Of a stretch of DNA of 64,000 nt, positions 1 to 64,000 are shown piece by piece. This DNA comes from Mariniflexile fucanivorans (GTDB lineage: Bacteria; Bacteroidota; Bacteroidia; Flavobacteriales; Flavobacteriaceae): the NCBI RefSeq assembly GCF_004341235.1, contig NZ_SLUP01000010.1, positions 1 to 64,000 on the forward strand. The letters run 5' to 3'. A program made the position numbers and the translations under genes. The notes beneath the pieces were generated by a model. The model searched no databases. It saw only the letters and a list, made by a program, of their open reading frames with translations, and was not told where the DNA came from. Position 1 is the first letter of the stretch, and the number at the start of each line of letters is the position of its first letter.

Positions 1-360
1 TTTCAATATATTTTTATTCTAGGGTGAAAATGTAATAGAAGAATATTGTTTAAAAATAAACTGTTTTTCATTTGGTTTTTAACACAGTTCTTGAAAAGTT
101 GTGTGTAAAAAAGCGTGATTTTTTCGGTTTAGTATTGACCCTAAAAATACAAAAAGACCTTTAAATTAAGCACTTTCCAGAAATTTTTTATACACATTAT
201 TAGTCACTGTATTTATTCCGTTCTGCTTCTCAATTCCGATATGTTCAATTTCAGTATGGATTGAGCGTAAGCAAAAGACATACTCTTTTGCAATTTTTGG
301 CTTTAGCATTGGCTGGTGCGAATTGCAAATGTGTATGGCTTTTAGTGTTGGCTTTTTTAA
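1..360. other. Left-edge non-coding stretch
   Basis: I see no gene I can support here. The last part (about 290-360) is rich in GTTGGC/ATTGGC-like motifs. It resembles the sequence at about 3416-3500 on the other side of the restriction-modification-like genes, so it may be one flank of an inserted block. Confidence 0.4.
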
Positions 361-362
361 GA

Positions 363-408
363 TGTTACTTATAGTCTTTGATTTATAGTCAACAAATCAT
401 CAAATTTG
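363..408 (+). promoter_or_regulatory. Double C-box operator and promoter of the controller gene
   Basis: Two operator copies are visible: TGTTACTTATAGTC at 363-376 and ATTTATAGTCAACA at about 381-394. They flank a -33 box TTTG (377-380), which is followed after 20 bases by a -7-like box CAAATTTG (401-408, consensus TAnnTTTG). The distal site would activate, and the proximal site, between the -33 and -7 boxes, would repress. This is the known logic of C-protein autoregulation, and the motif closely resembles published C-boxes of the GACTTATAGTC type. Transcription would start about at the GTG at 414, so the mRNA is probably leaderless. Confidence 0.75.
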
Positions 409-413
409 TATTT

Positions 414-632
414 GTGGAAATAAAATCTAAAATAGGTAATCGCATCAAAGAATTGAGGGAAATCAAGCAGATGTCCCAAAAGGATCTGGCTTATTCGGCT
501 GATTTAGATAGAAGTTATATTGCGAGTGTGGAAAATGGAAAAAGGAATATTTCTATTGTCAATATTGAGAAAATTGCTGTGGCGCTCGGAGTATCATTAA
601 AAGAATTTTTTAATAAACAAGAATTCAATTAA
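414..632 (+). CDS. Controller (C) protein of a restriction-modification system, XRE-type HTH
   Basis: This 72-residue protein is almost entirely one Cro/C1-type helix-turn-helix. The recognition helix lies around residues 32-44, followed by the segment GKRNISIVNIEKIA, which is very typical of C proteins that time expression of restriction genes. I chose the GTG at 414. A TTG at 378 is in frame but lies inside the -33 box and between the operator copies, so it cannot be the start. Two operators precede the gene and a third sits at the methyltransferase start (3347-3364). Its stop codon overlaps that of the convergent nuclease gene. Unlike most C genes, it has no restriction gene downstream on its own strand. 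Confidence 0.85.
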   Translation: MEIKSKIGNRIKELREIKQMSQKDLAYSADLDRSYIASVENGKRNISIVNIEKIAVALGVSLKEFFNKQEFN

Positions 633-1588
633 ATACTTAATTTTATATTTTCAAAAATTAGCATTATTTCTTTTTCATTTTTAATATAAATTTCGAAACG
701 TTCTGTTCCAATACTTCCTTTTTTCTTTTGACCAGGTCTAATCCTATCATCAATAACTATATTTTTTAAAGAGGTAATTGAAGCAATATTAGTGTTAATT
801 TGTAGAAATGCCTTGCGTCCTGTCTTTCCACCAAATCCCATTACTGAAAAAGTCTCTTTTTTTGTTGACAATTTAACTTTTGTTTGTTGTATTTCGATGA
901 TCAAATCACTTTTTGATTTGAGAAGTTCATAAAAAATATAAAACAATCTTTTGGCTTCGGGTTTTTTATGAAAAAACATATCTATTTCGGTAGGAACATC
1001 GTTAGTTGGCTTATTATCAATTATAGCTTTAATTTTTTCTATTTTTCTTGTATTTTCTCTCTCCAAAATTTCGAGAGGATCATTATTCAAATAATCTATC
1101 AACAATAATTCTTCTTCAAACCATAAATAACGTATAAGAGTTATTCTACCTTCGCTTTTACTGGCTTTTTGAATATCAGTTTGTGAAAATTGTTTTGCAA
1201 TCATAACTAATTCTATCTCTTTTTTTACGTCCGTATAATTAGGAAGTTTTATTCCAAATTTTTGAGAAGTAAGAAGATAGATTTCAGCAAAATTATCTTC
1301 AACAAAATCTTTATAATCGCTCGCCTGATTTCGAATATTCTTATCAGAATTCTTTTTTAATTCTATTATTACAAATGTTTTAGATTTGGTGTTAAAAGCC
1401 AAAATATCAATTCTGCCAGATGTCCCTTTACTTCTTACATTTCCGTCTAACGTAAACTCGCTCGATACATAACTAAATTGAGGGAAAAAATTATTCCAAT
1501 TTTCTGAAAGAAATTTATTCAGTTCATTCTCTGACTTATCAATAGCTTGTAAAAATTTTTTATTCGAATTTGAAAATAATCTTATCAC
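629..1588 (-). CDS. PD-(D/E)XK nuclease with C-terminal DUF5655-like domain
   Basis: The 319-residue product has an N-terminal nuclease core of the NucS/Mrr-like PD-(D/E)XK type: Asp61 in GRIDIL, then Glu76-x-Lys78 in IIELKK. The C-terminal third (about 200-319) looks like a DUF5655 domain, often joined to such nucleases. It starts at GTG and overlaps the end of the upstream small gene by 29 bp, so the two are translated from one message, probably together with the methyltransferase. It is the best candidate for the endonuclease of this island, but placing it behind the methyltransferase rather than behind the controller is unusual. It could instead be a repair or defence nuclease that joined the locus later. 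Confidence 0.7.
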   Translation of the reverse strand: MIRLFSNSNKKFLQAIDKSENELNKFLSENWNNFFPQFSYVSSEFTLDGNVRSKGTSGRIDILAFNTKSKTFVIIELKKNSDKNIRNQASDYKDFVEDNFAEIYLLTSQKFGIKLPNYTDVKKEIELVMIAKQFSQTDIQKASKSEGRITLIRYLWFEEELLLIDYLNNDPLEILERENTRKIEKIKAIIDNKPTNDVPTEIDMFFHKKPEAKRLFYIFYELLKSKSDLIIEIQQTKVKLSTKKETFSVMGFGGKTGRKAFLQINTNIASITSLKNIVIDDRIRPGQKKKGSIGTERFEIYIKNEKEIMLIFENIKLSI

Positions 1589-1994
1589 TTTTTATTTTAT
1601 TTGAAATATATTTTTCTATTTTGAAATAATCCTCCTTATAATCTATTACTCCAAGTCCTTCACCCAATTCATCATATCTCGAAAAAAGTATCGATTCATC
1701 ATCTTGCAATAAAAAAAAACGGTTTTCATCGGAATAAATTTCGTTTAACGATTGTAAGGTATGAATTCCTGATCCATCGAAAAAAACATTATCCATTATT
1801 TCTGTTAAAATGTGAATAGGTGGATCGTTTTCTAACTCCTCTTCATCAATGATGTAAACAAATTTATTAAAACCAAACTTATTGTTCATTATTCTGGCTA
1901 AAACGGCACAACCTCCATTATTAAGATCGCCAATATCGCGATTGAGATTCCTTGCCAATTTTTCTAAAAAAAATATGATGTAATCACGGTGCAT
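1560..1994 (-). CDS. Small protein with Cys-His-Asp pattern, possible papain-like fold
   Basis: This 144-residue protein belongs to no family I can name with confidence. An N-terminal helix is followed by NNGGCAVLA (Cys29), HILTEIM (His61) and a hydrophobic strand ending FFDGSG (Asp73). The order Cys at a helix start, His at a strand, then Asp-Gly recalls small papain-like or transglutaminase-like domains seen near phage and defence genes. That function is inference. Its ATG overlaps the methyltransferase stop by 11 bp, and its end overlaps the nuclease start by 29 bp, so the three genes form one tightly coupled unit. No signal peptide or membrane segment is visible. Confidence 0.55.
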   Translation of the reverse strand: MHRDYIIFFLEKLARNLNRDIGDLNNGGCAVLARIMNNKFGFNKFVYIIDEEELENDPPIHILTEIMDNVFFDGSGIHTLQSLNEIYSDENRFFLLQDDESILFSRYDELGEGLGVIDYKEDYFKIEKYISNKIKSDKIIFKFE

Positions 1995-3339
1995 ATTGAG
2001 AGTAATTTTTTTCCAAAATAGGCGATGCAGTTTTTGAATCAGTATGATATGGAGTGATAATTCTTAATCTATTGTTTTCAATATCTTTTTGGCTTTTAAA
2101 CTGCGATATTTTATAGACTGGTTTGGTTACACTTTTTTCGATTTGAAACGTTCCATTTTCTGTTGTTTTTGTGTAAAATCCATCCTGTTCGATTGTTCCA
2201 TCAACGAAAAACACTTCATCTTTCAATGTAGCGATTCCGACTGCAATATTGAATAATTGTTTTATTGGAGTTCCAATAGTTTCAATTATCCGAATGTTTT
2301 CTTGCTCTTTGGTTTTTAATAATCGCCACTTTTTTACATTGAGATTTTTAATTTGATTTGGCGAACCATTTGCAGAAATCAAAAAATCATCACAAGCTTG
2401 GTCGTTTTTGATTTTGTCATAGAGTATTTCTTCGTTTACCTTTTTGTTCACAAATGATATTGCTGTATAGGTTTGTGCATCAAATACTTTTTTGTGGCTA
2501 AAATCAATTACTCGTGTCAAACACTTGTTTTGAAGGAAATATTGGCGAAGTGACAAACCTGCCAATGAAGTGAAATAATTATTTGGTGTTATGTAGCCCA
2601 ATCTTCCATCTAATTCTAAAAGTTTGTGTCCTAACTCGAAGAATGCAAAATACAGATTGAAAGTTCCACTTTCTATTGTTTTCCAATGACGAATCAAATA
2701 TTTTCGGTTTTCATCTGATAAATCTTGATACTTTACATAAGGTGGATTACCAACAATAATTTCAAATTTGGTTTTCCAGTCCGCTTTTAAACTGTCCTGA
2801 TGGTAAATGTTGAAATCTGAATCTTCGATTTTTTCATTATTTAATAAACCGAAGAGAGACAAAATAATTTTGGAACGTTTTACATTATAATTTAAAATGT
2901 CTGAACCATAAATATTTTCTTTGATGGTTTCTTTGACGCTTTTATTATGATGCTTTTTATAATATTCAGCCAATCCTATTAAAAACGCTCCACAGCCACA
3001 ACTTGGGTCTAAACATTTATCATTTGTTTTTGGGGAAACTTCATTTATTATAAAGTCCACAACATATGTAGGAGTAAAGAATGCTCCATTTACTTTTCTG
3101 TCGTTTTTTGGAATTAAAAGCTCCAAATAATTTTCCAACAATTTGAGGTCGGTTATATCGAGAGTTGAAATTTGAAGATATATTTCTGGGTTTGGAATGA
3201 AGCCTTTTAATAAGTCCGAAATGATTGGGCTTTCATTTAAATCAAGTTCTTTATTTTGAATAAAAGAATAAATAAGATGTTGCTCAATAAGATTAATTTC
3301 TTGAGAGTTTATCAGTTCGTTAATAATTCCTTTATTCAT
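1984..3339 (-). CDS. N6-adenine DNA methyltransferase, gamma class, C-terminally short
   Basis: From ATG 3339 the protein has 451 residues. Features in order are an N-terminal helical part, GAFFTPTYVVDFI, SAM motif I DPSCGCGAF (about 111-119), catalytic NPPY (about 198-201) and part of a target-recognition region. It ends soon after RIITPYHTDSKTA. Related Eco57I/PaeR7I-type enzymes continue past this point with a conserved Tyr/Leu/Arg-rich tail that is absent here, so the gene may be truncated. The frame extends upstream to 3456, but a controller operator lies 8 bp before 3339, which favours the shorter start. It should protect host DNA at an unknown site if still active. Confidence 0.8.
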   Translation of the reverse strand: MNKGIINELINSQEINLIEQHLIYSFIQNKELDLNESPIISDLLKGFIPNPEIYLQISTLDITDLKLLENYLELLIPKNDRKVNGAFFTPTYVVDFIINEVSPKTNDKCLDPSCGCGAFLIGLAEYYKKHHNKSVKETIKENIYGSDILNYNVKRSKIILSLFGLLNNEKIEDSDFNIYHQDSLKADWKTKFEIIVGNPPYVKYQDLSDENRKYLIRHWKTIESGTFNLYFAFFELGHKLLELDGRLGYITPNNYFTSLAGLSLRQYFLQNKCLTRVIDFSHKKVFDAQTYTAISFVNKKVNEEILYDKIKNDQACDDFLISANGSPNQIKNLNVKKWRLLKTKEQENIRIIETIGTPIKQLFNIAVGIATLKDEVFFVDGTIEQDGFYTKTTENGTFQIEKSVTKPVYKISQFKSQKDIENNRLRIITPYHTDSKTASPILEKNYSQYAP

Positions 3340-3346
3340 TTTTAGT

Positions 3347-3364
3347 TGTTGACTATAAGTAACA
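3347..3364 (-). promoter_or_regulatory. Single C-box operator at the methyltransferase start
   Basis: Read on the minus strand the site is TGTTACTTATAGTCAACA. Its first 14 bases are identical to the distal operator of the controller gene, and its end (ATAGTCAACA) is identical to the proximal one. It lies 8 bp upstream of ATG 3339, so bound controller protein should repress the methyltransferase, as known for other C-regulated systems with a single operator at the M promoter. Confidence 0.7.
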
Positions 3365-3415
3365 AAACTATCTCTTTTATTTTGAATATCCAAATTATTG
3401 TGTGGGGAAATTTTA

Positions 3416-3500
3416 GCTCTTTTGGTTTTTAGAGCGTTGGCTTTATGTGGTGGCAAAAACCGAAAGTGCTAAAATTTGCGTTGGCGTTTTTCGGACGGAT
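3416..3500. repeat. GTTGGC-rich flank of the restriction-modification-like island
   Basis: The stretch holds GCGTTGGC twice and a GTGGTGGC, with a CCGAAA/TTTCGG pair between them. A similar, more diverged stretch lies at about 290-360. I infer a degenerate direct repeat around the island. The match is loose. Confidence 0.3.
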
Positions 3501-3538
3501 TTTTAATGGAAGTTCGGATTTTTTTCAGATTGTGGCTA

Positions 3539-3612
3539 ACGATTAGAACACAAACCCATTTTAATGATTTATAAACACCGATAAGCGAAGTTAGTTTTTT
3601 AAAATCACAAAA
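3539..3612. repeat. Intergenic direct repeat, copy 1
   Basis: About 73 bp that match 6399-6471 at roughly four positions in five, including a core CCGATAAGCGAAGTT and a tail AAAATCACAAAA. An 11-bp segment of it (ACCGATAAGCG, 3577-3587) recurs inverted at 3738-3748 on the far side of the strong hairpin, so the whole 3577-3748 stretch is a large inverted structure. Confidence 0.55.
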
Positions 3613-3679
3613 TATATATGTAATACAATATCTACACACAAAGTTTTCAACAAATTTTTTTTATTATGTAATAATTTTT

Positions 3680-3728
3680 AAAACCCACAAAAAAAACTTT
3701 ATTTATAAGGTTTTTTTTGTGGGTTTTT
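3680..3728. terminator. Strong bidirectional hairpin terminator
   Basis: The left arm (3680-3699, AAAACCCACA then A-rich) pairs with the right arm (3707-3728) over about 20 bp, with a six-base loop and a T run. The complementary strand has the matching A/T tracts. It lies 125 bp beyond the stop of the exported fusion gene (minus strand). Confidence 0.75.
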
Positions 3729-3852
3729 TAGTAGTTGCGCTTATCGGTTTCGGTTACGAGTAATAGCGGATTTTAAACCTAAATTTTCCGATGTCTGAAT
3801 ATATTTTTTTTATGTTTTATAAACATTCTATTTTACTGAATTAAGCCAGTTT

Positions 3853-6183
3853 TTATCGGTTTCTTCTTGTCAATTCATCTGCTGTAATATAACCGTCTTT
3901 GTTTTTATCACGTTCGTTAAAGTTTTCTTTTAATTTACCTTTTGCTTCCGATTTAGAAATTTTGCCATCATTATTAGCATCCATTCTTTTTAATATAGCT
4001 TCAGATGATTGAGGTGAATTATTATTATCTTTCTGATTTCCTTTTTGATTTTCTTGTTGGTTTCCTTTATTAAAACCAAAGGTTCTTGCTCCTTTATTTT
4101 CAGGCGTTATATTAATTGTGTATTTATGCGTAAGTGCTTTACACATACTGGAAGTGCATCCATAATAATGGAGCGTTAACTCTATTTTATCTGAAGGTTT
4201 TGCTCCTTTTATTTCTACCCAAAATTGTCGAGGGTTCGTGTCACTATCTCCAGCGCCTTTTTCGGCACTTGCTTCCTGTGGCGAAGCAGTAACCCCTTCG
4301 GGCAATTCAAGTACATATTTCATTGGTGGCGTTAGATTATTCCAATGTGCATCAAGGATGGGATCAGGAAAGAATCCTAACCCTAATTTACCATTTCCCG
4401 TTTCAAGAAGCTCTCTATCGGCTTCTGCACGCAACTTAACATAGTAGGTGTCTTCAGGGTTTTTAGGTTCGATAGCTAAAATATTCAACCCTTCTGGTCT
4501 ATGAATTGTGATATTTGTATCTTCATTTGAACGTTTTTCGTAGCGCTTAATAATAGGTAAATCCAGGTCATTTATAGTGGTTAAGGTATTTGCAGTTCCA
4601 ACTTTATCGCTTAACGCTTGGCGTAATTCGGCTTCTTTTAATTTACCCCATCCTTTAATAATTTCACCTTGTGGAGATATTAAATATATTGATTGAGAAC
4701 CAGCATTTAGCGCCATACGAATATTATCGTCCATAGCATCTGCAATCCACGGAACCTTTGTGCCTAACTTCTTTTTTACTTCTTTAATCATAAGTAATCT
4801 TTCCGAAATATTTTGTGCATCAACATAGCCATCTAATTCGGGGTGTCGCAAGCTCTTATACACAAAAAAGAATTGTACATCTTTAGGCGCATAATCTACG
4901 TTTAAAGCCTCAATACCTGTATATGCTTGATGAAACTCCGGACACGTTAAACAACCCATAGCCAATACGGTGTACTTACCTTTGCTCAACTCCCTTAGTT
5001 TTAATGGATCTCCATGCTCGGAAAAAGCATTTAAATCAGGCAATTTCCCACTAGTTACTACACCTCCTTCATGTACATTAGCATACTGACTGATATAATT
5101 TGAAGGTGTTGTATTACGTAGCGTTGTTTGTTGCGATTTCTTATTTTTTTTAAGTTGTTGTTTTGATTGTTTTACAGATGGTTTAGAAATTTCTTTTGTG
5201 TTAGAATAATTATCTTGAACCGCTGAATCTATAAAAGGTGTGTTATCATTCGAATTTGAATACTTTTTTGACGTGATATTTTGGTTGAGAGTTAAGGACA
5301 TTAAGTCTTTTCCATATAAAATGGTACCATTATAATTTTTCCGTATTTCACTTGAAGTTGATTCTTCATCAACATTTGTAAAGTTGAAATGTGTTAAAAC
5401 TAAATTCTTAACATTGGCTTCTTTTGCCATTTGTGAGCTTTCAGCTAAATTTACGTGTGCTTGTTGTTTGTTCCCGTTTTTATTTCCAGTTTTATTGGAG
5501 TTAGGATTTCTTTTTGATCCTACTTCAATAGCACCGCCTGAGTCCATGATTAAATAATCTGCATTTCTAGCCAAAATTGGTAAAGATTCCGAGTAGGTTA
5601 AATCGCCAGAAATTACAATGGATTCATTTCCTACATCAAAACGATAAGCGAGTGTAGCAATATTATGGTTTACAGGTGTGTACGTGATTTTTATATCTCC
5701 AATATAAAAAGCGGTGGTTCCTGTTAAGTTTTTAGCGGTGAAGTTGGATTTGACACCAGTTAAACTTCTGCCAGATTTTGATAATCTATATTCAATATCT
5801 TCTCTATAATTTTCGATAGTATTATCAATTAGAGAAATAGTTTGTTTTGGTCCTGCAATAATTGTTTTATTTCCACCAAGAAGCGATTGAATAAAAATAG
5901 GAGCAAACTCCTCATTATGGTCTAAATGATGGTGTGTAAAAAGGAGACCATCAATGTCTTTAATTTTCGAGTTAATTTTGTTTAAATTGGCTTGAGTTCC
6001 ATTGCCCATATCAACCAAAATCTGCGTGTTTTTGTAAGTGATTAATACAGAAGGGCCAGATCGTTCAGCATTAAATTTTGGAGATCCAGAGCCTATTATT
6101 ACTGCTGTTAAATGTTCATTATTTTCTTGAGCAAATAAAGATGTTCCTAAAAAAAATAGTAGTAAAGCTAAGTGTTTTAACAT
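3853..6183 (-). CDS. Exported fusion: metallo-beta-lactamase, deiodinase-like thioredoxin domain, EF-hands
   Basis: This 776-residue protein has a signal peptide (1-19) and four recognisable parts. First is a ribonuclease-Z-like metallo-beta-lactamase domain (about 25-300; HxHxDH at 84-89, His173, Asp194, His265). A Lys/Gln/Asn-rich linker (about 300-360) follows. Next is a thioredoxin-fold domain (about 365-530) with CLTC at 411-414 and FFFVYKSLRHPELDGY, resembling iodothyronine deiodinase with Cys in place of selenocysteine. A beta-rich domain (about 555-700; Cys676, Cys681) and two EF-hand loops (735-746, 759-770) complete it. It would act in the periplasm or outside, with zinc, thiol and calcium sites. 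The substrate is unknown. It stands alone between direct repeats. Confidence 0.75.
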   Translation of the reverse strand: MLKHLALLLFFLGTSLFAQENNEHLTAVIIGSGSPKFNAERSGPSVLITYKNTQILVDMGNGTQANLNKINSKIKDIDGLLFTHHHLDHNEEFAPIFIQSLLGGNKTIIAGPKQTISLIDNTIENYREDIEYRLSKSGRSLTGVKSNFTAKNLTGTTAFYIGDIKITYTPVNHNIATLAYRFDVGNESIVISGDLTYSESLPILARNADYLIMDSGGAIEVGSKRNPNSNKTGNKNGNKQQAHVNLAESSQMAKEANVKNLVLTHFNFTNVDEESTSSEIRKNYNGTILYGKDLMSLTLNQNITSKKYSNSNDNTPFIDSAVQDNYSNTKEISKPSVKQSKQQLKKNKKSQQTTLRNTTPSNYISQYANVHEGGVVTSGKLPDLNAFSEHGDPLKLRELSKGKYTVLAMGCLTCPEFHQAYTGIEALNVDYAPKDVQFFFVYKSLRHPELDGYVDAQNISERLLMIKEVKKKLGTKVPWIADAMDDNIRMALNAGSQSIYLISPQGEIIKGWGKLKEAELRQALSDKVGTANTLTTINDLDLPIIKRYEKRSNEDTNITIHRPEGLNILAIEPKNPEDTYYVKLRAEADRELLETGNGKLGLGFFPDPILDAHWNNLTPPMKYVLELPEGVTASPQEASAEKGAGDSDTNPRQFWVEIKGAKPSDKIELTLHYYGCTSSMCKALTHKYTINITPENKGARTFGFNKGNQQENQKGNQKDNNNSPQSSEAILKRMDANNDGKISKSEAKGKLKENFNERDKNKDGYITADELTRRNR

Positions 6184-6185
6184 TT

Positions 6186-6228
6186 TAAACCTTTTGCTTC
6201 TATGACACTTAATTTTCTTAAAGGTTTA
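6186..6228 (-). promoter_or_regulatory. Inverted repeat just upstream of the fusion gene
   Basis: TAAACCTTT (from 6186) and AAAGGTTTA (6220-6228) form a perfect 9-bp inverted repeat with a spacer of about 25 bp, directly before the start codon. It could be an operator or a 5'-leader hairpin. No regulator is indicated. Confidence 0.3.
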
Positions 6229-6274
6229 ATCTGGGGTAGGGAAAGTAGGAATATTTAAATTTTATTCTTTAGGG

Positions 6275-6380
6275 TTTAATACCCCGTGGCTTGCCTCGTC
6301 TTCATTTTTGGAGTTTGGAATTTCCTTTTTTTTGGAATTTAATACCTCCTGGGCTTGCCTTGAGGTAGTTTATTAGGAGG
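6275..6380. repeat. Two copies of a GGCTTGCC palindromic repeat
   Basis: TTTAATACCCCGTGGCTTGC at 6275 and TTTAATACCTCCTGGGCTTG at 6338 are two related units. The second folds on itself (ACCTC with GAGGT, and CCTCCT with AGGAGG). Repeats of this shape (a CCCC/CTCC arm, a GCTTGCC loop and a GGGG/GAGG arm) are scattered between genes in many Bacteroidota genomes. The first copy has lost its right arm. Confidence 0.5.
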
Positions 6381-6398
6381 TTTTGTGTAATGGTTACA

Positions 6399-6471
6399 AC
6401 GTTTAGAATATAAAATTGTTTTAATGATTTATATTCACCAATAAGCGAAGTTTGTTTTTAAAATCACAAAA
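6399..6471. repeat. Intergenic direct repeat, copy 2
   Basis: Best partner of 3539-3612, sharing TTTTAATGATTTATA, ATAAGCGAAGTT and AAAATCACAAAA. It lies 60 bp past the stop of the NYN-domain gene. Confidence 0.55.
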
Positions 6472-6531
6472 CCGCATTTTAATAAATAATAAACTATATG
6501 AGAATATAAATGAAGTTTAACTTAAGAAAGT

Positions 6532-7299
6532 CTATTTTCTACCACGTTTCTTTTTAACAATAACTTGTTTTGCTTTTATACGCACAAAAATAAGTTTATG
6601 GCGACTTTTTGGGTTTTCCCGTTGATCCAACTCAAAAATATCAATCGATTTTATTAGTGGCGTTAACTTATCAAAACCAAAATTTCTAGAATCGAAGTTG
6701 GGTTGTTTTTTTTGTAATAAACTGCCAACATCACCAAGAAATGCCCAACCATCATCATCGGAAACATCAGAAATGGTGGTTTTAATTAATTCGATATCTT
6801 TTGGGGTGATGCTGTCAACATGATTTTTAGATGCATCCAGGTCAACGTTTTCTCTGTCTGCTTTATTTTTTAATATTTCTACGTAAATAAATTTATCGCA
6901 AGCCACTATAAAGGGGTTGGGTGTCTTTTTTTCACCAATACCAATCACCAGCATGCCAGCTTCTCTTAACCTAACTGCCAATCGTGTAAAATCGCTATCA
7001 CTTGAAACCAAGCAAAAACCATTTACTTTGCCAGAATACAACACATCCATAGCATCAATAATCATTGCAGAATCGGTAGCGTTTTTTCCTGTGGTGTAGC
7101 CGTATTGTTGAATAGGAGTAATGGCATTTTCTAGCAATAGGTTTTTCCATTTAGAGAGGTGCGGTTTGGTCCAATCACCATAAATACGTTTGATGGTTGG
7201 GTTGCCGTATTTGGCAATTTCTTCCATCATTTCCTTTACGTGCGCAGATGGGATGTTATCCCCATCAATAAGTACTGCTAAGTTTATATTTGTATCCAT
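6532..7299 (-). CDS. NYN-domain (LabA/DUF88-like) RNase with LOTUS/OST-HTH domain
   Basis: From ATG 7299 the product has 255 residues. The N-terminal half is a NYN/PIN-like nuclease domain: LAVLIDGDNIP with an acidic pair near residue 10, KNATDSAMIIDAMD in the middle and LVSSDSDFTRL after it, all typical active-site acidic residues. A C-terminal winged-helix OST-HTH/LOTUS domain (roughly 165-245) probably binds RNA. Proteins of this build are widespread in bacteria, and an RNA-processing or RNA-decay role is inferred. A TTG at 7318-7320 extends the frame by seven residues but adds nothing conserved. It sits alone between two copies of the direct repeat. Confidence 0.8.
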   Translation of the reverse strand: MDTNINLAVLIDGDNIPSAHVKEMMEEIAKYGNPTIKRIYGDWTKPHLSKWKNLLLENAITPIQQYGYTTGKNATDSAMIIDAMDVLYSGKVNGFCLVSSDSDFTRLAVRLREAGMLVIGIGEKKTPNPFIVACDKFIYVEILKNKADRENVDLDASKNHVDSITPKDIELIKTTISDVSDDDGWAFLGDVGSLLQKKQPNFDSRNFGFDKLTPLIKSIDIFELDQRENPKSRHKLIFVRIKAKQVIVKKKRGRK

Positions 7300-7350
7300 G
7301 TATTTTAGTGTTGTGTGCAACAGTGAGTAGCAAAAAGTATTTTTAAAAAG

Positions 7351-7392
7351 AAACTCACAGAATAGCGAAGTTAAGTTTTATAAACCAAAAAA
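7351..7392. repeat. Intergenic direct repeat, diverged copy 3
   Basis: ACTCACAGAATAGCGAAGTT followed by an AAGTTTTATAAACC tail resembles the core of the copies at 3539 and 6399, but with clear divergence. It starts 6 bp after the stop of the TfoX-domain gene. Confidence 0.35.
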
Positions 7393-7397
7393 TGAGT

Positions 7398-7769
7398 TTA
7401 TTTTGCTTTCTTTTTAGGTTTGCTCGCCTTAGCTAATGGGTTAAATGCTAAACATAAATCGAGCCAATAGGATAGGTCTTCATCAGCATCAAAACCCTCG
7501 GGCGTAACAAAAATATAACCACGCATAGGGCGTCCAGTAAAATCCATGGGTAAGCAGTTTGGTTTTTCAAGTTCGGCTTCATATACCGTTTTACCAACAC
7601 GTGCCATGAGTAAATTGTCGCCAAACTTTTTATCGAAGTGGATGCCACAAAGCATCTTATTATCTACTTTAAAGCATAAGCCACCCATCATGCTTAATTC
7701 ATCAAAAAAGATGCGCTTTTCTTTTAGCTGTTGGCGTATTCTATCAGCTAAAAAAGCATCAAATGCCAT
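7398..7769 (-). CDS. TfoX N-terminal domain family protein
   Basis: This 123-residue soluble protein matches the TfoX/Sxy N-terminal domain: a helical start, MMGGLCFKVDNKMLCGIHFD, and a conserved DFTGRPMRGYIFV block, then a Lys-rich tail. In gammaproteobacteria full-length TfoX promotes competence. Stand-alone N-domains like this one are common in other phyla, and no such role can be assumed. The gene overlaps the upstream membrane acyltransferase by 11 bp, so the two are co-translated. Confidence 0.75.
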   Translation of the reverse strand: MAFDAFLADRIRQQLKEKRIFFDELSMMGGLCFKVDNKMLCGIHFDKKFGDNLLMARVGKTVYEAELEKPNCLPMDFTGRPMRGYIFVTPEGFDADEDLSYWLDLCLAFNPLAKASKPKKKAK

Positions 7770-8862
7770 GCTCTTTCCTTTTAAATAAATTGGTAAATCT
7801 TCTGGCTAAATTATAAACAAAGTGATTGGTTTTAGCATAGTAAAACGATATGAGGCAAACTACAATTACAAATGCTGCCGCACCAAAAATAGCTTCCCAC
7901 GGTGTTAAAGCTTGGTTGTAGAATTTTTTTAAGCCATAACCGGTAAAACTTCCGTAAAGAAGAATAAAATGTATAACATACATAGACAGTGTTTTTTCAC
8001 CTATTCTTGAAATAATGGATTGTTTTAAATAACGTTCAAACGTATAAAACAATCCAAAAAGGATTAAAACATTACCCATTCTAAGAAAAAGATAATTGTA
8101 ATCGGCACTTCTGTATAGCAGTTCGTAGCCTGTTACTTTGTGAAGATAAAAAAGAAAATCGGTTGAATAATAAATTAAAAACAAACCTGCTATGAAAAAG
8201 GTGGCAATGGTAAATTGTTTAAAACGGCGACGGTGTGAATGCCTAAAAAACACGGTTGAAAAAAATGCGCCAAATGCCGAGTATCCAAACCAAGGTAAAA
8301 TGGTAAATACAGAGCCATTTACTTTGGTCATGTAATTGGCAAAAAATAAAGGAACTTTGTCTATTACTAAATTTCTATATAATGGTTCTGATACAAAAAT
8401 GGCACACCCAATGCAAAACAGTACAATGGAAAAAAGATAGCTGTGGTTTTTAAATATGGAATAGAGGATTACCAAAAGTATAAGCGATAAACCAATACAT
8501 TGCAATACATCAATCACTAAAAAATAAGGACTAAAATAACCCGTAAACCAACTCACCAAATTAACACGTAAACTATAACCAATACCCAAAAGCAAAAGCC
8601 CTCTAAAAAGCCCTTTTTTCATTCGCTTTTTAACGTCGCCTTTGGCATTAGCACGCAATAACAAATAAGTAAAAACCAATCCAGAAATAGTGAAAAATGT
8701 GGGTGCAGTTATACCTCTAAAATAGGACCATACATTATACGCAGGATAAATGGGGTTTCTATAAAGCGGGTCTAGTAGGGTATCAATAAAGTGCCCTTGT
8801 AGCATCATTAAAATGGCAAATGCTCGAACGGCATCAATAAAATATAAGCGATTAGTTTGCAA
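7759..8862 (-). CDS. Integral-membrane acyltransferase-like protein (HGSNAT/DUF1624-like)
   Basis: The 367-residue protein is almost all transmembrane helices (about ten). The start RLYFIDAVRAFAILMMLQGH, with a conserved Arg/Asp and an His at the end of the first helix, is the signature of membrane acyltransferases related to heparan-alpha-glucosaminide N-acetyltransferase (DUF1624) or acyltransferase family 3. The acceptor is unknown but is likely an envelope sugar. It is the first gene of a two-gene unit with the TfoX-domain gene and is divergent from the acetate transport genes. Confidence 0.65.
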   Translation of the reverse strand: MQTNRLYFIDAVRAFAILMMLQGHFIDTLLDPLYRNPIYPAYNVWSYFRGITAPTFFTISGLVFTYLLLRANAKGDVKKRMKKGLFRGLLLLGIGYSLRVNLVSWFTGYFSPYFLVIDVLQCIGLSLILLVILYSIFKNHSYLFSIVLFCIGCAIFVSEPLYRNLVIDKVPLFFANYMTKVNGSVFTILPWFGYSAFGAFFSTVFFRHSHRRRFKQFTIATFFIAGLFLIYYSTDFLFYLHKVTGYELLYRSADYNYLFLRMGNVLILFGLFYTFERYLKQSIISRIGEKTLSMYVIHFILLYGSFTGYGLKKFYNQALTPWEAIFGAAAFVIVVCLISFYYAKTNHFVYNLARRFTNLFKRKEHGI

Positions 8863-9281
8863 TCTAAAATTTAATTTGATTAGGGTAAATATACTTCTAA
8901 AAATTAAAACTGAGTAAAGCTTAGATAATATTTATAAAATTATGTTAAAATATTTTCAATAGAAAATGCAATGCTTTGAAAATCTGATATATTCAATTAT
9001 AATTAATATTAGTAAAATGTTCGCCTTTTTTAATTCATTTATATAAAGTGTGAAATTGTATTTAAATTTTACATTGTAAATGTTATATTAGCACTTATAT
9101 GTTATCTGTTTTTTATGTTAAAATTTGATTGCTTTATGTTCTTTTTAACTTAAAAAATAAATAATTACAAAAAATAACACGCTTGTTTTGAAATATTTGT
9201 ATTTGATTGAAATAAGTCAATAAAAAGAGGTCAAAAAATTAATCTCTGTTAAAAAAATTAACCAACTAACCAAAATAAAAT
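8863..9281. other. Divergent intergenic region
   Basis: About 420 bp of very AT-rich sequence between divergent genes. It must hold promoters for both sides, but I see no clear hairpin, RNA gene or conserved operator in it. Confidence 0.4.
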
Positions 9282-9536
9282 ATGTCGAAAACTAATGCAA
9301 AAGCCTATTGGAAAGAAAACATAAAGTATGTACTTATACTTTTAACTATATGGTTTTTAGTGTCCTATGGCGCTGGAATTTTATTTAAAGATGCACTTAA
9401 TAACATAAAAATGGGAGGCTTTAAATTAGGATTTTGGTTTGCCCAACAAGGTTCCATTTATGTATTTGTTATACTCATATTTATATATGTGCGCCTAATG
9501 AATAAACTTGATAAAAAATATGGGTATGGCGAATAG
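9282..9536 (+). CDS. DUF4212 small subunit of a sodium:solute symporter
   Basis: An 84-residue protein with two transmembrane helices (about 14-35 and 49-70). It matches the DUF4212 family, which is encoded directly before SSS-family symporters and is thought to be their small subunit. Its last codons overlap the start of the symporter gene, indicating translational coupling. With acs downstream, the likely substrate of the pair is acetate or another short-chain acid (inference). Confidence 0.85.
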   Translation: MSKTNAKAYWKENIKYVLILLTIWFLVSYGAGILFKDALNNIKMGGFKLGFWFAQQGSIYVFVILIFIYVRLMNKLDKKYGYGE

Positions 9537-11250
9537 TCTATTTTTAGCATCAGGTTTGGGGATCCAAAACTGGACGTACATCATAGTCGGATTAACCTTC
9601 GCACTTTATATTGGAATTGCAATTTGGACCAGAGCGGGCTCAACCAAAGAATTTTATGTTGCTGGTGGTGGCGTTTCTCCTTTGGCAAATGGCATGGCAA
9701 CCGCAGCCGATTGGATGAGTGCTGCCTCTTTTATATCTATGGCGGGCATCATCTCGTTTGCCGGTTATGATGGTGCTGTGTATTTAATGGGGTGGACCGG
9801 AGGTTATGTGCTTTTGGCATTACTGCTAGCACCTTATTTACGTAAGTTTGGAAAGTTTACAGTGCCCGATTTTATAGGCGACAGATATTACTCCAACACA
9901 GCACGTTTGGTAGGTGTTATTTGTGCGCTTTTAGTATCGTTTACTTATGTAGCTGGTCAAATGCGTGGTGTTGGTTTGGTGTTTTCACGCTTTTTGGAAG
10001 TCGATATTAATACAGGCGTTATTATAGGTATGATAATCGTTCTGTTTTATGCCGTTTTAGGAGGTATGAAAGGCATTACATATACACAAGTAGCTCAATA
10101 TTGTGTGCTTATTTTTGCTTTTATGGTGCCAGCCATTTTTATTTCGATTCAAATGACGGGAAACCCAATTCCACAATTAGGATTTGGTAGCACCTTAGCT
10201 GATGGTTCTGGAACTTACTTATTAGATAAATTAGATGGATTAAGTACCGATTTAGGTTTTGCTGAATACACCGAAGGCTCAAAATCTATGATCGATGTTT
10301 TTGCTATAACATTAGCATTAATGGTTGGTACCGCAGGTTTGCCCCATGTAATCGTGCGTTTTTTTACTGTGAAACGTGTTAAAGATGCTCGCAAATCGGC
10401 AGGTTTAGCGTTGTTACTAATTGCTATTTTATATACAGCGGCACCAGCAGTTTCCGTTTTTGCAAGAACGAATTTAATTGAAACGGTTTCTAATAAACCG
10501 TATGCGACCATGCCAGAGTGGTTTAAAAAATGGGAAACCACAGGTTTAATTGTTTTTCATGACAAAAATAACGACGGACATATTCAATACGTAGCCGATG
10601 CCACTAAAAATGAATTGGTGGTAGATAACGATATAATGGTTTTAGCGAATCCTGAAATTGCCCAATTACCAGACTGGGTTATTGCTTTGGTAGCAGCAGG
10701 GGCTTTGGCAGCGGCTTTATCAACAGCTGCAGGGTTGTTGTTGGTTATTTCATCGTCAGTTTCACATGATTTAATAAAGAAAATGATTAACCCAAACATT
10801 TCAGAAAAAGGCGAATTAATTGCTGCTCGTTTAGCGGCAGTAGTAGCTGTTTGCGTTGCTGGTTATTTCGGAATTAATCCACCAGGCTTTGTGGCAGCAA
10901 CAGTTGCATTGGCTTTCGGTTTAGCAGCGGCATCTTTTTTTCCGGCCATTATTTTAGGAATTTTTTATAAAAGAATGAATAAAGAAGGTGCTATTGCAGG
11001 TATGGTAGTCGGTATTTTGTCCATGTTATTTTATATGCTTAAATTTAAGTTCGGATGGTTTGGAGGTGGAGGAAAAACCGATTGGTGGTTTGGAATTTCG
11101 CCCGAAGGTTTTGGTACTGTCGCTATGATTCTTAACTTTATAGTATCTATAATTATTATGAAATTTACACCCGAACCACCACAAGAGGTGCAAGATATAG
11201 TTGAAAATATCCGCATACCTAGTGGTGCTGGTGAAGCTACAGGGCATTGA
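9526..11250 (+). CDS. Sodium:solute symporter (SSS family), probable acetate uptake
   Basis: From ATG 9526 the protein has 574 residues and about 13 membrane helices. SSS features are visible: the N-terminal IIVGLTFALYIGIAIW helix, KEFYVAGGGVSPLANGMATA, and ATAADWMSAASFISMAG. A hydrophilic loop around residue 345-370 carries DKNNDGHIQ, a calcium-loop-like stretch seen in the DUF4212-associated subfamily. Starts at TTG 9508 and ATG 9520 are also in frame; 9526 leaves an 11-bp overlap with the small-subunit gene. The gene is followed by acs, so import and activation of acetate are joined in one unit. Confidence 0.85.
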   Translation: MANSLFLASGLGIQNWTYIIVGLTFALYIGIAIWTRAGSTKEFYVAGGGVSPLANGMATAADWMSAASFISMAGIISFAGYDGAVYLMGWTGGYVLLALLLAPYLRKFGKFTVPDFIGDRYYSNTARLVGVICALLVSFTYVAGQMRGVGLVFSRFLEVDINTGVIIGMIIVLFYAVLGGMKGITYTQVAQYCVLIFAFMVPAIFISIQMTGNPIPQLGFGSTLADGSGTYLLDKLDGLSTDLGFAEYTEGSKSMIDVFAITLALMVGTAGLPHVIVRFFTVKRVKDARKSAGLALLLIAILYTAAPAVSVFARTNLIETVSNKPYATMPEWFKKWETTGLIVFHDKNNDGHIQYVADATKNELVVDNDIMVLANPEIAQLPDWVIALVAAGALAAALSTAAGLLLVISSSVSHDLIKKMINPNISEKGELIAARLAAVVAVCVAGYFGINPPGFVAATVALAFGLAAASFFPAIILGIFYKRMNKEGAIAGMVVGILSMLFYMLKFKFGWFGGGGKTDWWFGISPEGFGTVAMILNFIVSIIIMKFTPEPPQEVQDIVENIRIPSGAGEATGH

Positions 11251-11252
11251 TT

Positions 11253-11286
11253 CAATTAACAATTAACAATTGACAATTAACAATTA
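11253..11286 (+). repeat. CAATTAA-type short tandem repeat
   Basis: Several imperfect copies of CAATTAA/CAATTGA lie in the 73-bp gap between the symporter gene and acs. It is simple sequence that could vary in length, and it sits in the acs 5' leader. Confidence 0.5.
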
Positions 11287-11323
11287 CACAGTTCAACAAT
11301 TAAACAAATAAACATAAGCACAA

Positions 11324-13231
11324 ATGAGTAATTACCACATTAAGCATTTAGAAGAATACTATCAAGTTTATAGAAAATCTATAAGAGAGCCAGAAAATTT
11401 TTGGGAAGAAGTGGCCGAAGAACATTTTGTTTGGCGCAAAAAATGGGATGATGTACTAAGTTGGGATTTTACCAAACCCGAAGTAAAATGGTTTGAAGGT
11501 GCTAAATTGAATATCACTGAAAACTGTATCGATAGGCATTTAGCAACTCGTGGCGATAAAACGGCTATTTTGTTCGAACCTAACAATCCCGATGAACCTG
11601 CAGAGCATATTACTTACAATCAGTTGTATAAACGAGTGAATCAGTTTGCCAATGTGCTTAAAGAACAAGGTATCGGCAAAGGCGATCGTGTATGTATATA
11701 TGTGCCTATGATTCCGGAACTTGCCATCTCTTTATTGGCTTGTGCACGTATTGGTGCTATTCATTCGGTTGTTTTTGCTGGTTTTTCTTCAACCGCATTG
11801 GCAACAAGAATTAATGATTGTGATTGTAAAATGGTTATTACTTCTGATGGTTCGTATAGAGGCTCAAAATCCATCGATTTAAAAGGTATTGTAGATGAAG
11901 CTTTAGAAAAATGCCCAGGTGTAAAAAGTGTATTGGTAGCAAAACGTATCAATTCTGAAATCACCATGAAAGAAGGCCGTGATTTATGGTTACAACCACT
12001 TTTAGATGCCGCTTCAACAGCATGTAAAGCAGAAATTATGGATGCGGAAGATCCGTTATTCATTCTTTACACATCAGGTTCTACAGGAAAACCAAAAGGC
12101 ATGGTGCACACCACCGCAGGCTATATGGTTTTTACGGCTTATACCTTTAAAAATGCTTTTCAGTATCGCGAAAATGATATTTATTGGTGTACAGCCGATA
12201 TTGGTTGGATTACAGGACACAGCTACATAGTTTACGGCCCTTTAGCAAATGGAGCAACAACCGTAATGTTTGAAGGCGTACCGCATTATCCAGATTTCGG
12301 ACGCTTTTGGAATATTGTTGAAAAACATAAAATAACCCAATTTTATACCGCACCAACCGCTATTCGTGCCTTGGCAAAACAAGGTGTGGAAATGGTTGAA
12401 AAATACGATTTATCATCTTTAAAAGTTTTAGGAAGTGTGGGCGAACCCATCAATGAAGAAGCATGGCATTGGTATAATGATGTGGTTGGAAAAAACAAAA
12501 GCCCCATTATAGATTCATGGTGGCAAACCGAAACAGGAGGTATTATGATAACTCCTATACCGTTTGTAACACCTACCAAACCTACCTATGCAACCTTGCC
12601 TTTTATTGGTGTACAACCAGCGTTAATGGATGAGCATGGTAAGGAGCTTAAAGGCAATCAAGTGGAAGGGCGTTTGTGTATTAAATTTCCGTGGCCAAGT
12701 ATTGCTCGCACTATTTGGGGCAATCATGAACGTTATAGAGAAACTTATTTTTCAACGTATGAAAATAAATATTTTACAGGCGATGGGGCTTTGCGTGATG
12801 AAGTAGGGTATTACAGAATTACAGGTAGGGTAGATGATGTTATTATTGTTTCTGGCCATAATTTAGGAACTGCACCAATTGAAGATGCCATAAACGAGCA
12901 TCCAGCCGTGGCAGAAAGTGCTGTGGTAGGCTTTCCTCACGATGTGAAAGGTAATGCGCTGTACGGATTTGTAATTTTAAAGGATTTTGGTGAAACGCGT
13001 GTACACGACAATTTGCGTAACGAAATTAACCAGATGATAACCGAACACATAGGGCCGATAGCTAAACTTGATAAAATCCAGTTTACAAGTGGATTGCCAA
13101 AAACGCGTTCAGGTAAAATAATGCGACGTATTTTACGTAAAATAGCATGTAAAGACACTAGTAATTTAGGTGATACTAGTACGCTATTAAACCCAGAAGT
13201 AGTACAGGATATTATTGATAATGTACTTTAA
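11324..13231 (+). CDS. acs: Acetyl-CoA synthetase
   Basis: This 635-residue AMP-forming enzyme converts acetate, ATP and CoA to acetyl-CoA. It is full length for the family. The ATP-binding loop YTSGSTGKPKG is at 249-259, the WWQTETGG motif follows in mid-protein, and the C-terminal domain ends with SGKIMRRILR, whose Lys598 is the residue controlled by acetylation in known Acs enzymes. It lies behind the DUF4212/SSS transporter. The convergent downstream gene pair includes a cNMP/CBS/DUF294 protein, a family often found beside acs and acetate permease genes. Confidence 0.95.
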   Translation: MSNYHIKHLEEYYQVYRKSIREPENFWEEVAEEHFVWRKKWDDVLSWDFTKPEVKWFEGAKLNITENCIDRHLATRGDKTAILFEPNNPDEPAEHITYNQLYKRVNQFANVLKEQGIGKGDRVCIYVPMIPELAISLLACARIGAIHSVVFAGFSSTALATRINDCDCKMVITSDGSYRGSKSIDLKGIVDEALEKCPGVKSVLVAKRINSEITMKEGRDLWLQPLLDAASTACKAEIMDAEDPLFILYTSGSTGKPKGMVHTTAGYMVFTAYTFKNAFQYRENDIYWCTADIGWITGHSYIVYGPLANGATTVMFEGVPHYPDFGRFWNIVEKHKITQFYTAPTAIRALAKQGVEMVEKYDLSSLKVLGSVGEPINEEAWHWYNDVVGKNKSPIIDSWWQTETGGIMITPIPFVTPTKPTYATLPFIGVQPALMDEHGKELKGNQVEGRLCIKFPWPSIARTIWGNHERYRETYFSTYENKYFTGDGALRDEVGYYRITGRVDDVIIVSGHNLGTAPIEDAINEHPAVAESAVVGFPHDVKGNALYGFVILKDFGETRVHDNLRNEINQMITEHIGPIAKLDKIQFTSGLPKTRSGKIMRRILRKIACKDTSNLGDTSTLLNPEVVQDIIDNVL

Positions 13232-13240
13232 AACAATTTT

Positions 13241-13276
13241 ATAATAGACAATTATCAATTGATAATTGTCTATTAT
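13241..13276. terminator. Perfect 36-bp palindrome between convergent genes
   Basis: The sequence is its own reverse complement over 36 bases, centred at 13258/13259. It lies between the ends of acs and the exonuclease gene and reaches 4 bases into the exonuclease 3' end. It should act as a terminator for both strands. Confidence 0.75.
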
Positions 13277-13941
13277 TTTACCATCAAATACCCCCAATTT
13301 AGGTGTTTGCGTTTATCTAAGCGCCCTAAAATTTTAAGAAATACTAATGCCGTAATTAATGCATCACCTGTTGCGGTATGTCTGTCTTCCAAAGGCACAT
13401 TAAGTTCTTTGGCTAATTCATCTAACGTATAAATTTTATCTTTATCTCTATAAATAATGTGAATAGCTTTTTTGTATAAAACACCAGTATCAATAAACTT
13501 GTTTTTTAGGTTTCCTAAGCCATGTCTTGAAAGCATTTCGTTAACCATATTCTTATCAAAATTAGCATGGTGCGCTATTAAAACATCGTTTTTTATATAA
13601 GTTAAAAAAGTTTTTATAGCTTCTAATTCTCTTATTTTTTCTTGAGACCCCGTTTTCATTAAACCATGAATTTTAACGGTTTCAGGTTTAAATACATCTT
13701 GTTCCAAATAGAGTTCCAAACTATCATTTACATGAATGGTTTTCCCTGAAAATGAAACAGCACCTATAGATAAAATACGGTCTTCTTTTGTATTGAAACC
13801 AGTAGTTTCGGTATCAAAAGCTACAAAGCGTGTGTTTGAAATAGCTTCAGGATTGCTTTTATTTTTATTGAATGTATTTAGGTATTCGTTCCAAAAATCG
13901 GGAAATGTTTGTTTTTTCTTAAATAACCAATCAAAAATCAT
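13273..13941 (-). CDS. DnaQ-like 3'-5' exonuclease (DEDDh)
   Basis: The 222-residue protein has all three exonuclease motifs: Asp43-x-Glu45 in FDTETTG, Asp129 in HHANFD, and His188 with Asp193 in RHTATGD. This is the DEDDh type of the DNA polymerase III epsilon family, but there is no extra polymerase-binding or UvrC-like region. It should remove 3' nucleotides from DNA or RNA. It is encoded 22 bp after the cNMP/CBS/DUF294 gene in the same direction. This pairing recurs near acetate genes in many bacteria. Confidence 0.85.
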   Translation of the reverse strand: MIFDWLFKKKQTFPDFWNEYLNTFNKNKSNPEAISNTRFVAFDTETTGFNTKEDRILSIGAVSFSGKTIHVNDSLELYLEQDVFKPETVKIHGLMKTGSQEKIRELEAIKTFLTYIKNDVLIAHHANFDKNMVNEMLSRHGLGNLKNKFIDTGVLYKKAIHIIYRDKDKIYTLDELAKELNVPLEDRHTATGDALITALVFLKILGRLDKRKHLNWGYLMVK

Positions 13942-13963
13942 CTGTTTGCAGCTTTTTAAAAAT

Positions 13964-15883
13964 TTACATGAAGTTTTTTAAATCGAACCTTATCTTTAAA
14001 GTTTCTTGAATTTCTTTAATAGGTTTAAAGCAGCGTTTTAATTTTAGCTTTTCTTCTTTGGTGAGTGTTTCTAGTTTGATGAATTTGCCAGAATTGTTAT
14101 GTAAAAGACCTTGTTTGGTTTTGAATTTTAACAATGCTTTAAAAGCATATGAGCACGATTGATAAAGCTCTTTGTTATTAGGCTCTATTTCTGCCATTTT
14201 TTCAAAACGTTCCGATGTGTTGTTGATGCCTTTTATATTATGGCTCAAAATGAGTAATCGGGCAGCATCAATTAAAGGCATCAAAGCTCTGCTTTTTATG
14301 TTGAAAAGGTCTTTTTGTTCACCATTTTCTTCCACGAAGAATTGTTTGAAAAAACCTAGTGGTGGCGGGTTTTTAAGAGCATCCCTTCCTAAAAATTTAA
14401 AGAACAGGGAAGATTGTTCTAAAGATTTATAAATAGAATCTGATAATTCATCCACCAAACTGTTGTTTCCATAAACAGTACTATAATCAAAGAATATGGA
14501 TGATAGCAGGATCGCTTTTTCATCAGGGTTAGAAATCCAGTCATCAAATTGTAGTTTCCATTCTGTTAAAGACTTGCACCATTCCGTCTTGCTAGCCATC
14601 ATGTCTGCTTTACAATATTCAAATCCAATTTTGTTTAATGATTTTGTTACCAATTTTGCTAATTCTAAAAAGTAAGTCTTTGTTTCTTCATAGTTTTTTT
14701 CAGTCACATCTTCAAAAATAATGGCATTATCTTGGTCTGTAAATAGCAGTTGTTCTTTTCTACCTTGGCTACCAATGGACATCCAAGAGAATGAAACAGG
14801 AGGTGGCATGGGCATTTTTTTTAAAGCTATTTCTATAGCACGAGCCGTAACAGTATCATTGATTTGCGATATAATTTTCACAATATGGGAAATGGGAATA
14901 TTTTGTTCTAAGTAACTTTTTAAAAGTGTATTGGCTTTAAGTCTGGCAGTTCGTAATTTTTTAGTGCGTTTGGCACGTTTTATTTCTTTTAAAATAACTG
15001 AAGGATTGTTGCCTAAAGTAACCAAAACATCATGGTGTGTTAAAACACCAACTAATTTAGAGTTCACTGTACCATCTTTAGTAATACATAAATGCCCAAT
15101 GTTGTGTTTTATCATTTGTAATTGTCCATCGGCTACCGTTAAATCTTTTTTATCGGTAATTACGGGTGAAGTCATAATATTGGTAACGGGCGTTTCTATG
15201 GGAAATAAACCCGTGGCAATTTTGTTTTTTATGTCGCTATTGGTAATGATACCAACTGGGTGGGTATTATCGTTTACAACAATTATACAGCCAATTTTAT
15301 AGGTGCTCATTTTGATAGCAGCCTCTTTTAACGACGAATTTAAATTGCAGGTAATTGGGTTTTTAGAATAATTTGCTGTTTGAAAACTAACAATATCTTG
15401 CGACGTATTAGGTAAGTAATCTGCAAATATTTTGCCTGTTTCTTCCGCTGTATATGGATCGTAGGCATTAGTAGCAAACGCAGTAATTAAAAATTTATAT
15501 ACGCTAGCGTTATTTTGAGTTACTGCTTGAAAGATGTTAATAGGAATGGCATATACAATAGATTCTTCGTTGGCAGTAGCAGTAAGTTTATAATCTTCTT
15601 TAGCAATAAGTGGTCGAACACCAAAAATATCACCGGCATCACTTATGTTTACAATTTCTTGTACATTATTGGAATCGGTATGAAAAGAGGTGATAGCACC
15701 ATTTCTCACCATATAAAAATGCTCGTTAAAAGTATCACCTTTTTTAAAAAGGGTATCGTCTTTTTCTAAATAAATGATGGAGACTTGCCTTGAAATTTCT
15801 AATAAATCATCCGCTTTTAAAATATTAAAAGGCGGATGATTTTTTAAAAAATCGTTAACACGTTCTGCAATAGAATTTTTCAT
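13964..15883 (-). CDS. cNMP-binding, CBS-pair and DUF294 nucleotidyltransferase-like signalling protein
   Basis: This 639-residue cytoplasmic protein has a cyclic-nucleotide-binding domain (about 15-130), a CBS pair (about 170-290), a DUF294 nucleotidyltransferase-like domain (about 330-480) with SIGSQGRKEQLLFTDQDNA, and a helical C-terminal domain. The G-S-x-G-R/D-x-D pattern matches GlnD/GlnE-type nucleotidyltransferases. By analogy it senses nucleotides and modifies a partner protein; no target is known. The closeness to acs suggests a link to acetate or energy status (inference). Confidence 0.85.
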   Translation of the reverse strand: MKNSIAERVNDFLKNHPPFNILKADDLLEISRQVSIIYLEKDDTLFKKGDTFNEHFYMVRNGAITSFHTDSNNVQEIVNISDAGDIFGVRPLIAKEDYKLTATANEESIVYAIPINIFQAVTQNNASVYKFLITAFATNAYDPYTAEETGKIFADYLPNTSQDIVSFQTANYSKNPITCNLNSSLKEAAIKMSTYKIGCIIVVNDNTHPVGIITNSDIKNKIATGLFPIETPVTNIMTSPVITDKKDLTVADGQLQMIKHNIGHLCITKDGTVNSKLVGVLTHHDVLVTLGNNPSVILKEIKRAKRTKKLRTARLKANTLLKSYLEQNIPISHIVKIISQINDTVTARAIEIALKKMPMPPPVSFSWMSIGSQGRKEQLLFTDQDNAIIFEDVTEKNYEETKTYFLELAKLVTKSLNKIGFEYCKADMMASKTEWCKSLTEWKLQFDDWISNPDEKAILLSSIFFDYSTVYGNNSLVDELSDSIYKSLEQSSLFFKFLGRDALKNPPPLGFFKQFFVEENGEQKDLFNIKSRALMPLIDAARLLILSHNIKGINNTSERFEKMAEIEPNNKELYQSCSYAFKALLKFKTKQGLLHNNSGKFIKLETLTKEEKLKLKRCFKPIKEIQETLKIRFDLKNFM

Positions 15884-15922
15884 TCATTAAAGTTACGAGT
15901 CTTATTTAAAGGCTTTTTATAT

Positions 15923-16537
15923 TTAAATCAATTTAAAATCTAACAGTAATTCACCTTCAATAGAAGCTTGTAAGTGATCGCCTTTCACATTTAAACCAGT
16001 ACCAAGTGCAGGGGTTCCTGTAAAAATAAGATCACCTGGTTCTAGCGTCATATACTTAGATACAAAAGCTATGATTTCACTAAAACTATAAATCATAAAA
16101 TCAGTGTTTCCTACTTGTTTTTTTTCACCATTGATAACTAAATCAAAATTGATATTGTTTAAATCTGAAAAATTTGAAACCGGTTTAAAGCCCGAAATAG
16201 GCGATGCACCATCAAACCCTTTTGCTAATGCCCAAGGGCCTTTGTTTGCTCTACTAGCTGTAAGAACGTCTTTAGCGGTATAGTCAATACCAACGGCTAT
16301 TTCAGAAATGTAAGAATGGGCATTTTCAACTGAAATATCTTTTCCTTTTTTTCCAATTTTAACAACTAATTCAACTTCATAAGCTAGTTCTTTAGTAATA
16401 GAAGGAAACTCAATATTATTGTTATTTGTAACAATAGTACTTTCTGCCTTTAAAAATATGAGTTGATCTCCAGTTTTAATTTCTGCAATTTCAGATTTAT
16501 CACTTACATAGTTTTTACCAATTCCAATTACTTTCAT
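15923..16537 (-). CDS. Fumarylacetoacetate hydrolase family protein
   Basis: A 204-residue single-domain FAH protein. It starts with the usual IGIGKNYVSDKSE, has metal-binding acidic residues in AYEVELVVKIG and the conserved GPWALAKGFDGASPI and GDLIFTGTPALGTG blocks. Members hydrolyse C-C bonds in acylpyruvates or decarboxylate oxaloacetate; the length fits the acylpyruvase/oxaloacetate decarboxylase branch, but the substrate cannot be fixed from sequence. It follows the DUF294 gene's promoter region on the same strand, 39 bp away. Confidence 0.85.
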   Translation of the reverse strand: MKVIGIGKNYVSDKSEIAEIKTGDQLIFLKAESTIVTNNNNIEFPSITKELAYEVELVVKIGKKGKDISVENAHSYISEIAVGIDYTAKDVLTASRANKGPWALAKGFDGASPISGFKPVSNFSDLNNINFDLVINGEKKQVGNTDFMIYSFSEIIAFVSKYMTLEPGDLIFTGTPALGTGLNVKGDHLQASIEGELLLDFKLI

Positions 16538-16674
16538 AATGTTTAAATTTAATTAATGTTGAGGTTGTAAATTTAGTGAATAAGCAGATAAAATTTAAAC
16601 TATATTTAACTTCTTTCAGATAAAAGTTACAGAGGTTTTTGTATCTTTAAAAATATTAATCCAATCCTAAAGTT

Positions 16675-17682
16675 ATGAAAAAAGTAAATGGGTATGCAGC
16701 CAAAGAAGCTGGTGCAACACTAGAAAAATTTCAATATGATTTACCAGAGATAGGTACAGAAGAAATTGATATTAAGGTAGATTATTGTGGTATTTGTCAT
16801 TCCGATTTAAGTATGATTAATAACGATTGGGGCATGAGTCAATTTCCATTAGTACCAGGGCATGAAATTGTTGGCGAAGTTGCTGCTTTAGGAAAAGATG
16901 TTAAAGGTTTGAAAATTGGCGACAAAGTAGGCATGGGGTGGAGTTCTGGTGCTTGTATGCACTGCAACCAATGTTTGGATGGAAAACAGCATTTATGCGG
17001 AAGTTCAGAATCGACCATTGTTGGACGCCATGGTGGTTTTGCCGATTTTGTTAGAGGGCATTGGTCCTGGGTAATTCCGTTGCCAAAAGATTTGGATATG
17101 GCAAAAGCAGGTCCGTTATTTTGTGGTGGCATCACCGTATTCAATCCCATTGTATTATCTGGCGTTAAACCAACCGATAAAGTAGGGGTTATAGGTGTTG
17201 GCGGTTTAGGGCATATGGCTATTAAGTTTTTAAAAGCTTGGGGTTGCGAAGTGACGGCTTTTAGCTCAAACCCAAATAAAAAAGAAGAGATTTTAAAAAT
17301 GGGAGCACACCATGTGGTCGATTCCACAAAACCTGAAGTTTTAGAAGGTATTGCTGGCACATTAGATTTTATTTTGAACACCACCAATGTAACACTCGAT
17401 TGGAATTCTTATTTAACTACATTGGCACCACAAGGTAAACTACACACTGTTGGTGCGGTTTTAGAGCCGATGGCTATTCCAGCGTTTAGTTTAATTATGG
17501 GTGAAAAATCGGTTGGAGGAAGTCCTATAGGAAGTATTGCATTAACCAAAAAAATGTTGGAATTTTGCGTTAGGCATAACATCTATCCAACGGTTGAAGA
17601 ATTTAAAATGGAAGAAGTTAATAAAGCCATAAAGCATTTGGAAGATGGCAAAGCACGATTTAGAATTGTGCTAAAAGCTTAA
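16675..17682 (+). CDS. Zinc-dependent NAD(P) alcohol dehydrogenase (YahK/CAD-like)
   Basis: The 335-residue medium-chain dehydrogenase has the catalytic zinc ligands Cys38 and His63-Glu64, the structural zinc site Cys94, Cys97, Cys100, Cys108, and a Rossmann loop VIGVGGLGHMA. It resembles cinnamyl-alcohol dehydrogenase and YahK, which reduce a range of aldehydes with NADPH. It is divergent from the FAH gene. A possible -7 box (TATCTTTA) lies about 30 bp before the start. Confidence 0.9.
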   Translation: MKKVNGYAAKEAGATLEKFQYDLPEIGTEEIDIKVDYCGICHSDLSMINNDWGMSQFPLVPGHEIVGEVAALGKDVKGLKIGDKVGMGWSSGACMHCNQCLDGKQHLCGSSESTIVGRHGGFADFVRGHWSWVIPLPKDLDMAKAGPLFCGGITVFNPIVLSGVKPTDKVGVIGVGGLGHMAIKFLKAWGCEVTAFSSNPNKKEEILKMGAHHVVDSTKPEVLEGIAGTLDFILNTTNVTLDWNSYLTTLAPQGKLHTVGAVLEPMAIPAFSLIMGEKSVGGSPIGSIALTKKMLEFCVRHNIYPTVEEFKMEEVNKAIKHLEDGKARFRIVLKA

Positions 17683-17707
17683 TATTGTTTAATTAAATTT
17701 ATTTATT

Positions 17708-17812
17708 ATGGCAAAATCACAAGACGCTAAGAAAACGGTTAAAAAAGAGCCACTTTTAACCCCAAAAGAAAAGAAAGCTGCAAAACTTGCTAAAAAAGCA
17801 AAACGCGATTAA
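17708..17812 (+). CDS. 34-residue Lys-rich protein
   Basis: ATG to TAA gives MAKSQDAKKTVKKEP and then a Lys/Ala-rich tail, with 13 lysines in 34 residues. It lies 25 bp after the dehydrogenase gene and is followed at once by a clear terminator, so it is the last gene of that transcript. Its function is unknown; the high charge suggests nucleic acid or ribosome binding (inference). Confidence 0.55.
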   Translation: MAKSQDAKKTVKKEPLLTPKEKKAAKLAKKAKRD

Positions 17813-17836
17813 AGGCTAATAACGTTTAACACATTT

Positions 17837-17866
17837 AAAACCACTTTTTTAAAAGTGGTTTTTTAT
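17837..17866 (+). terminator. Rho-independent terminator
   Basis: AAAACCACTTTT and AAAAGTGGTTTT form a 12-bp stem with a two-base centre, followed by a T run. It closes the dehydrogenase/34-residue transcript. Confidence 0.8.
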
Positions 17867-17940
17867 TTAAATTTATTTGTACAATACACCATTTAGAATG
17901 GTTATTTTTACTATACATTTTTATTACAAGAATTCTTAAA

Positions 17941-19713
17941 ATGCGACACCTAAAAGAAACTTCAAAAAACACCGATAAAACAAAATCTAAAGTAACAATG
18001 GCCCAGGCTTTTAAAACCATAATTTGGCCCAGGCGTAATTTGGTTTTTATTGGGTTGATTTTAATAGTGATTAAAAGTATCTCCGGTTTAATTTTACCTT
18101 GGCAAAGTAAAGTGTTGCTAGATGAGGTGATACCAAATAAAGATTATACGCAACTTTACACCCTAATAGCCATTGTTTTAACAGCTATTTTAGTGCAAGC
18201 CGTTACCTCTTTTTTACTAACTCGCATTTTAAGTGTACAAGCACAGTTTTTAATTAGCGAATTGCGCGCACAGGTTCAAAAAAAGGTACTTTCATTACCT
18301 ATTAGTTTTTTTGATAACACTAAATCGGGTGCTTTGGTATCGCGTATTATGAGTGATGTTGAAGGTGTACGAAACTTAATTGGTACTGGTTTGGTGCAAT
18401 TGGTTGGTGGTAGTTTTACGGCTATTGTGTCGTTGGTTATTTTAATAAAATTAAATCCGTGGATGACGCTTTTTGTGTTCGTACCATTATCCGTTTTCGG
18501 ATACATTGCGCTTCGTGCCTTTAAATACATTCGTCCTATTTTTAGAACCAGAGGAAAAATTAATGCTGAGGTTACAGGGCGTTTAACCGAAACTTTAGCC
18601 GGTGTTCGCGTCATTAAAGCTTTTAATGCGGAAGAGCAAGAACAAATTGTATTTGAAAAAGGCGTTGATAAACTATATCAAAACGTAAAAAAAAGTTTGA
18701 CGGCAACTGCATTTATGACGAGTTCCTCCACTTTTTTAATAGGTGTTGCAACTACTGGTATTATGGGAATGGGAGGTTATTATATGATTATTGGTGAAAT
18801 GACCACGGGCGATTTTCTATTCTTCACCCTAATTCTTGGTTTTATGATTGCGCCTATTGTGCAAATGAGTAATATAGGTAGTCAACTTACTGAAGCTTTA
18901 GCAGGTTTAGACAGAACCGAAGAACTCATGAATATGACAGCCGAAGAAGATAATGCACAGCGCACCATTCACTTAAAAGATTTAAAAGGAGAGATTACCT
19001 TTAAGGACGTGTCTTTTTCTTATGATGAAGGCAAAGAAGTATTGCACAACATCAATTTCACGGTTCCTGCAGGTACTGTTACGGCGTTAGTAGGAAGTTC
19101 GGGTTCAGGAAAATCTACTATGGCAGGGTTATCAGCCACGTTCTTAACTCCTAAATCGGGCATGGTGACTATTGATAACCAAGATTTATCGAAAGTGAAG
19201 TTAAGCACCTATCGAAAATATTTAGGCGTGGTTTTGCAAGATGAATTTTTGTTTGAAGGCACCATTCGTGAAAATATTATGTTTCCACGACCAGATGCTA
19301 GCGAAACCGAATTACAAAACGCTGTTAAAGCCGCTTATGTTAACGAATTTACCGATCGGTTTGATGATGGTTTAGACACCTTGATAGGTGAACGTGGCGT
19401 AAAATTATCAGGTGGTCAACGCCAACGTTTAGCGATTGCACGTGCTATTCTTGCTAATCCAAAAATCATTATCTTAGATGAAGCCACTTCGAGTTTAGAT
19501 ACAGAAAGTGAAGCTTTAATTCAGAAAAGTTTATCAGAATTAATAAAAAACCGAACCACTATTGTGATCGCCCACCGCTTAAGTACCATTAAAAAAGCAG
19601 ATCAAATTTTAGTGATTGAAGTTGGAAATATTGTAGAACGTGGCACCCATCAAGAATTGATTGCTTTAGAAGGTAGATATTACGATTTATATACGTATCA
19701 AGCAAAAATTTAA
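17941..19713 (+). CDS. ABC exporter, fused membrane and ATPase domains (MsbA/MDR-like)
   Basis: The 590-residue half-transporter has six membrane helices in about residues 25-310 and an ATPase domain from about 345. Walker A is GSSGSGKST (385-393), the signature LSGGQ is at 489-493 and Walker B ILDEA has the catalytic Glu514. It works as a homodimer in the inner membrane. The substrate could be a lipid or a drug. The neighbours (a DinB-like gene 11 bp downstream) do not decide it. Confidence 0.9.
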   Translation: MRHLKETSKNTDKTKSKVTMAQAFKTIIWPRRNLVFIGLILIVIKSISGLILPWQSKVLLDEVIPNKDYTQLYTLIAIVLTAILVQAVTSFLLTRILSVQAQFLISELRAQVQKKVLSLPISFFDNTKSGALVSRIMSDVEGVRNLIGTGLVQLVGGSFTAIVSLVILIKLNPWMTLFVFVPLSVFGYIALRAFKYIRPIFRTRGKINAEVTGRLTETLAGVRVIKAFNAEEQEQIVFEKGVDKLYQNVKKSLTATAFMTSSSTFLIGVATTGIMGMGGYYMIIGEMTTGDFLFFTLILGFMIAPIVQMSNIGSQLTEALAGLDRTEELMNMTAEEDNAQRTIHLKDLKGEITFKDVSFSYDEGKEVLHNINFTVPAGTVTALVGSSGSGKSTMAGLSATFLTPKSGMVTIDNQDLSKVKLSTYRKYLGVVLQDEFLFEGTIRENIMFPRPDASETELQNAVKAAYVNEFTDRFDDGLDTLIGERGVKLSGGQRQRLAIARAILANPKIIILDEATSSLDTESEALIQKSLSELIKNRTTIVIAHRLSTIKKADQILVIEVGNIVERGTHQELIALEGRYYDLYTYQAKI

Positions 19714-19724
19714 AAAAGGTTATT

Positions 19725-20243
19725 ATGAAAATTTCAGATATACAGCCAACCGAACATCATTCGTTTTATGGTAATTACTTGGCATTAGTGCCAAAAGATA
19801 TAGAGTTAATAGATGGCTTTAAGAAAAGCTCTGAAGCGATTATTGATTTTTTTGAAAACATTCCTGCGGTCAAGTTGAATTATGCCTATGCAGATAAAAA
19901 GTGGTGTGTTAAAGAAGTGTTTCAACATTTAATTGATACCGAACGTGTTTTTCAATACCGTTGTTTTTGTATTGCCAGACATGATAAAACATCGCTACCA
20001 GGCTTTGAGGAAAACGATTATATAGAACCTTCACAAGCTAAAAATAAAAGTATAGAATCCCTTTTGGAAGAGTTTAAAGCGGTGCGACACAGTTTTATAC
20101 TTTTGCTAAAGTCTTTAAATGATGAAGATTTAGAATGTATTGGTAATGCCAATGAAAACCCAATGTCTGCAAGAGCAGCAGCGTTTGTAATTTTAGGACA
20201 TTACACGTGGCATATTAATATTATAAAAGAACGCTATTTATAG
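19725..20243 (+). CDS. DinB/YfiT family metal-binding protein
   Basis: A 172-residue four-helix-bundle protein with the His pattern of the DinB superfamily: FQHLIDTERVF near residue 70 and GHYTWHINIIKERY at the C-terminus. Members bind a divalent metal, and many are thiol (often bacillithiol) transferases or hydrolases. Since bshA is encoded in this window, a bacillithiol-linked role is plausible but unproven. It starts 11 bp after the ABC exporter gene. Confidence 0.85.
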   Translation: MKISDIQPTEHHSFYGNYLALVPKDIELIDGFKKSSEAIIDFFENIPAVKLNYAYADKKWCVKEVFQHLIDTERVFQYRCFCIARHDKTSLPGFEENDYIEPSQAKNKSIESLLEEFKAVRHSFILLLKSLNDEDLECIGNANENPMSARAAAFVILGHYTWHINIIKERYL

Positions 20244-20285
20244 TAAGTTGGCGTTGAAATGATTCGGGTAATTATATTGTCTTGT

Positions 20286-20309
20286 AATGATTTTTTTTTC
20301 TAAATCATT
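20286..20309. terminator. Short hairpin between convergent genes
   Basis: AATGATTT and AAATCATT pair across a T-rich loop, between the stops of the DinB gene and the MFS gene. It probably serves both directions. Confidence 0.5.
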
Positions 20310-20316
20310 AAATAAC

Positions 20317-21525
20317 CTAAGCTAAGCTTATCACTTGGTTTTGTTTTTTCAACCGAAGAAACACCAGCAATGATAATACACCAAAAATAGAAAAACCAAT
20401 AAACAGCGGTAATACAGATGTTTTAACAAAACTTCCTATAAAATTGGCAATAGGAACTGCCATAACGGTAGATATAAATCCGTTTAGTGCTGCACCAATA
20501 CCTGCAATATGTCCTAAGGGTTGCATAGCCAAGGCTCTTAAATTTCCAAATAAAAAGCCAACAGAAAAAAATTGAAGAGCAAAAAAACCAATTAAAACGT
20601 AAATACTTGGGTTGTTTCCAGACCAAAACAAAACCACATATAGCAACGAAACCAAACAATAGCCAATAGTTGCTAAATACCCAAGGCGCAACATACCAAA
20701 TTTAACAACTAAGGTGCTGTTTAAATACGTAGCAAGACCAATAGAGATTGACAAACTTGCAAATATGTATGGAAACATATCTGCTAAATTATATTGCGTT
20801 TCAAAAATTTGTTGCGATGTACTTAAATACACCATAAACGAACCTGTTATAAAACCAGAAATTAATGTATATGCAATAGCTTCAGGATATTTAAAAAATT
20901 CTTTAGCACCATTTACAAATAGATTTGGCGTCAACTTTATACGTTTCTTTTTTGGTAGTGTTTCTGGTTGGCGTTTCCAAAACCAATACATTATTAAAAC
21001 ACCAAAACCAAGATTGAAATAAAAAATAGCTTTCCAACTAAAGAAGTAAAGTAAAAAAGTGCCTAATGTTGGTGCAATTACGGGTACCATTATAAAAAAC
21101 ATGACCACAATAGAGGTTATTTTAGCCATATAATTACCGCTATACGAATCGCGAATCATTGAAATGGTTAAACTCCTAGGTGCAGCTAAACCAATACCTT
21201 GCAGTATGCGCCCAATAACCATTACCTCAAAACTTTTGGTGTTTACACATACAATACTAGCCAAAATGAATACTATAAATCCAAAAAACACCACAGGTTT
21301 TCTTCCCAAACTGTCTGATATGGGGCCAAATACTAATTGCCCAAAGCCAATGCCCAAAAAAATCATGGTTATAAGTAATTGGTTGTCGCTTGGGTTTTTA
21401 ATACGTAGTGTGGTACCAATATCTGGTAATGCAGGCAAAAGCGCATCTATTGATAAGGCTACAATAGACATTAATGAAGCCATTAAAGCCACAAATTCAA
21501 ATTTGAAGGTCTCTGTTTTTTGCAT
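20317..21525 (-). CDS. MFS drug efflux transporter, Bcr/CflA type
   Basis: A 402-residue protein with 12 predicted membrane helices. The loop between helices 2 and 3 reads GPISDSLGRKPVVFFG, the classic MFS signature, and RILQGIGLAAPRSLTISMIRD is typical of the Bcr/CflA drug-resistance branch. It should export small toxic compounds by proton antiport. It is divergent from a Crp-like regulator gene with about 94 bp between them, so that regulator may control it. Confidence 0.88.
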   Translation of the reverse strand: MQKTETFKFEFVALMASLMSIVALSIDALLPALPDIGTTLRIKNPSDNQLLITMIFLGIGFGQLVFGPISDSLGRKPVVFFGFIVFILASIVCVNTKSFEVMVIGRILQGIGLAAPRSLTISMIRDSYSGNYMAKITSIVVMFFIMVPVIAPTLGTFLLYFFSWKAIFYFNLGFGVLIMYWFWKRQPETLPKKKRIKLTPNLFVNGAKEFFKYPEAIAYTLISGFITGSFMVYLSTSQQIFETQYNLADMFPYIFASLSISIGLATYLNSTLVVKFGMLRLGYLATIGYCLVSLLYVVLFWSGNNPSIYVLIGFFALQFFSVGFLFGNLRALAMQPLGHIAGIGAALNGFISTVMAVPIANFIGSFVKTSVLPLFIGFSIFGVLSLLVFLRLKKQNQVISLA

Positions 21526-21619
21526 GCTGCAAAAATACCCTTATTAAATAAGTTAAAAGTTAATTTAGATTAATAAACCATTCATATATTGTTAAATTTG
21601 TAATCAAACCTATTTAAAG

Positions 21620-22204
21620 ATGACAATTGAGCCACTTTTAAAATATATGAGTAATTACATAGATTTAACCTCTGATGAGGTTGTTTTTCTGGAATCTAAA
21701 ATTACCGTTAGAAAATATTTAAAAGGACAATACATTGTGCAACAGGGTGATATATGTAAGTTTTCGTGCTTCGTACTATCAGGTTGTACCAAAACATTTT
21801 ATATGGATGGAGAAGGGCAAGAGCATATTCTTATGTTTTCTATAGAAGATTGGTGGACTTCGGATATGGGTAGCTTCATTACCCAAACTCCCGCCGATTT
21901 TAATATTCAATGTTTAGAAAATTCAGAATTAGTCATGTTTTCTTATGATATTATTGAAGATTTATATCGTGAAATCCCAAAGCTTGAACGTTTTTTTAGA
22001 CAAATAATAGAAAAGGCCTTTGTAGCGTCACAAAAACGTATTGTTAGAAATTTTAGTCTTTCAGCAAAAGACCAATATCTTTATTTTAGAGATCAATATC
22101 CTCTTATAGAGCAACGTATTCCTCAATATATGATCGCTTCTTACCTTGGTATTACTAAAGAATTCCTTAGTAAAATTAAAAGCCAGCTTATTTTAGAACA
22201 ATAA
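21620..22204 (+). CDS. Crp/Fnr family transcription regulator
   Basis: The 194-residue protein has an N-terminal cyclic-nucleotide-binding-like beta barrel (about 20-120) and a short C-terminal winged helix ending QYMIASYLGITKEFLSKIKSQ. This form is very common in Flavobacteriaceae and usually lacks residues for cAMP binding, so the effector is unknown. A TAAATTTG -7 box lies at 21593-21600. Divergence from the efflux gene suggests local control. Confidence 0.85.
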   Translation: MTIEPLLKYMSNYIDLTSDEVVFLESKITVRKYLKGQYIVQQGDICKFSCFVLSGCTKTFYMDGEGQEHILMFSIEDWWTSDMGSFITQTPADFNIQCLENSELVMFSYDIIEDLYREIPKLERFFRQIIEKAFVASQKRIVRNFSLSAKDQYLYFRDQYPLIEQRIPQYMIASYLGITKEFLSKIKSQLILEQ

Positions 22205-22212
22205 ATGTTAAT

Positions 22213-22239
22213 CTAGTTTAATATTATTTAATAAACTAG
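22213..22239 (+). terminator. Hairpin after the Crp-like gene
   Basis: CTAGTTTA and TAAACTAG form an 8-bp stem, followed within a few bases by a T run. It is a likely terminator. Confidence 0.5.
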
Positions 22240-22289
22240 GTCATTTTTTGTTGCGCATTTGTTTTAGATATTTGTACCAGTAATTTATT

Positions 22290-22643
22290 ATGAATACTTT
22301 AATAGAAAAAATAAGCGCAGTAAACGATTTAATCCTTCAAGGAAAAGGGTTAGAAGCTTTTGACACCTATTATCATGACGATGTAGTAATGCAAGAAAAT
22401 GATAATGAAGTATGTATAGGTAAAGAGATTTGTAAAAAGCAGAAACAAGCGTTTTACGCTTCATTAACCGAATTTAGATGTGCCAAACCATTAAAAGTAA
22501 CTATAGGTGAAAAAACCACCATGGTAGAGTGGTATTTAGATTTCACACATAAAGAATTAGGGGTTAAAAAATTTACGCAAGTGGCTGTTCAAGAATGGAA
22601 AGACGGAAAAATTATAAAAGAAAAATTTTATTACGGATCATAA
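22290..22643 (+). CDS. SnoaL-like / NTF2-fold protein
   Basis: A 117-residue protein with the cone-shaped NTF2/SnoaL pattern: an N-terminal helix pair with GKGLEAFDTYYHDDVVMQEN and strands ending VAVQEWKDGKIIKEKFYYG. Such proteins bind or isomerise small molecules, but most are uncharacterised. It lies 24 bp before the YceI gene and probably shares its transcript. Confidence 0.8.
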   Translation: MNTLIEKISAVNDLILQGKGLEAFDTYYHDDVVMQENDNEVCIGKEICKKQKQAFYASLTEFRCAKPLKVTIGEKTTMVEWYLDFTHKELGVKKFTQVAVQEWKDGKIIKEKFYYGS

Positions 22644-22667
22644 ACTAAAAACAAAACAATAAGAAAA

Positions 22668-23243
22668 ATGAAAAAAGCAATTAAAAGTTTAGCAATCGTC
22701 GCTTTAGTAGCGTTTACAACCTTCTCATTCACAAAGGCTGTTGAGAAAAAAGACATTAAAACCGATAAAAGTAAATTGGTTTGGAAAGGTTACAAAGTAA
22801 CAGGTTCTCATGAGGGTACTATCGCGATCAAATCGGGGTCTTTAAGTTTTGATAACGATAAATTAGTAGGAGGTGAGTTCGTAATTGATATGACAACGAT
22901 AAGCTCAACCGATTTAGAAGGAGAATATAAAGGAAAATTGGATAAACATTTAAAATCTGATGATTTCTTTGGTGTAGAAAACCACTCGACATCAACATTA
23001 GTATTTAGTAAAGTAACAGCTTCAGGTAAAAATTCATACAGTGTTACTGGCAATTTAACCATTAAGGGAAAAACGAACCCGATAACATTCACCGTTTCAA
23101 TATACGGAAACAAAGCAACGGCTAATTTAAAGGTGGATAGAACAAAATACGATGTACGTTATGGTTCTACTAGCTTTTTTGATGGATTGAAGGACAAAGC
23201 TATTTACGATGAATTTGATTTAGTAGCAGATTTAGAGTTTTAA
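22668..23243 (+). CDS. YceI family periplasmic lipid-binding-like protein
   Basis: A 191-residue protein with a signal peptide (about 1-24) and a lipocalin-like YceI barrel (KSKLVWKGYKVTGSHEG at its start, LTIKGKTNPITFTVS in the middle). Members bind polyisoprenoid or other hydrophobic molecules in the periplasm and are often induced by stress. It forms a two-gene unit with the SnoaL-like gene and is followed by a strong terminator. Confidence 0.9.
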   Translation: MKKAIKSLAIVALVAFTTFSFTKAVEKKDIKTDKSKLVWKGYKVTGSHEGTIAIKSGSLSFDNDKLVGGEFVIDMTTISSTDLEGEYKGKLDKHLKSDDFFGVENHSTSTLVFSKVTASGKNSYSVTGNLTIKGKTNPITFTVSIYGNKATANLKVDRTKYDVRYGSTSFFDGLKDKAIYDEFDLVADLEF

Positions 23244-23266
23244 TTACAGAGTGACTAATAGTTAGA

Positions 23267-23298
23267 AAAGAGCGTTCAAAAAAATGAACGCTCTTTTT
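23267..23298 (+). terminator. Rho-independent terminator after the YceI gene
   Basis: AAAGAGCGTTCA and TGAACGCTCTTT form a 12-bp stem with a short A loop and a T tail. Confidence 0.85.
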
Positions 23299-23388
23299 GG
23301 TATAATTAATTCATCCAAGTTTAAATTAAAATATTACATTTGATTATAGCCAACCATTCTTAAATAAGCGTGTTTAAAATATACCACT

Positions 23389-24396
23389 ATGAAAATTTTT
23401 GAATGTCCTAATTGTAAATCGCCTGTTTTTTTTGAAAACACCATTTGCGAAAACTGCAACACTTCTATAGGTTATAATCATTATTTGGATGCATTTGATA
23501 TTCCTAATAACAATCAAGATAATTTTTCAAAGTTGTGTTCTAACTTTAATTTGGGTGTTTGTAATTGGTTAGTAGATAACAATGTAAATACAGAATTTTG
23601 TTTAGCATGTAGTTTAAACAGAACAGTTCCTAACAGGTCTAACACAGATCATTTTAATAAATGGGTTAAATTAGAAACTGCCAAACATCGTTTAATTTAT
23701 CAGTTGTTAAAGCTTAAATTGCCTATTAAATCTAAATTACAAGATGAAAATGGCATTGCTTTCGATTTTTTATCAGAAAACAATAAAGAAAATGCAGTAA
23801 CTGGGCATGCAGATGGCGTAGTTACCATCATACTTACAGAAGCAGACTCCGTACAACGCGAGCAATTACGAAAGCAAATGAATGAAGCCTATCGAACACT
23901 TTTAGGGCACTTTAGGCATGAAATTGGTCATTATTACTGGGAACTTTTATTTAATGACTCTAATATAGAATCGTTCCGACAGGTATTTGGAGATGAACGA
24001 TTAGATTATAGCGAGGCTTTAGAAAAGCATTATAAAAATGGGGCTCCTAATAATTGGAATCAAAATTATATTAGTGAATACGCCACTTCACATCCTTGGG
24101 AAGATTGGGCGGAAACTTGGGCGCATTATTTACACTTAATGGATACCTTGGAAACTGCTAGTGGTTTCGGCATGTCGTTTTATCCCAATAAAGAATATGT
24201 AAAAAAACTAGTAATAGATACCTGTCCCAATCCGTATTTTACAGAAAATTTTAAAGATATTTTTGATGCCAGTATTGCTTTAACATGTGTAGCAAATAGT
24301 TTAAATAGATCGATGGGGTTACCAGATATTTACCCATTTATTGTACCCGACAAAGTGATACAAAAACTAACGTTTATTCATAATTTATTAAAATAA
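23389..24396 (+). CDS. Zinc-ribbon plus zinc metallopeptidase-like protein
   Basis: The 335-residue protein begins with a zinc ribbon (Cys6, Cys9, Cys20, Cys23), and a second Cys cluster lies at about 50-85. The main domain has HEIGH (His177, Glu178, His181), the zincin active site, followed by DERLDYSEAL and EDWAETWAHYLH, where a third ligand could lie. It matches a family of putative zinc-binding metallopeptidases (formerly DUF2248). No signal peptide is seen, so it should act in the cytoplasm. Its substrate is unknown. Confidence 0.8.
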   Translation: MKIFECPNCKSPVFFENTICENCNTSIGYNHYLDAFDIPNNNQDNFSKLCSNFNLGVCNWLVDNNVNTEFCLACSLNRTVPNRSNTDHFNKWVKLETAKHRLIYQLLKLKLPIKSKLQDENGIAFDFLSENNKENAVTGHADGVVTIILTEADSVQREQLRKQMNEAYRTLLGHFRHEIGHYYWELLFNDSNIESFRQVFGDERLDYSEALEKHYKNGAPNNWNQNYISEYATSHPWEDWAETWAHYLHLMDTLETASGFGMSFYPNKEYVKKLVIDTCPNPYFTENFKDIFDASIALTCVANSLNRSMGLPDIYPFIVPDKVIQKLTFIHNLLK

Positions 24397-24481
24397 AGTG
24401 TTTAAAATATCTTTCAAAAGCATTGGGTTTAAAACATATTTATATTCTTACTAACAATTTCTAATTGAATTTTTAAAAGGT

Positions 24482-24489
24482 TACCTTTG
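24482..24489 (+). promoter_or_regulatory. -7 box of the helicase-like gene
   Basis: TACCTTTG is a perfect match to the Bacteroidota -7 consensus TAnnTTTG. It ends 24 bp before ATG 24514 and includes the in-frame TTG at 24487, which argues against that TTG as a start codon. Confidence 0.5.
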
Positions 24490-24513
24490 TTTTTTATAAA
24501 ACGAAATTCATCA

Positions 24514-25125
24514 ATGTCATTCAAAAAAATAATAGAACCTCTTAAAGATAATTTACAACGTAACGGTATTACTAAGCCCAATCCGCTTCAAACGGAAATC
24601 CTTTCAAAAATAAGAGGAGGTAAAAGCTTGTTTGTAATTGCGCCTAAAAATGCCGGAAAAACAACAAGTATTGTAATTAGCGTTATCAACAAATTAAAAG
24701 CTGCTTTTGAAGATGCGCCCAGAGCTTTAATATTTGTAAAAGATAAAGAAGAATCTTTAAAGCTTGCTGAAATATTCAACACCTATTCCAAAGGAACCGA
24801 TTTAAGAATATATTGTGCTTACGAAGAACATAACATGGAATTACAACGCGAAGAACTGTATTTAGGAACCGATATTGTGATAGCCACTCCAAAACGTTTA
24901 AATAGAATTTTTTATTTAAATGGCATCAACTTAAACAAGTTGCAAATGTGTATTGTTGAAGATGCCGAATTTTTATTTAGAAATAGCAATTTTGCCGAGG
25001 TTACCAGAACACCCGAAAGTATAGGAAGGTGCCAATATTTGGTATTTTCTGATAATTTTGACGATCGTTTTGAGCGTTGGCAAGACAACTTTATGCATCT
25101 TGCTGAAATTATAGAATTAGAGTAA
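24514..25125 (+). CDS. Single-domain DEAD-box helicase-like protein
   Basis: From ATG 24514 the protein has 203 residues. It holds only the first RecA-like domain of a DEAD-box RNA helicase: a Q-motif-like LQTEIL, Walker A APKNAGKTT (43-51), ATPKR, and EDAE at 149-152 in place of DEAD. The second RecA domain is absent, and no sequence for it follows. ATP binding may remain, but strand separation is unlikely. It could be a regulatory or decoy protein, or a stable relic. Confidence 0.75.
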   Translation: MSFKKIIEPLKDNLQRNGITKPNPLQTEILSKIRGGKSLFVIAPKNAGKTTSIVISVINKLKAAFEDAPRALIFVKDKEESLKLAEIFNTYSKGTDLRIYCAYEEHNMELQREELYLGTDIVIATPKRLNRIFYLNGINLNKLQMCIVEDAEFLFRNSNFAEVTRTPESIGRCQYLVFSDNFDDRFERWQDNFMHLAEIIELE

Positions 25126-25420
25126 TTTTTTTAATACGTTATACTTTATTTTTTAACCAAAAAAGACTCTTATACTTTGGCAAATATTTTATTAAACCAT
25201 ACATAATCAATAAAATATGTGTATTTTGTTGAATTTCAAAACCCTAACAAGCAATATAAAAAAAACAATAAGGCACTTTCTTTTTAAAAATATTTTAGGT
25301 CTTTTAATAAGAAATTCTTAAAAAACAGTAATGATTTATATGTGTTTTTTGTTATTTTGCTTAAATAATTATTATTTAGAAGTATTTAATTAAACCAAAC
25401 TATTTTTAATAGCACTTTTT
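25126..25420. other. AT-rich intergenic stretch
   Basis: Nearly 300 bp of AT-rich sequence upstream of the TPR-LuxR regulator gene. No hairpin, repeat or short gene stands out. Confidence 0.4.
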
Positions 25421-27025
25421 TTGTTCAAGTCTCTCAACATTCATACAAATAAAATAGCATTATTTTTATGCTTTTTTGTGTTTTGTGTTAGCAGCTATTG
25501 CCAAAACGGAAAGCATGACCAATATATTCGTTTTGTAGATTCAGCAAAAATTTATATAAATGAATTCTCAAAAAAAGCCGAAGCGTTTTTAGATTCTATC
25601 CCAGAACCTATTGAAGATAATATCAAAGGACGTCTTGCCGATTATTATTCAATAAAGGCTTTGTTACATGGTGAATATAGTGAACATGCAGGCATCCATC
25701 AAAGTTATTTACAGGCACTTAAATATGCCGATAAAGAGAATAATTATAAACTGGCAGGTAACGCCTGTTTAGAACTGTTTTCTAACTTATTTTATGCTAG
25801 AAAAGATTCCTTGGCTAACATTTATTTAGACAAAGCTAAGACCTATTTTGAATTAGACAATAATGCTAACGGGCTTTTAGAAGTTGAACAAATGCATGCT
25901 TACGCCTACTTTTCAGATAGACATTTTAATTCTAGTAATAAATTGCTGTTAAAAAACTTAAACACCTATAAAAAGGTAGAAGAAGATGCCTATTTTTATA
26001 TGTTTGCTACCTATATGCTAACTTCCAGCTATATTGAATTAGACAGCTTACCGAAGGCATACAAGTACCTAAATGAATTTGAAAGATTAGAAGCCAACCC
26101 TACTATCGTTAGCTTTAATTATGAGTCGTTTAGCATAGGAATTAACCTGTTGTTTGCCGAATATTATTTAAAACACGAATCAATAGATTCCGTTTCACAC
26201 TATCTATCCCAAGCTGTAAAACAAAGGAATTCTATGAGTAATGATATGAAAAGAAAGTATTTCACCCTTAAAGCAGATACTTTCAAATTATTAGGCGATT
26301 TAAACAAAACGGAAATATACCTAGATTCTATCATCCTTTTAGAAAATAAAGTACACAATAAAAATTTAGAAGCTAGCATCGAAACAAACAATGTATTGCT
26401 AAAAACAGAATCAGATTTGGAAGATGAAAGTAAGAAGAAGTTTTGGAATGGTGTGTTGGCAGCAACTTTATTTTTCGTATTGTTTTTTTCAAGTATTTTC
26501 TATTTTATTTATTACAGAAAAAATAAGTATAAATTGAAAGATTCCTTAAATAAAGTGAAAAATCTATCTTACCTAAAATCAAATAATGAAAAACTAACCG
26601 GAAAGGTATTGGGTTTAGAGGAGTATATCGTTAATTTAAAAAAAGAGGTAAAAAATATTTCTACGATACACGAAGTGCCTGTTCAACGCGAAAAAATAAA
26701 AGACTTATATAAAAACTTACATCATAACTCATCAACACTTGTAGATAAAAGTGAAAATCATTTAGAGTTAATAAATATACTTAATGTTGAGTTTTTTAAT
26801 AGTATAAAATCTAAATACCCACAGTTAAATGACTCTGAGCTAATTATATGTTATTATTTGTATATGGACTTTAAAAATAAGGAAATAGCAGTGTTTTTAA
26901 ACATATCGGTAAGGGCCTTAGAAAGTAAGCGATACAGAATTTCTAAAAAAATTAACTTGAATACGAAAGAAACATCATTGGTTGACCATCTAAAAGATCT
27001 ATTTAAAGATATTTCTTTAGTATAA
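25421..27025 (+). CDS. Membrane-bound TPR regulator with LuxR-type HTH
   Basis: This 534-residue protein starts at TTG with a signal peptide (about 1-27). A periplasmic region of TPR-like helices follows (about 30-330), then one membrane helix (about 341-361), a coiled-coil stretch (about 370-420) and a C-terminal helix-turn-helix (about 455-534) with NDSELIICYYLYMDFKNKEIA and ISVRALESKRYRISKK. This build is typical of Bacteroidota one-component regulators that sense envelope or nutrient cues. The target genes are unknown. The structured-RNA candidate lies directly downstream. Confidence 0.8.
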   Translation: MFKSLNIHTNKIALFLCFFVFCVSSYCQNGKHDQYIRFVDSAKIYINEFSKKAEAFLDSIPEPIEDNIKGRLADYYSIKALLHGEYSEHAGIHQSYLQALKYADKENNYKLAGNACLELFSNLFYARKDSLANIYLDKAKTYFELDNNANGLLEVEQMHAYAYFSDRHFNSSNKLLLKNLNTYKKVEEDAYFYMFATYMLTSSYIELDSLPKAYKYLNEFERLEANPTIVSFNYESFSIGINLLFAEYYLKHESIDSVSHYLSQAVKQRNSMSNDMKRKYFTLKADTFKLLGDLNKTEIYLDSIILLENKVHNKNLEASIETNNVLLKTESDLEDESKKKFWNGVLAATLFFVLFFSSIFYFIYYRKNKYKLKDSLNKVKNLSYLKSNNEKLTGKVLGLEEYIVNLKKEVKNISTIHEVPVQREKIKDLYKNLHHNSSTLVDKSENHLELINILNVEFFNSIKSKYPQLNDSELIICYYLYMDFKNKEIAVFLNISVRALESKRYRISKKINLNTKETSLVDHLKDLFKDISLV

Positions 27026-27183
27026 TCTAATATCAATTAAGTATTGTTTTTGTGCCTAAATCATTAAAAACAATCATTTACGTAGGTGCGTAGTAAATGC
27101 GTAGTATAATTTTAGTACATTTAACATCTATTGACAATATTTGCAATGCTATTAATCGATAACTGTTTTATCAGTGACCCATA

Positions 27184-27191
27184 TACTTTTG
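27184..27191 (+). promoter_or_regulatory. -7 box of the candidate small RNA
   Basis: TACTTTTG matches TAnnTTTG exactly. A start about six bases later would place the first hairpin near the 5' end of the transcript. A convincing -33 box was not found. Confidence 0.35.
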
Positions 27192-27197
27192 TCTTTC

Positions 27198-27332
27198 TAA
27201 GTGGTTGGAATTTGGTTAAAATACAAAGCTTTTCTAGTTATTGTATTTAACCTAAAACAAAAGTTGTTATTGACAAAAAAGTTGTTTTAGGGATTATAAA
27301 AAAAGAGTCTTTGCTAAGGCTCTTTTTTTTTA
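27198..27332 (+). ncRNA. Candidate structured small RNA
   Basis: Three successive hairpins lie between two genes. The first pairs 27214-27226 with 27241-27252 (GGTTAAAATACAA with TTGTATTTAACC). The second pairs CCTAAAACAA (27251-27260) with TTGTTTTAGG (27282-27291). The third is a terminator stem, AAAAGAGTCTT with AAGGCTCTTTT around TGCT, followed by a long T run. The block starts shortly after a -7 box and has no open frame of note. It may be an independent RNA or a leader of the sigma-factor operon. I cannot assign it to a known family. Confidence 0.5.
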
Positions 27333-27416
27333 TTTTTTTTATTAAGAATATGTGACTTCCCAAAAGCATTTGTGTCTAAAACAAAAGATAAACAATTAAA
27401 CTAGCGAAAGCTGCAT

Positions 27417-27989
27417 TTGAAAACTCTAACCAACAGTACCGAACTGCCTGATGAAGATTTGGTAAAAGCCATTGTGAGCACTAACGACACATTGCTTTTC
27501 GAAATCTTGTACGATAGGTATTCCAGGTTGGTTTTTAATAAATGTTATGGTTTTGCCAAAGATGAAGAAGAGGCTAAAGATTTAACCCAAGATGTGTTTT
27601 TAAAACTCTTTGTTAAATTGGCAAGCTTTAAAGGCACTGCAAAATTTTCAACCTGGCTTTATGCGTTTACCTATAACCACTGTGTAAATTATGTTACCAG
27701 AAATACCGCAAAAAAAATTGAGAAACAATCGGTTGATTATGCCGATATAGAAAATATTTCAGATATAGAATGTGAAAGTGATTTTCTAACGATGAAAGTA
27801 GATAAATTACAGGCAGCTCTCGAATTAATTTCACCTGATGAAAAAATGATTTTATTATTAAAATACCAAGATTTCTTGTCTATTAAAGATATTGAAAGTG
27901 TACTAGGTATTGGTGAAAGTGCAGTTAAGATGAGAATTAAGCGTGCTAAAGACAGGCTTATAACCGTGTATAATGAAAACTTTAGCTAA
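27417..27989 (+). CDS. ECF-type RNA polymerase sigma factor
   Basis: The 190-residue protein has sigma region 2 (about 25-90, YDRYSRLVFNKCYGFAKDEEEAKDLTQDVFLKLF) and region 4 (about 130-180, LISPDEKMILLLKYQDFLSIKDIESVLGIGESAVKMRIKRA). It starts at TTG 27417; no better start is visible. The next gene overlaps its stop by one base (TAATG), and a MscS channel follows. No anti-sigma factor with the usual membrane build is encoded nearby, so control may be transcriptional or through the small downstream protein. Confidence 0.88.
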   Translation: MKTLTNSTELPDEDLVKAIVSTNDTLLFEILYDRYSRLVFNKCYGFAKDEEEAKDLTQDVFLKLFVKLASFKGTAKFSTWLYAFTYNHCVNYVTRNTAKKIEKQSVDYADIENISDIECESDFLTMKVDKLQAALELISPDEKMILLLKYQDFLSIKDIESVLGIGESAVKMRIKRAKDRLITVYNENFS

Positions 27990-28162
27990 TGGAAAACCCG
28001 TTTAAGCATATAAACCAGCCACTCAAGGAAGTTCCGCCAGAGCTAAAAGCTAAGGTAATGAACGATATTGCCATGGCTAAGTTGCTTATGGATTTAGCAA
28101 CCTTGTTTTCATACAATATTGGAAACGTAATAAACTCCGTAATAAGCAATAGAAAAAAGTAA
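27989..28162 (+). CDS. 57-residue protein between sigma factor and MscS
   Basis: ATG shares its A with the sigma factor TAA, so translation is coupled. The product starts MENPFKHINQPLKEVPPELK, with a helical middle (VMNDIAMAKLLMDLATLF) and a basic end. It has the look of a small soluble or peripheral helical protein. Its position just behind the sigma gene suggests that it modulates the sigma factor, but no anti-sigma motif is visible. Confidence 0.6.
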   Translation: MENPFKHINQPLKEVPPELKAKVMNDIAMAKLLMDLATLFSYNIGNVINSVISNRKK

Positions 28163-28192
28163 AAAACAACCAACCCTAACAATATAAGTAAA

Positions 28193-29020
28193 ATGGAAAA
28201 AGCAGTAGCATGGAAAGAGATAGCAATGGAATCTTTAACCAAAGTTTGGTTTGAAATTTCAAGCATATTCCCCAATATTATAGGAACCATAGTCGTTTTA
28301 ATAATTGGTTGGCTTTTTGCTAAACTGGCTGTTCGCATTATAAAAAAGGTGCTAATACTTGCCAAGGCCGATAAATTAGATGCTACCATAAACGATATTG
28401 AAATTATTGAAGGTAAAAAGCTAAACTTCAATACTATAAAAACAGTTTCAATTTTTGTTAAGTGGTTAATTTATATCATGCTATTAATTATGGCATCCGA
28501 TATATTAGGTTTAGAAATTATATCTAATCAAATAAGCGACTTTTTAAGTTATTTACCCAAATTATTCGCCGCATTAATTGTATTTATTGCAGGCTTGCTA
28601 TTTGCTAACATAATTAAAAAAGGACTTAAATCTTTATTTGAATCTATGGAACTGTCTGGTTCTAAAATTATTAGCCAAATAGTGTTTTTTATTCTTTTAA
28701 TTTTTATTTCAATTACAGCTTTAAATTTAGCAGGTATAGATACAGAAATTATTACCAATAACGTGACCATGATTCTTGGGTCGCTACTATTGGCTTTTTC
28801 TTTAGCATTTGGTATTGGTGCCAATAAGGTAGTTGGCGATTTATTAAGAACATTTTATGCCAGAAAAACTTATGAAATTGGACAAATAATAGAATTTAAC
28901 AATGTAAAAGGTGAAGTCGTGTCTATTGATGGTATTACCATAACCTTAAAAACAGCCAGCGGAAAATTTATTATTCCCATAAAAGATATTGTAGAGAGTC
29001 AAGTACGTGTACAGGATTAA
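28193..29020 (+). CDS. Small-conductance mechanosensitive channel (MscS family)
   Basis: The 275-residue protein has a conserved N-terminal transmembrane-helix repeat (about 20-160), a pore helix region LGSLLLAFSLAFGIGANKVVGDLLR and the start of the MscS beta domain (YEIGQIIEFNNVKGEVVSIDGITITLKTASGKFIIPI). The large cytoplasmic cage is missing or very short, as in other short MscS-like proteins. It should release ions on membrane tension. It is the last gene of the sigma-factor operon and is closed by a terminator. Confidence 0.85.
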   Translation: MEKAVAWKEIAMESLTKVWFEISSIFPNIIGTIVVLIIGWLFAKLAVRIIKKVLILAKADKLDATINDIEIIEGKKLNFNTIKTVSIFVKWLIYIMLLIMASDILGLEIISNQISDFLSYLPKLFAALIVFIAGLLFANIIKKGLKSLFESMELSGSKIISQIVFFILLIFISITALNLAGIDTEIITNNVTMILGSLLLAFSLAFGIGANKVVGDLLRTFYARKTYEIGQIIEFNNVKGEVVSIDGITITLKTASGKFIIPIKDIVESQVRVQD

Positions 29021-29086
29021 CTTTAAGTTAGGGTTAATTTGGTTGGTTAATTGTCTGTAACCAGAAAAGCTCTCTACATGTTTTAC

Positions 29087-29119
29087 AAACCTTTTCCATT
29101 TAGTTGAAAAGGTTTTTTT
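29087..29119 (+). terminator. Rho-independent terminator after mscS
   Basis: AAACCTTTTC and GAAAAGGTTT form a 10-bp stem with a nine-base loop and a T run. It closes the sigma-factor operon. Confidence 0.8.
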
Positions 29120-29212
29120 ATGATCAATCGATACTAAATTATTGTGGAAGTTAGCCGTATTTAATGAATAAATGATACTTTCGTTTATGCTTTACTATAA
29201 AGTACCAACCAC

Positions 29213-29962
29213 ATGAAACCAACCTTTTTTATTGTTATTTTTTTACTGATAAGTTACACATCCAGAAGTCAAAATACCCAGAACGACTCTGTACCAAGTA
29301 GTAATACCACAACTTTTAAACCCAAAGCCTTAATAATACCAACACTTTTAATTGGTTATGGTGTAGTAGGGTTGGAGAGCCATACATTAAAGCTAGTAAA
29401 TTCTGAAATAAGCGAAGAAGTAAAAGAGCATATTGACGATAAATTTACCATAGACGACATCTCTCAATACACCCCATTTGCCAGTGTGTACGCACTAAAT
29501 GCATTGGGCATAAATGGTAAACATAATTTTAAAGACCGTACCATTATTTTAGGAACCGCCTACCTCATTATGGGTGGTACCGTTAACGTTTTAAAACATA
29601 CGGGTACTGTGGTACGGCCAGATGGTAGTTCCAACAACTCCTTTCCATCGGGTCACACAGCTACGGCTTTTATGGGAGCCGAATTTTTAATGCAGGAGTA
29701 TAAAGATACATCCATTTGGTATGGTATTACAGGCTACGTTATTGCAACAGGAACTGGCTTATTCAGGGTATATAACGATAGACATTGGCTTACCGATGTT
29801 GCCGCTGGTGCCGGTATAGGTATACTAAGTACCAAAATAGCGTACTGGACGCACCCCTTTATTAAAAAACACCTTTTAAAAGACAAAGAAACGCTTAACG
29901 CTATGGTGATGCCTTTTTATAATGGGCATGAAAGTGGTTTAGGGGTGATAGTTTCGTTTTAA
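29213..29962 (+). CDS. PAP2-family phosphatase
   Basis: A 249-residue exported or membrane protein with a signal-like N-terminus (about 1-20). The three PAP2 motifs are complete: Lys128-x6-Arg135-Pro136, PSGH at 145-148, and Arg185-x5-His191-x3-Asp195. It should dephosphorylate a lipid such as undecaprenyl pyrophosphate or phosphatidate at the outer face of the inner membrane or in the periplasm. It is a single gene; TACTTTCG, a near -7 box, lies about 40 bp upstream. Confidence 0.88.
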   Translation: MKPTFFIVIFLLISYTSRSQNTQNDSVPSSNTTTFKPKALIIPTLLIGYGVVGLESHTLKLVNSEISEEVKEHIDDKFTIDDISQYTPFASVYALNALGINGKHNFKDRTIILGTAYLIMGGTVNVLKHTGTVVRPDGSSNNSFPSGHTATAFMGAEFLMQEYKDTSIWYGITGYVIATGTGLFRVYNDRHWLTDVAAGAGIGILSTKIAYWTHPFIKKHLLKDKETLNAMVMPFYNGHESGLGVIVSF

Positions 29963-30194
29963 ATTGAATTATTAAGGAGGAAACTTATTATGAATTTCCA
30001 TAACATTTTAACATTAAGGGGGCTTTTATAATCCTTAAAACACGCTATAAAAAAGTTTACAAATTAATGGTGAAATTAGATAGCTATGTATTTCAATTTA
30101 GCATAACTATTTGCTTATATCATACACATTATATATAGAAATGGGAAATACTAACAAAATTACTGTACCATAAGTAAACTATCAAGCCGTGATA

Positions 30195-30244
30195 CATATT
30201 GACACTATTTGACACAAATTGAGACGATTTGGGACGATTTGAGA
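30195..30244. repeat. Five 10-bp tandem units
   Basis: Five consecutive decamers share the pattern C-n-n-n-TTG-n-n-A, from CATATTGACA to CGATTTGAGA. The period equals one helical turn, so the TTG elements face the same side of the DNA. Confidence 0.65.
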
Positions 30245-30264
30245 CAAACGCTAAAAAAACGGGG

Positions 30265-30308
30265 GTTTTGTTCGAGTTTTGTTCGGGTTTTGTTCGTCCT
30301 TGGTTCGA
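30265..30308. repeat. Four 11-bp tandem units
   Basis: Three near-perfect copies of GTTTTGTTCG plus one variable base, then a diverged fourth copy ending GGTTCGA. It starts 20 bp after the decamer repeats. Confidence 0.7.
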
Positions 30309-30557
30309 CCATATTTTGTTTAGTTGGGGGTTTGGCTGGACAATGGGGGAACGAAATTAAAATGACATTAAAAGAACGTATTATTTTGTAGGTAAACATT
30401 TAGTATATTTGTTTGTATGTAATACATATATAAGTAATTATTTATATTTACGTAGTAGTAAAAAAACACATTCTAGCACACTTATATGATGGATATGTGA
30501 AATAAAAACTGTATTACACCGTAGTTTTGTGTAATTAAAAAAAATGAAAGATTACTT

Positions 30558-31076
30558 ATGAAAAAAATCATCCTCCTTGCTCTTCTAAGTTTTATCCTAT
30601 CAGGGTGCTCTCAAAACTTATTTAATTTTACACTTATATCAACTAAAAGTGTTGAACTTGAAAAGTTAAGTTCATTAAAAAAGGCTTCTGAAAAAGTTAC
30701 AGGTGAAGACAAGTCAAGATGGATAATTATTATTCCAACGAGGATGGTGAAAATTGATCAAGCAATCACCAATACTATAGATGCAATACCCGGATGCCTA
30801 GCATTAATGGATGGGGTTGTTTATTCCAAATTTTGGTTGATTCCTTACATATACGGAGAACAAAAATATGTTGTTGAAGCAACTCCGCTTATCGATCCTT
30901 CTTACTCCCAAGTTGCCGACACATTATCTAAATATAGTCGTGTAATTCTTGATAAAGAAGGAAAGATAGATTTAATTGAACCCATTTCTAAAGCTAAGTA
31001 TTTAGATGAAAAAAAGAAAGTTGTACATAACGCTAATAAAGAAAATAAAAGTTACACACAACAAAGTGGTATATAA
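30558..31076 (+). CDS. Putative lipoprotein, unknown function
   Basis: The 172-residue product has a type II signal peptide with lipobox LSGC (Cys17), so it is anchored in the membrane as a lipoprotein. The mature part has FNFTLISTKSVELEKL at its start and a central block AITNTIDAIPGCLALMDGVVYSKFWLIPYIYGEQKYVVEATP split by hydrophobic turns; I cannot name its family. It stands alone, between the tandem-repeat patch and the RAYT remnant, which suggests an accessory region. Confidence 0.7.
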   Translation: MKKIILLALLSFILSGCSQNLFNFTLISTKSVELEKLSSLKKASEKVTGEDKSRWIIIIPTRMVKIDQAITNTIDAIPGCLALMDGVVYSKFWLIPYIYGEQKYVVEATPLIDPSYSQVADTLSKYSRVILDKEGKIDLIEPISKAKYLDEKKKVVHNANKENKSYTQQSGI

Positions 31077-31180
31077 AAATAGTTGTTTTTCGCCCAACTA
31101 AATGTTTGCTACCTTCTAATTTTCCTTCAAAAAATCCTTGCCCACAAACATGCAACCTTCTTTGTAAATAAACCTTACAA

Positions 31181-31210
31181 CCCCGCTACCGCACGATTGC
31201 ATCGTGTGGT
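31181..31210 (+). repeat. REP-like hairpin, left copy
   Basis: GCTACCGCACGATTGCATCG (31185-31204) and the following TGTGG fold into a 9-bp stem (CCGCACGAT with ATCGTGTGG, one G-T pair) around TGC. The same element lies inverted at 31435-31459. Both flank the transposase remnant. Confidence 0.65.
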
Positions 31211-31265
31211 TAGTACATAAAAAAGAACTATAATTAATATAAAGAAAAAAATATAAAATAAAAGT

Positions 31266-31406
31266 ATGAGTAGAAATTATAAATTCACAATCCAGAGGGG
31301 TTTGCATTTTATCAGTTTTTCTGTAGTAGGTTGGCTCGATGTCTTTACCAGAAACGAATATAAAGATTTGTTTTTGGAGAGTTTGGTGTATTGTAAAAAA
31401 AAATAA
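31266..31406 (+). pseudogene. Remnant of a REP-associated tyrosine transposase (RAYT, Y1_Tnp)
   Basis: The 46-codon frame begins MSRNYKFTIQRGLHFISFSV and continues to WLDVFTRNEYKDLFLESLVY, which is the standard N-terminus of Bacteroidota RAYT proteins. It then hits an A run and TAA. A full RAYT has about 180 residues, with the HUH-type His pair and catalytic Tyr further on; all of that is gone. The fragment sits between two inverted REP-like hairpins, so it is a decayed REP/RAYT unit. Confidence 0.75.
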
Positions 31407-31434
31407 AGGTATATTTTAAATATAATAAACAAAA

Positions 31435-31459
31435 TCGCACAATACAATTATGCGGCAGC
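31435..31459 (-). repeat. REP-like hairpin, right inverted copy
   Basis: Read on the minus strand it is GCTGCCGCATAATTGTATTG followed by TGCGA. It matches the left copy at most positions, and the stem is kept by paired changes (CCGCATAAT with ATTGTGCG). Outside it, GAAGGTAGCA (31461-31470) is the inverse of TGCTACCTTC at 31108-31117, which may mark the outer ends of the element. Confidence 0.6.
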
Positions 31460-31569
31460 GAAGGTAGCAGGGGTATTTGCCAGTTTATTATTTCACTTTG
31501 AAAAACCATCGCACACAAATTGTAACTATACTTACACAAAAAAGTTACCCAAAATTTCAAAAGAACATT

Positions 31570-32451
31570 ATGAAATATAAATTACTAGTAATTTCAACTT
31601 TAATCTTTAGCCTTTTTACAATGGCTCAAAACTTGAATGACGAAATAATAATGGGAGAATGGAAAGCTATTAATGTTGATATTCCAAATTCTGAAGACGT
31701 TCCACAAAAAGAAGCTTTAAAATTAATTGAGGATGCTTTTTTAGACTCAAAATTTAATTTTAAAGGGAATAAAGTTTTTCGGATTAAATACGGAAAGTTA
31801 GGCGATGAAAGAATGAAAGAACTGTTCTTTCTTGATAATCAAAATTGGATAATAAAAAATTCCCAAATTCTAATTGGAACAGAAAGTGATGGATTTTCTG
31901 CAATGCATATTACTTTCCATGAAAACAATGGTAAAATCTATTTCATTTTGCCTATGATTCGATTAGAAATGGAAAAACTGAGTAACGATAAGCCTTCAGA
32001 ACCTAAAGTTGTTGAGTCAAAATCAGGAAAAACAGAAAGTGCTGATTACTCAAAATCAGAAATAATAACTAAAGAAATTGATGAATCTCAAATGGTAGAA
32101 TTTGACCTAGTTGAAAATCCACCATTAGCACCTGAATGTAAATCAAAATGGAACGTTGATAAAAGAAAAGATTGTACAAGTAAATATATCAATATGCACC
32201 TAATTAGGAAATTCAATACTAATTTAGCGCAAGAGGCAAATGTAACAGGTAGGATTAGAATTAATATTGAGTTTGTAATTGATATAAACGGAAAACCAAT
32301 AAACATTACTGCAAATGGGGGACCAAAAATTATGAACGAAAATGCAATTGAAGTTATCGGATTATTACCAAATTTAAAAGCAGGAACAAAAAATGGAAAA
32401 CCAGTAAATGTTTTATATAAAATGCCTCTGGTTTTTCAAATTGCGAATTAA
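31570..32451 (+). CDS. Exported protein with TonB C-terminal-like domain
   Basis: From ATG 31570 the product has 293 residues, with a signal peptide (about 1-19) directly after the start. In-frame codons upstream to 31477 add no signal and run back into the repeat. The middle part (about 25-140) is a lipocalin-like or calycin-like beta region (IIMGEWKAI, FKGNKVFRIKYG) by impression only. The C-terminal 90 residues match the TonB C-terminal fold (VTGRIRINIEFVIDINGKP). No TonB membrane anchor is present, so it is not a normal energy transducer. Confidence 0.7.
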   Translation: MKYKLLVISTLIFSLFTMAQNLNDEIIMGEWKAINVDIPNSEDVPQKEALKLIEDAFLDSKFNFKGNKVFRIKYGKLGDERMKELFFLDNQNWIIKNSQILIGTESDGFSAMHITFHENNGKIYFILPMIRLEMEKLSNDKPSEPKVVESKSGKTESADYSKSEIITKEIDESQMVEFDLVENPPLAPECKSKWNVDKRKDCTSKYINMHLIRKFNTNLAQEANVTGRIRINIEFVIDINGKPINITANGGPKIMNENAIEVIGLLPNLKAGTKNGKPVNVLYKMPLVFQIAN

Positions 32452-32502
32452 AAAAAGAAGTGTTCAAAAATAATTAATAGAAAATAAACCAAAGCATAAA
32501 CC

Positions 32503-33390
32503 TTAAGCAGGCCTAATGTCAACCGATACCTGCATCTTATTTTTACCCGTACTGTAAATCACACCCTTTAAAGGTGGCACATCGTAGTAATCGCGCCCCC
32601 AAGACACGGTAATATGTTGGTTTTTTGGTATTTGGTTGTTGGTAGGGTCAAAATCAATCCACCCAAACGTAGGGATGTAAACCGAAAACCATGCATGCGA
32701 AGCGTCGGTACCCACCAATTTTTCTTTTCCTGGAGGTGGCAATGTTTCAATATACCCACTTACATAGCGTGCAGGCAAGCCTATAGAGCGTACACAAGCA
32801 ATAGCAATTTGAGCAAAATCTTGACACACCCCTTTTTTCTCTTTCATCACCTCGTGTAGTGGCGTTGCAATGGTACTAAAGCCAGAATCGAATTTAAATT
32901 CAGTAAATATACGGGTCATCAAGTCAAAAGCCGCCTCGAAAACAGGTCGTTCCGGTTTAAAAGAAACTTCAGCATAGGCTTTCATTTCGGGGGTAATCTT
33001 AGCAATAAATATAGATTCTAAAATAAACTGCTTCGCATCAATATGTTCGGGTGTGTTCTTCTTTAAAAGCTCTAAAGCATTTTCTAAATTAATAGTTTTA
33101 CCAGTAACAGAGGTTCCAATATCGGGTTGCAACGTATAATCTCTCAATATCCTACTTTTTGCAGTTACTTTAAGCTCTTTATGATATTTTTGTATAGAAA
33201 AACGCGTGATGGTATTGCCAAAAAAGTCGGTGCGTTCGGTTATTTCTGCCGGTTCAGGGCTTATATCTAGTTTATAATCTAACAATGTTTGCCCCAACAT
33301 AGTTTTAGGCTTTAAAGTGGCTATGTTATGGCAAAAGGTAACGCCACTTTCATATTCGTAACTGGTAGTATGTATTACTTGAAACTCCAT
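32503..33390 (-). CDS. Transglutaminase-like cysteine protein
   Basis: This 295-residue cytoplasmic-looking protein has the bacterial transglutaminase-like N-terminal beta domain (1-80) and a transglutaminase core with Cys189 in GVCQDFAQ, His232 in SHAWFSVY and Asp246/Asp248 in GWIDFDPT. It either cleaves or links amide bonds. It is the third gene of a tight operon (2-bp gap) with the ATP-grasp/alpha-E protein and the larger transglutaminase/DUF2126 protein. The three families are known to travel together. Confidence 0.88.
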   Translation of the reverse strand: MEFQVIHTTSYEYESGVTFCHNIATLKPKTMLGQTLLDYKLDISPEPAEITERTDFFGNTITRFSIQKYHKELKVTAKSRILRDYTLQPDIGTSVTGKTINLENALELLKKNTPEHIDAKQFILESIFIAKITPEMKAYAEVSFKPERPVFEAAFDLMTRIFTEFKFDSGFSTIATPLHEVMKEKKGVCQDFAQIAIACVRSIGLPARYVSGYIETLPPPGKEKLVGTDASHAWFSVYIPTFGWIDFDPTNNQIPKNQHITVSWGRDYYDVPPLKGVIYSTGKNKMQVSVDIRPA

Positions 33391-33392
33391 AA

Positions 33393-35954
33393 TTAAAGCG
33401 GGAAATTTTGATTAACCAATTGCGATTGTTGATACGAATGGTTGAAATAAGTATCAGATATGGATAAATTCATTTCATGCAGTAAGTCGCTCAATTCTGC
33501 TAAAACGTTGTCCAGATGTTCTCTAATAATACCCTCTGCATCTAATTCTAAAAGTGTATCGATATTTAAACTTCGAATTTTAAAGTTGGCTTCTGAAATA
33601 AATTTTTGACAGTCAGTCGCTTTTCCGGTCACTTCAGAGTGTGGTAATCTATCAATATCTTTTTGAATACGGCGTAGTTGATACGTTAGCGATTTCGGAT
33701 AGTCTTTATCTAATAAAACCAAATGGATCACGTTTTCAATACTTAAATACGAGCGGTAACTATAGCGGTAAATGTTTAAACTTTCGTGGCTGGTTAATAA
33801 AGCTTCTAAAATCTCATATTGAGGTTGCTCTTTGTGGTTCATCACTAAAAGCGAACGGCATTTAGCAATATTCATAGTGGCTTGTTCGGTTTGCAAACCT
33901 ATAAAATATAAGAGTAAACCTTGTTCAACCAAAATACTTTCTTCTATAAGAGCCATAAAGGCAATAAGTCTGGTAATAATCCTATCCAATACTTTTATAA
34001 GGGCAGTGGTAGAAGTTTTATCATCATCTTCTACAAAGCGTTTCCAAATTTTTTGAATACCATCAAAAACCCGCCACATGTCTTTACTCCATAAATTCCG
34101 TAATGAATAGTACGAGTTATTAAAACTGGAAAGCGTTTGTGCAAAACTTCCAACGCGATCGCCATCAATCATTAAAGAAAGTATTTCTTTTAAAGGATCT
34201 TTTAAAGCATCTTCGCCTTCTTCACCTATAAAACCAGGAAAGGTAGAGGTAATGTTGGTAACCGATTGAAATAAACTAAGTAAACTCTCCGATTGCGTTT
34301 TTTGTTTCGTGTATTGTTCGTTACTTATTTTGTTAAGCACGGTGCGTAAAAAACGGGCAGTAACCAAAGCTCTGCCTAAATACCTGCCAGACCAATATAA
34401 ATTTTCGGCAGTATTACTAGGTAAATCGTTAATGCCGGAAATGGAAGTTTTACAGTTGTCATCCCAGGAATAACTTTGTATATTAGTTTGTTCTTGGTCT
34501 GTAACAATCCAAAAATCTTTACTTACGCCACCACGTTGGTTGGATACAAATAAATTTTCGCGTTCGGCAGCAACACGTACCAAACCACCAGGCATCACAG
34601 AATAGCCATCTTTATGTGCAATAGAAAAGGTGCGGCACATTACTTTTCTAGGTTCTAGCTTACCATCTACAAAATCGGGCGCTGTAGAGAATGATATTTT
34701 CTCCTGAGCTACAAAAATGCAAGGATTGGAAAGAATTTCTTGTTTGAGTGCTTCAAGCTGATTTGGTTTCAAAAATTCACAGAAAAAGATGTTTTCTCTG
34801 TTGGAACGGTCTATGCGTTTTACAACCAAATTGGTTAAGTTATTTAAAACATAGCTACGTTCTTCTTTTTGTCCACACCACCAAGAGGCTATAGAAGGTA
34901 ATATTAAATTTTCTTTAAAATAATATTTACAAATAGCATTCATAAACGGGATGAGTCCCGAATTTTCTAAAACGCCACTGCCTATAGGGTTTACAATGGA
35001 AACGTGTTGTTGTCTCACAACATCGAGTAAGCCAGCAACACCTAAGTAGGAGTCTTCACGAAGCTCTAAAGGATCCATAAAAACATCATCAACACGCCTT
35101 AAAATTACGTCAACTTGTTTCAGTTCTTTTAAAGATTTCATCCAAACATTACCGTTGCGTACAACCAAATCGTTTCCTGTTACCAAAGGATATCCTAAGA
35201 ACGACGACATGTAAGCATGCTCAAAATAAGTTTCGTTTAACGGCCCTGGCGTAAGAATAACAATATTAGGGTTTTCCTTGTTTTGTGGTGCCGCTTCAAT
35301 AAGCATTTGATTGAAATAGAAAAAGAAATGCGAAGGTTGTTTTACATTGATATCTTTAAAAATATCTGGTAAAATTCTGCTGGTCGAAAACCTGTTTTCC
35401 AGTGCATAACCCATACCAGAAGGGGCTTGGGTTCTGTCGTTTACAACCCACATGCGGCCATCGGGACCACGGGCTAAATCGGCAGAATAAATGAGTAAGT
35501 TTTTTGCGGTTTTATATTGAATTTGGTCGCATTGCCTTAAAAAACCACGATGTGCAAAAATAACTTCGGGCGGAATTATGCCATTTTTTATAAGCTCGCG
35601 TTCACCATATATATCTTTTAAAATAAGATTTAATAATTCGGAGCGTTGCTTGATGCCTTTCTCAATAGTTTCCCATTCTTTTTCATGGATAATAAAGGGT
35701 ACAATATTCAATTCCCAGGCACGATGCATCCCTTTGGGGTCGTTGTAAACATTATAGGTAACGCCGTTTTCATCCATCAACCAATCCATCTCTTTTTGTT
35801 TAGAGATCAAGGTTTCGGTACCCATTTGGGTAATATTATTAAGCAATTTATCCCAATTTGTATTCACGGACATGTTAGATTTTAGAACTTCATCATAATT
35901 CTTAAAATCAGAGAAATAATTTTTGAAAAGCGTGTTAGTATCAATCGGCATCAA
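33393..35954 (-). CDS. Circularly permuted ATP-grasp plus alpha-E domain protein
   Basis: The 853-residue protein fuses a circularly permuted type 2 ATP-grasp domain (about 1-480, with SADLARGPDGRMWVVNDRTQ and the late PSIASWWCGQKEE) to an all-alpha alpha-E domain (about 510-840, starting NTAENLYWSGRYLGRA). In many bacteria these are two genes; here they form one chain. ATP-grasp enzymes join a carboxylate to an amine, so with transglutaminases on both sides the operon probably makes or links a peptide. The product is unknown. Confidence 0.88.
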   Translation of the reverse strand: MMPIDTNTLFKNYFSDFKNYDEVLKSNMSVNTNWDKLLNNITQMGTETLISKQKEMDWLMDENGVTYNVYNDPKGMHRAWELNIVPFIIHEKEWETIEKGIKQRSELLNLILKDIYGERELIKNGIIPPEVIFAHRGFLRQCDQIQYKTAKNLLIYSADLARGPDGRMWVVNDRTQAPSGMGYALENRFSTSRILPDIFKDINVKQPSHFFFYFNQMLIEAAPQNKENPNIVILTPGPLNETYFEHAYMSSFLGYPLVTGNDLVVRNGNVWMKSLKELKQVDVILRRVDDVFMDPLELREDSYLGVAGLLDVVRQQHVSIVNPIGSGVLENSGLIPFMNAICKYYFKENLILPSIASWWCGQKEERSYVLNNLTNLVVKRIDRSNRENIFFCEFLKPNQLEALKQEILSNPCIFVAQEKISFSTAPDFVDGKLEPRKVMCRTFSIAHKDGYSVMPGGLVRVAAERENLFVSNQRGGVSKDFWIVTDQEQTNIQSYSWDDNCKTSISGINDLPSNTAENLYWSGRYLGRALVTARFLRTVLNKISNEQYTKQKTQSESLLSLFQSVTNITSTFPGFIGEEGEDALKDPLKEILSLMIDGDRVGSFAQTLSSFNNSYYSLRNLWSKDMWRVFDGIQKIWKRFVEDDDKTSTTALIKVLDRIITRLIAFMALIEESILVEQGLLLYFIGLQTEQATMNIAKCRSLLVMNHKEQPQYEILEALLTSHESLNIYRYSYRSYLSIENVIHLVLLDKDYPKSLTYQLRRIQKDIDRLPHSEVTGKATDCQKFISEANFKIRSLNIDTLLELDAEGIIREHLDNVLAELSDLLHEMNLSISDTYFNHSYQQSQLVNQNFPL

Positions 35955-35958
35955 TCAG

Positions 35959-38900
35959 TTATTTTTTTCTGAGGTCTAAGGTATAAGGAAATTCGAAATT
36001 AATTGGCAATTCTTTATAAATAAATTTTTTCGAAGCTTCAGATTTTTTAAAGCCTCTATCAGAGTTGGTATCATTTTGAGTAATTGTTCCAACTTCAACA
36101 ACATCGCCTTGTGTATGGCCTTGTTCCCAAAAACGGTTAATACGTCTTGATTCTGCTTCATAACTATTCACAGGATAGGTTTCGTACGAACGACCACCTG
36201 GGTGATTCACAAAATAAGTACAACCACCAATAGAATGTTTGTTCCAAGTATCTATAATATCGAAAACTAAAGGCGTATCCACATCAATAGTAGGGTGTAG
36301 CGATGAGTGCGGATTCCAAGCTTTATAGCGAATACTAGCTACATATTCACCTTTAACGCCAGTACTATTTAAATGTACCTTAATACCATTACAAGTAAGC
36401 ACATAACGTTCTTCAATAAAATGCGATACTTTAACTTGAACACGTTCTACGGAAGAATCTACATATCTGGCAGTACCACCACCAGTCATTTCTTCACCTA
36501 AAACGTTCCAAGGTTCAATGGCAGCACGCAGCTCTAAGTGGATGTTATTAATTTCAACCATGCCATGAAGTGGGAACCTAAATTCAAAAAACGGATTGAA
36601 CCACTCTTCCTTAAAGGCGTAGCCAGCTTTGTTTAGTTGGTCTACAATATCTTTAATATCTTCTCTTACGTAATGTTCTGTTAAGAATTTGTCGTGTAAC
36701 TCTGTACCCCAACGTACCAAATCGTGTTCGTAAGGAGTGTTCCAGAACCAAGATACCAACGTACGAACCAATAAGTTTTGCATCAAACTCATGCGTGGGT
36801 GTGGAGGCATATCAAAAGCACGTAACTCTAATATACCTAAACGTCCAGAAGATGAATCGGGTGAATATAATTTATCAATACAGAATTCGGCGCGGTGTGT
36901 GTTTCCTGTTAAGTCGGTTAATAAATGGCGGAATAATCGATCGGTTAACCAAAAAGGCACGTCTCCATTTTTAGGTATTTGACTGAAAGCAATTTCCAAT
37001 TCATATAAATTTTCCATTCTAGCTTCATCAATTCTTGGTGCTTGACTCGTAGCTCCAATAAAAGCCCCAGAAAATAAATAAGAAAGCCCCGGATGATGCT
37101 GCCAATACGTTAACAAACTACGTAATAAACTAGGCTTACGTAGTAACGGACTATCAGCAGGCGTTGTACCCCCTAAAGTAACGTGGTTACCGCCGCCAGT
37201 GCCTGTATGTTTACCATCAAGCATGAATTTTTCAGTCCCTAAACGAGATTGTTTGGCATATTCATATAATTTGAATGTGGTGTTTGTAAGCTCAGACCAG
37301 TTTTTTGATGGGTGTACATTCACTTCAATAACACCTGGATCTGGTGTTATTTTCATCGATTCTAAACGGGTATCTTTTGGAGCACTATAACCTTCTAAAA
37401 TCACGGGTATTTTTAATAAACTCGAAGTCGCTTCAATGGAAGCTATCAAATTTAAAAAGACTTCAGCAGAATCTGTAGGAGGTAAAAATAAATGAAGTTT
37501 TTCATCTCTAACTTCGGCACACAAGCCTGTTCTTATGAAATAATCATCATTATAACTATCTAATTTATTTTTTAGAAATTTTTCACGTCGAACTAAAACA
37601 GAATAAAAGTATTGTGGTAATTCATCTTGCTCAGAAAATTGATCTGGTTGATGAATGGGGAAGTCCTGCTGTTTAGGTTTTCTTAAAAGAGAGTCAAGTG
37701 GCAATCTTAAACCAATGGGCGAATTCCCAGGTATTAAAAAGATGTGCTGACGCCTAAAAGTCCATTCGCAGGTAAACCATTTATTCTTATGGTTATTAAT
37801 AGGCACTACATACCCAACAGGTTTGGTAGTGCCATTTTTTAAAATTTCTTTAAGTTTATTTTTAACCAGCATATTACCGTCTTCTTGAGTCGGGTCAATG
37901 TCTATAGGTAATTTACCTTCTTCCCACAAAAAGTAGAAACTATCTTCGTAAACAGGTTTAATAGTTTTATCTGTGATGCCTAAAAATGATGTGAGTGTTT
38001 CTAAAAACAATTTGTCGGCATCTGCTGGTAATTTTGCATTTTCGGAAAACAAACAAAACAAATTTTTATGTCTGTTTCTCCACATGGCTTTACCATCTTT
38101 TCGCCAGCACAATTCAATATTCCAACGTGGTAAAGGCTCACCCGGATACCATTTACCTTGTGCTTGGTGTATAATACCATTTTCACTAAATTCATCATAT
38201 AATTTAGCAGCCAGATTTTTAGCGAGAGCTCGTTTGTGGTCACCGTCGGCTTCTGTATTCCATTCTTCACCTTCCATATCATCAATGGAAATAAAAGTGG
38301 GTTCGCCTCCCATGGTAAGTCTTACATCGTCTTTTATTAAATCTTTTTCAACTTTAAAACCTAGGGCGTTTATGGCATCCCATTGTTCTTCAGTGTATGG
38401 TTTAGTAACGCGAGGTGACTCAAAAATACGTTTTACTGAATTTTCAAAAAAGAATTCGGTTTCGCAAACATCGCTCATTCCAGATACGGGTGCAGCACTT
38501 TCAAACGAAGGCGTACAGGCTAACGGAATATGTCCTTCACCAGCTAATAACCCAGAAGTCGCGTCAAAACCTATCCAACCAGCACCTGGAAGATATACCT
38601 CTGCCCAAGCGTGTAAATCGGTAAAATCTTCTTCAGGACCCGATGGACCGTCTAAGGATTTCTCATCCGATTTTAATTGTACTAAATACCCAGAAACAAA
38701 GCGTGCACCAAAACCTAAGTGGCGTAAAGCTTGTACAAATAACCAAGCGTAATCACGACAAGAACCACTTTTCAGTTTTAAGGTTTCTTCACATTTTTGT
38801 ACACCTGGGTCTAAACGTATGTTATATTTAAGATACTCATATATTTTCCTATTGATGTCAATTAGAAAATAGATGGTTTTTCGAGGTGTTTGATCTATAG

Positions 38901-39297
38901 TTTTAAGAAAATTTTGAAGTAGCTCGCCATTTTCAGTAATCTCCAAATAGGGAAGAAGCTCTTTTTTTGTAATAGCATCATATTTAAAAGGAATTTCTTC
39001 GGCTGATTCTTCAACAAAAAAATCAAAGGGATTGATGGTTTTTAAATCGGCTATAATTTCAACTTCAATAGATAATTCTTTTGTTTTCTCTGGAAAAATA
39101 ACGCGGGCCAAATAGTTCCCAAAAGGATCTTGTTGCCAGTTAAAAAACTGATTTTCTGGTTTTATTTTTAAAGAATAGGCTTCAATGGGTGTTCTGCTAT
39201 GTGGGGCAGGGCGAAGCCTGAAAATATGAGGAGATAATGATACTGAACGATCGTATTTGTATAGTGTTTTATGTGAAATTATAATTTTTAATGCCAT
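35959..39297 (-). CDS. Transglutaminase and DUF2126 fusion protein
   Basis: This 1112-residue protein has an N-terminal transglutaminase-like domain (Cys180 in GSCRDYAW, His229 in DLHAWAEV, Asp245 in GFDATSG) and a long DUF2126 region (about 300-1112). DUF2126 contains GGEPTFISIDDM and a Gly/Thr-rich HTGTGGGNHVTLGG block that resembles ATP-grasp/glutamine-synthetase-like ligase loops. It is the first gene of the operon, 4 bp before the ATP-grasp gene. A role in ATP-driven peptide ligation is the usual proposal. Confidence 0.88.
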   Translation of the reverse strand: MALKIIISHKTLYKYDRSVSLSPHIFRLRPAPHSRTPIEAYSLKIKPENQFFNWQQDPFGNYLARVIFPEKTKELSIEVEIIADLKTINPFDFFVEESAEEIPFKYDAITKKELLPYLEITENGELLQNFLKTIDQTPRKTIYFLIDINRKIYEYLKYNIRLDPGVQKCEETLKLKSGSCRDYAWLFVQALRHLGFGARFVSGYLVQLKSDEKSLDGPSGPEEDFTDLHAWAEVYLPGAGWIGFDATSGLLAGEGHIPLACTPSFESAAPVSGMSDVCETEFFFENSVKRIFESPRVTKPYTEEQWDAINALGFKVEKDLIKDDVRLTMGGEPTFISIDDMEGEEWNTEADGDHKRALAKNLAAKLYDEFSENGIIHQAQGKWYPGEPLPRWNIELCWRKDGKAMWRNRHKNLFCLFSENAKLPADADKLFLETLTSFLGITDKTIKPVYEDSFYFLWEEGKLPIDIDPTQEDGNMLVKNKLKEILKNGTTKPVGYVVPINNHKNKWFTCEWTFRRQHIFLIPGNSPIGLRLPLDSLLRKPKQQDFPIHQPDQFSEQDELPQYFYSVLVRREKFLKNKLDSYNDDYFIRTGLCAEVRDEKLHLFLPPTDSAEVFLNLIASIEATSSLLKIPVILEGYSAPKDTRLESMKITPDPGVIEVNVHPSKNWSELTNTTFKLYEYAKQSRLGTEKFMLDGKHTGTGGGNHVTLGGTTPADSPLLRKPSLLRSLLTYWQHHPGLSYLFSGAFIGATSQAPRIDEARMENLYELEIAFSQIPKNGDVPFWLTDRLFRHLLTDLTGNTHRAEFCIDKLYSPDSSSGRLGILELRAFDMPPHPRMSLMQNLLVRTLVSWFWNTPYEHDLVRWGTELHDKFLTEHYVREDIKDIVDQLNKAGYAFKEEWFNPFFEFRFPLHGMVEINNIHLELRAAIEPWNVLGEEMTGGGTARYVDSSVERVQVKVSHFIEERYVLTCNGIKVHLNSTGVKGEYVASIRYKAWNPHSSLHPTIDVDTPLVFDIIDTWNKHSIGGCTYFVNHPGGRSYETYPVNSYEAESRRINRFWEQGHTQGDVVEVGTITQNDTNSDRGFKKSEASKKFIYKELPINFEFPYTLDLRKK

Positions 39298-39538
39298 AAA
39301 GAATCCAATTAATTTGATTACAATTTAAGTGATTTTTATCTGAAAAATAAATGAATAGAATAAAAATGCAAAAGAATATAGAATGCGTATTTTTTCAATT
39401 ATAAATTGATATTTCTACAATTTTTCCAACTAATTTTTTCTGATAAAAAAATAAATAACAAAAAATACAATAATGACAATTCTTTAAATTGCAATTAAAA
39501 CAAATTGAATTTCGGCTAGTTATAGAAATTAAATGAGT

Positions 39539-40543
39539 TTATCTGTTAAATCTACCAGAAACATTACCATCCAAAATACCCATAACTTCGGAGACTGTTG
39601 CGTAGTTTACATCACCTTCGTAGGTGTGTTTTAAAGCACATGCTGCACTTGCAAATTCCATAGATTTATAATCATCAAACTCCTGTAAGCCATAAATTAA
39701 ACCAGCGGCAAAAGCATCGCCAGTACCAATTCTGTCAATAATGTGTGTAATATCAAAATCACTTGTCTCTCTAAATTCTTTTCCGTTCCACATTCTGGCT
39801 CTAATTTTATGCCATGATGCATTTATTGGCGTTCTTATTTTATCAAAAACCTTTTCTATGGAAGGAAATTTATCCATCAAGGCTTTACTTGCTTCAATAA
39901 AATCGTCGTTTGAATATTCGTAATTCGTATCTAAAACTTCATTTATTTCATTAATACCACCAATGAAAATGGTAGAATATGAAATTAAATCTGTTAAAAC
40001 ATCCTTGGCATTTTCACCATATTTCCATAACCCTTTACGGTATGTAGGGTCTGCACTCACTGGGATTCCGTATTTTTTAGCTAGACTAAGACCTGCCTTA
40101 AGGGTATCGTAAGCGCCTTTGCTAAGTGCAGGGGTAATTCCTGTCCAGTGTATCCATTTTCCTTTTCTTAAAATAGCTTCCCATTTTACCATCTCTGGTT
40201 TTATTTCTGAGAAAGAGGAATGCGAACGGTTATATGAAATAGCACTTGGACGCATTACAGCACCTACTTCTAGAAAATAAACACCTAAAGGTCTGTCTGA
40301 TCGCACAATAGCCGATGTACTTACACCAAATTTTTGTATGTATGAAATGGCAGTATCGCCAATAAAATCGTTAGAAACACAGCTAATATGTTTAACTTTT
40401 TCACCAAAATTAGCAATGGAGATCCCCACATTTACTTCGGTGCCACCAAAATAGAATTCCAACAAATTAGCTTGTATGAATTTTTTGTTTCCTTCTGGTG
40501 ATAACCGCATTAATACCTCTCCGAATGTTATAATTTGTTTCAT
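39539..40543 (-). CDS. kdgK: PfkB-family sugar kinase, probable 2-dehydro-3-deoxygluconokinase
   Basis: The 334-residue protein has PfkB features: FGEVLMRLSPEG at the start, GGTEVNVGISIANFG for sugar binding, and DRIGTGDAFAAG near the C-terminus with the catalytic Asp. The N-terminus is typical of KDG kinases, which phosphorylate 2-keto-3-deoxygluconate for Entner-Doudoroff or uronate breakdown. No KDPG aldolase or uronate gene lies next to it, so the substrate is inferred. Confidence 0.75.
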   Translation of the reverse strand: MKQIITFGEVLMRLSPEGNKKFIQANLLEFYFGGTEVNVGISIANFGEKVKHISCVSNDFIGDTAISYIQKFGVSTSAIVRSDRPLGVYFLEVGAVMRPSAISYNRSHSSFSEIKPEMVKWEAILRKGKWIHWTGITPALSKGAYDTLKAGLSLAKKYGIPVSADPTYRKGLWKYGENAKDVLTDLISYSTIFIGGINEINEVLDTNYEYSNDDFIEASKALMDKFPSIEKVFDKIRTPINASWHKIRARMWNGKEFRETSDFDITHIIDRIGTGDAFAAGLIYGLQEFDDYKSMEFASAACALKHTYEGDVNYATVSEVMGILDGNVSGRFNR

Positions 40544-40582
40544 ATTAAAAATACCTTTCTTAAATTTTGATCAATATATTAA

Positions 40583-41623
40583 TTAATTTGTATACACCCT
40601 ATTTTCTTGTTCATTTACTCTTATAAATGTGGTACGTTTGGTTAGCTCTTTCAAGCGTTGTGCCCCAACATAAGTGCATGTACTTCTTAAACCGCCTAAA
40701 ATATCTTGTAATGTGTTGTCAACATCACCTTTAAAAGGTACTTCGACTGTTTTTCCTTCGCTGGCTCTATAATCTGCTACGCCACCAACATGTTTTTCCA
40801 TGGCTGTGGTAGAGCTCATGCCGTAAAATTTCCGATAAGGTTTTCCATGTTTTTCAATAAGTTCGCCGCCACTTTCGGTATGGCCAGCAAGCATGCCACC
40901 CAGCATTACAAAATCGGCACCAGCTCCAAATGCTTTTGCAATATCACCTGGAGTAGCGCAGCCACCATCGCTAATTATTTGTCCGCTCAAACCATGAGCA
41001 GCATCGGCACATTCTATAATAGCAGAAAGTTGCGGGTAGCCAACACCTGTTTTAATACGTGTGGTACAAACAGAGCCTGGACCAATACCAACTTTAACAA
41101 TATCGGCACCAGATAATAATAATTCTTCAACCATTTCGCCAGTTACAACATTGCCAGCAATTATAACCTTATCAGAATATTGATCCCTCGTTTGTTTTAC
41201 AAAATCGGCAAAATGCTCTGAATAGCCATTGGCGACATCAACACAAATGAATTTTAAATAGGGGTTGAATTTGAATACAGACGCTAAATGTTCAGAATCT
41301 TTTTCGCTAATTCCAGTACTAACGGCTATGTAATTTTCGATGCCTTCTGGTAAATTTGATGAAAATGTATTCCAATCGGCAATAGAATAATGTTTATGTA
41401 TGGCTGTAAATAATTGCTTTTTAGATAATGCTTTAGCCATTTCAAAAGTGCCAACCGTATCCATATTGGCTGCCATAATAGGTATGCCTGTCCAAGAAAA
41501 AGGACTATGAAGAAATTTAAATTCGCGTTCTAAACTTACTTCAGATCGACTTTTTAAAGTCGAACGCTTGGGGCGAATCATAACATCTTTAAAACCTAAT
41601 TTTATATCATATTCTATGCGCAT
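40583..41623 (-). CDS. guaC: GMP reductase
   Basis: A 346-residue TIM-barrel enzyme of the IMPDH/GMPR family. The catalytic Cys186 sits in [11 protein letters not shown], and the flap [13 protein letters not shown] with a short length (no CBS insert) marks GMP reductase rather than IMP dehydrogenase. It converts GMP to IMP with NADPH and release of ammonia, balancing purine pools. It lies 39 bp upstream of the sugar kinase gene on the same strand. Confidence 0.92.
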
Positions 41624-41705
41624 TTATAATTGAGATTAAGGTCGTTTTAAATATGTGATAAAGTTAAATAAAACAAAATAATATATTAGCTTTAAATAGC
41701 TGTAT

Positions 41706-41713
41706 TACTTTTG
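41706..41713 (+). promoter_or_regulatory. -7 box upstream of the hybrid kinase gene
   Basis: TACTTTTG is a full match to TAnnTTTG, 47 bp before the ATG. A clear -33 box was not found. Confidence 0.35.
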
Positions 41714-41760
41714 TAATTAATATAATTATAGATAAGTTTGTTAAAAAGTGCGCTAAGTAT

Positions 41761-43170
41761 ATGAGATTTCCTATGCAGTTTCTTAAGTCTATTCCAGTAA
41801 AGAGAGTATTATCTATTATTATTTTCATTTCAATAGCTGTTGTTTTATTATTTGTCTATTTTTTTATGGAGAATAAAATAAGTACTAATGTGCTCGTTTT
41901 GTTTTTATTCGGATTTATAATTGTTCAGATTTTTGTGCTGCAATATTTTTTTAAAAACCAATTAAAGCATGAGGTTAGAATTTCTAATTTTAAAAATAGA
42001 ATCAGGGAATTACAAACCAGTTTTGATGAGGCCGATAAACTTGTCGATTATAAATCGGTTTATATTGCTAACATGAGTTATGAAATACGCACACCGCTTA
42101 GTACGGTATTGGGTATGCTTAATATGCTAAAACAGACACATTTAGATGACGATCAAAAAGCTCAAGTTGAAATTGCCGAGTATTCTTCAAAGCATTTATT
42201 GCAACTTGTAAACATGGTTACAGATAATGAAGATGTTGAAAATGGTGAGGTAGAAATCAATTTATTGGCACTCGATTTAAAGTCTGATTTGTCTCAACTT
42301 TTTAAAGTATTTGAATATCAAGCTTGGGAAAAAGGTTTGGAGTTTGAATATAAATTTTTAGTAGATGAGAGGCGTAAATTTTCTCTTTTAGGCGATTCTT
42401 TACGCATTCAACAAGTTCTAATAAATTTAATTAACAATGCCATTAAGTTTACTAACTCAGGAAAAATCACCATAATTGTAGATCAAACCGTAAGTATTGA
42501 AGATGGACAAATTGTAACATTTTATGTGAAAGATACTGGAATAGGTTTACGACCTGAAAAAGTAAAGCAAATTTTTGATGACTCTAAAGCTTTTAATGTT
42601 TCAGAAGAAAGAGATTACAGAGGTGGCGGTATAGGGCTTTCAATTTCACATAAACTTGTGAAATTGATGGGAGGTGATTTAAAATTAGAAAGCAAAGAAA
42701 ACGAAGGCTCCACTTTTTACTTTAGTTTACAACTTAAAAAAACATTGGGGATAAAAAGTGAAGATGAAATTAAAAACCCTGTTTTATTAGAAAAATTTAG
42801 TGTTTTAGTTGCTGAAGATAACAGAATGAACCAGAAAGTAATTAAATTTTTATTAGAACAGCAGGGTGCCGATTGTACCTTTGCCAAAAACGGATTAGAA
42901 GCTGTTGAATTATATAAAATTTTAGATTTCGATATGATTTTTATGGATATTTATATGCCAGATATGGATGGATATGAAGCTACAAAAGCCATAAAAAAAA
43001 CAGAGAAATACTCACATTACAACATACCAATCATAGCAGTATCGGCAAGTGCTTTTGAAGAAGATATTATAAATGCGAAATTTGCAGGTATAGACGATTT
43101 TCTAGCAAAACCCTTGGAGGTTGCTAAATTAAAAGAGTTACTAATAAAATATTCGAAAAAAGACGCCTAG
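41761..43170 (+). CDS. Hybrid sensor kinase-like protein with Tyr in place of the phospho-His
   Basis: The 469-residue protein has two N-terminal membrane helices (about 15-35 and 45-65), a HisKA-like helical region, a HATPase domain (about 200-325; NLINNAIKF, DTGIGL, GGGIGLSIS) and a C-terminal receiver (about 340-465) with Asp396 in FMDIYMPDMDG. The H-box reads NMSYEIRTPL: codon 107 is TAT (Tyr) where active kinases have His. ATP-binding motifs and receiver Asp are intact. It cannot autophosphorylate in the usual way and may be a phosphatase, an allosteric partner or a phosphate sink. Confidence 0.85.
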   Translation: MRFPMQFLKSIPVKRVLSIIIFISIAVVLLFVYFFMENKISTNVLVLFLFGFIIVQIFVLQYFFKNQLKHEVRISNFKNRIRELQTSFDEADKLVDYKSVYIANMSYEIRTPLSTVLGMLNMLKQTHLDDDQKAQVEIAEYSSKHLLQLVNMVTDNEDVENGEVEINLLALDLKSDLSQLFKVFEYQAWEKGLEFEYKFLVDERRKFSLLGDSLRIQQVLINLINNAIKFTNSGKITIIVDQTVSIEDGQIVTFYVKDTGIGLRPEKVKQIFDDSKAFNVSEERDYRGGGIGLSISHKLVKLMGGDLKLESKENEGSTFYFSLQLKKTLGIKSEDEIKNPVLLEKFSVLVAEDNRMNQKVIKFLLEQQGADCTFAKNGLEAVELYKILDFDMIFMDIYMPDMDGYEATKAIKKTEKYSHYNIPIIAVSASAFEEDIINAKFAGIDDFLAKPLEVAKLKELLIKYSKKDA

Positions 43171-43192
43171 TTGAAGGTTTGTTTTTCAGAAA

Positions 43193-43573
43193 TTACTTTA
43201 CCGCTATCACGCTAATTTCCACGTTTACATTTTTTGGTAAGCGTGCCACCTGAACGGTTTCGCGTGCTGGCGCAGTAGCCTCATCAAAAAAACTACCATA
43301 TACAGCGTTTATTTTAGCAAAATCATCCATATTACTAATAAATATTGACGATTTCACCACATGTTCAAAAGCCATATTAGCAGCTTCTAAAACAGCCTTT
43401 ATGTTATGCATCACTTGTTTTGTTTCAGTTTCAATATCGTTTAAAACAAGTTCGTTGGTTTCTGGGTTAATGGCAATTTGTCCAGAAGTATATAATGTGT
43501 TTCCACTTAAAATAGCTTGGTTATACGGTCCAATAGGAGCAGGTGCATTTGGTGTAGTGATGATTTTTTTCAT
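43193..43573 (-). CDS. ridA: RidA family deaminase
   Basis: A 126-residue protein of the RidA/YjgF group, which removes reactive enamine/imine intermediates. Conserved parts are PAPIGPYNQAI at the N-terminus, LYTSGQIAI, and the C-terminal ARETVQVARLPKNVNVEI with the substrate-binding Arg of active RidA. Full length. It lies 18 bp downstream of the LptD gene on the same strand and converges with the hybrid kinase gene. Confidence 0.92.
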   Translation of the reverse strand: MKKIITTPNAPAPIGPYNQAILSGNTLYTSGQIAINPETNELVLNDIETETKQVMHNIKAVLEAANMAFEHVVKSSIFISNMDDFAKINAVYGSFFDEATAPARETVQVARLPKNVNVEISVIAVK

Positions 43574-43591
43574 GTGGTTGATGTTTCTCTT

Positions 43592-46300
43592 CTAAAGACT
43601 TCTATCAGCTTGATTTCGTTTTTCGTATTTCAAATCTTGTAGCATGCTCGATTTAATTCCTATAAAGAAATTCCAAGAAGCATTTGTGCTAAAAGGTACC
43701 CAACTAAAATTCATGCGCCAGCTCATCAAATCGCGCTCAAAACGCAATTGGGTATAGGTAAATCCAGCATTTTTTAAATCATATCCAGAAGATGCGCCAA
43801 TAGACCATTTTTCTGATAGTTTAATATCGCCAGAAAACATAAGCGAATGCGATGATATTTCATTCTGTCGAGTTGAATTGGAATAATTTACCGCATAGGC
43901 GATTCGTAAATTCCACGGTATGCTAAAATGATAAAATTCGCTAGGTTTGTTTTCTTCTTCTTCATCTTCCCCTCTCATATTATCTACTTGCTGATTTGCA
44001 AAATCTTCTGAAATACCAAATAAGTCATCATCCCGTCCACCATTTCGTAAATTTTCTTGTATACCTTTTTTATTTTCATCCTTTTTACCATCCTTACTAT
44101 TTGATAAAGACCAACTGGTAGTTAGGTTGGCACTGGTTAATCTAAAAAGACTTCCACCGTTATTAATATTAAAGGTGTTAATTCTGTTATTATTATTGTC
44201 TAGTGCATAAGGATCTAAAGTAGCTCCAAAATTAATACTCATTTTGTTATCGAAAAGTTGTGTGCCTCCACTCATACTAACGGGACTCCATTGCAAAGAA
44301 TCGCCTGCAACATTATATGAGGTTGAAAAATTTAAATTATTCAATAAAATAACTTTTTTAGCTTCCGTAGCCGTACTATCCTTATCTCGCACTTTAGCTT
44401 CAAGATTGTTTGAAAGTGAAAGACCAACAGAACTAGAGAAAGTATTACCCGGAGCACCAAAAATGCCTCCTGTAAAACGGGTATATGATACGTCACTTGA
44501 AGTTAATCCATCGGCGCTTACAACTTCATAGGTGTCATAATATTTATCAAAAGCTGGATTTATATTATAGCTAATAGAAGGTCGAATAATGTGTCTAATA
44601 GCTTGTATTTTAGGGTCTTTCCCTTCTTTTTCAAAATTAAACATACCATATACAGTGGTTCCTAAACTGGTGCTAAAGTTATAAGTTCTAAAGGAGTCAA
44701 ATCCTTTAACATCTTCTGTTATAACTTCTCTCTCGATAGTGTCGAATGATTTTTTTACAGTATTAAATGTCCAAACTTCATTAAAATTTGAACTGGCACT
44801 TATGCTAAAATATTTAAATAATTTAAAATTAGTAGTAAGCGGTATCGTATGTTGAAACCCCGCTAGGGCATCATCAAACATTTCTTTTTTAAAGAAAAAT
44901 TCATCGGTAGTAGTAATTCTGTTTTCACCTCTAACACTGTATTGTAGGTTGATGTTTTGAATAATTCCTTTTTTTGTTCCCGTTTTTGAAGCGAAAGGAT
45001 ATATTCTACCAATACTTCCTTGGAAGGTTGGAAGCGTCATGTTTATTTCTTCAGTATTGGTATTTTGAGAATGTGTAGCCGTTAAACTAATATTAGGTTG
45101 CAATTCACCTTGAAAAGTTCTAGAATATGAAATCGAAGACGATAAAGTGTTATTTAAAAATGAACCTGTATTAATTTGATTAACAGAGGTTTTGTAATAT
45201 TTACTACTCCCTAAGTTTACCGAAGCCGAAAAGCGTGAATTAGGATTGGATTTACTATCTTGACTATGCGACCAGCGTATGTTGTAAACCGTAGATTTGG
45301 AATAATCTGGAAAACCACGTTCGCTACTAATTAAGCTTTCATACCTAAAATTTAAATTACCTCTAAACTTATAGCGCTTGGCATAAGTGCTTTCGCCACT
45401 AAATCCATAACTTCCGTTAGTGTAATAGTCGCCCAAAAGTGTTAAATCAAAATATTCGCTAAGCGCTAAATAATAACCACCATTTTGTAAAAAGTAACCA
45501 CGTTCGTTTTGTTCACCAAAACTAGGAATTATAATACCAGAGGTTTGTTTATCGGACTGTGGAAAGAAACTAAATGGCAACCAAACAGGGGTTGGAATAT
45601 CATAAATATACAAACCTGCAGCTCCTGTTACTATTTTTTTCCCTGGTACAATTTTAGCTTTTAATAACCGAATATAATATTCAGGGTCATCTAAATCTTC
45701 GGCAGTAGTGTATTTTGCATTCTTTAAAAAGTAAACGGAATCGTTTTCTTTTTTAGTTAGAGATGCGATAACGGTACCGTCACCTTGTTCTGTTTTGGAG
45801 TTATATATAAGTGCTTTTTTCGTTTTTGTATTAAAAACAATAGAATCGGGTTCTACAACATTGCTACCTTGTGTAAAAACAGGTTTTTGCGAGTAAGTAC
45901 CTATAGAATCGGTAATACCTTTAGCGTAAACGGTGTTTTTTGTATAATCTATGGTAATGTTTCCGGCAGCAATATTCATGTCACCATAATCTATAGTGGC
46001 CTCATTATATAAATATAGTTTATGTTCTTTTTGGTTAAACTTGGTATAATCAGTAGCATGGTATTTTACGATATGCTCTAAAAGATCTTTTTTAGGCTTA
46101 ATAGAGTCTTTTAGGGTCGAATCTTGTACTTTTTCAGAAACCTGAGGAATTAGCAAACTATCAACGCTAACAACAAGGCTGTCATTAGCACTTCTGTCTA
46201 TAGGGATGCCACTTTTAGGGATGTCTTGTGCAAAGCTTAACATGTTAATAAACATTGTAAAACTTAGTGTAAAAAGTATTTTAAAGTTGTATGTGTGCAA
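43592..46300 (-). CDS. lptD: LPS-assembly outer-membrane protein LptD
   Basis: From TTG 46300 the protein has 902 residues, with a signal peptide (about 1-25, ending LSFAQ). An OstA/LptA-like beta-jellyroll (about 75-200; EATIDYGDMNIAAGNITIDY) precedes a long beta-barrel domain with many alternating strands. This is the Bacteroidota form of LptD, which inserts lipopolysaccharide into the outer membrane. The frame extends to TTG 46351, but that codon overlaps a -7 box and the extra residues spoil the signal peptide. It is divergent from an amidase gene. Confidence 0.82.
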   Translation of the reverse strand: MHTYNFKILFTLSFTMFINMLSFAQDIPKSGIPIDRSANDSLVVSVDSLLIPQVSEKVQDSTLKDSIKPKKDLLEHIVKYHATDYTKFNQKEHKLYLYNEATIDYGDMNIAAGNITIDYTKNTVYAKGITDSIGTYSQKPVFTQGSNVVEPDSIVFNTKTKKALIYNSKTEQGDGTVIASLTKKENDSVYFLKNAKYTTAEDLDDPEYYIRLLKAKIVPGKKIVTGAAGLYIYDIPTPVWLPFSFFPQSDKQTSGIIIPSFGEQNERGYFLQNGGYYLALSEYFDLTLLGDYYTNGSYGFSGESTYAKRYKFRGNLNFRYESLISSERGFPDYSKSTVYNIRWSHSQDSKSNPNSRFSASVNLGSSKYYKTSVNQINTGSFLNNTLSSSISYSRTFQGELQPNISLTATHSQNTNTEEINMTLPTFQGSIGRIYPFASKTGTKKGIIQNINLQYSVRGENRITTTDEFFFKKEMFDDALAGFQHTIPLTTNFKLFKYFSISASSNFNEVWTFNTVKKSFDTIEREVITEDVKGFDSFRTYNFSTSLGTTVYGMFNFEKEGKDPKIQAIRHIIRPSISYNINPAFDKYYDTYEVVSADGLTSSDVSYTRFTGGIFGAPGNTFSSSVGLSLSNNLEAKVRDKDSTATEAKKVILLNNLNFSTSYNVAGDSLQWSPVSMSGGTQLFDNKMSINFGATLDPYALDNNNNRINTFNINNGGSLFRLTSANLTTSWSLSNSKDGKKDENKKGIQENLRNGGRDDDLFGISEDFANQQVDNMRGEDEEEENKPSEFYHFSIPWNLRIAYAVNYSNSTRQNEISSHSLMFSGDIKLSEKWSIGASSGYDLKNAGFTYTQLRFERDLMSWRMNFSWVPFSTNASWNFFIGIKSSMLQDLKYEKRNQADRSL

Positions 46301-46348
46301 CGCTTTTAAATGTATTTTTGTAAAAGTATGGCTCGATTTTTGAAAAGC

Positions 46349-46356
46349 CAAAATTA
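46349..46356 (-). promoter_or_regulatory. -7 box of lptD
   Basis: On the minus strand TAATTTTG fits TAnnTTTG and lies about 48 bp before the preferred TTG start at 46300. It covers the alternative TTG start at 46351. Confidence 0.35.
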
Positions 46357-46546
46357 CATATATTTTTCTGTGATTAATTTATTATTCAATTAAAATTTTA
46401 AATTAAACTTGGAGACACTTAAATTAAGTAATAAACCAAGTTTTTTAATCGTTAAAATGTTTGTGAGCTATGAGATGTCATAATAAAAATGATAATTATG
46501 GTTAATGTTTATGAGTTACCGATTTATGTTAAAAAAGATTTATTCC

Positions 46547-47692
46547 ATGAAAACGCCCAAAATATTACTTTTCGTATTATTTATAATAGTATTAACATTT
46601 TCTTCATTTATAAAAAATGATAAACAGCAAGCCGTAGAAAAATTTATTGTGGTTCTAGATGCTGGCCATGGGGGAAAAGATCCTGGTAAACTTTCTAAAT
46701 ATGGATATAAGGAAAAGGATATTGCTTTAAAAATAACACTTCAAGTGGGGGCAATGCTTGAAAAGAACCCCAATATAAAAGTTATTTACACTAGAACCAC
46801 CGATGTTTTTATTGAGCTTAAAGATCGTCCAAAAATCGCTAACAATGCTAAGGCAGATTTGTTTGTGTCGATTCACTGTAACGCACACCACACCGAAGCA
46901 TCAGGAACTGAAACCTTTGTATTGGCAGTTGGTAACGCCAATCAAAACTTAGAGGTAGCGAAAGCTGAAAATGAGGTAATTTATTTGGAGGACGATTATG
47001 AAAAACATTATAAAGGTTTCGATCCCAGTTCACCAGAATCTTTCATGAGTATTTTATTCAGTCAGGAAGAATATACCGACCAAAGTATTATGTTGGCGAG
47101 TTTAATTGAAAAGAACTTCACCAGTAAATTTAATAGAAAAAGTAGAGGGGTTAAACAAGCTAGTTTGTGGGTTATACACCAAACCGCTATGCCAAGCGTT
47201 TTAATTGAAACGGGTTTTGTAACCAATAAAGAAGAAGGTGCCTATTTAAATTCTGACAAAGGGCAAACTGAAATTTCCACAGCCATTTCCAATGCTATTT
47301 TGGAGTACAAACACAACTTAGAAGGTAATGTGGGCGATTTTGTTTTTAAAGGAGAAACCACGGTAATAAAGCCAAATACGGAGTCTCCTGCACTTAAAGT
47401 TACAGAAAATACAATTTTATCTGATACTCCAGTAGCATATAAAATACAATTAATAGCTACTTCAAAGCCAATAGAAGTAAAATCTAATAATTTTAAAGGT
47501 TTAAAGAATGTTGTTAGAGAAAAAGAAGGCCAATTTTTTAAGTATTTTTATGGAAACACTTCAAGTTATGATGATGCCAAACAACTGGAAGAAGAAGCTG
47601 CTAAAAAAGGTTATAAATCGTGTTTTATAGTCGCTTTTAAAGATGGCAAAAAAATTAGCCTAACCGAAGCTTTAAAAACAACAGCCAATTAA
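46547..47692 (+). CDS. N-acetylmuramoyl-L-alanine amidase with SPOR-like C-terminus
   Basis: From ATG 46547 the protein has 381 residues, with a signal or anchor helix at 4-22. The Amidase_3 domain (about 30-260) has the zinc residues in LDAGHGGKDPG, in the following Glu and in SIHCNAHH, and the late Glu in VLIETGF. The last 80 residues resemble a SPOR peptidoglycan-binding domain (YKIQLIATSKPIE to CFIVAFKDGKKI). It cleaves the peptide from peptidoglycan at septa. Earlier in-frame ATGs (46505, 46511, 46526) are possible. MCE and Fe-S genes follow. Confidence 0.88.
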   Translation: MKTPKILLFVLFIIVLTFSSFIKNDKQQAVEKFIVVLDAGHGGKDPGKLSKYGYKEKDIALKITLQVGAMLEKNPNIKVIYTRTTDVFIELKDRPKIANNAKADLFVSIHCNAHHTEASGTETFVLAVGNANQNLEVAKAENEVIYLEDDYEKHYKGFDPSSPESFMSILFSQEEYTDQSIMLASLIEKNFTSKFNRKSRGVKQASLWVIHQTAMPSVLIETGFVTNKEEGAYLNSDKGQTEISTAISNAILEYKHNLEGNVGDFVFKGETTVIKPNTESPALKVTENTILSDTPVAYKIQLIATSKPIEVKSNNFKGLKNVVREKEGQFFKYFYGNTSSYDDAKQLEEEAAKKGYKSCFIVAFKDGKKISLTEALKTTAN

Positions 47693-47749
47693 AGAGATTC
47701 TTTTTAAATTTATTTTAAATTTGTAATTCTAACATTTACACTATTTACT

Positions 47750-48685
47750 TTGAAAATATCAAAAGAAGTTAAAACAGGCATTTTAGTATTATCGGGAATA
47801 GCACTTTTTATTTTTGGATTTAATTACCTAAAAGGAAGAAACATATTCGAGCCTACCGATGTTTTTTACACCGAATTTGATTATAATTCTTTAAGTAAGT
47901 CGTCACCAGTTACCGTTATGGGTAATTCGGTTGGTAAAATTGAAGACATCTCTTATAATTATGATACAGGGAAAACACGGGTTGCCTTTACAGTAAGTGA
48001 GCAATTAAAATTCTCAAAAAACAGTGTCGTTAAAATGTACGAAACCGGATTAATGGGTGGAAATGCACTTGCTATACTTATTAGTAATGAGGGTGAACAA
48101 GCAGAACCTGGCGATGTATTGCCATCTGAAGTTGAATTTGGCTTGGTAACCAACCTTTCTAAAAACTTTTCTGGAGTTACAGATAATTTAGATTCAACCT
48201 TAAAATCGACCGACACGTTGATGGTTAGCATCAATAAGTTGGTTAACGATAATTCGGATGCTGGTTTAAAACGTACTATTGAAGAGCTAAATTATACCTT
48301 AAAATCATTTAAAACCACTTCGAATACCGTTAATGAAACCTTATCAAAAAATGATAAAAATATTACGGCTATTCTTGATAAATTTAAAACAATAAGTGCC
48401 GATTTAGCAGTACTTACTACCGATTTAAAAGACGCCAACGTAGGTGCGACAGTCGAAAATTTAAATGTTACTTTAAATAAGTTAAATGGAATTTTAGCAA
48501 CCATAGATAAAGGTGAAGGCTCTTTAGGTAAATTGCTGAAAGATGAAGGTGTTTACAACAATTTGGAAGGAGCAAGTTTACAGTTAGAACAATTACTTCA
48601 AGACATGAAATTGAATCCAAAAAGATATGTTCATTTCTCTTTATTTGGAAAAAAAGCCAAACAGTACGAGGCTGAAGAAAATTAA
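47750..48685 (+). CDS. MCE/MlaD family lipid-transport protein
   Basis: The 311-residue protein starts at TTG 47750 with one membrane anchor (about 8-28), followed by an MCE domain (about 38-115; SSPVTVMGNSVGKIEDI, YETGLMGGNALAILIS) and a helical region. MlaD-type proteins form rings that carry phospholipids between inner and outer membrane with an ABC transporter, which is not encoded here. A TAAATTTG box lies at 47716-47723. It follows the amidase by 57 bp, so the two may share a transcript. Confidence 0.85.
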   Translation: MKISKEVKTGILVLSGIALFIFGFNYLKGRNIFEPTDVFYTEFDYNSLSKSSPVTVMGNSVGKIEDISYNYDTGKTRVAFTVSEQLKFSKNSVVKMYETGLMGGNALAILISNEGEQAEPGDVLPSEVEFGLVTNLSKNFSGVTDNLDSTLKSTDTLMVSINKLVNDNSDAGLKRTIEELNYTLKSFKTTSNTVNETLSKNDKNITAILDKFKTISADLAVLTTDLKDANVGATVENLNVTLNKLNGILATIDKGEGSLGKLLKDEGVYNNLEGASLQLEQLLQDMKLNPKRYVHFSLFGKKAKQYEAEEN

Positions 48686-48714
48686 GATAAATAGAAAAAT
48701 TAATTGGTTAAAAC

Positions 48715-50028
48715 ATGAATTATTTGCCTAACATCCTTTTTGTTATTCTACTAGTTTTGGGAATTGGTTATTTCTCTAAAAACGTACAAAAACTCATTCG
48801 TAATATTAAATTAGGTCATGATGTTAACGTTAGTGATAACAAATCCCAACGTTGGAAAAACATGGCAATGATAGCCTTAGGGCAAAGTAAAATGGTACGT
48901 CGTCCCATTGCTGGTTTTCTGCATATTGTAGTTTATGTAGGTTTTATTATTATCAATATTGAAGTTTTAGAAATTATTATAGATGGTATTTTTGGCACAC
49001 ACAGAATAGGATTGTCAATACTTCCAGAAGTCATTTATGGATTTTTAATAGGCAGTTTTGAAGTGCTGGCTGTTTTAGTTTTCATAGCAGTAATTATTTT
49101 TTGGATACGCCGCAACATTATTAAATTAGCACGTTTCTGGAAAAGTGAAATGACAAGTTGGCCAAAAAATGATGGTAATTTCATCCTTTATTTTGAAATG
49201 GTATTAATGACGTTGTTTTTGGTAATGAATGCAACCGATACCCATTTCCAAAGTATCAATACAGGTAATATTATTAGTCAATATATAGCACCTTGGTTTA
49301 GTGGTCTGTCAGAAAGTGCATTGCATACCGTTGAAAGAACTGCTTGGTGGTTTCATATTATAGGCATTTTAGTGTTTCTAAATTATTTGTATTTCTCTAA
49401 ACATCTTCATATTTTATTAGCGTTCCCAAATACGTTTTACGGAAAATTAACACCAAAGGGACAGTTTAATAACTTAGAAGCGGTGACCAAAGAAGTAAAA
49501 ATGATGATGGATCCCAATGTCGATCCATTTGCAGCACCTGCTGAAGGTACCGAAAACGAGATGCCAGCAAAATTTGGAGCGAGCGATGTACACGATTTAA
49601 ATTGGGTGCAATTGCTAAATGCTTACACTTGTACCGAATGCGGACGCTGTACTAGCGAATGTCCTGCAAACCAAACGGGTAAAAAATTATCACCTCGAAA
49701 AATTATGATGGACACCCGCGACCGTTTAGAGGAAGTTGGTAAAAACATCGACGCGAATAAAGGGACGTTTAAAGAAGATGGAAAACAACTTTTAGACAAT
49801 TATATTACAAGAGAAGAACTTTGGGCATGTACATCATGTAATGCCTGTGTAGAAGCCTGCCCCGTAAGTATCGACCCACTTTCAATTATCATGGATATGC
49901 GTCGCTATTTAGTTATGGAACAAAGTGCGGCTCCAACCGAATTAAATAACATGATGACCAATATTGAAAATAATGGGGCACCATGGCCATTTAATCAAAT
50001 GGATCGATTAAACTGGAAAAACGACTAA
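48715..50028 (+). CDS. Membrane-bound 4Fe-4S protein, HdrC/GlpC-like
   Basis: The 437-residue protein has about five membrane helices in the N-terminal 250 residues (nitrate-reductase-gamma-like) and a cytoplasmic two-cluster ferredoxin domain: Cys306, 309, 312, 316 and Cys372, 375, 378, 382. It would pass electrons between the quinone pool and a soluble partner. The partner is probably the CCG-domain protein encoded 675 bp further on, together forming an Hdr-like or lactate-oxidase-like complex of unknown substrate. Confidence 0.85.
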   Translation: MNYLPNILFVILLVLGIGYFSKNVQKLIRNIKLGHDVNVSDNKSQRWKNMAMIALGQSKMVRRPIAGFLHIVVYVGFIIINIEVLEIIIDGIFGTHRIGLSILPEVIYGFLIGSFEVLAVLVFIAVIIFWIRRNIIKLARFWKSEMTSWPKNDGNFILYFEMVLMTLFLVMNATDTHFQSINTGNIISQYIAPWFSGLSESALHTVERTAWWFHIIGILVFLNYLYFSKHLHILLAFPNTFYGKLTPKGQFNNLEAVTKEVKMMMDPNVDPFAAPAEGTENEMPAKFGASDVHDLNWVQLLNAYTCTECGRCTSECPANQTGKKLSPRKIMMDTRDRLEEVGKNIDANKGTFKEDGKQLLDNYITREELWACTSCNACVEACPVSIDPLSIIMDMRRYLVMEQSAAPTELNNMMTNIENNGAPWPFNQMDRLNWKND

Positions 50029-50038
50029 ATTATTAGAA

Positions 50039-50695
50039 ATGAAAAAAAAGTTTTTTAGAGTTCTGTTTTTCTGTTTTGTATGCTTTGGAGCTATTTTTAA
50101 TAATTATGCGCAAAGTTCAAATGATGCTGAACACATGCATTTAGATAATTTGGCAAAACAAATGTTTGTTGACATAAACAATAGAGATTTTGACGCTCTA
50201 CTTCAAATGACACATCCAAAAGTTTTTGAAATTTTGCCAAAAGAAGATATGAAGAATTTTTTAAAGTCTATGTTTGAAGGTACCGAAGAGCTTTCCATAG
50301 ATATGCCTAAAATTATTCCAAACTATAAATTATCAGAAATTTATAATATAGAAAAAGACACTCTTAAGTTTGCTTTTGTTTCTTATGATATGAATTTTAA
50401 AATGACTTTCAATAATCAAGAATTTGATGATGATGCCAAAGAAATGATGCTACCTATTATGGAAGCTCAAGGCATGGAGGTAGAATTCTTATCGAACAAA
50501 ACCATGAGCGTGTTGGTGAAAGATAGTTTAACAATTATTTTAAAAGACAATAATACTAATAATGAATGGGTTATGGCTAATTATAACCCCGATTCTCCAT
50601 TTTTTTATCAGATAATGCCTTCTGCTTTAATGGAAAAAGCTAAAGAATACAAGCAAAATTTAATGCTGGAAAGAAAAAAAAACAGTGAAAATTAA
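50039..50695 (+). CDS. Exported protein of unknown function
   Basis: A 218-residue protein with a signal peptide (about 1-24, ending NYAQ). The mature part is charged, with a helical start (HMHLDNLAKQMFVDINNRDFDALLQMTHPKVFEIL) that resembles NTF2-like entry sequences, and a Lys/Glu-rich tail. I cannot assign it to a named family. It sits between two Fe-S genes with gaps of 10 and 8 bp, so it is co-transcribed with them although nothing in it points to redox work. Confidence 0.65.
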   Translation: MKKKFFRVLFFCFVCFGAIFNNYAQSSNDAEHMHLDNLAKQMFVDINNRDFDALLQMTHPKVFEILPKEDMKNFLKSMFEGTEELSIDMPKIIPNYKLSEIYNIEKDTLKFAFVSYDMNFKMTFNNQEFDDDAKEMMLPIMEAQGMEVEFLSNKTMSVLVKDSLTIILKDNNTNNEWVMANYNPDSPFFYQIMPSALMEKAKEYKQNLMLERKKNSEN

Positions 50696-50703
50696 TTAAA
50701 ACA

Positions 50704-51495
50704 ATGAGCGAATTACTAAAAGTGCCCACCATGGCAGAATTTATGGCACAAGGAAAACAACCTGAAGTATTGTTTTGGGTTGGTTGTGCCGGTAGTTTTG
50801 ACGATAGAGCAAAAAAAATAACCAAAGCCTTTGTTAAATTATTAAACAAGGCTAAAGTAGAGTTTGCTGTTTTAGGAACTGAAGAAAGCTGTACGGGCGA
50901 TCCTGCTAAACGTGCAGGAAACGAATTTTTGTTTCAAATGCAGGCGATGACTAATATTGAAGTATTAAATGCTTATGAAGTTAAAAAAATAGTAACTGCT
51001 TGTCCGCACTGTTTCAATACCATAAAAAATGAATATCCTGGATTAGGCGGAAACTATGAGGTTATGCATCATACCCAATTTTTAAAAACCTTGCTGGATG
51101 ATGGACGTTTAACCGTTGAAGGTGGCGAATTTAAAGGAAAGCGCATCACGTTTCACGACCCATGTTATTTAGGTCGAGCCAATAATGTATATGAGGCCCC
51201 GCGTGATTTAATCCGAAAATTAGAGGCAGAATTGGTAGAAATGAAAAACTGCAAGCAAACGGGTTTATGTTGTGGTGCAGGTGGCGCGCAAATGTTTAAA
51301 GAACCTGAAAAAGGCAATAAAGATGTTAATGTAGAGCGCACCGAACAAGCATTGGAAGTAAAACCAGATATTATAGCTGCTGGTTGCCCATTTTGCAACA
51401 CCATGATGACCGATGGTGTAAAAGCTAAAGAAAAAGAAGCCGATGTAGTTATTATGGATATAGCAGAACTCATTGCAAATGCTCAAGATTTATAA
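50704..51495 (+). CDS. CCG-domain Fe-S protein, HdrB-like
   Basis: The 263-residue protein has two CCG domains. The first has GCAGSFDDR, ESCTGDPAKR and CPHCFNTIKNE; the second has DPCYLGRANNVYEAPRDLI, GLCCGAGGAQMF and CPFCNTMM. Such domains bind an unusual Fe-S cluster in heterodisulfide reductase subunit B and relatives. With the membrane Fe-S protein upstream it probably forms one electron-transfer complex. No signal peptide is seen; it is cytoplasmic. Confidence 0.88.
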   Translation: MSELLKVPTMAEFMAQGKQPEVLFWVGCAGSFDDRAKKITKAFVKLLNKAKVEFAVLGTEESCTGDPAKRAGNEFLFQMQAMTNIEVLNAYEVKKIVTACPHCFNTIKNEYPGLGGNYEVMHHTQFLKTLLDDGRLTVEGGEFKGKRITFHDPCYLGRANNVYEAPRDLIRKLEAELVEMKNCKQTGLCCGAGGAQMFKEPEKGNKDVNVERTEQALEVKPDIIAAGCPFCNTMMTDGVKAKEKEADVVIMDIAELIANAQDL

Positions 51496-51518
51496 GATTC
51501 CTACGAAAACAGGAATCT
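51495..51518 (+). terminator. Hairpin after the CCG-domain gene
   Basis: AGATTCCT and AGGAATCT pair over 8 bp with an eight-base loop. A T tract is lacking, so it may be a stabilising or weak terminating hairpin. Confidence 0.35.
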
Positions 51519-51585
51519 ATTCATCAATAGAATAATAGAACATCAAAATCCATCAATCATTAATTAAAAATCGTAAATCAATTAC

Positions 51586-52071
51586 ATGTTATTAGATTTC
51601 AATACATTACCAGAAGAATCACGTGTTTGGATATTCCAAGCCAATCGTTCATTTTCAGAGCAAGAACTTGAAGAAATTAAGGAGAAGTTGGACACGTTTG
51701 CCGAAAACTGGACAGCACATGGGAGCGATTTACAAGCGGGCTATACTATTAAATATAACCGATTCATTGTTTTGGGCCTAAACCAAAAAATAAATGCAGC
51801 TTCTGGCTGTTCTATTGATGCTTCCGTTAATTTTATTCAACAATTAGAGAAAGAATACAATGTTGATTTATTGGATAAGATGAATGTATCTTACAAACAA
51901 GGAGAGTTTGTCGCTTATAAAACACTTCTGGATTTTAAACAAATGGCAAAAGATAAAGCCATTTCAAAAAACACCATTGTTTTTAATAATTTAGTAACCA
52001 CTATCGCCGAGTTTAACGAAAACTGGGAAGTTCCAGCAAGCGAGAGCTGGCACAGTCGATTTATTAAATAG
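51586..52071 (+). CDS. Conserved Bacteroidota protein, often mislabelled ABC ATPase
   Basis: The 161-residue protein opens MLLDFNTLPEESRVWIFQAN and continues with a helix (SEQELEEIKEKL), FAENWTAHGSDLQAGYTI and FIVLGLNQKINAASGCSID. It has no Walker A, signature or Walker B motif, so the ABC-ATPase label found on relatives is unsupported. It is soluble and full length, and lies between the Fe-S genes and serB. The conserved Trp, His and Cys suggest a small enzyme or binding fold, but no function can be given. Confidence 0.75.
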   Translation: MLLDFNTLPEESRVWIFQANRSFSEQELEEIKEKLDTFAENWTAHGSDLQAGYTIKYNRFIVLGLNQKINAASGCSIDASVNFIQQLEKEYNVDLLDKMNVSYKQGEFVAYKTLLDFKQMAKDKAISKNTIVFNNLVTTIAEFNENWEVPASESWHSRFIK

Positions 52072-52147
52072 ATTCTTCTAAATTTAAATCAAAAAAACTT
52101 TCATATTTCGAATACAATAATCAATTTTACAGCTTAAATAGTAAATT

Positions 52148-53371
52148 ATGGCTAAGGAAATTTTCCTATTAAATATTTCTGGACAAGATAAACCAGGTCT
52201 AACCTCTAGTTTAACGAGTGTTCTAGCGGAATATAATGCAAAAGTATTGGATATTGGGCAAGCTAATATTCACGACACCTTATCCTTAGGTATATTATTT
52301 GAAATTCATTCGGGATCTAAATCGGCTGCTGTTTTAAAAGATTTACTTTTCAAATCGTATGAACTGGGTATAAAAGCAAAGTTCACCCCAATTACTCTTG
52401 AAAATTATGAGAAATGGGTTAGACTTCAAGGTAAAGATCGCTATATCATTACTATTTTAGGTGAAAAATTAACGGCTCAACAGATTTCGGAAGTAACCAA
52501 AATTATTTCTGAAAAGAATTTAAACATAGATTCTATAAAAAGACTTACAGGACGTACTTCGCTCATAAAAAAAGAAGACTATCCAAGAGCTTGTATACAA
52601 TTATCAATAAGAGGTCATATAGAAGATAAGCGTGAGTTCACCTTAAAATTCATGCAAATTTCTAGAGATTTAGATGTTGACATTGCTTTTCAAGAAGATA
52701 ACATTTACAGAAGAAACCGCCGTTTGGTGTGTTTCGACATGGACTCTACCCTTATACAAGCGGAAGTTATTGATAAATTAGCGGAGTTAGCCGGGGTTGG
52801 AGATGAAGTAAAAGCCATTACGGAGTCTGCCATGCAAGGTGAAATAGATTTTAAAGAAAGTTTTGTACGACGCATGAAACTTCTAAAAGGTTTAAGTGAA
52901 GATGTGCTACACGATGTTGCGGTTAATCTACCTATTACCAAAGGGGCTAGAAGACTTATTGACACTTTAAAAAGCTATGGATTTAAAACCGCTATTTTAT
53001 CGGGTGGATTTACTTATTTTGGTTATTATCTTCAAAAAGAGCTGGGTATAGATTATGTGTATGCCAATCAATTAGAAATTATAGATGGTGTGCTTACAGG
53101 CAATTACCTAGGTGAAATTGTGGATGGTAACAAAAAAGCAGAATATTTAAGAGAACTTGCCACAAAAGAAGGGATTGATATTAGTCAAACCATTGCAGTA
53201 GGCGATGGTGCAAACGATTTGCCTATGCTCAATTTAGCAGGTTTAGGTATAGCGTTTCATGCAAAACCAAAGGTTAAAGACAATGCACAAAGCTCCATTT
53301 CAAGTATTGGGTTAGATGGTGTTTTGTATTTATTAGGTTACCATGATAGGCATATTGACCTACTTGAGTAA
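52148..53371 (+). CDS. serB: Phosphoserine phosphatase with N-terminal ACT-like domains
   Basis: The 407-residue protein has two ACT-like domains (about 1-85 and 95-175) and a C-terminal HAD phosphatase. The nucleophile Asp197 is in FDMDST, the Ser/Thr loop is LSGGFTYF and the metal-binding Asp pair is in VGDGANDLPML. It dephosphorylates phosphoserine in the last step of serine synthesis; the ACT domains may sense serine. Length and domain order match actinobacterial and flavobacterial SerB2-like enzymes. Confidence 0.92.
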   Translation: MAKEIFLLNISGQDKPGLTSSLTSVLAEYNAKVLDIGQANIHDTLSLGILFEIHSGSKSAAVLKDLLFKSYELGIKAKFTPITLENYEKWVRLQGKDRYIITILGEKLTAQQISEVTKIISEKNLNIDSIKRLTGRTSLIKKEDYPRACIQLSIRGHIEDKREFTLKFMQISRDLDVDIAFQEDNIYRRNRRLVCFDMDSTLIQAEVIDKLAELAGVGDEVKAITESAMQGEIDFKESFVRRMKLLKGLSEDVLHDVAVNLPITKGARRLIDTLKSYGFKTAILSGGFTYFGYYLQKELGIDYVYANQLEIIDGVLTGNYLGEIVDGNKKAEYLRELATKEGIDISQTIAVGDGANDLPMLNLAGLGIAFHAKPKVKDNAQSSISSIGLDGVLYLLGYHDRHIDLLE

Positions 53372-53485
53372 ATAGATTTATTCTAAATTAAATGGCTTTC
53401 AAAATATTTATAAGGTTTGAACGTTAATTAGTATCCTTTAAATATTTAATCCTATTTGGTTTATCATTTTAATAAAATATAAAAT

Positions 53486-53926
53486 ATGAAAACAAAAGCT
53501 TATTGTTTAACTGTTTTAGTTTTTATTATGTCATTATTTGTTTCAGCACAAGACTGGTCTACCAATTTTGAAGATGCAAAGCAATTGGCTTCAAAAGACA
53601 ATGAAAATATAGTATTGGTATTTCAAGGATCCGATTGGTGTGCTCCATGTATGAAATTGGACAAGGAAATTTGGAGTACCAAAGAATATCAAAATTTAGC
53701 GAAGAATCATTTTGTTATGCTGAAGGCAGATTTTCCTAGAAAAAAAGCAAATAAACTTTCCGAAGAATTAGAATTGCAAAACAAAAAATTAGCAGAAACT
53801 TATAATAATCAAGGGTATTTCCCTTATGTGGTTGTTTTGGATAAAACTGGCAAAGTTCTAGGAAGTTTAGGCTACGAAAAAACATCACCGACCCAATATT
53901 ACAATAAACTAGCATCATTTAAATAA
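53486..53926 (+). CDS. Exported thioredoxin-like protein
   Basis: A 146-residue protein with a signal peptide (about 1-21, ending SAQ) and a thioredoxin fold: VLVFQGSDWCAPCMKL with Cys52-x2-Cys55, then FPYVVVLDKTGKVLGSLG. It is predicted to reduce or oxidise thiols in the periplasm. It lies 2 bp before the ApbE gene and heads the thioredoxin-ApbE-DUF4266-DUF3570 unit. Confidence 0.85.
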   Translation: MKTKAYCLTVLVFIMSLFVSAQDWSTNFEDAKQLASKDNENIVLVFQGSDWCAPCMKLDKEIWSTKEYQNLAKNHFVMLKADFPRKKANKLSEELELQNKKLAETYNNQGYFPYVVVLDKTGKVLGSLGYEKTSPTQYYNKLASFK

Positions 53927-53928
53927 TT

Positions 53929-54912
53929 TTGAAAGGCTTATTTAGCATCCTTGTTATTTTAATCACATCCATTTCTGCTTCTCAAAACGTTTACAATAGA
54001 ACGTTGAAACTCATGGGCAGCCGTTTCGATATTACAGTTGTTGCCGAAAATGAATCAGAAGGAAATGAATATATAGATTTGGCAGTCAATGAAATAGCTA
54101 GAATTGAAAAACTAATTTCGTCATGGGATGCCAATTCGCAAACTTCAGAAATTAATAGAAATTCAGGTATTAAACCAGTTGTGGTTGATGATGAATTGTT
54201 TCAATTAATTAAGCGTTCATTAAAAATATCCAAACTTACTAATGGCGCTTTCGATATTAGTTACGCATCCATGGATAAAGTTTGGCATTTTGATGGGAGC
54301 ATGACCGAGATGCCTTCAGAAGAAATTATTAAAAATTCTGTTTCAAAAGTAGGGTATCAAAACATTATTCTAAATGAAGAAAACCATACGGTGTTTTTAA
54401 AATTAGAAGGTATGAAAATAGGTTTTGGCGCCATAGGAAAAGGGTATGCTGCCGATAAAGCTAAGGCTTTGTTACAAAGCAAAGGGGTAACTTCTGGAAT
54501 TGTAAATGCTTCTGGCGATTTAAATACTTGGGGAACACAACCCGATGGTAAAAATTGGATGGTCGCCATTGTAAATCCATTAAACAAAAGTAAAGTATTC
54601 TCTTGGTTGCCAGTTAGTAATAGCGCCGTTGTAACCTCTGGTAATTACGAAAAATACGTCACCTTTAACGGTGTTTTGTATACACATATTATAGATCCAA
54701 GAACAGGTTATCCAAGCACAGGAATATTAAGTACCACCGTATTTACCGCTACGGCAGAATTGGCAGATGCATTGGCAACGTCCATTTTTGTAATGGGTTT
54801 AGAAACAGGTTTAGACTTTGTAAATCAACTAAAAGGCGTGGAATGTGTTATTGTTGATAAGGATAACAAATTGCATACATCAAAAAATATTAATTTAAAA
54901 CCTATTGATTAA
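53929..54912 (+). CDS. apbE: FAD:protein FMN transferase
   Basis: The 327-residue protein starts at TTG 53929, two bases after the thioredoxin stop, and has a signal peptide (about 1-18). ApbE features are KLMGSRFDITVVA, SGDLNTWGTQPDGK, and THIIDPRTGYPS near the C-terminus. It transfers FMN from FAD to threonine in partner flavoproteins outside the cytoplasm. The neighbours DUF4266 and DUF3570 travel with it in many Bacteroidota and Proteobacteria. The target flavoprotein is not obvious here. Confidence 0.88.
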   Translation: MKGLFSILVILITSISASQNVYNRTLKLMGSRFDITVVAENESEGNEYIDLAVNEIARIEKLISSWDANSQTSEINRNSGIKPVVVDDELFQLIKRSLKISKLTNGAFDISYASMDKVWHFDGSMTEMPSEEIIKNSVSKVGYQNIILNEENHTVFLKLEGMKIGFGAIGKGYAADKAKALLQSKGVTSGIVNASGDLNTWGTQPDGKNWMVAIVNPLNKSKVFSWLPVSNSAVVTSGNYEKYVTFNGVLYTHIIDPRTGYPSTGILSTTVFTATAELADALATSIFVMGLETGLDFVNQLKGVECVIVDKDNKLHTSKNINLKPID

Positions 54913-55121
54913 TGAAAAAACTAGCAATGGTATTACTTTTTACAATGGTGTTAACATCTTGCACCGTTGTTAAAGAATACGAAAAAGTAAATTTAAACGA
55001 CCCCGATATGGTACTGTCGCAAAAAAAATCAAATAGGTTTGAAACAAACTTCCAGGTTTATAGAGAAGGTGCTTCGGGCGCAAATGGTGGAAAATCGGGT
55101 GGAGGTTGTGGTTGTAACTAA
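54912..55121 (+). CDS. DUF4266 lipoprotein
   Basis: A 69-residue lipoprotein with lipobox LTSC (Cys17). The mature part has FETNFQVYREGASGANGG and ends GGGCGCN with two Cys, as is usual for DUF4266. Its ATG overlaps the ApbE stop by one base. Its function is unknown; the fixed partnership with ApbE and DUF3570 suggests an envelope redox complex. Confidence 0.85.
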   Translation: MKKLAMVLLFTMVLTSCTVVKEYEKVNLNDPDMVLSQKKSNRFETNFQVYREGASGANGGKSGGGCGCN

Positions 55122-55127
55122 ATTGAT

Positions 55128-56579
55128 GTGATGAAAAAATTAACATACTTACCCGTTTTATTTTTTGTGGCCATAGGATTTGCTCAAGAAACAAACCAAA
55201 CAGCTTACAAAAAGCGTGTTTTAGAAACCGCTGAAGTAGATTTTTTAACAAGTTACTACACCCAACAAGGTGATAATGCTTCGGTAACAGGAGGTATTGG
55301 TACAGAAAAACTTTCAGATTTTACGCCAACTATTGTTATTAGCATACCTTTAAATGCTGATGATGTGCTTACTATTGATGCGGGGATTTCAACCTATACT
55401 TCAGCTTCGTCAAGTAACTTAAATCCGTTTGATATTAGTGGAGCTTCAAGAGGTGGAGATGATGATGATGACGATGACGATGACGATCATGGAGGAAATA
55501 ATGCAGGCAATGTTATTGGAAGTCCGTGGGTAGCTTCATCTGGAGCTTCCAGACAAGATACTTGGGGGAATTTAAATATTGATTATTCGCATAGTTCGGA
55601 TGATAGAAATACAGTTTGGAACGCCGATGTTTCATTAGCTACAGAGTATGATTATTTTTCTTTAGGTTTTGGTGGTGGTTTAGTAAAACAGTTTAACGAA
55701 AAAAACACAACCTTAGGGATAAGTACTAAAATATATTTAGACCAATGGATGCCTAAATATCCCACTGAATTAGATTCGTATGTAGAGGTAAACGGGAATT
55801 TAAATCAAGGTTTTTTTGAAGGTATAACCATATTAGACCAAAACGGCGATGCCAGTACAAATTGGAGGCCTGTTTCTGGATTTGGCCTTATAGATAACAA
55901 GTCAAGAAATTCATATTCCTTATCTTTTAGTTTTTCACAAATATTAAATAAGAATTCTCAATTTTCGTTATTTTTCGATTTGGTTCAACAAAAAGGTTGG
56001 CTAGCAAACCCCATGCAACGTGTGTATTTTGCAGATGTAAATAACTACTATATTGGTAATGCCGAAAGTATTGATAACTACACATCCTTAAGTAATAGAG
56101 ACGTTTTTCAGTTAGCTGATGATATTGAACGTTTGCCAAATACCCGATTTAAAGTACCAATAGGCATTAGGTTTCATTATTATTTAAATGAAATACTGTC
56201 ATTAAGAACCTATTATCGTTATTATTTTGATGATTGGGGCATTCGTTCGAATACGGCAAGTGTGGAATTGCCTATAAAAGTTTCGCAAAAGTTTACGCTG
56301 TATCCATCATATCGTTATTATAACCAAACCGCAGCCGATTATTTTGCACCTTTTGAAGAAAACCTATCAACAAGTGCGTATTATACTTCAGATTATGATT
56401 TATCTGAATTCAGTGCTAATCAATTTGGTTTTGGAATAAGCTATACCGATATTTTTTCAAATGCCCATGTTTGGAAATTCGGATTAAAAAGCATCGACTT
56501 AAAGTATAATAACTATAAACGAAACTCAGGGCTAAAAGCTAATATTATTTCGGCAGGCTTTAAGTTTGTTATGGAATAG
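55128..56579 (+). CDS. DUF3570 outer-membrane protein
   Basis: The 483-residue protein has a signal peptide (about 1-19) and many alternating beta strands, ending in a barrel-like terminal strand (IISAGFKFVME). It matches DUF3570. A run of ten Asp and a His (coded by GAT/GAC repeats at about 55458-55490), flanked by Gly, lies near residue 115 and may bind metal or calcium. It follows the DUF4266 gene by 6 bp and closes the unit. Confidence 0.85.
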   Translation: MMKKLTYLPVLFFVAIGFAQETNQTAYKKRVLETAEVDFLTSYYTQQGDNASVTGGIGTEKLSDFTPTIVISIPLNADDVLTIDAGISTYTSASSSNLNPFDISGASRGGDDDDDDDDDDHGGNNAGNVIGSPWVASSGASRQDTWGNLNIDYSHSSDDRNTVWNADVSLATEYDYFSLGFGGGLVKQFNEKNTTLGISTKIYLDQWMPKYPTELDSYVEVNGNLNQGFFEGITILDQNGDASTNWRPVSGFGLIDNKSRNSYSLSFSFSQILNKNSQFSLFFDLVQQKGWLANPMQRVYFADVNNYYIGNAESIDNYTSLSNRDVFQLADDIERLPNTRFKVPIGIRFHYYLNEILSLRTYYRYYFDDWGIRSNTASVELPIKVSQKFTLYPSYRYYNQTAADYFAPFEENLSTSAYYTSDYDLSEFSANQFGFGISYTDIFSNAHVWKFGLKSIDLKYNNYKRNSGLKANIISAGFKFVME

Positions 56580-56705
56580 TATTGTTCATAATCTTATTAT
56601 AAATCTATCTTAAAGTCTTTTTAACTTCTTTTTAAAGTAGTATTTTGGCATGATTATTTGCGTAGTAATAAATACTACCTAATACTTGTTAAATTAATCC
56701 TGAAT

Positions 56706-58487
56706 ATGCGTCAAATTTTATTAATAGTTGTCTCTCTATATATATCACTCTCAACGTTTGCTCAAACACAAAATAACCCATTGGCTTCAAAGGATGTGGA
56801 AGCACAAAAAAAATGGGTTGATAGTATTTATAAATCCTTGTCTTTAGAAGAAAAAGTAGGACAGTTGTACATGGTTCAAGTCATGTCCAATCAAGATCAA
56901 GCAACAAAAATCCAGTTGGTCGATTTAATTAGAACCCATCACATAGGAGGTATTATCTACTCTTTAGGAACTCCAGATAAGCAAGCTGAGTTAAATAACG
57001 AATTACAATCGCTTTCTAAAATTCCGCTTTTAATAGGTATGGATGCCGAATGGGGATTAAGCATGCGCTTAGATTCCACCTACGCATTTCCTTGGAATAT
57101 GACATTGGGTGCCATAACCGATAACAGTTTAATTGAACAAACAGGCCAGCAAATTGGTGAACATTGTAAGCGTTTAGGAGTTCATTTTAATTTTGCGCCC
57201 GTGGTTGATATTAACACCAATCCGTTAAACCCCATTATTGGAAACCGATCGTTTGGTGAAGATCGAGATAATGTTACCGAAAAGGCTTCGGCTTTTATGA
57301 AAGGCATGCAGGGTGCAGGGGTTTTGGCAAGTGCTAAGCATTTTCCGGGTCATGGCGATACAGACCAAGATTCACATAAAACCTTGCCAACTATCAATTT
57401 TAACGAAAAACGCATCGATTCCATCGAATTGTATCCGTATAAAAAATTAATAAACGAAGGTTTGTCCAGTGTTATGGTGGCACATTTAAAAGTTCCAAGC
57501 TTAGAGCCATCTGGCTATCCTTCATCATTATCAAAGCATATTGTAACTGATATTTTAAAGGAAAAGTTAGGCTTTCAAGGACTTATTTTTACCGATGCGT
57601 TGACCATGAAAGGTGCCGCCGATTTTAAAGAAGTTGGTGCTATCGATTTGGCTGCTTTTAAAGCAGGAAATGATGTCATGCTTATGTCTGAAGACGTTGC
57701 TATTGGCGTTTCAAAAATAATTGAAGCTTACAATAATGGCGAAATTAGCGAAGCACGTTTAGAGCTTTCGGTTAAAAAAATTCTTCAGGCAAAATATAAA
57801 GTAGGTTTAAATAACTATGAACCCGTTGGTTTGAATAATTTATCAACAGATTTAAACAGGCTGAAGGATGATATTTTATATGAAGAACTGCTAGAGAACG
57901 CGATTACTATTGTTAAAAACGAAAAGAATTTATTACCAATTCGTCACCTTGAAGATAAAACAATTGCTTACGTTAAAATGGGAGATGATGATGGTGCTGT
58001 TTTTTTAGATGAACTTAAAAAGTACACCAAAATACACGAAATACAAGGAGATTCTATAGAGGATTTATTGGCAAAACTTCAAGATTATAATACGGTTGTA
58101 ATTGGTTTGCACCGTTCAAATCAAAATCCATGGAAATCATATCAATTTACTCAAACTGAACTAACGTGGGTTTATGAAATTGCCAAAACGCACAAAGTGG
58201 TTTTAGATGTATTTGTAAAACCCTATGCGCTTTCAGATTTGGCTACTATTGAAAACATAGAAAGTATTGTAGTAAGCTATCAAAACAGTAAAATAGCCCA
58301 AGAAAAATCGGCACAACTTATTTTCGGTGCCATTGCATCAAAAGGCACGTTGCCAGTTTCTATTGGAAATTATTTTAAAGTGGGCGATGGCATTCAAAAT
58401 AACGCTATAAAATCTTTAGGTTATACCGTTCCAGAGCGTGTTGGTATGGATTCAGAAAAACTAAATAAAATAGATGAATTAGCGTAA
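56706..58487 (+). CDS. GH3 glycosidase part of a split GH3/beta-lactamase gene
   Basis: From ATG 56706 this frame codes for 593 residues with a signal peptide (about 1-20). A GH3 catalytic domain of the NagZ type follows (GMDAEWGLSMRLDS, KHFPGHGDTDQDSHKTLP), then a GH3 C-terminal domain. It ends at TAA 58485-58487. The next frame continues in the same phase with KAVDGKMTPGIQLL, a beta-lactamase-like domain, and relatives in the family carry both in one protein of about 970 residues. The TAA is therefore probably a nonsense change (for example CAA to TAA). A TTG at 56658 also extends the frame, but the ATG fits the signal peptide better. Confidence 0.75.
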   Translation: MRQILLIVVSLYISLSTFAQTQNNPLASKDVEAQKKWVDSIYKSLSLEEKVGQLYMVQVMSNQDQATKIQLVDLIRTHHIGGIIYSLGTPDKQAELNNELQSLSKIPLLIGMDAEWGLSMRLDSTYAFPWNMTLGAITDNSLIEQTGQQIGEHCKRLGVHFNFAPVVDINTNPLNPIIGNRSFGEDRDNVTEKASAFMKGMQGAGVLASAKHFPGHGDTDQDSHKTLPTINFNEKRIDSIELYPYKKLINEGLSSVMVAHLKVPSLEPSGYPSSLSKHIVTDILKEKLGFQGLIFTDALTMKGAADFKEVGAIDLAAFKAGNDVMLMSEDVAIGVSKIIEAYNNGEISEARLELSVKKILQAKYKVGLNNYEPVGLNNLSTDLNRLKDDILYEELLENAITIVKNEKNLLPIRHLEDKTIAYVKMGDDDGAVFLDELKKYTKIHEIQGDSIEDLLAKLQDYNTVVIGLHRSNQNPWKSYQFTQTELTWVYEIAKTHKVVLDVFVKPYALSDLATIENIESIVVSYQNSKIAQEKSAQLIFGAIASKGTLPVSIGNYFKVGDGIQNNAIKSLGYTVPERVGMDSEKLNKIDELA

Positions 58488-58505
58488 AAGGCTGTAGATG
58501 GTAAA

Positions 58506-59621
58506 ATGACTCCTGGTATTCAATTATTGGTAGCTAGAAAAGGAAAGGTTATTTACAATAAAAACTTTGGTAAACATACGTATTCAGGGAATGAAATGGT
58601 AGCATCTGATGATATTTATGATGTAGCATCATTAACAAAAATACTGGCTACTTTACCGTTACTAATGGAATTAGAAGAAAAAGGCGAGGTAACTTTAGAT
58701 ACTAAATTATCTCAAATATTACCAAGTTATAAAAATTCAAACAAAGCAAATATCACGTTAAAAACCATGTTATCACATTATGCGCGATTAAGACCATGGG
58801 AACCGTTTTATGCGCATACTTTAGACACTGCCACAAGGAAACCAAGTGATAAATATTATAGAACAGAGCGTAGTGAAAAGTTTAATATTGAAGTCGCAAA
58901 TAATTTGTATTTACGTTCAGATTATCCAGATTCTATACAGAAAATTATTAAAGATTCAGATTTGCTAAGCAGAACTCAATACAGATATAGCGATTTTCCA
59001 TATTACATTTTAAAGAAATATATTGAGAATTATTACGACAGAACCTTAGATTTCCTTGTTCAGGAGCATTTTTATAAATCGTTGGGGGCAAATAATACCA
59101 TGTACAATCCGTATCATAAAATAAGTAATAAAAAAATTGTTCCAACTGAAGTTGACGACTATTACAGGTTTCAAGAGGTGCATGGTTATGTGCATGATAT
59201 GGGAGCAGCTATGCAAAATGGCATTGGTGGACATGCCGGTATATTTAGTAATGCCAACGATGTAGCTAAAATTATGCAATTATTTTTGCAAAAAGGTTTT
59301 TATGGCGGCAAGCGTTATTTTAAACCAGAAACGCTCGATAAGTTTAACACCTGCTACTTTTGCGATAAAGGAAACAGAAGAGGTATTGGCTTTGATAAAC
59401 CCCAGTTAGGTAAAGAAGGACCCACCTGTGGCTGTGTATCATTACATAGTTTTGGACATTCTGGTTTTACAGGAACTTATGCTTGGGCAGACCCTGATGA
59501 GGAAATCGTTTATGTGTTTTTAGCCAATAGAACATACCCTAGTGCAACGTATAATTTACTTTTAAAGGAAAATATTAGAACCGATATACAACGCTTAATT
59601 TATGAAGCGATAATTGAATAA
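58506..59621 (+). CDS. Serine hydrolase (beta-lactamase-like) part of the split GH3 gene
   Basis: These 371 residues hold a class C beta-lactamase/DD-peptidase-like domain: SLTK (Ser-x-x-Lys), a YSDFPYYI region and HSGFTG as the KTG-equivalent. The frame runs on from the GH3 part without shift, separated only by a TAA and six codons. The ATG at 58506 is internal to the fused domain linker, and the product has no signal peptide, so if it is made separately it stays in the cytoplasm. In intact relatives it acts with the GH3 domain on cell-wall fragments in the periplasm. Confidence 0.7.
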   Translation: MTPGIQLLVARKGKVIYNKNFGKHTYSGNEMVASDDIYDVASLTKILATLPLLMELEEKGEVTLDTKLSQILPSYKNSNKANITLKTMLSHYARLRPWEPFYAHTLDTATRKPSDKYYRTERSEKFNIEVANNLYLRSDYPDSIQKIIKDSDLLSRTQYRYSDFPYYILKKYIENYYDRTLDFLVQEHFYKSLGANNTMYNPYHKISNKKIVPTEVDDYYRFQEVHGYVHDMGAAMQNGIGGHAGIFSNANDVAKIMQLFLQKGFYGGKRYFKPETLDKFNTCYFCDKGNRRGIGFDKPQLGKEGPTCGCVSLHSFGHSGFTGTYAWADPDEEIVYVFLANRTYPSATYNLLLKENIRTDIQRLIYEAIIE

Positions 59622-59690
59622 TATAGTACTTAAAGTGATCAAGGTTATAAGGTTATTGGGTTATAAGTTTATAACCTTATAAACGATTTA

Positions 59691-59722
59691 AACTCATAAA
59701 CTCATAAACTCATAAACTCATA
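59691..59722 (+). repeat. Four 8-bp tandem units before bshA
   Basis: AACTCATA occurs four times in a row, ending three bases before ATG 59726. Upstream, ATAAGGTTAT and ATAACCTTAT form an inverted repeat at about 59647-59680. Octamer tracts of this kind can slip; here a change would alter the 5' leader. Confidence 0.7.
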
Positions 59723-59725
59723 AAC

Positions 59726-60862
59726 ATGAAAATAGGTATAGTGTGTTATCCAACGTTTGGAGGTAGTGGTGTAGTGGCGACCGAGTTAGGTTTAGAGCTT
59801 TCTAAACGCGGTCATGAAATTCATTTTATTACATACAACCAACCCGTTCGATTAGAATTATTAAGTAATAATGTGCATTATCACGAGGTGAACGTTCCGG
59901 AATATCCGTTATTTCATTACCAACCTTACGAGTTAGCTTTATCAAGTAAATTGGTTGATATGGTGAAACTTCATAAAATTGAAATTTTACACGTGCATTA
60001 TGCCATTCCCCATGCTTATGCAGCGTATATGGCTAAAAAAATGTTGCAGGAAGACGGTATTTTAATACCCATAGTTACAACGTTGCATGGAACAGATATT
60101 ACGCTCGTTGGCAGTCATCCGTTTTATAAACCAGCGGTAACTTTCAGTATCAATAAGTCCGATGCAGTAACCGCAGTATCACAAAGTTTAAAAGAGGATA
60201 CCTTACGTTTATTCGACATTAAAAACGATATTCATGTAGTATCTAATTTTATTGATTTGGATAAATACAATCATAAATTTACCGATTGCCAACGTGGCAT
60301 GATGGCACATGAAGATGAAAAAATCATCACTCATATTAGCAATTTAAGGCCGGTAAAACGTTCTCAAGATGTTATTAGTATATTTTACAACATTCAAAAA
60401 GAAATGCCTGCAAAACTGATGCTTATTGGTGAAGGGCCTGAACGTGAACATTTGGAATTTCGCTGTCAAGAACTAGGTATTTTAGATAAAGTTATTTTCT
60501 TCGGAAAAAGTAATGAAATTGATAAGATTTTATGTTTTAGCGATTTATTTTTATTACCATCGCAAACAGAAAGTTTCGGATTGGCAGCGTTAGAAGCCAT
60601 GGCATCGGGCGTTCCTGTTATATCAAGTAATACAGGTGGTATTCCAGAAGTAAACATTCATGGAGTTTCTGGTTTTTTAAGTGATGTTGGCGATATTGAC
60701 GATATGACCAAAAATGCCCTTTATATTTTAAGTGATAAAAAGCGATTGAAAAATTTTAAAATAAATGCTAGAAAAACTGCTGAAAAATATGATTTGCACA
60801 CCATTGTACCTCAATACGAAGCTATTTATGAAGATACTTTAGCAAAGTGTATGGTGCTTTAA
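59726..60862 (+). CDS. bshA: N-acetyl-alpha-D-glucosaminyl L-malate synthase
   Basis: The 378-residue GT4 glycosyltransferase opens MKIGIVCYPTFGGSGVVATE, the hallmark of BshA. HVHYAIPHAYAAYMAK is in the N-domain and the ESFGLAALEAMASG motif with the catalytic Glu is in the C-domain. It joins L-malate to UDP-GlcNAc in the first step of bacillithiol synthesis. Later genes (bshB, bshC) are not in the window. The start is fixed by the ATG directly after the tandem repeats. Confidence 0.9.
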   Translation: MKIGIVCYPTFGGSGVVATELGLELSKRGHEIHFITYNQPVRLELLSNNVHYHEVNVPEYPLFHYQPYELALSSKLVDMVKLHKIEILHVHYAIPHAYAAYMAKKMLQEDGILIPIVTTLHGTDITLVGSHPFYKPAVTFSINKSDAVTAVSQSLKEDTLRLFDIKNDIHVVSNFIDLDKYNHKFTDCQRGMMAHEDEKIITHISNLRPVKRSQDVISIFYNIQKEMPAKLMLIGEGPEREHLEFRCQELGILDKVIFFGKSNEIDKILCFSDLFLLPSQTESFGLAALEAMASGVPVISSNTGGIPEVNIHGVSGFLSDVGDIDDMTKNALYILSDKKRLKNFKINARKTAEKYDLHTIVPQYEAIYEDTLAKCMVL

Positions 60863-60890
60863 GGTTTCAATACTTCAATGCCAAAAATTA

Positions 60891-60932
60891 AAAAAGGGGT
60901 TGAATTACAAATTTAAAATTCAACCCCTTTTT
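60891..60932. terminator. Bidirectional terminator after bshA
   Basis: AAAAAGGGGTTGAATT and AATTCAACCCCTTTTT form a 16-bp stem with a ten-base loop. It lies between bshA and the convergent outer-membrane protein gene and can serve both. Confidence 0.85.
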
Positions 60933-60947
60933 ATTTAAAAAATATAT

Positions 60948-61454
60948 TTAGAATATATAAGTAATTCCTATTTTTCCGCCACTTACAACATTTCCTCCAC
61001 CAAATTGGATATTAACTCCCATATTGTCACTAAAGAAATAACGACCACCTATTTGTAATCCCAATCCGAAATTATCAGCACCATTGTAATCAGTTTTAGT
61101 TCCATTTATTTTACTGCTCCAGCTAAAATAATTTAAGTTGGCACCAGCATATAAATCCCATACACTAGGAATATCTAAAATTTCATTAAAATGGTAGTTT
61201 CCATTGGCTTGAATACCTATAATAGTACTTTTAAAATCATTACTAAATTCATTACTGCCGTGATTATATGATTGGTATGACAATTCACCTCCAAGAGTGA
61301 AGTTTGGTGCAATGCCATAATCAAGTCCTGCATAAATTGGTGTAACCCTACCAAAAGTTCCAATCCCAGCGTTTAATTGTAAACCACCTTCTTCTATAGG
61401 TGCTTGAGCAAAGCTAAATCCAATGGTAAATAAAGCCAGTGGTAATGAGATTTT
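60948..61454 (-). pseudogene. Small outer-membrane beta-barrel protein lacking a start codon
   Basis: The in-frame sequence from 61454 codes a full signal peptide (PLALFTIGFSFAQ) and about 148 residues of barrel (ending KIGITYIF). Directly before it is TAA (61455-61457), where ATG AAA AAA is expected. The leader reads ACATAAAAAATCTC, so loss of two bases (GA) from ATGAAAAAAATC would explain it. The TTG at 61283 is an internal codon and would remove the signal. Either the gene is dead, a rare start is used, or the two missing bases are a sequence error. Confidence 0.65.
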
Positions 61455-61644
61455 TTATGTTTTAAATTTTTTAATGTTAGTTGTTAAATGTTATTTCAAT
61501 CGTTTAATGTAAAAAACACATTCAAAAGTAATTAAATTATTCTAAGTAAAAACAATCAAATAATTTTGTTTATAAAAATAACTATCTAAATTATGGTCAT
61601 TTTTATATTTTGAATGTGTTTCTCTTTTTATTTCAATAAGTTGA

Positions 61645-62130
61645 TTAAAATTGATATCTAACACCTAATGCAATATCAAAATCTAAATCATCTCTGTAAT
61701 CACCAAATCCAAATTCTGGTCTAATATCAAGAGATAATTGTAAAGGAATATCAAAATTATATTCAATACCTATATCTCCAGCGGCAAAAATAAAGGTTTC
61801 GCTATCATCAAACCCAGGTTCTACGCTATCAAAACTGTAAGATGCTACACCACCACCAACACCAGCGTACCAGTTAAAGTCGCCTTCTAAACTCCAAACC
61901 CATTGGTAAATACCCGCAAGTTTAAAACCATCGTATCCATTTCCACTGCGTAAGCCTAAATCTACTTCTAAACGGTTAATATCACCTAACGCACGTTGGT
62001 ATGATATTTCGGCACCAAAACCGTCACTATCACCAAGGCGTAAGCCAATGGCGTTTTCCGAAATGTCTTGAGCGTTAGACGCCACTGTAAAACCTAATAA
62101 TGCAACTGAAAATAAAAGTAATTTCTTCAT
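61645..62130 (-). CDS. Small outer-membrane beta-barrel protein
   Basis: A 161-residue protein with a signal peptide (about 1-20, ending SNAQ) and alternating strands with DGFGAEISYQRAL, a GVGGGVASYSFD turn and a final aromatic residue (GVRYQF), as usual for Bacteroidota outer-membrane barrels of eight strands. Its length equals that of the neighbouring start-less gene (60948-61454), and the two may be distant paralogues. Its function is unknown. Confidence 0.8.
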   Translation of the reverse strand: MKKLLLFSVALLGFTVASNAQDISENAIGLRLGDSDGFGAEISYQRALGDINRLEVDLGLRSGNGYDGFKLAGIYQWVWSLEGDFNWYAGVGGGVASYSFDSVEPGFDDSETFIFAAGDIGIEYNFDIPLQLSLDIRPEFGFGDYRDDLDFDIALGVRYQF

Positions 62131-62274
62131 AAATGTGTTTTTTTGTTAGTAAATTATATACGACCTTTTTAATAAAAAAGATCTTTTGCTAATCTAATAG
62201 ATTTTACAAAAATAACGTCAAAATTGTGTATATATTTAACATCTCATTAGTTTTATCAACATTTTATTAAGATT

Positions 62275-64000
62275 ATGGCGTTAACATCACATTTACAGAC
62301 ATTAAGCGAAAAACTTACAGGTGAATTATTTTATGATGATTTAATAAAGTCCATTTATGCTACCGATGCTTCTGCGTTTAGAATGTTACCATTGGCTGTG
62401 GCATACCCAAAAACCAATGAGGATATTAAGCAACTCATTCAGTTTGCAAAAACACATAAAACATCATTAATTCCAAGAACAGCAGGCACATCACTGGCGG
62501 GTCAATGCGTTGGAGATGGTATTGTGGTTGATGTTTCTAAGTATTTTACTAAAATTTTAGACATCAATAAAAAGGAGCAAACCGTTACCGTGCAACCAGG
62601 CGTGGTTCGAGATGCGTTAAATAATTATTTAAGACCATTTGGACTGTGGTTTAGCCCCAATACATCCACATCAAACCGTTGCATGATTGGTGGTATGGTT
62701 GGTAATAACTCTTCGGGAACTACCTCCATTCAATATGGTGTAACACGCGATAAAGTAATTGAAATGCATACTATTTTAAGCGATGGAAGCACTGTGGTTT
62801 TTAATGAGGTATCTTCGGAAGCATTTCAAGACAAAACAACTTTAAACAGTTTAGAAGGAAATATTTATAAAAGTATTTATACTGAATTATCTTCGGAAAT
62901 CATTCAAAATCAAATCATTGAAAATTTTCCTAAACCAGAAATACATCGAAGAAATACAGGCTATGCGATTGATGAATTGATAAAATCAGATGTGTTTTCA
63001 AATTCATCTGAAAAATTCAACATGTGCAAACTCCTTTCAGGAAGTGAAGGCACGTTGGCATTTACAACACAAATCACCTTAAAATTAGACACATTACCGC
63101 CACAAGAAGCTGTTATGGTGGCTGCACATTTTAATAGTATAGAAACCTGCTTGAGTGCTGTAGAAATGGTTATGAATCATAATTTGTACACCTGCGAAAT
63201 GATGGATAAAACCATTTTAGATTGTACAAAGCATAATAAAACCCAGCAAGAAAACAGGAGTTTTATTCAAGGCGATCCCAAAGCCATTTTAATGTGCGAA
63301 GTACGAGCGTTTACAAAAGAAGAAGTTGGTGTTTTAGCAAAAAATCTTGTAAATGTTATTGAAGCTTCAGGGTTAAGTTATGCATTTCCTATACTTGAAG
63401 GTGATGAAATAAATAAAGCAAATAACTTGCGTAGTGCCGGATTGGGTTTGCTAGGAAATATAATTGGCGATAAAAAATCGCACCCTTGTATTGAAGATAC
63501 TGCGGTTACAGTACCCGATTTAGCAAACTATATTTCTGAGTTTGCTGCTTTAATGAGAGGCTATAACCAAGAGGCTATCTATTACGCCCATGCTGGTGCT
63601 GGCGAGTTGCATTTACGACCTATTTTAAATTTAAAGAAATCTGAAGATGTGGTCTTGTTTAGAAAAATAACAACCGATGTCGCACATTTAGTGAAAAAAT
63701 ACGGAGGTTCTATGAGTGGAGAACATGGCGATGGTATTGTGCGAGGAGAATTTATTCCGTTAATGATAGGTGATGCGAATTATCAAATTTTGAAACGTAT
63801 AAAATCAGCGTTTGATGCGCATAACATTTTTAATCCTGGTAAAATTGTAGATGCGTTCCCTATGGATAAATCTTTAAGATATGTTCCAGATAGGGTAGAG
63901 CCTGAAATTGAAACCCTGCTCGATTTTTCGCATTCTCAAGGTATTTTGCGTGAAGCTGAAAAATGCAACGGTTCTGGCGATTGTAGAAAACTACCAGAAT
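62275..64000 (+). CDS. FAD-linked oxidase with Fe-S region, partial at the window end
   Basis: 575 codons are visible and the frame is still open at the edge. The start MALTSHLQTLSEKLTGELFY leads into a PCMH-type FAD-binding domain (PRTAGTSLAGQCVGDGIVVD, CMIGGMVGNNSSGTTSIQYG) and a FAD-linked oxidase C-domain with HAGAGELHLRP. The last visible part, AEKCNGSGDCRK (near residue 570), is the start of a 4Fe-4S domain. It is of the D-lactate/glycolate dehydrogenase type with fused ferredoxin and probably CCG regions. The substrate is a 2-hydroxy acid by family. Confidence 0.88.
   Translation, partial: MALTSHLQTLSEKLTGELFYDDLIKSIYATDASAFRMLPLAVAYPKTNEDIKQLIQFAKTHKTSLIPRTAGTSLAGQCVGDGIVVDVSKYFTKILDINKKEQTVTVQPGVVRDALNNYLRPFGLWFSPNTSTSNRCMIGGMVGNNSSGTTSIQYGVTRDKVIEMHTILSDGSTVVFNEVSSEAFQDKTTLNSLEGNIYKSIYTELSSEIIQNQIIENFPKPEIHRRNTGYAIDELIKSDVFSNSSEKFNMCKLLSGSEGTLAFTTQITLKLDTLPPQEAVMVAAHFNSIETCLSAVEMVMNHNLYTCEMMDKTILDCTKHNKTQQENRSFIQGDPKAILMCEVRAFTKEEVGVLAKNLVNVIEASGLSYAFPILEGDEINKANNLRSAGLGLLGNIIGDKKSHPCIEDTAVTVPDLANYISEFAALMRGYNQEAIYYAHAGAGELHLRPILNLKKSEDVVLFRKITTDVAHLVKKYGGSMSGEHGDGIVRGEFIPLMIGDANYQILKRIKSAFDAHNIFNPGKIVDAFPMDKSLRYVPDRVEPEIETLLDFSHSQGILREAEKCNGSGDCRKLPE

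Follow-up and report, generated by a model that had tools for sequence, protein, structure and literature searches.

The controller (C) gene in the window, by which we mean the whole stretch of DNA analysed (the first 64 kb of one contig, from a genome of 4.7 Mb), probably belongs to a C-protein cassette that works like that of Esp1396I and is fitted to the primary-sigma promoters of Bacteroidota. On sequence grounds the circuit is a variant of the C-protein circuit, with the same pattern across many species, and it suggests how a known switch was adapted to another transcription machinery. The present analysis adds how widely and how strictly the fit holds, a third operator (OM), the weak and strong -7 boxes, and a Glu-to-Lys change in the C protein; a preliminary description of this DNA had missed OM and the absence of the usual endonuclease from the window. 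The C promoter and its gene comprise the following features.

363 to 380, plus strand: OL, the distal C-operator (TGTTACTTATAGTCTTTG), with a good left half-site; 14 of 14 bases agree with OM; kept across the 81 loci compared
377 to 380, plus strand: -33 box TTTG, where OL and OR meet; TTTG in 75 of 81 loci
377 to 394, plus strand: OR, the proximal C-operator (TTTGATTTATAGTCAACA), with a good right half-site; 13 of 13 bases agree with OM
401 to 408, plus strand: -7 box (CAAATTTG; consensus TAnnTTTG); TTTG here in 71 of 81 loci
413 to 414, plus strand: predicted transcription start, at the GTG or one base before it, 4-5 nt past the -7 box
414 to 632, plus strand: C gene, GTG start at 414-416, 72 aa, HTH_3 domain, Lys23 where known C proteins have Glu

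Direct reading of the plus strand gave TGTTACTTATAGTC at 363-376 and ATTTATAGTCAACA at 381-394, which confirmed the earlier claim that two C-box sites flank TTTG at 377-380 and that the second lies between the -33 and -7 boxes. The two operators that mark a C-protein gene are found at 363-394, 5' of the gene, and in the relatives, and the TTTG at 377-380 is the -33 element that marks a Bacteroidota primary-sigma promoter. The -7 box had also been assigned to 401-408; its place stood, while the full match with TAnnTTTG did not, T-12 being missing: the first position (-12) is C instead of T, and five of the six fixed bases match. Bacteroidota primary-sigma promoters resemble the C promoter (PC) in their TTTG boxes and in a start 4-5 nt past the -7 box (PMC6847099, PMC7366714, PMC9723704), which has been placed at -12 to -5 (PMC9723704). 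The same distance in F. johnsoniae is the basis of the start predicted at 413/414 (PMC6847099), and the C mRNA is predicted to be leaderless, beginning at the start codon or no more than a base or two from it. Leaderless C mRNAs are already known from several sigma-70 systems (PMC4824078), so this feature is not new.

The short C-box alone was within chance, with three matches (at most one mismatch) in the 64 kb against a shuffle mean of 4.1, and was therefore never used by itself as evidence. Beyond chance were the arrangement and the bases held in common with a third site at 3346-3364, which amount to all 14 for OL and all 13 for OR. Of 395 genomes sampled from the phylum, three had the two-box pattern and none the reversed control pattern; the three are the window, L082 and L084, and a homologous C gene follows in the latter two. 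The strict two-box pattern is widespread in the phylum, yet not common. Rfam and tRNA searches of the window returned no matches.

The third operator lies at the methyltransferase gene, within the following features.

3347 to 3364, minus strand: OM, a single C-operator (TGTTACTTATAGTCAACA) with 0 mismatches, over the predicted start at about 3358 and upstream of the ATG at 3339
3363 to 3370, minus strand: -7 box of the methyltransferase promoter (TAGTTTTG), its last TG common to OM
3391 to 3394, minus strand: TTTG as -33 box for the methyltransferase promoter, separated by 20 nt from its -7 box

OM is a near-perfect palindrome that joins the good half of each upstream site, counting the OM edge. 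In front of it stands a full consensus Bacteroidota promoter, TTTG-N20-TAGTTTTG, whose transcription start is predicted at about 3358, inside OM. This methyltransferase family was found on the minus strand in 62 loci, in eight of which its 5' end falls at the edge of the available DNA. An operator with at most four mismatches overlapped the -7 box in 53 of the 54 testable loci (52 tabulated loci plus L002), L045 having no operator; three mononucleotide shuffles (734 kb) gave 16-23 scattered matches at the same mismatch level. At other methyltransferase types, an OM-like site was present in two of four loci of cluster 9 and none of five of cluster 4. Among the 52 tabulated methyltransferase promoters (PM), TAnnTTTG was complete in 48, T-12 was present in 50 and A-11 in all, and 37 had an exact TTTG 18-20 nt upstream of the -7 box. 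At PC, the -12 base was T in 3 of 81 loci and G or C in 70; the difference in T-12 between PC and PM (3/81 vs 50/52) gave a Fisher p of 2e-30, for loci that are non-independent. In F. johnsoniae, unlike at these C promoters, T-12 is nearly invariant, and most mRNAs there have leaders (PMC6847099). The contrast suggests that the C promoter is kept weak and needs help, whereas the methyltransferase promoter would be strong until C arrives.

From the sites, spacings, conservation and gene order read in the DNA, we infer that the C protein should bind the boxes and should first activate and then repress. A C dimer at OM would lie across the methyltransferase promoter's -7 element and transcription start and so repress that gene. 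A dimer at OL (centre about -41.5), just upstream of the -33 TTTG, would help sigma on a weak promoter without T-12, and a higher level of C would fill OR (centre about -27.5), cover the -33 box and let C shut itself off. In most relatives the endonuclease follows C and would come late, the methyltransferase promoter being strong from the outset. In the window, without the usual endonuclease, the only targets left to the circuit would be C itself and the shortened methyltransferase together with the ORFs that follow it.

To follow this arrangement in other genomes, a peptide-pattern scan of 84,980 species genomes was used, which found 175 relatives; the best 80 of the 175 were retained and make 81 loci with the window. 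By their labels, 74 of these best 80 belong to Bacteroidota and three to Ignavibacteria or Chlorobiota, and three further ones come from MAGs labelled Phycisphaerales or Acidobacteria. The MAG loci (L065, L074 and L080) carry the cassette, with binning errors possible; the -7 TTTG of L080 and the -33 box of L074 both read TTCG. The spacing of the operator boxes was 14 bp in 80 of 81 loci. A second TTTG followed exactly 24 nt after the first in 71, and both boxes were exact in 66, one or both being missing in the other 15. An in-frame ATG or GTG stood at offset 46-50 from the TTAC of OL in 73 loci, offset 48-49 being the expected place of the transcription start; the exceptions were L014, L015, L063, L065, L068, L075, L079 and L081. 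L065 and L081, which were kept in the counts and the tree, have a stop in frame at C codon 22 and retain operator and promoter. L014 and L015 are a pair of C loci on a single chromosome (CP058707.1), separated by about 14 kb, and in both the frame to the expected start is broken. The preliminary description proposed a search for the same motif spacing beside such controllers near methyltransferases, and this check held: most of the 80 further loci keep it, with a methyltransferase-like ORF nearby in 74 of 81 (crude motif scan and clusters).

Conservation was compared in 3011 locus pairs of at most 85% protein identity (mean 75%). Results showed 96% identity for operator bases and 94% for the eight TTTG/TTTG bases, against 36% at four-fold sites of the C gene and 34% in free spacer. 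The promoter bases are therefore constrained nearly as tightly as the operator, and by this measure constraint, not descent alone, is behind the kept operator and TTTG bases. The central claim of the preliminary description, that the control circuit was fitted to a TTTG/TAnnTTTG promoter, is thus supported by comparative sequence evidence across 81 loci.

The operator had further been described as the same as that of sigma-70 systems. It is related, but not identical: pEsp1396 has boxes 15 bp apart and a CGTG linker, the window clade 14 bp and a TTTG linker, and the 15 bp spacing is found also in L097 and L098 and, by eye, in L101 and L105. Twenty plasmid comparator regions were hand-picked, not random, and 12 with a recognised box were counted (seven Pseudomonadota and five Bacillota, with L094 and L095 recognised by eye only; the other eight went uncounted); none of the 12 had a TTTG linker. 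Three other sources of candidates were set aside. Viral contigs gave eight relatives at 37-42% identity, with no C-boxes seen upstream of five of the eight; phage records gave 52 matches, of which 15 were listed, every one below 60% identity; and a Dyadobacter plasmid C gene, found with a C.Esp1396I fragment, had no clear operator by eye.

The overall plan is that of Esp1396I, whose C protein is homologous. There C is followed by the endonuclease, convergent with the methyltransferase, as in most relatives (PMC4041747), and as in the window clade three operators are present, OL and OR serving the C promoter and OM lying where the methyltransferase begins (PMC4041747, PMC3758141). The pEsp1396 sequence itself has C-R convergent with M and three sites. 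Esp1396I differs in using sigma-70 promoters and an activating Glu, where the window clade has Bacteroidota promoters and Lys. Known C promoters also offer a model for the two upstream sites: in C.PvuII, C.AhdI and C.Csp231I, OL activates and OR represses, and the OR of PvuII, like that of further C promoters, overlaps the -35 hexamer, a position taken by TTTG in the window clade (PMC3695507, PMC4824078). These three systems use -35/-10 promoters, unlike the window clade; the C.Csp231I operators differ, and OM is not common to all three.

The window itself, unlike Esp1396I, has no endonuclease gene, and its methyltransferase is followed by two other ORFs.

629 to 1588, minus strand: nuclease-like ORF, 319 aa, weak HSDR_N_2 match and PADLOC PDC-S18 (phage-defence candidate); at the place of the relatives' endonuclease, on the opposite strand
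1560 to 1994, minus strand: 144-aa ORF of no confident family; together with the nuclease-like ORF, at the place of the relatives' endonuclease gene and methyltransferase 3' end
1984 to 3339, minus strand: methyltransferase gene (Eco57I/N6_Mtase), 451 aa, lacking the last approximately 174 residues of the relatives

In most relatives the C gene stands beside an endonuclease and a methyltransferase. In 64 of 81 loci C is directly followed, in the same orientation, by a gene of one endonuclease family, a member of which matches PADLOC REase_II. Of the seven loci without a methyltransferase-like ORF, five end within 1.9 kb of C, and L057 and L062 extend farther. At the DNA level the window resembles its relatives over 261-611, with C and its promoter, and over about 2011-3480, with the methyltransferase, but not in between. 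These features raise the alternative that the local circuit is left over from a restriction-modification system since lost, or now serves new targets, the two ORFs that follow the shortened methyltransferase, and we lean slightly towards it for this one locus. The usual endonuclease gene had no match in the window or, in a search run without a positive control, in the genome; the methyltransferase stops at residue 451, against 625 in relative L004; the minus-strand ORFs overlap and run in one direction behind PM/OM; and in L037 a counterpart of the nuclease-like gene (69%) comes after an endonuclease truncated at about 150 residues. On the other side, neither the C ORF nor PC is damaged and OM is free of mismatches, which fits recent loss equally with continued use. 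The window shows the switch's promoters well, but not its usual job. C and promoter of this form also adjoin methyltransferases of clusters 3, 4 and 9, which BLAST did not link to the main one; the module thus appears to have been passed from one system to another.

Gene content varied further among the loci. L129 encodes, at 1498-2454, a full-length relative (45%) of the 319-aa nuclease-like protein amid ordinary-looking genes, and no restriction-modification genes were evident around it in the ORF list. L004, L006, L010, L045 and L056 have a second endonuclease-family ORF after the first, about 1.0 kb after C. L036 and L053 have two extra ORFs (301 aa with a methyltransferase-like motif, and 521 aa) between endonuclease and methyltransferase, about 1.0-3.5 kb after C.

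The C protein was compared with those of known systems. The proposed 72-residue controller starting at GTG 414 is a small protein with a single HTH domain and has homologues among known C proteins; its nearest solved relatives are C.BclI (4.8e-15), C.AhdI (6.1e-15) and C.Esp1396I (2.3e-10), and PADLOC matched it as Control_protein (2.8e-25), while no NCBIfam C-protein model scored above its cut-off for the window. At the DNA-contact positions examined by mutation in C.Esp1396I (Y37, R46, T36 and S52; PMC4041747), Y37 and R46 are kept in 81/81, the T36 place is Ser in 80 and Thr in one, and the S52 place is Asn in all 81. The left half-site of the window clade is TAC, where C.Esp1396I contacts GAC (PMC3758141). 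Because of these residue and base changes, DNA recognition appears related to that of C.Esp1396I but not identical.

A larger difference lies at the SQE patch in helix 2, which is held to contact sigma-70 region 4 at R588 (PMC4824078). Its activating Glu is Lys (SQK) in 80 of 81 loci, a figure that applies to this close set because one of the six peptide patterns used in selection contained the Lys. The lone exception, L079, also carries a CCGTTG linker. The window clade thus lacks the Glu of the patch, but SQE occurs in most, not all, C proteins and is not strictly defining (PMC4824078). Glu was present in 11 of 11 C proteins from other phyla and in 11 of 11 more distant Bacteroidota C proteins read (nine, plus L124 and L126), and a TTTG linker was in none of the upstream regions read among these 22. 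A separate class sample held a C homologue (E 1e-15 or better) in 16 of 395 genomes, four of the Lys/TTTG form including the window and 12 others at 47-57% identity; the 11 of those 12 that were read (L127 excepted) have Glu and linkers other than TTTG. A near-exact pattern search of this class sample found three loci and missed L115, which is of the Lys form. TTTG stands 4-5 nt before the start codon in L116, L119, L120, L124 and L125, and in Glu-type locus L119, read by hand, OL is one base farther from the promoter. The Lys form is a single clade on a 106-row tree, with one change (SH-aLRT 83); the tree was built from 72 columns with the trait column retained, and has 53 of 98 inner branches weak and long branches among the Glu rows. 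Lys, the 14 bp spacing and TTTG therefore appear to arise on one stem, which puts their coupling beyond testing by counting.

The change from Glu to Lys means that activation may be changed or lost. One explanation, which we regard as unlikely, is that the clade only represses, C acting as autorepressor and methyltransferase repressor at a weak constitutive PC with a true TTTG -33. The near-uniform Lys, set against Glu in both comparison groups, suits such a loss, and so does replacement of SQE in C.Csp231I, which abolished activation, though binding too (PMC4824078); yet OL, which stands where an activating site usually does, is no less strictly conserved than OR, and the avoidance of T-12 at PC suits a promoter in need of help. 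The window genome encodes a 287-residue sigma factor resembling those of other Bacteroidota, which, with the nearest relatives of its C protein, points to a host in this phylum. Ten Bacteroidota sigma sequences from nine genomes retain R588 of sigma-70, and at the place of residue 592 in sigma-70 numbering they have E in nine and D in one. As a tentative and rather doubtful proposal, the activation interface may have been rewired on one branch, Glu becoming Lys, OL moving one base nearer RNA polymerase and the linker turning into a genuine -33 TTTG; the C protein would then touch the Bacteroidota sigma by an opposite-charge contact, for example with the acidic residue at 592. If true, it would be a case of a cI-like activator fitted to this phylum's divergent sigma factor.

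It is very improbable that the TTTG at 377-380 is only an OR half-site and that the true promoter lies elsewhere and yields an mRNA with a leader: these bases do fall within the operator, and a -33 motif is hardly visible in F. johnsoniae promoters (PMC6847099, PMC7366714), but OM, a site for the same protein, carries TGTTACT rather than TTTGATT at that place, the 12 boxed comparators do without a TTTG linker, the second TTTG 24 nt away (71/81) lies outside both operators, and in 37 of 52 loci the -7 box of the methyltransferase promoter is itself preceded by a TTTG at 18-20 nt. Weighing against an Esp1396I-like cassette on Bacteroidota promoters, which we still favour, are Lys for Glu, Asn for S52 in all loci and TAC for GAC, the 15 loci without the exact TTTG pair, the lack of OM in L045 and its absence or partial presence at two other methyltransferase types, and the one shared ancestry of all loci.

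Among the literature matches listed there was no report of this Bacteroidota operator-promoter, the C-box survey of Sorokin et al. 2009 lying outside that scope. An earlier published C-type gene in the phylum is the C-REase fusion of Niabella (Bacteroidetes), a PvuII-type fusion whose activity test used a cyanobacterial member in E. coli; the parts of that paper available to us do not treat its Bacteroidota promoter (PMC3850674). The loci described here offer a natural set of probably activator-dependent promoters in Bacteroidota, a phylum whose -33 element one global study barely detected (PMC6847099) and another could make out (PMC7366714). The sigma-70 version of the switch has solved protein-DNA structures, so a base-by-base comparison is possible. 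The Esp1396I-like cassette would also show how restriction systems bring a timing circuit into bacteria that do not express E. coli genes (PMC6847099).

Two further features were noted in the window. A 23-nt inverted repeat with a 2-nt loop (3680-3727, 96% complementary) is a possible terminator, and 6532-7302 encodes a protein with NYN and OST-HTH/LOTUS domains.
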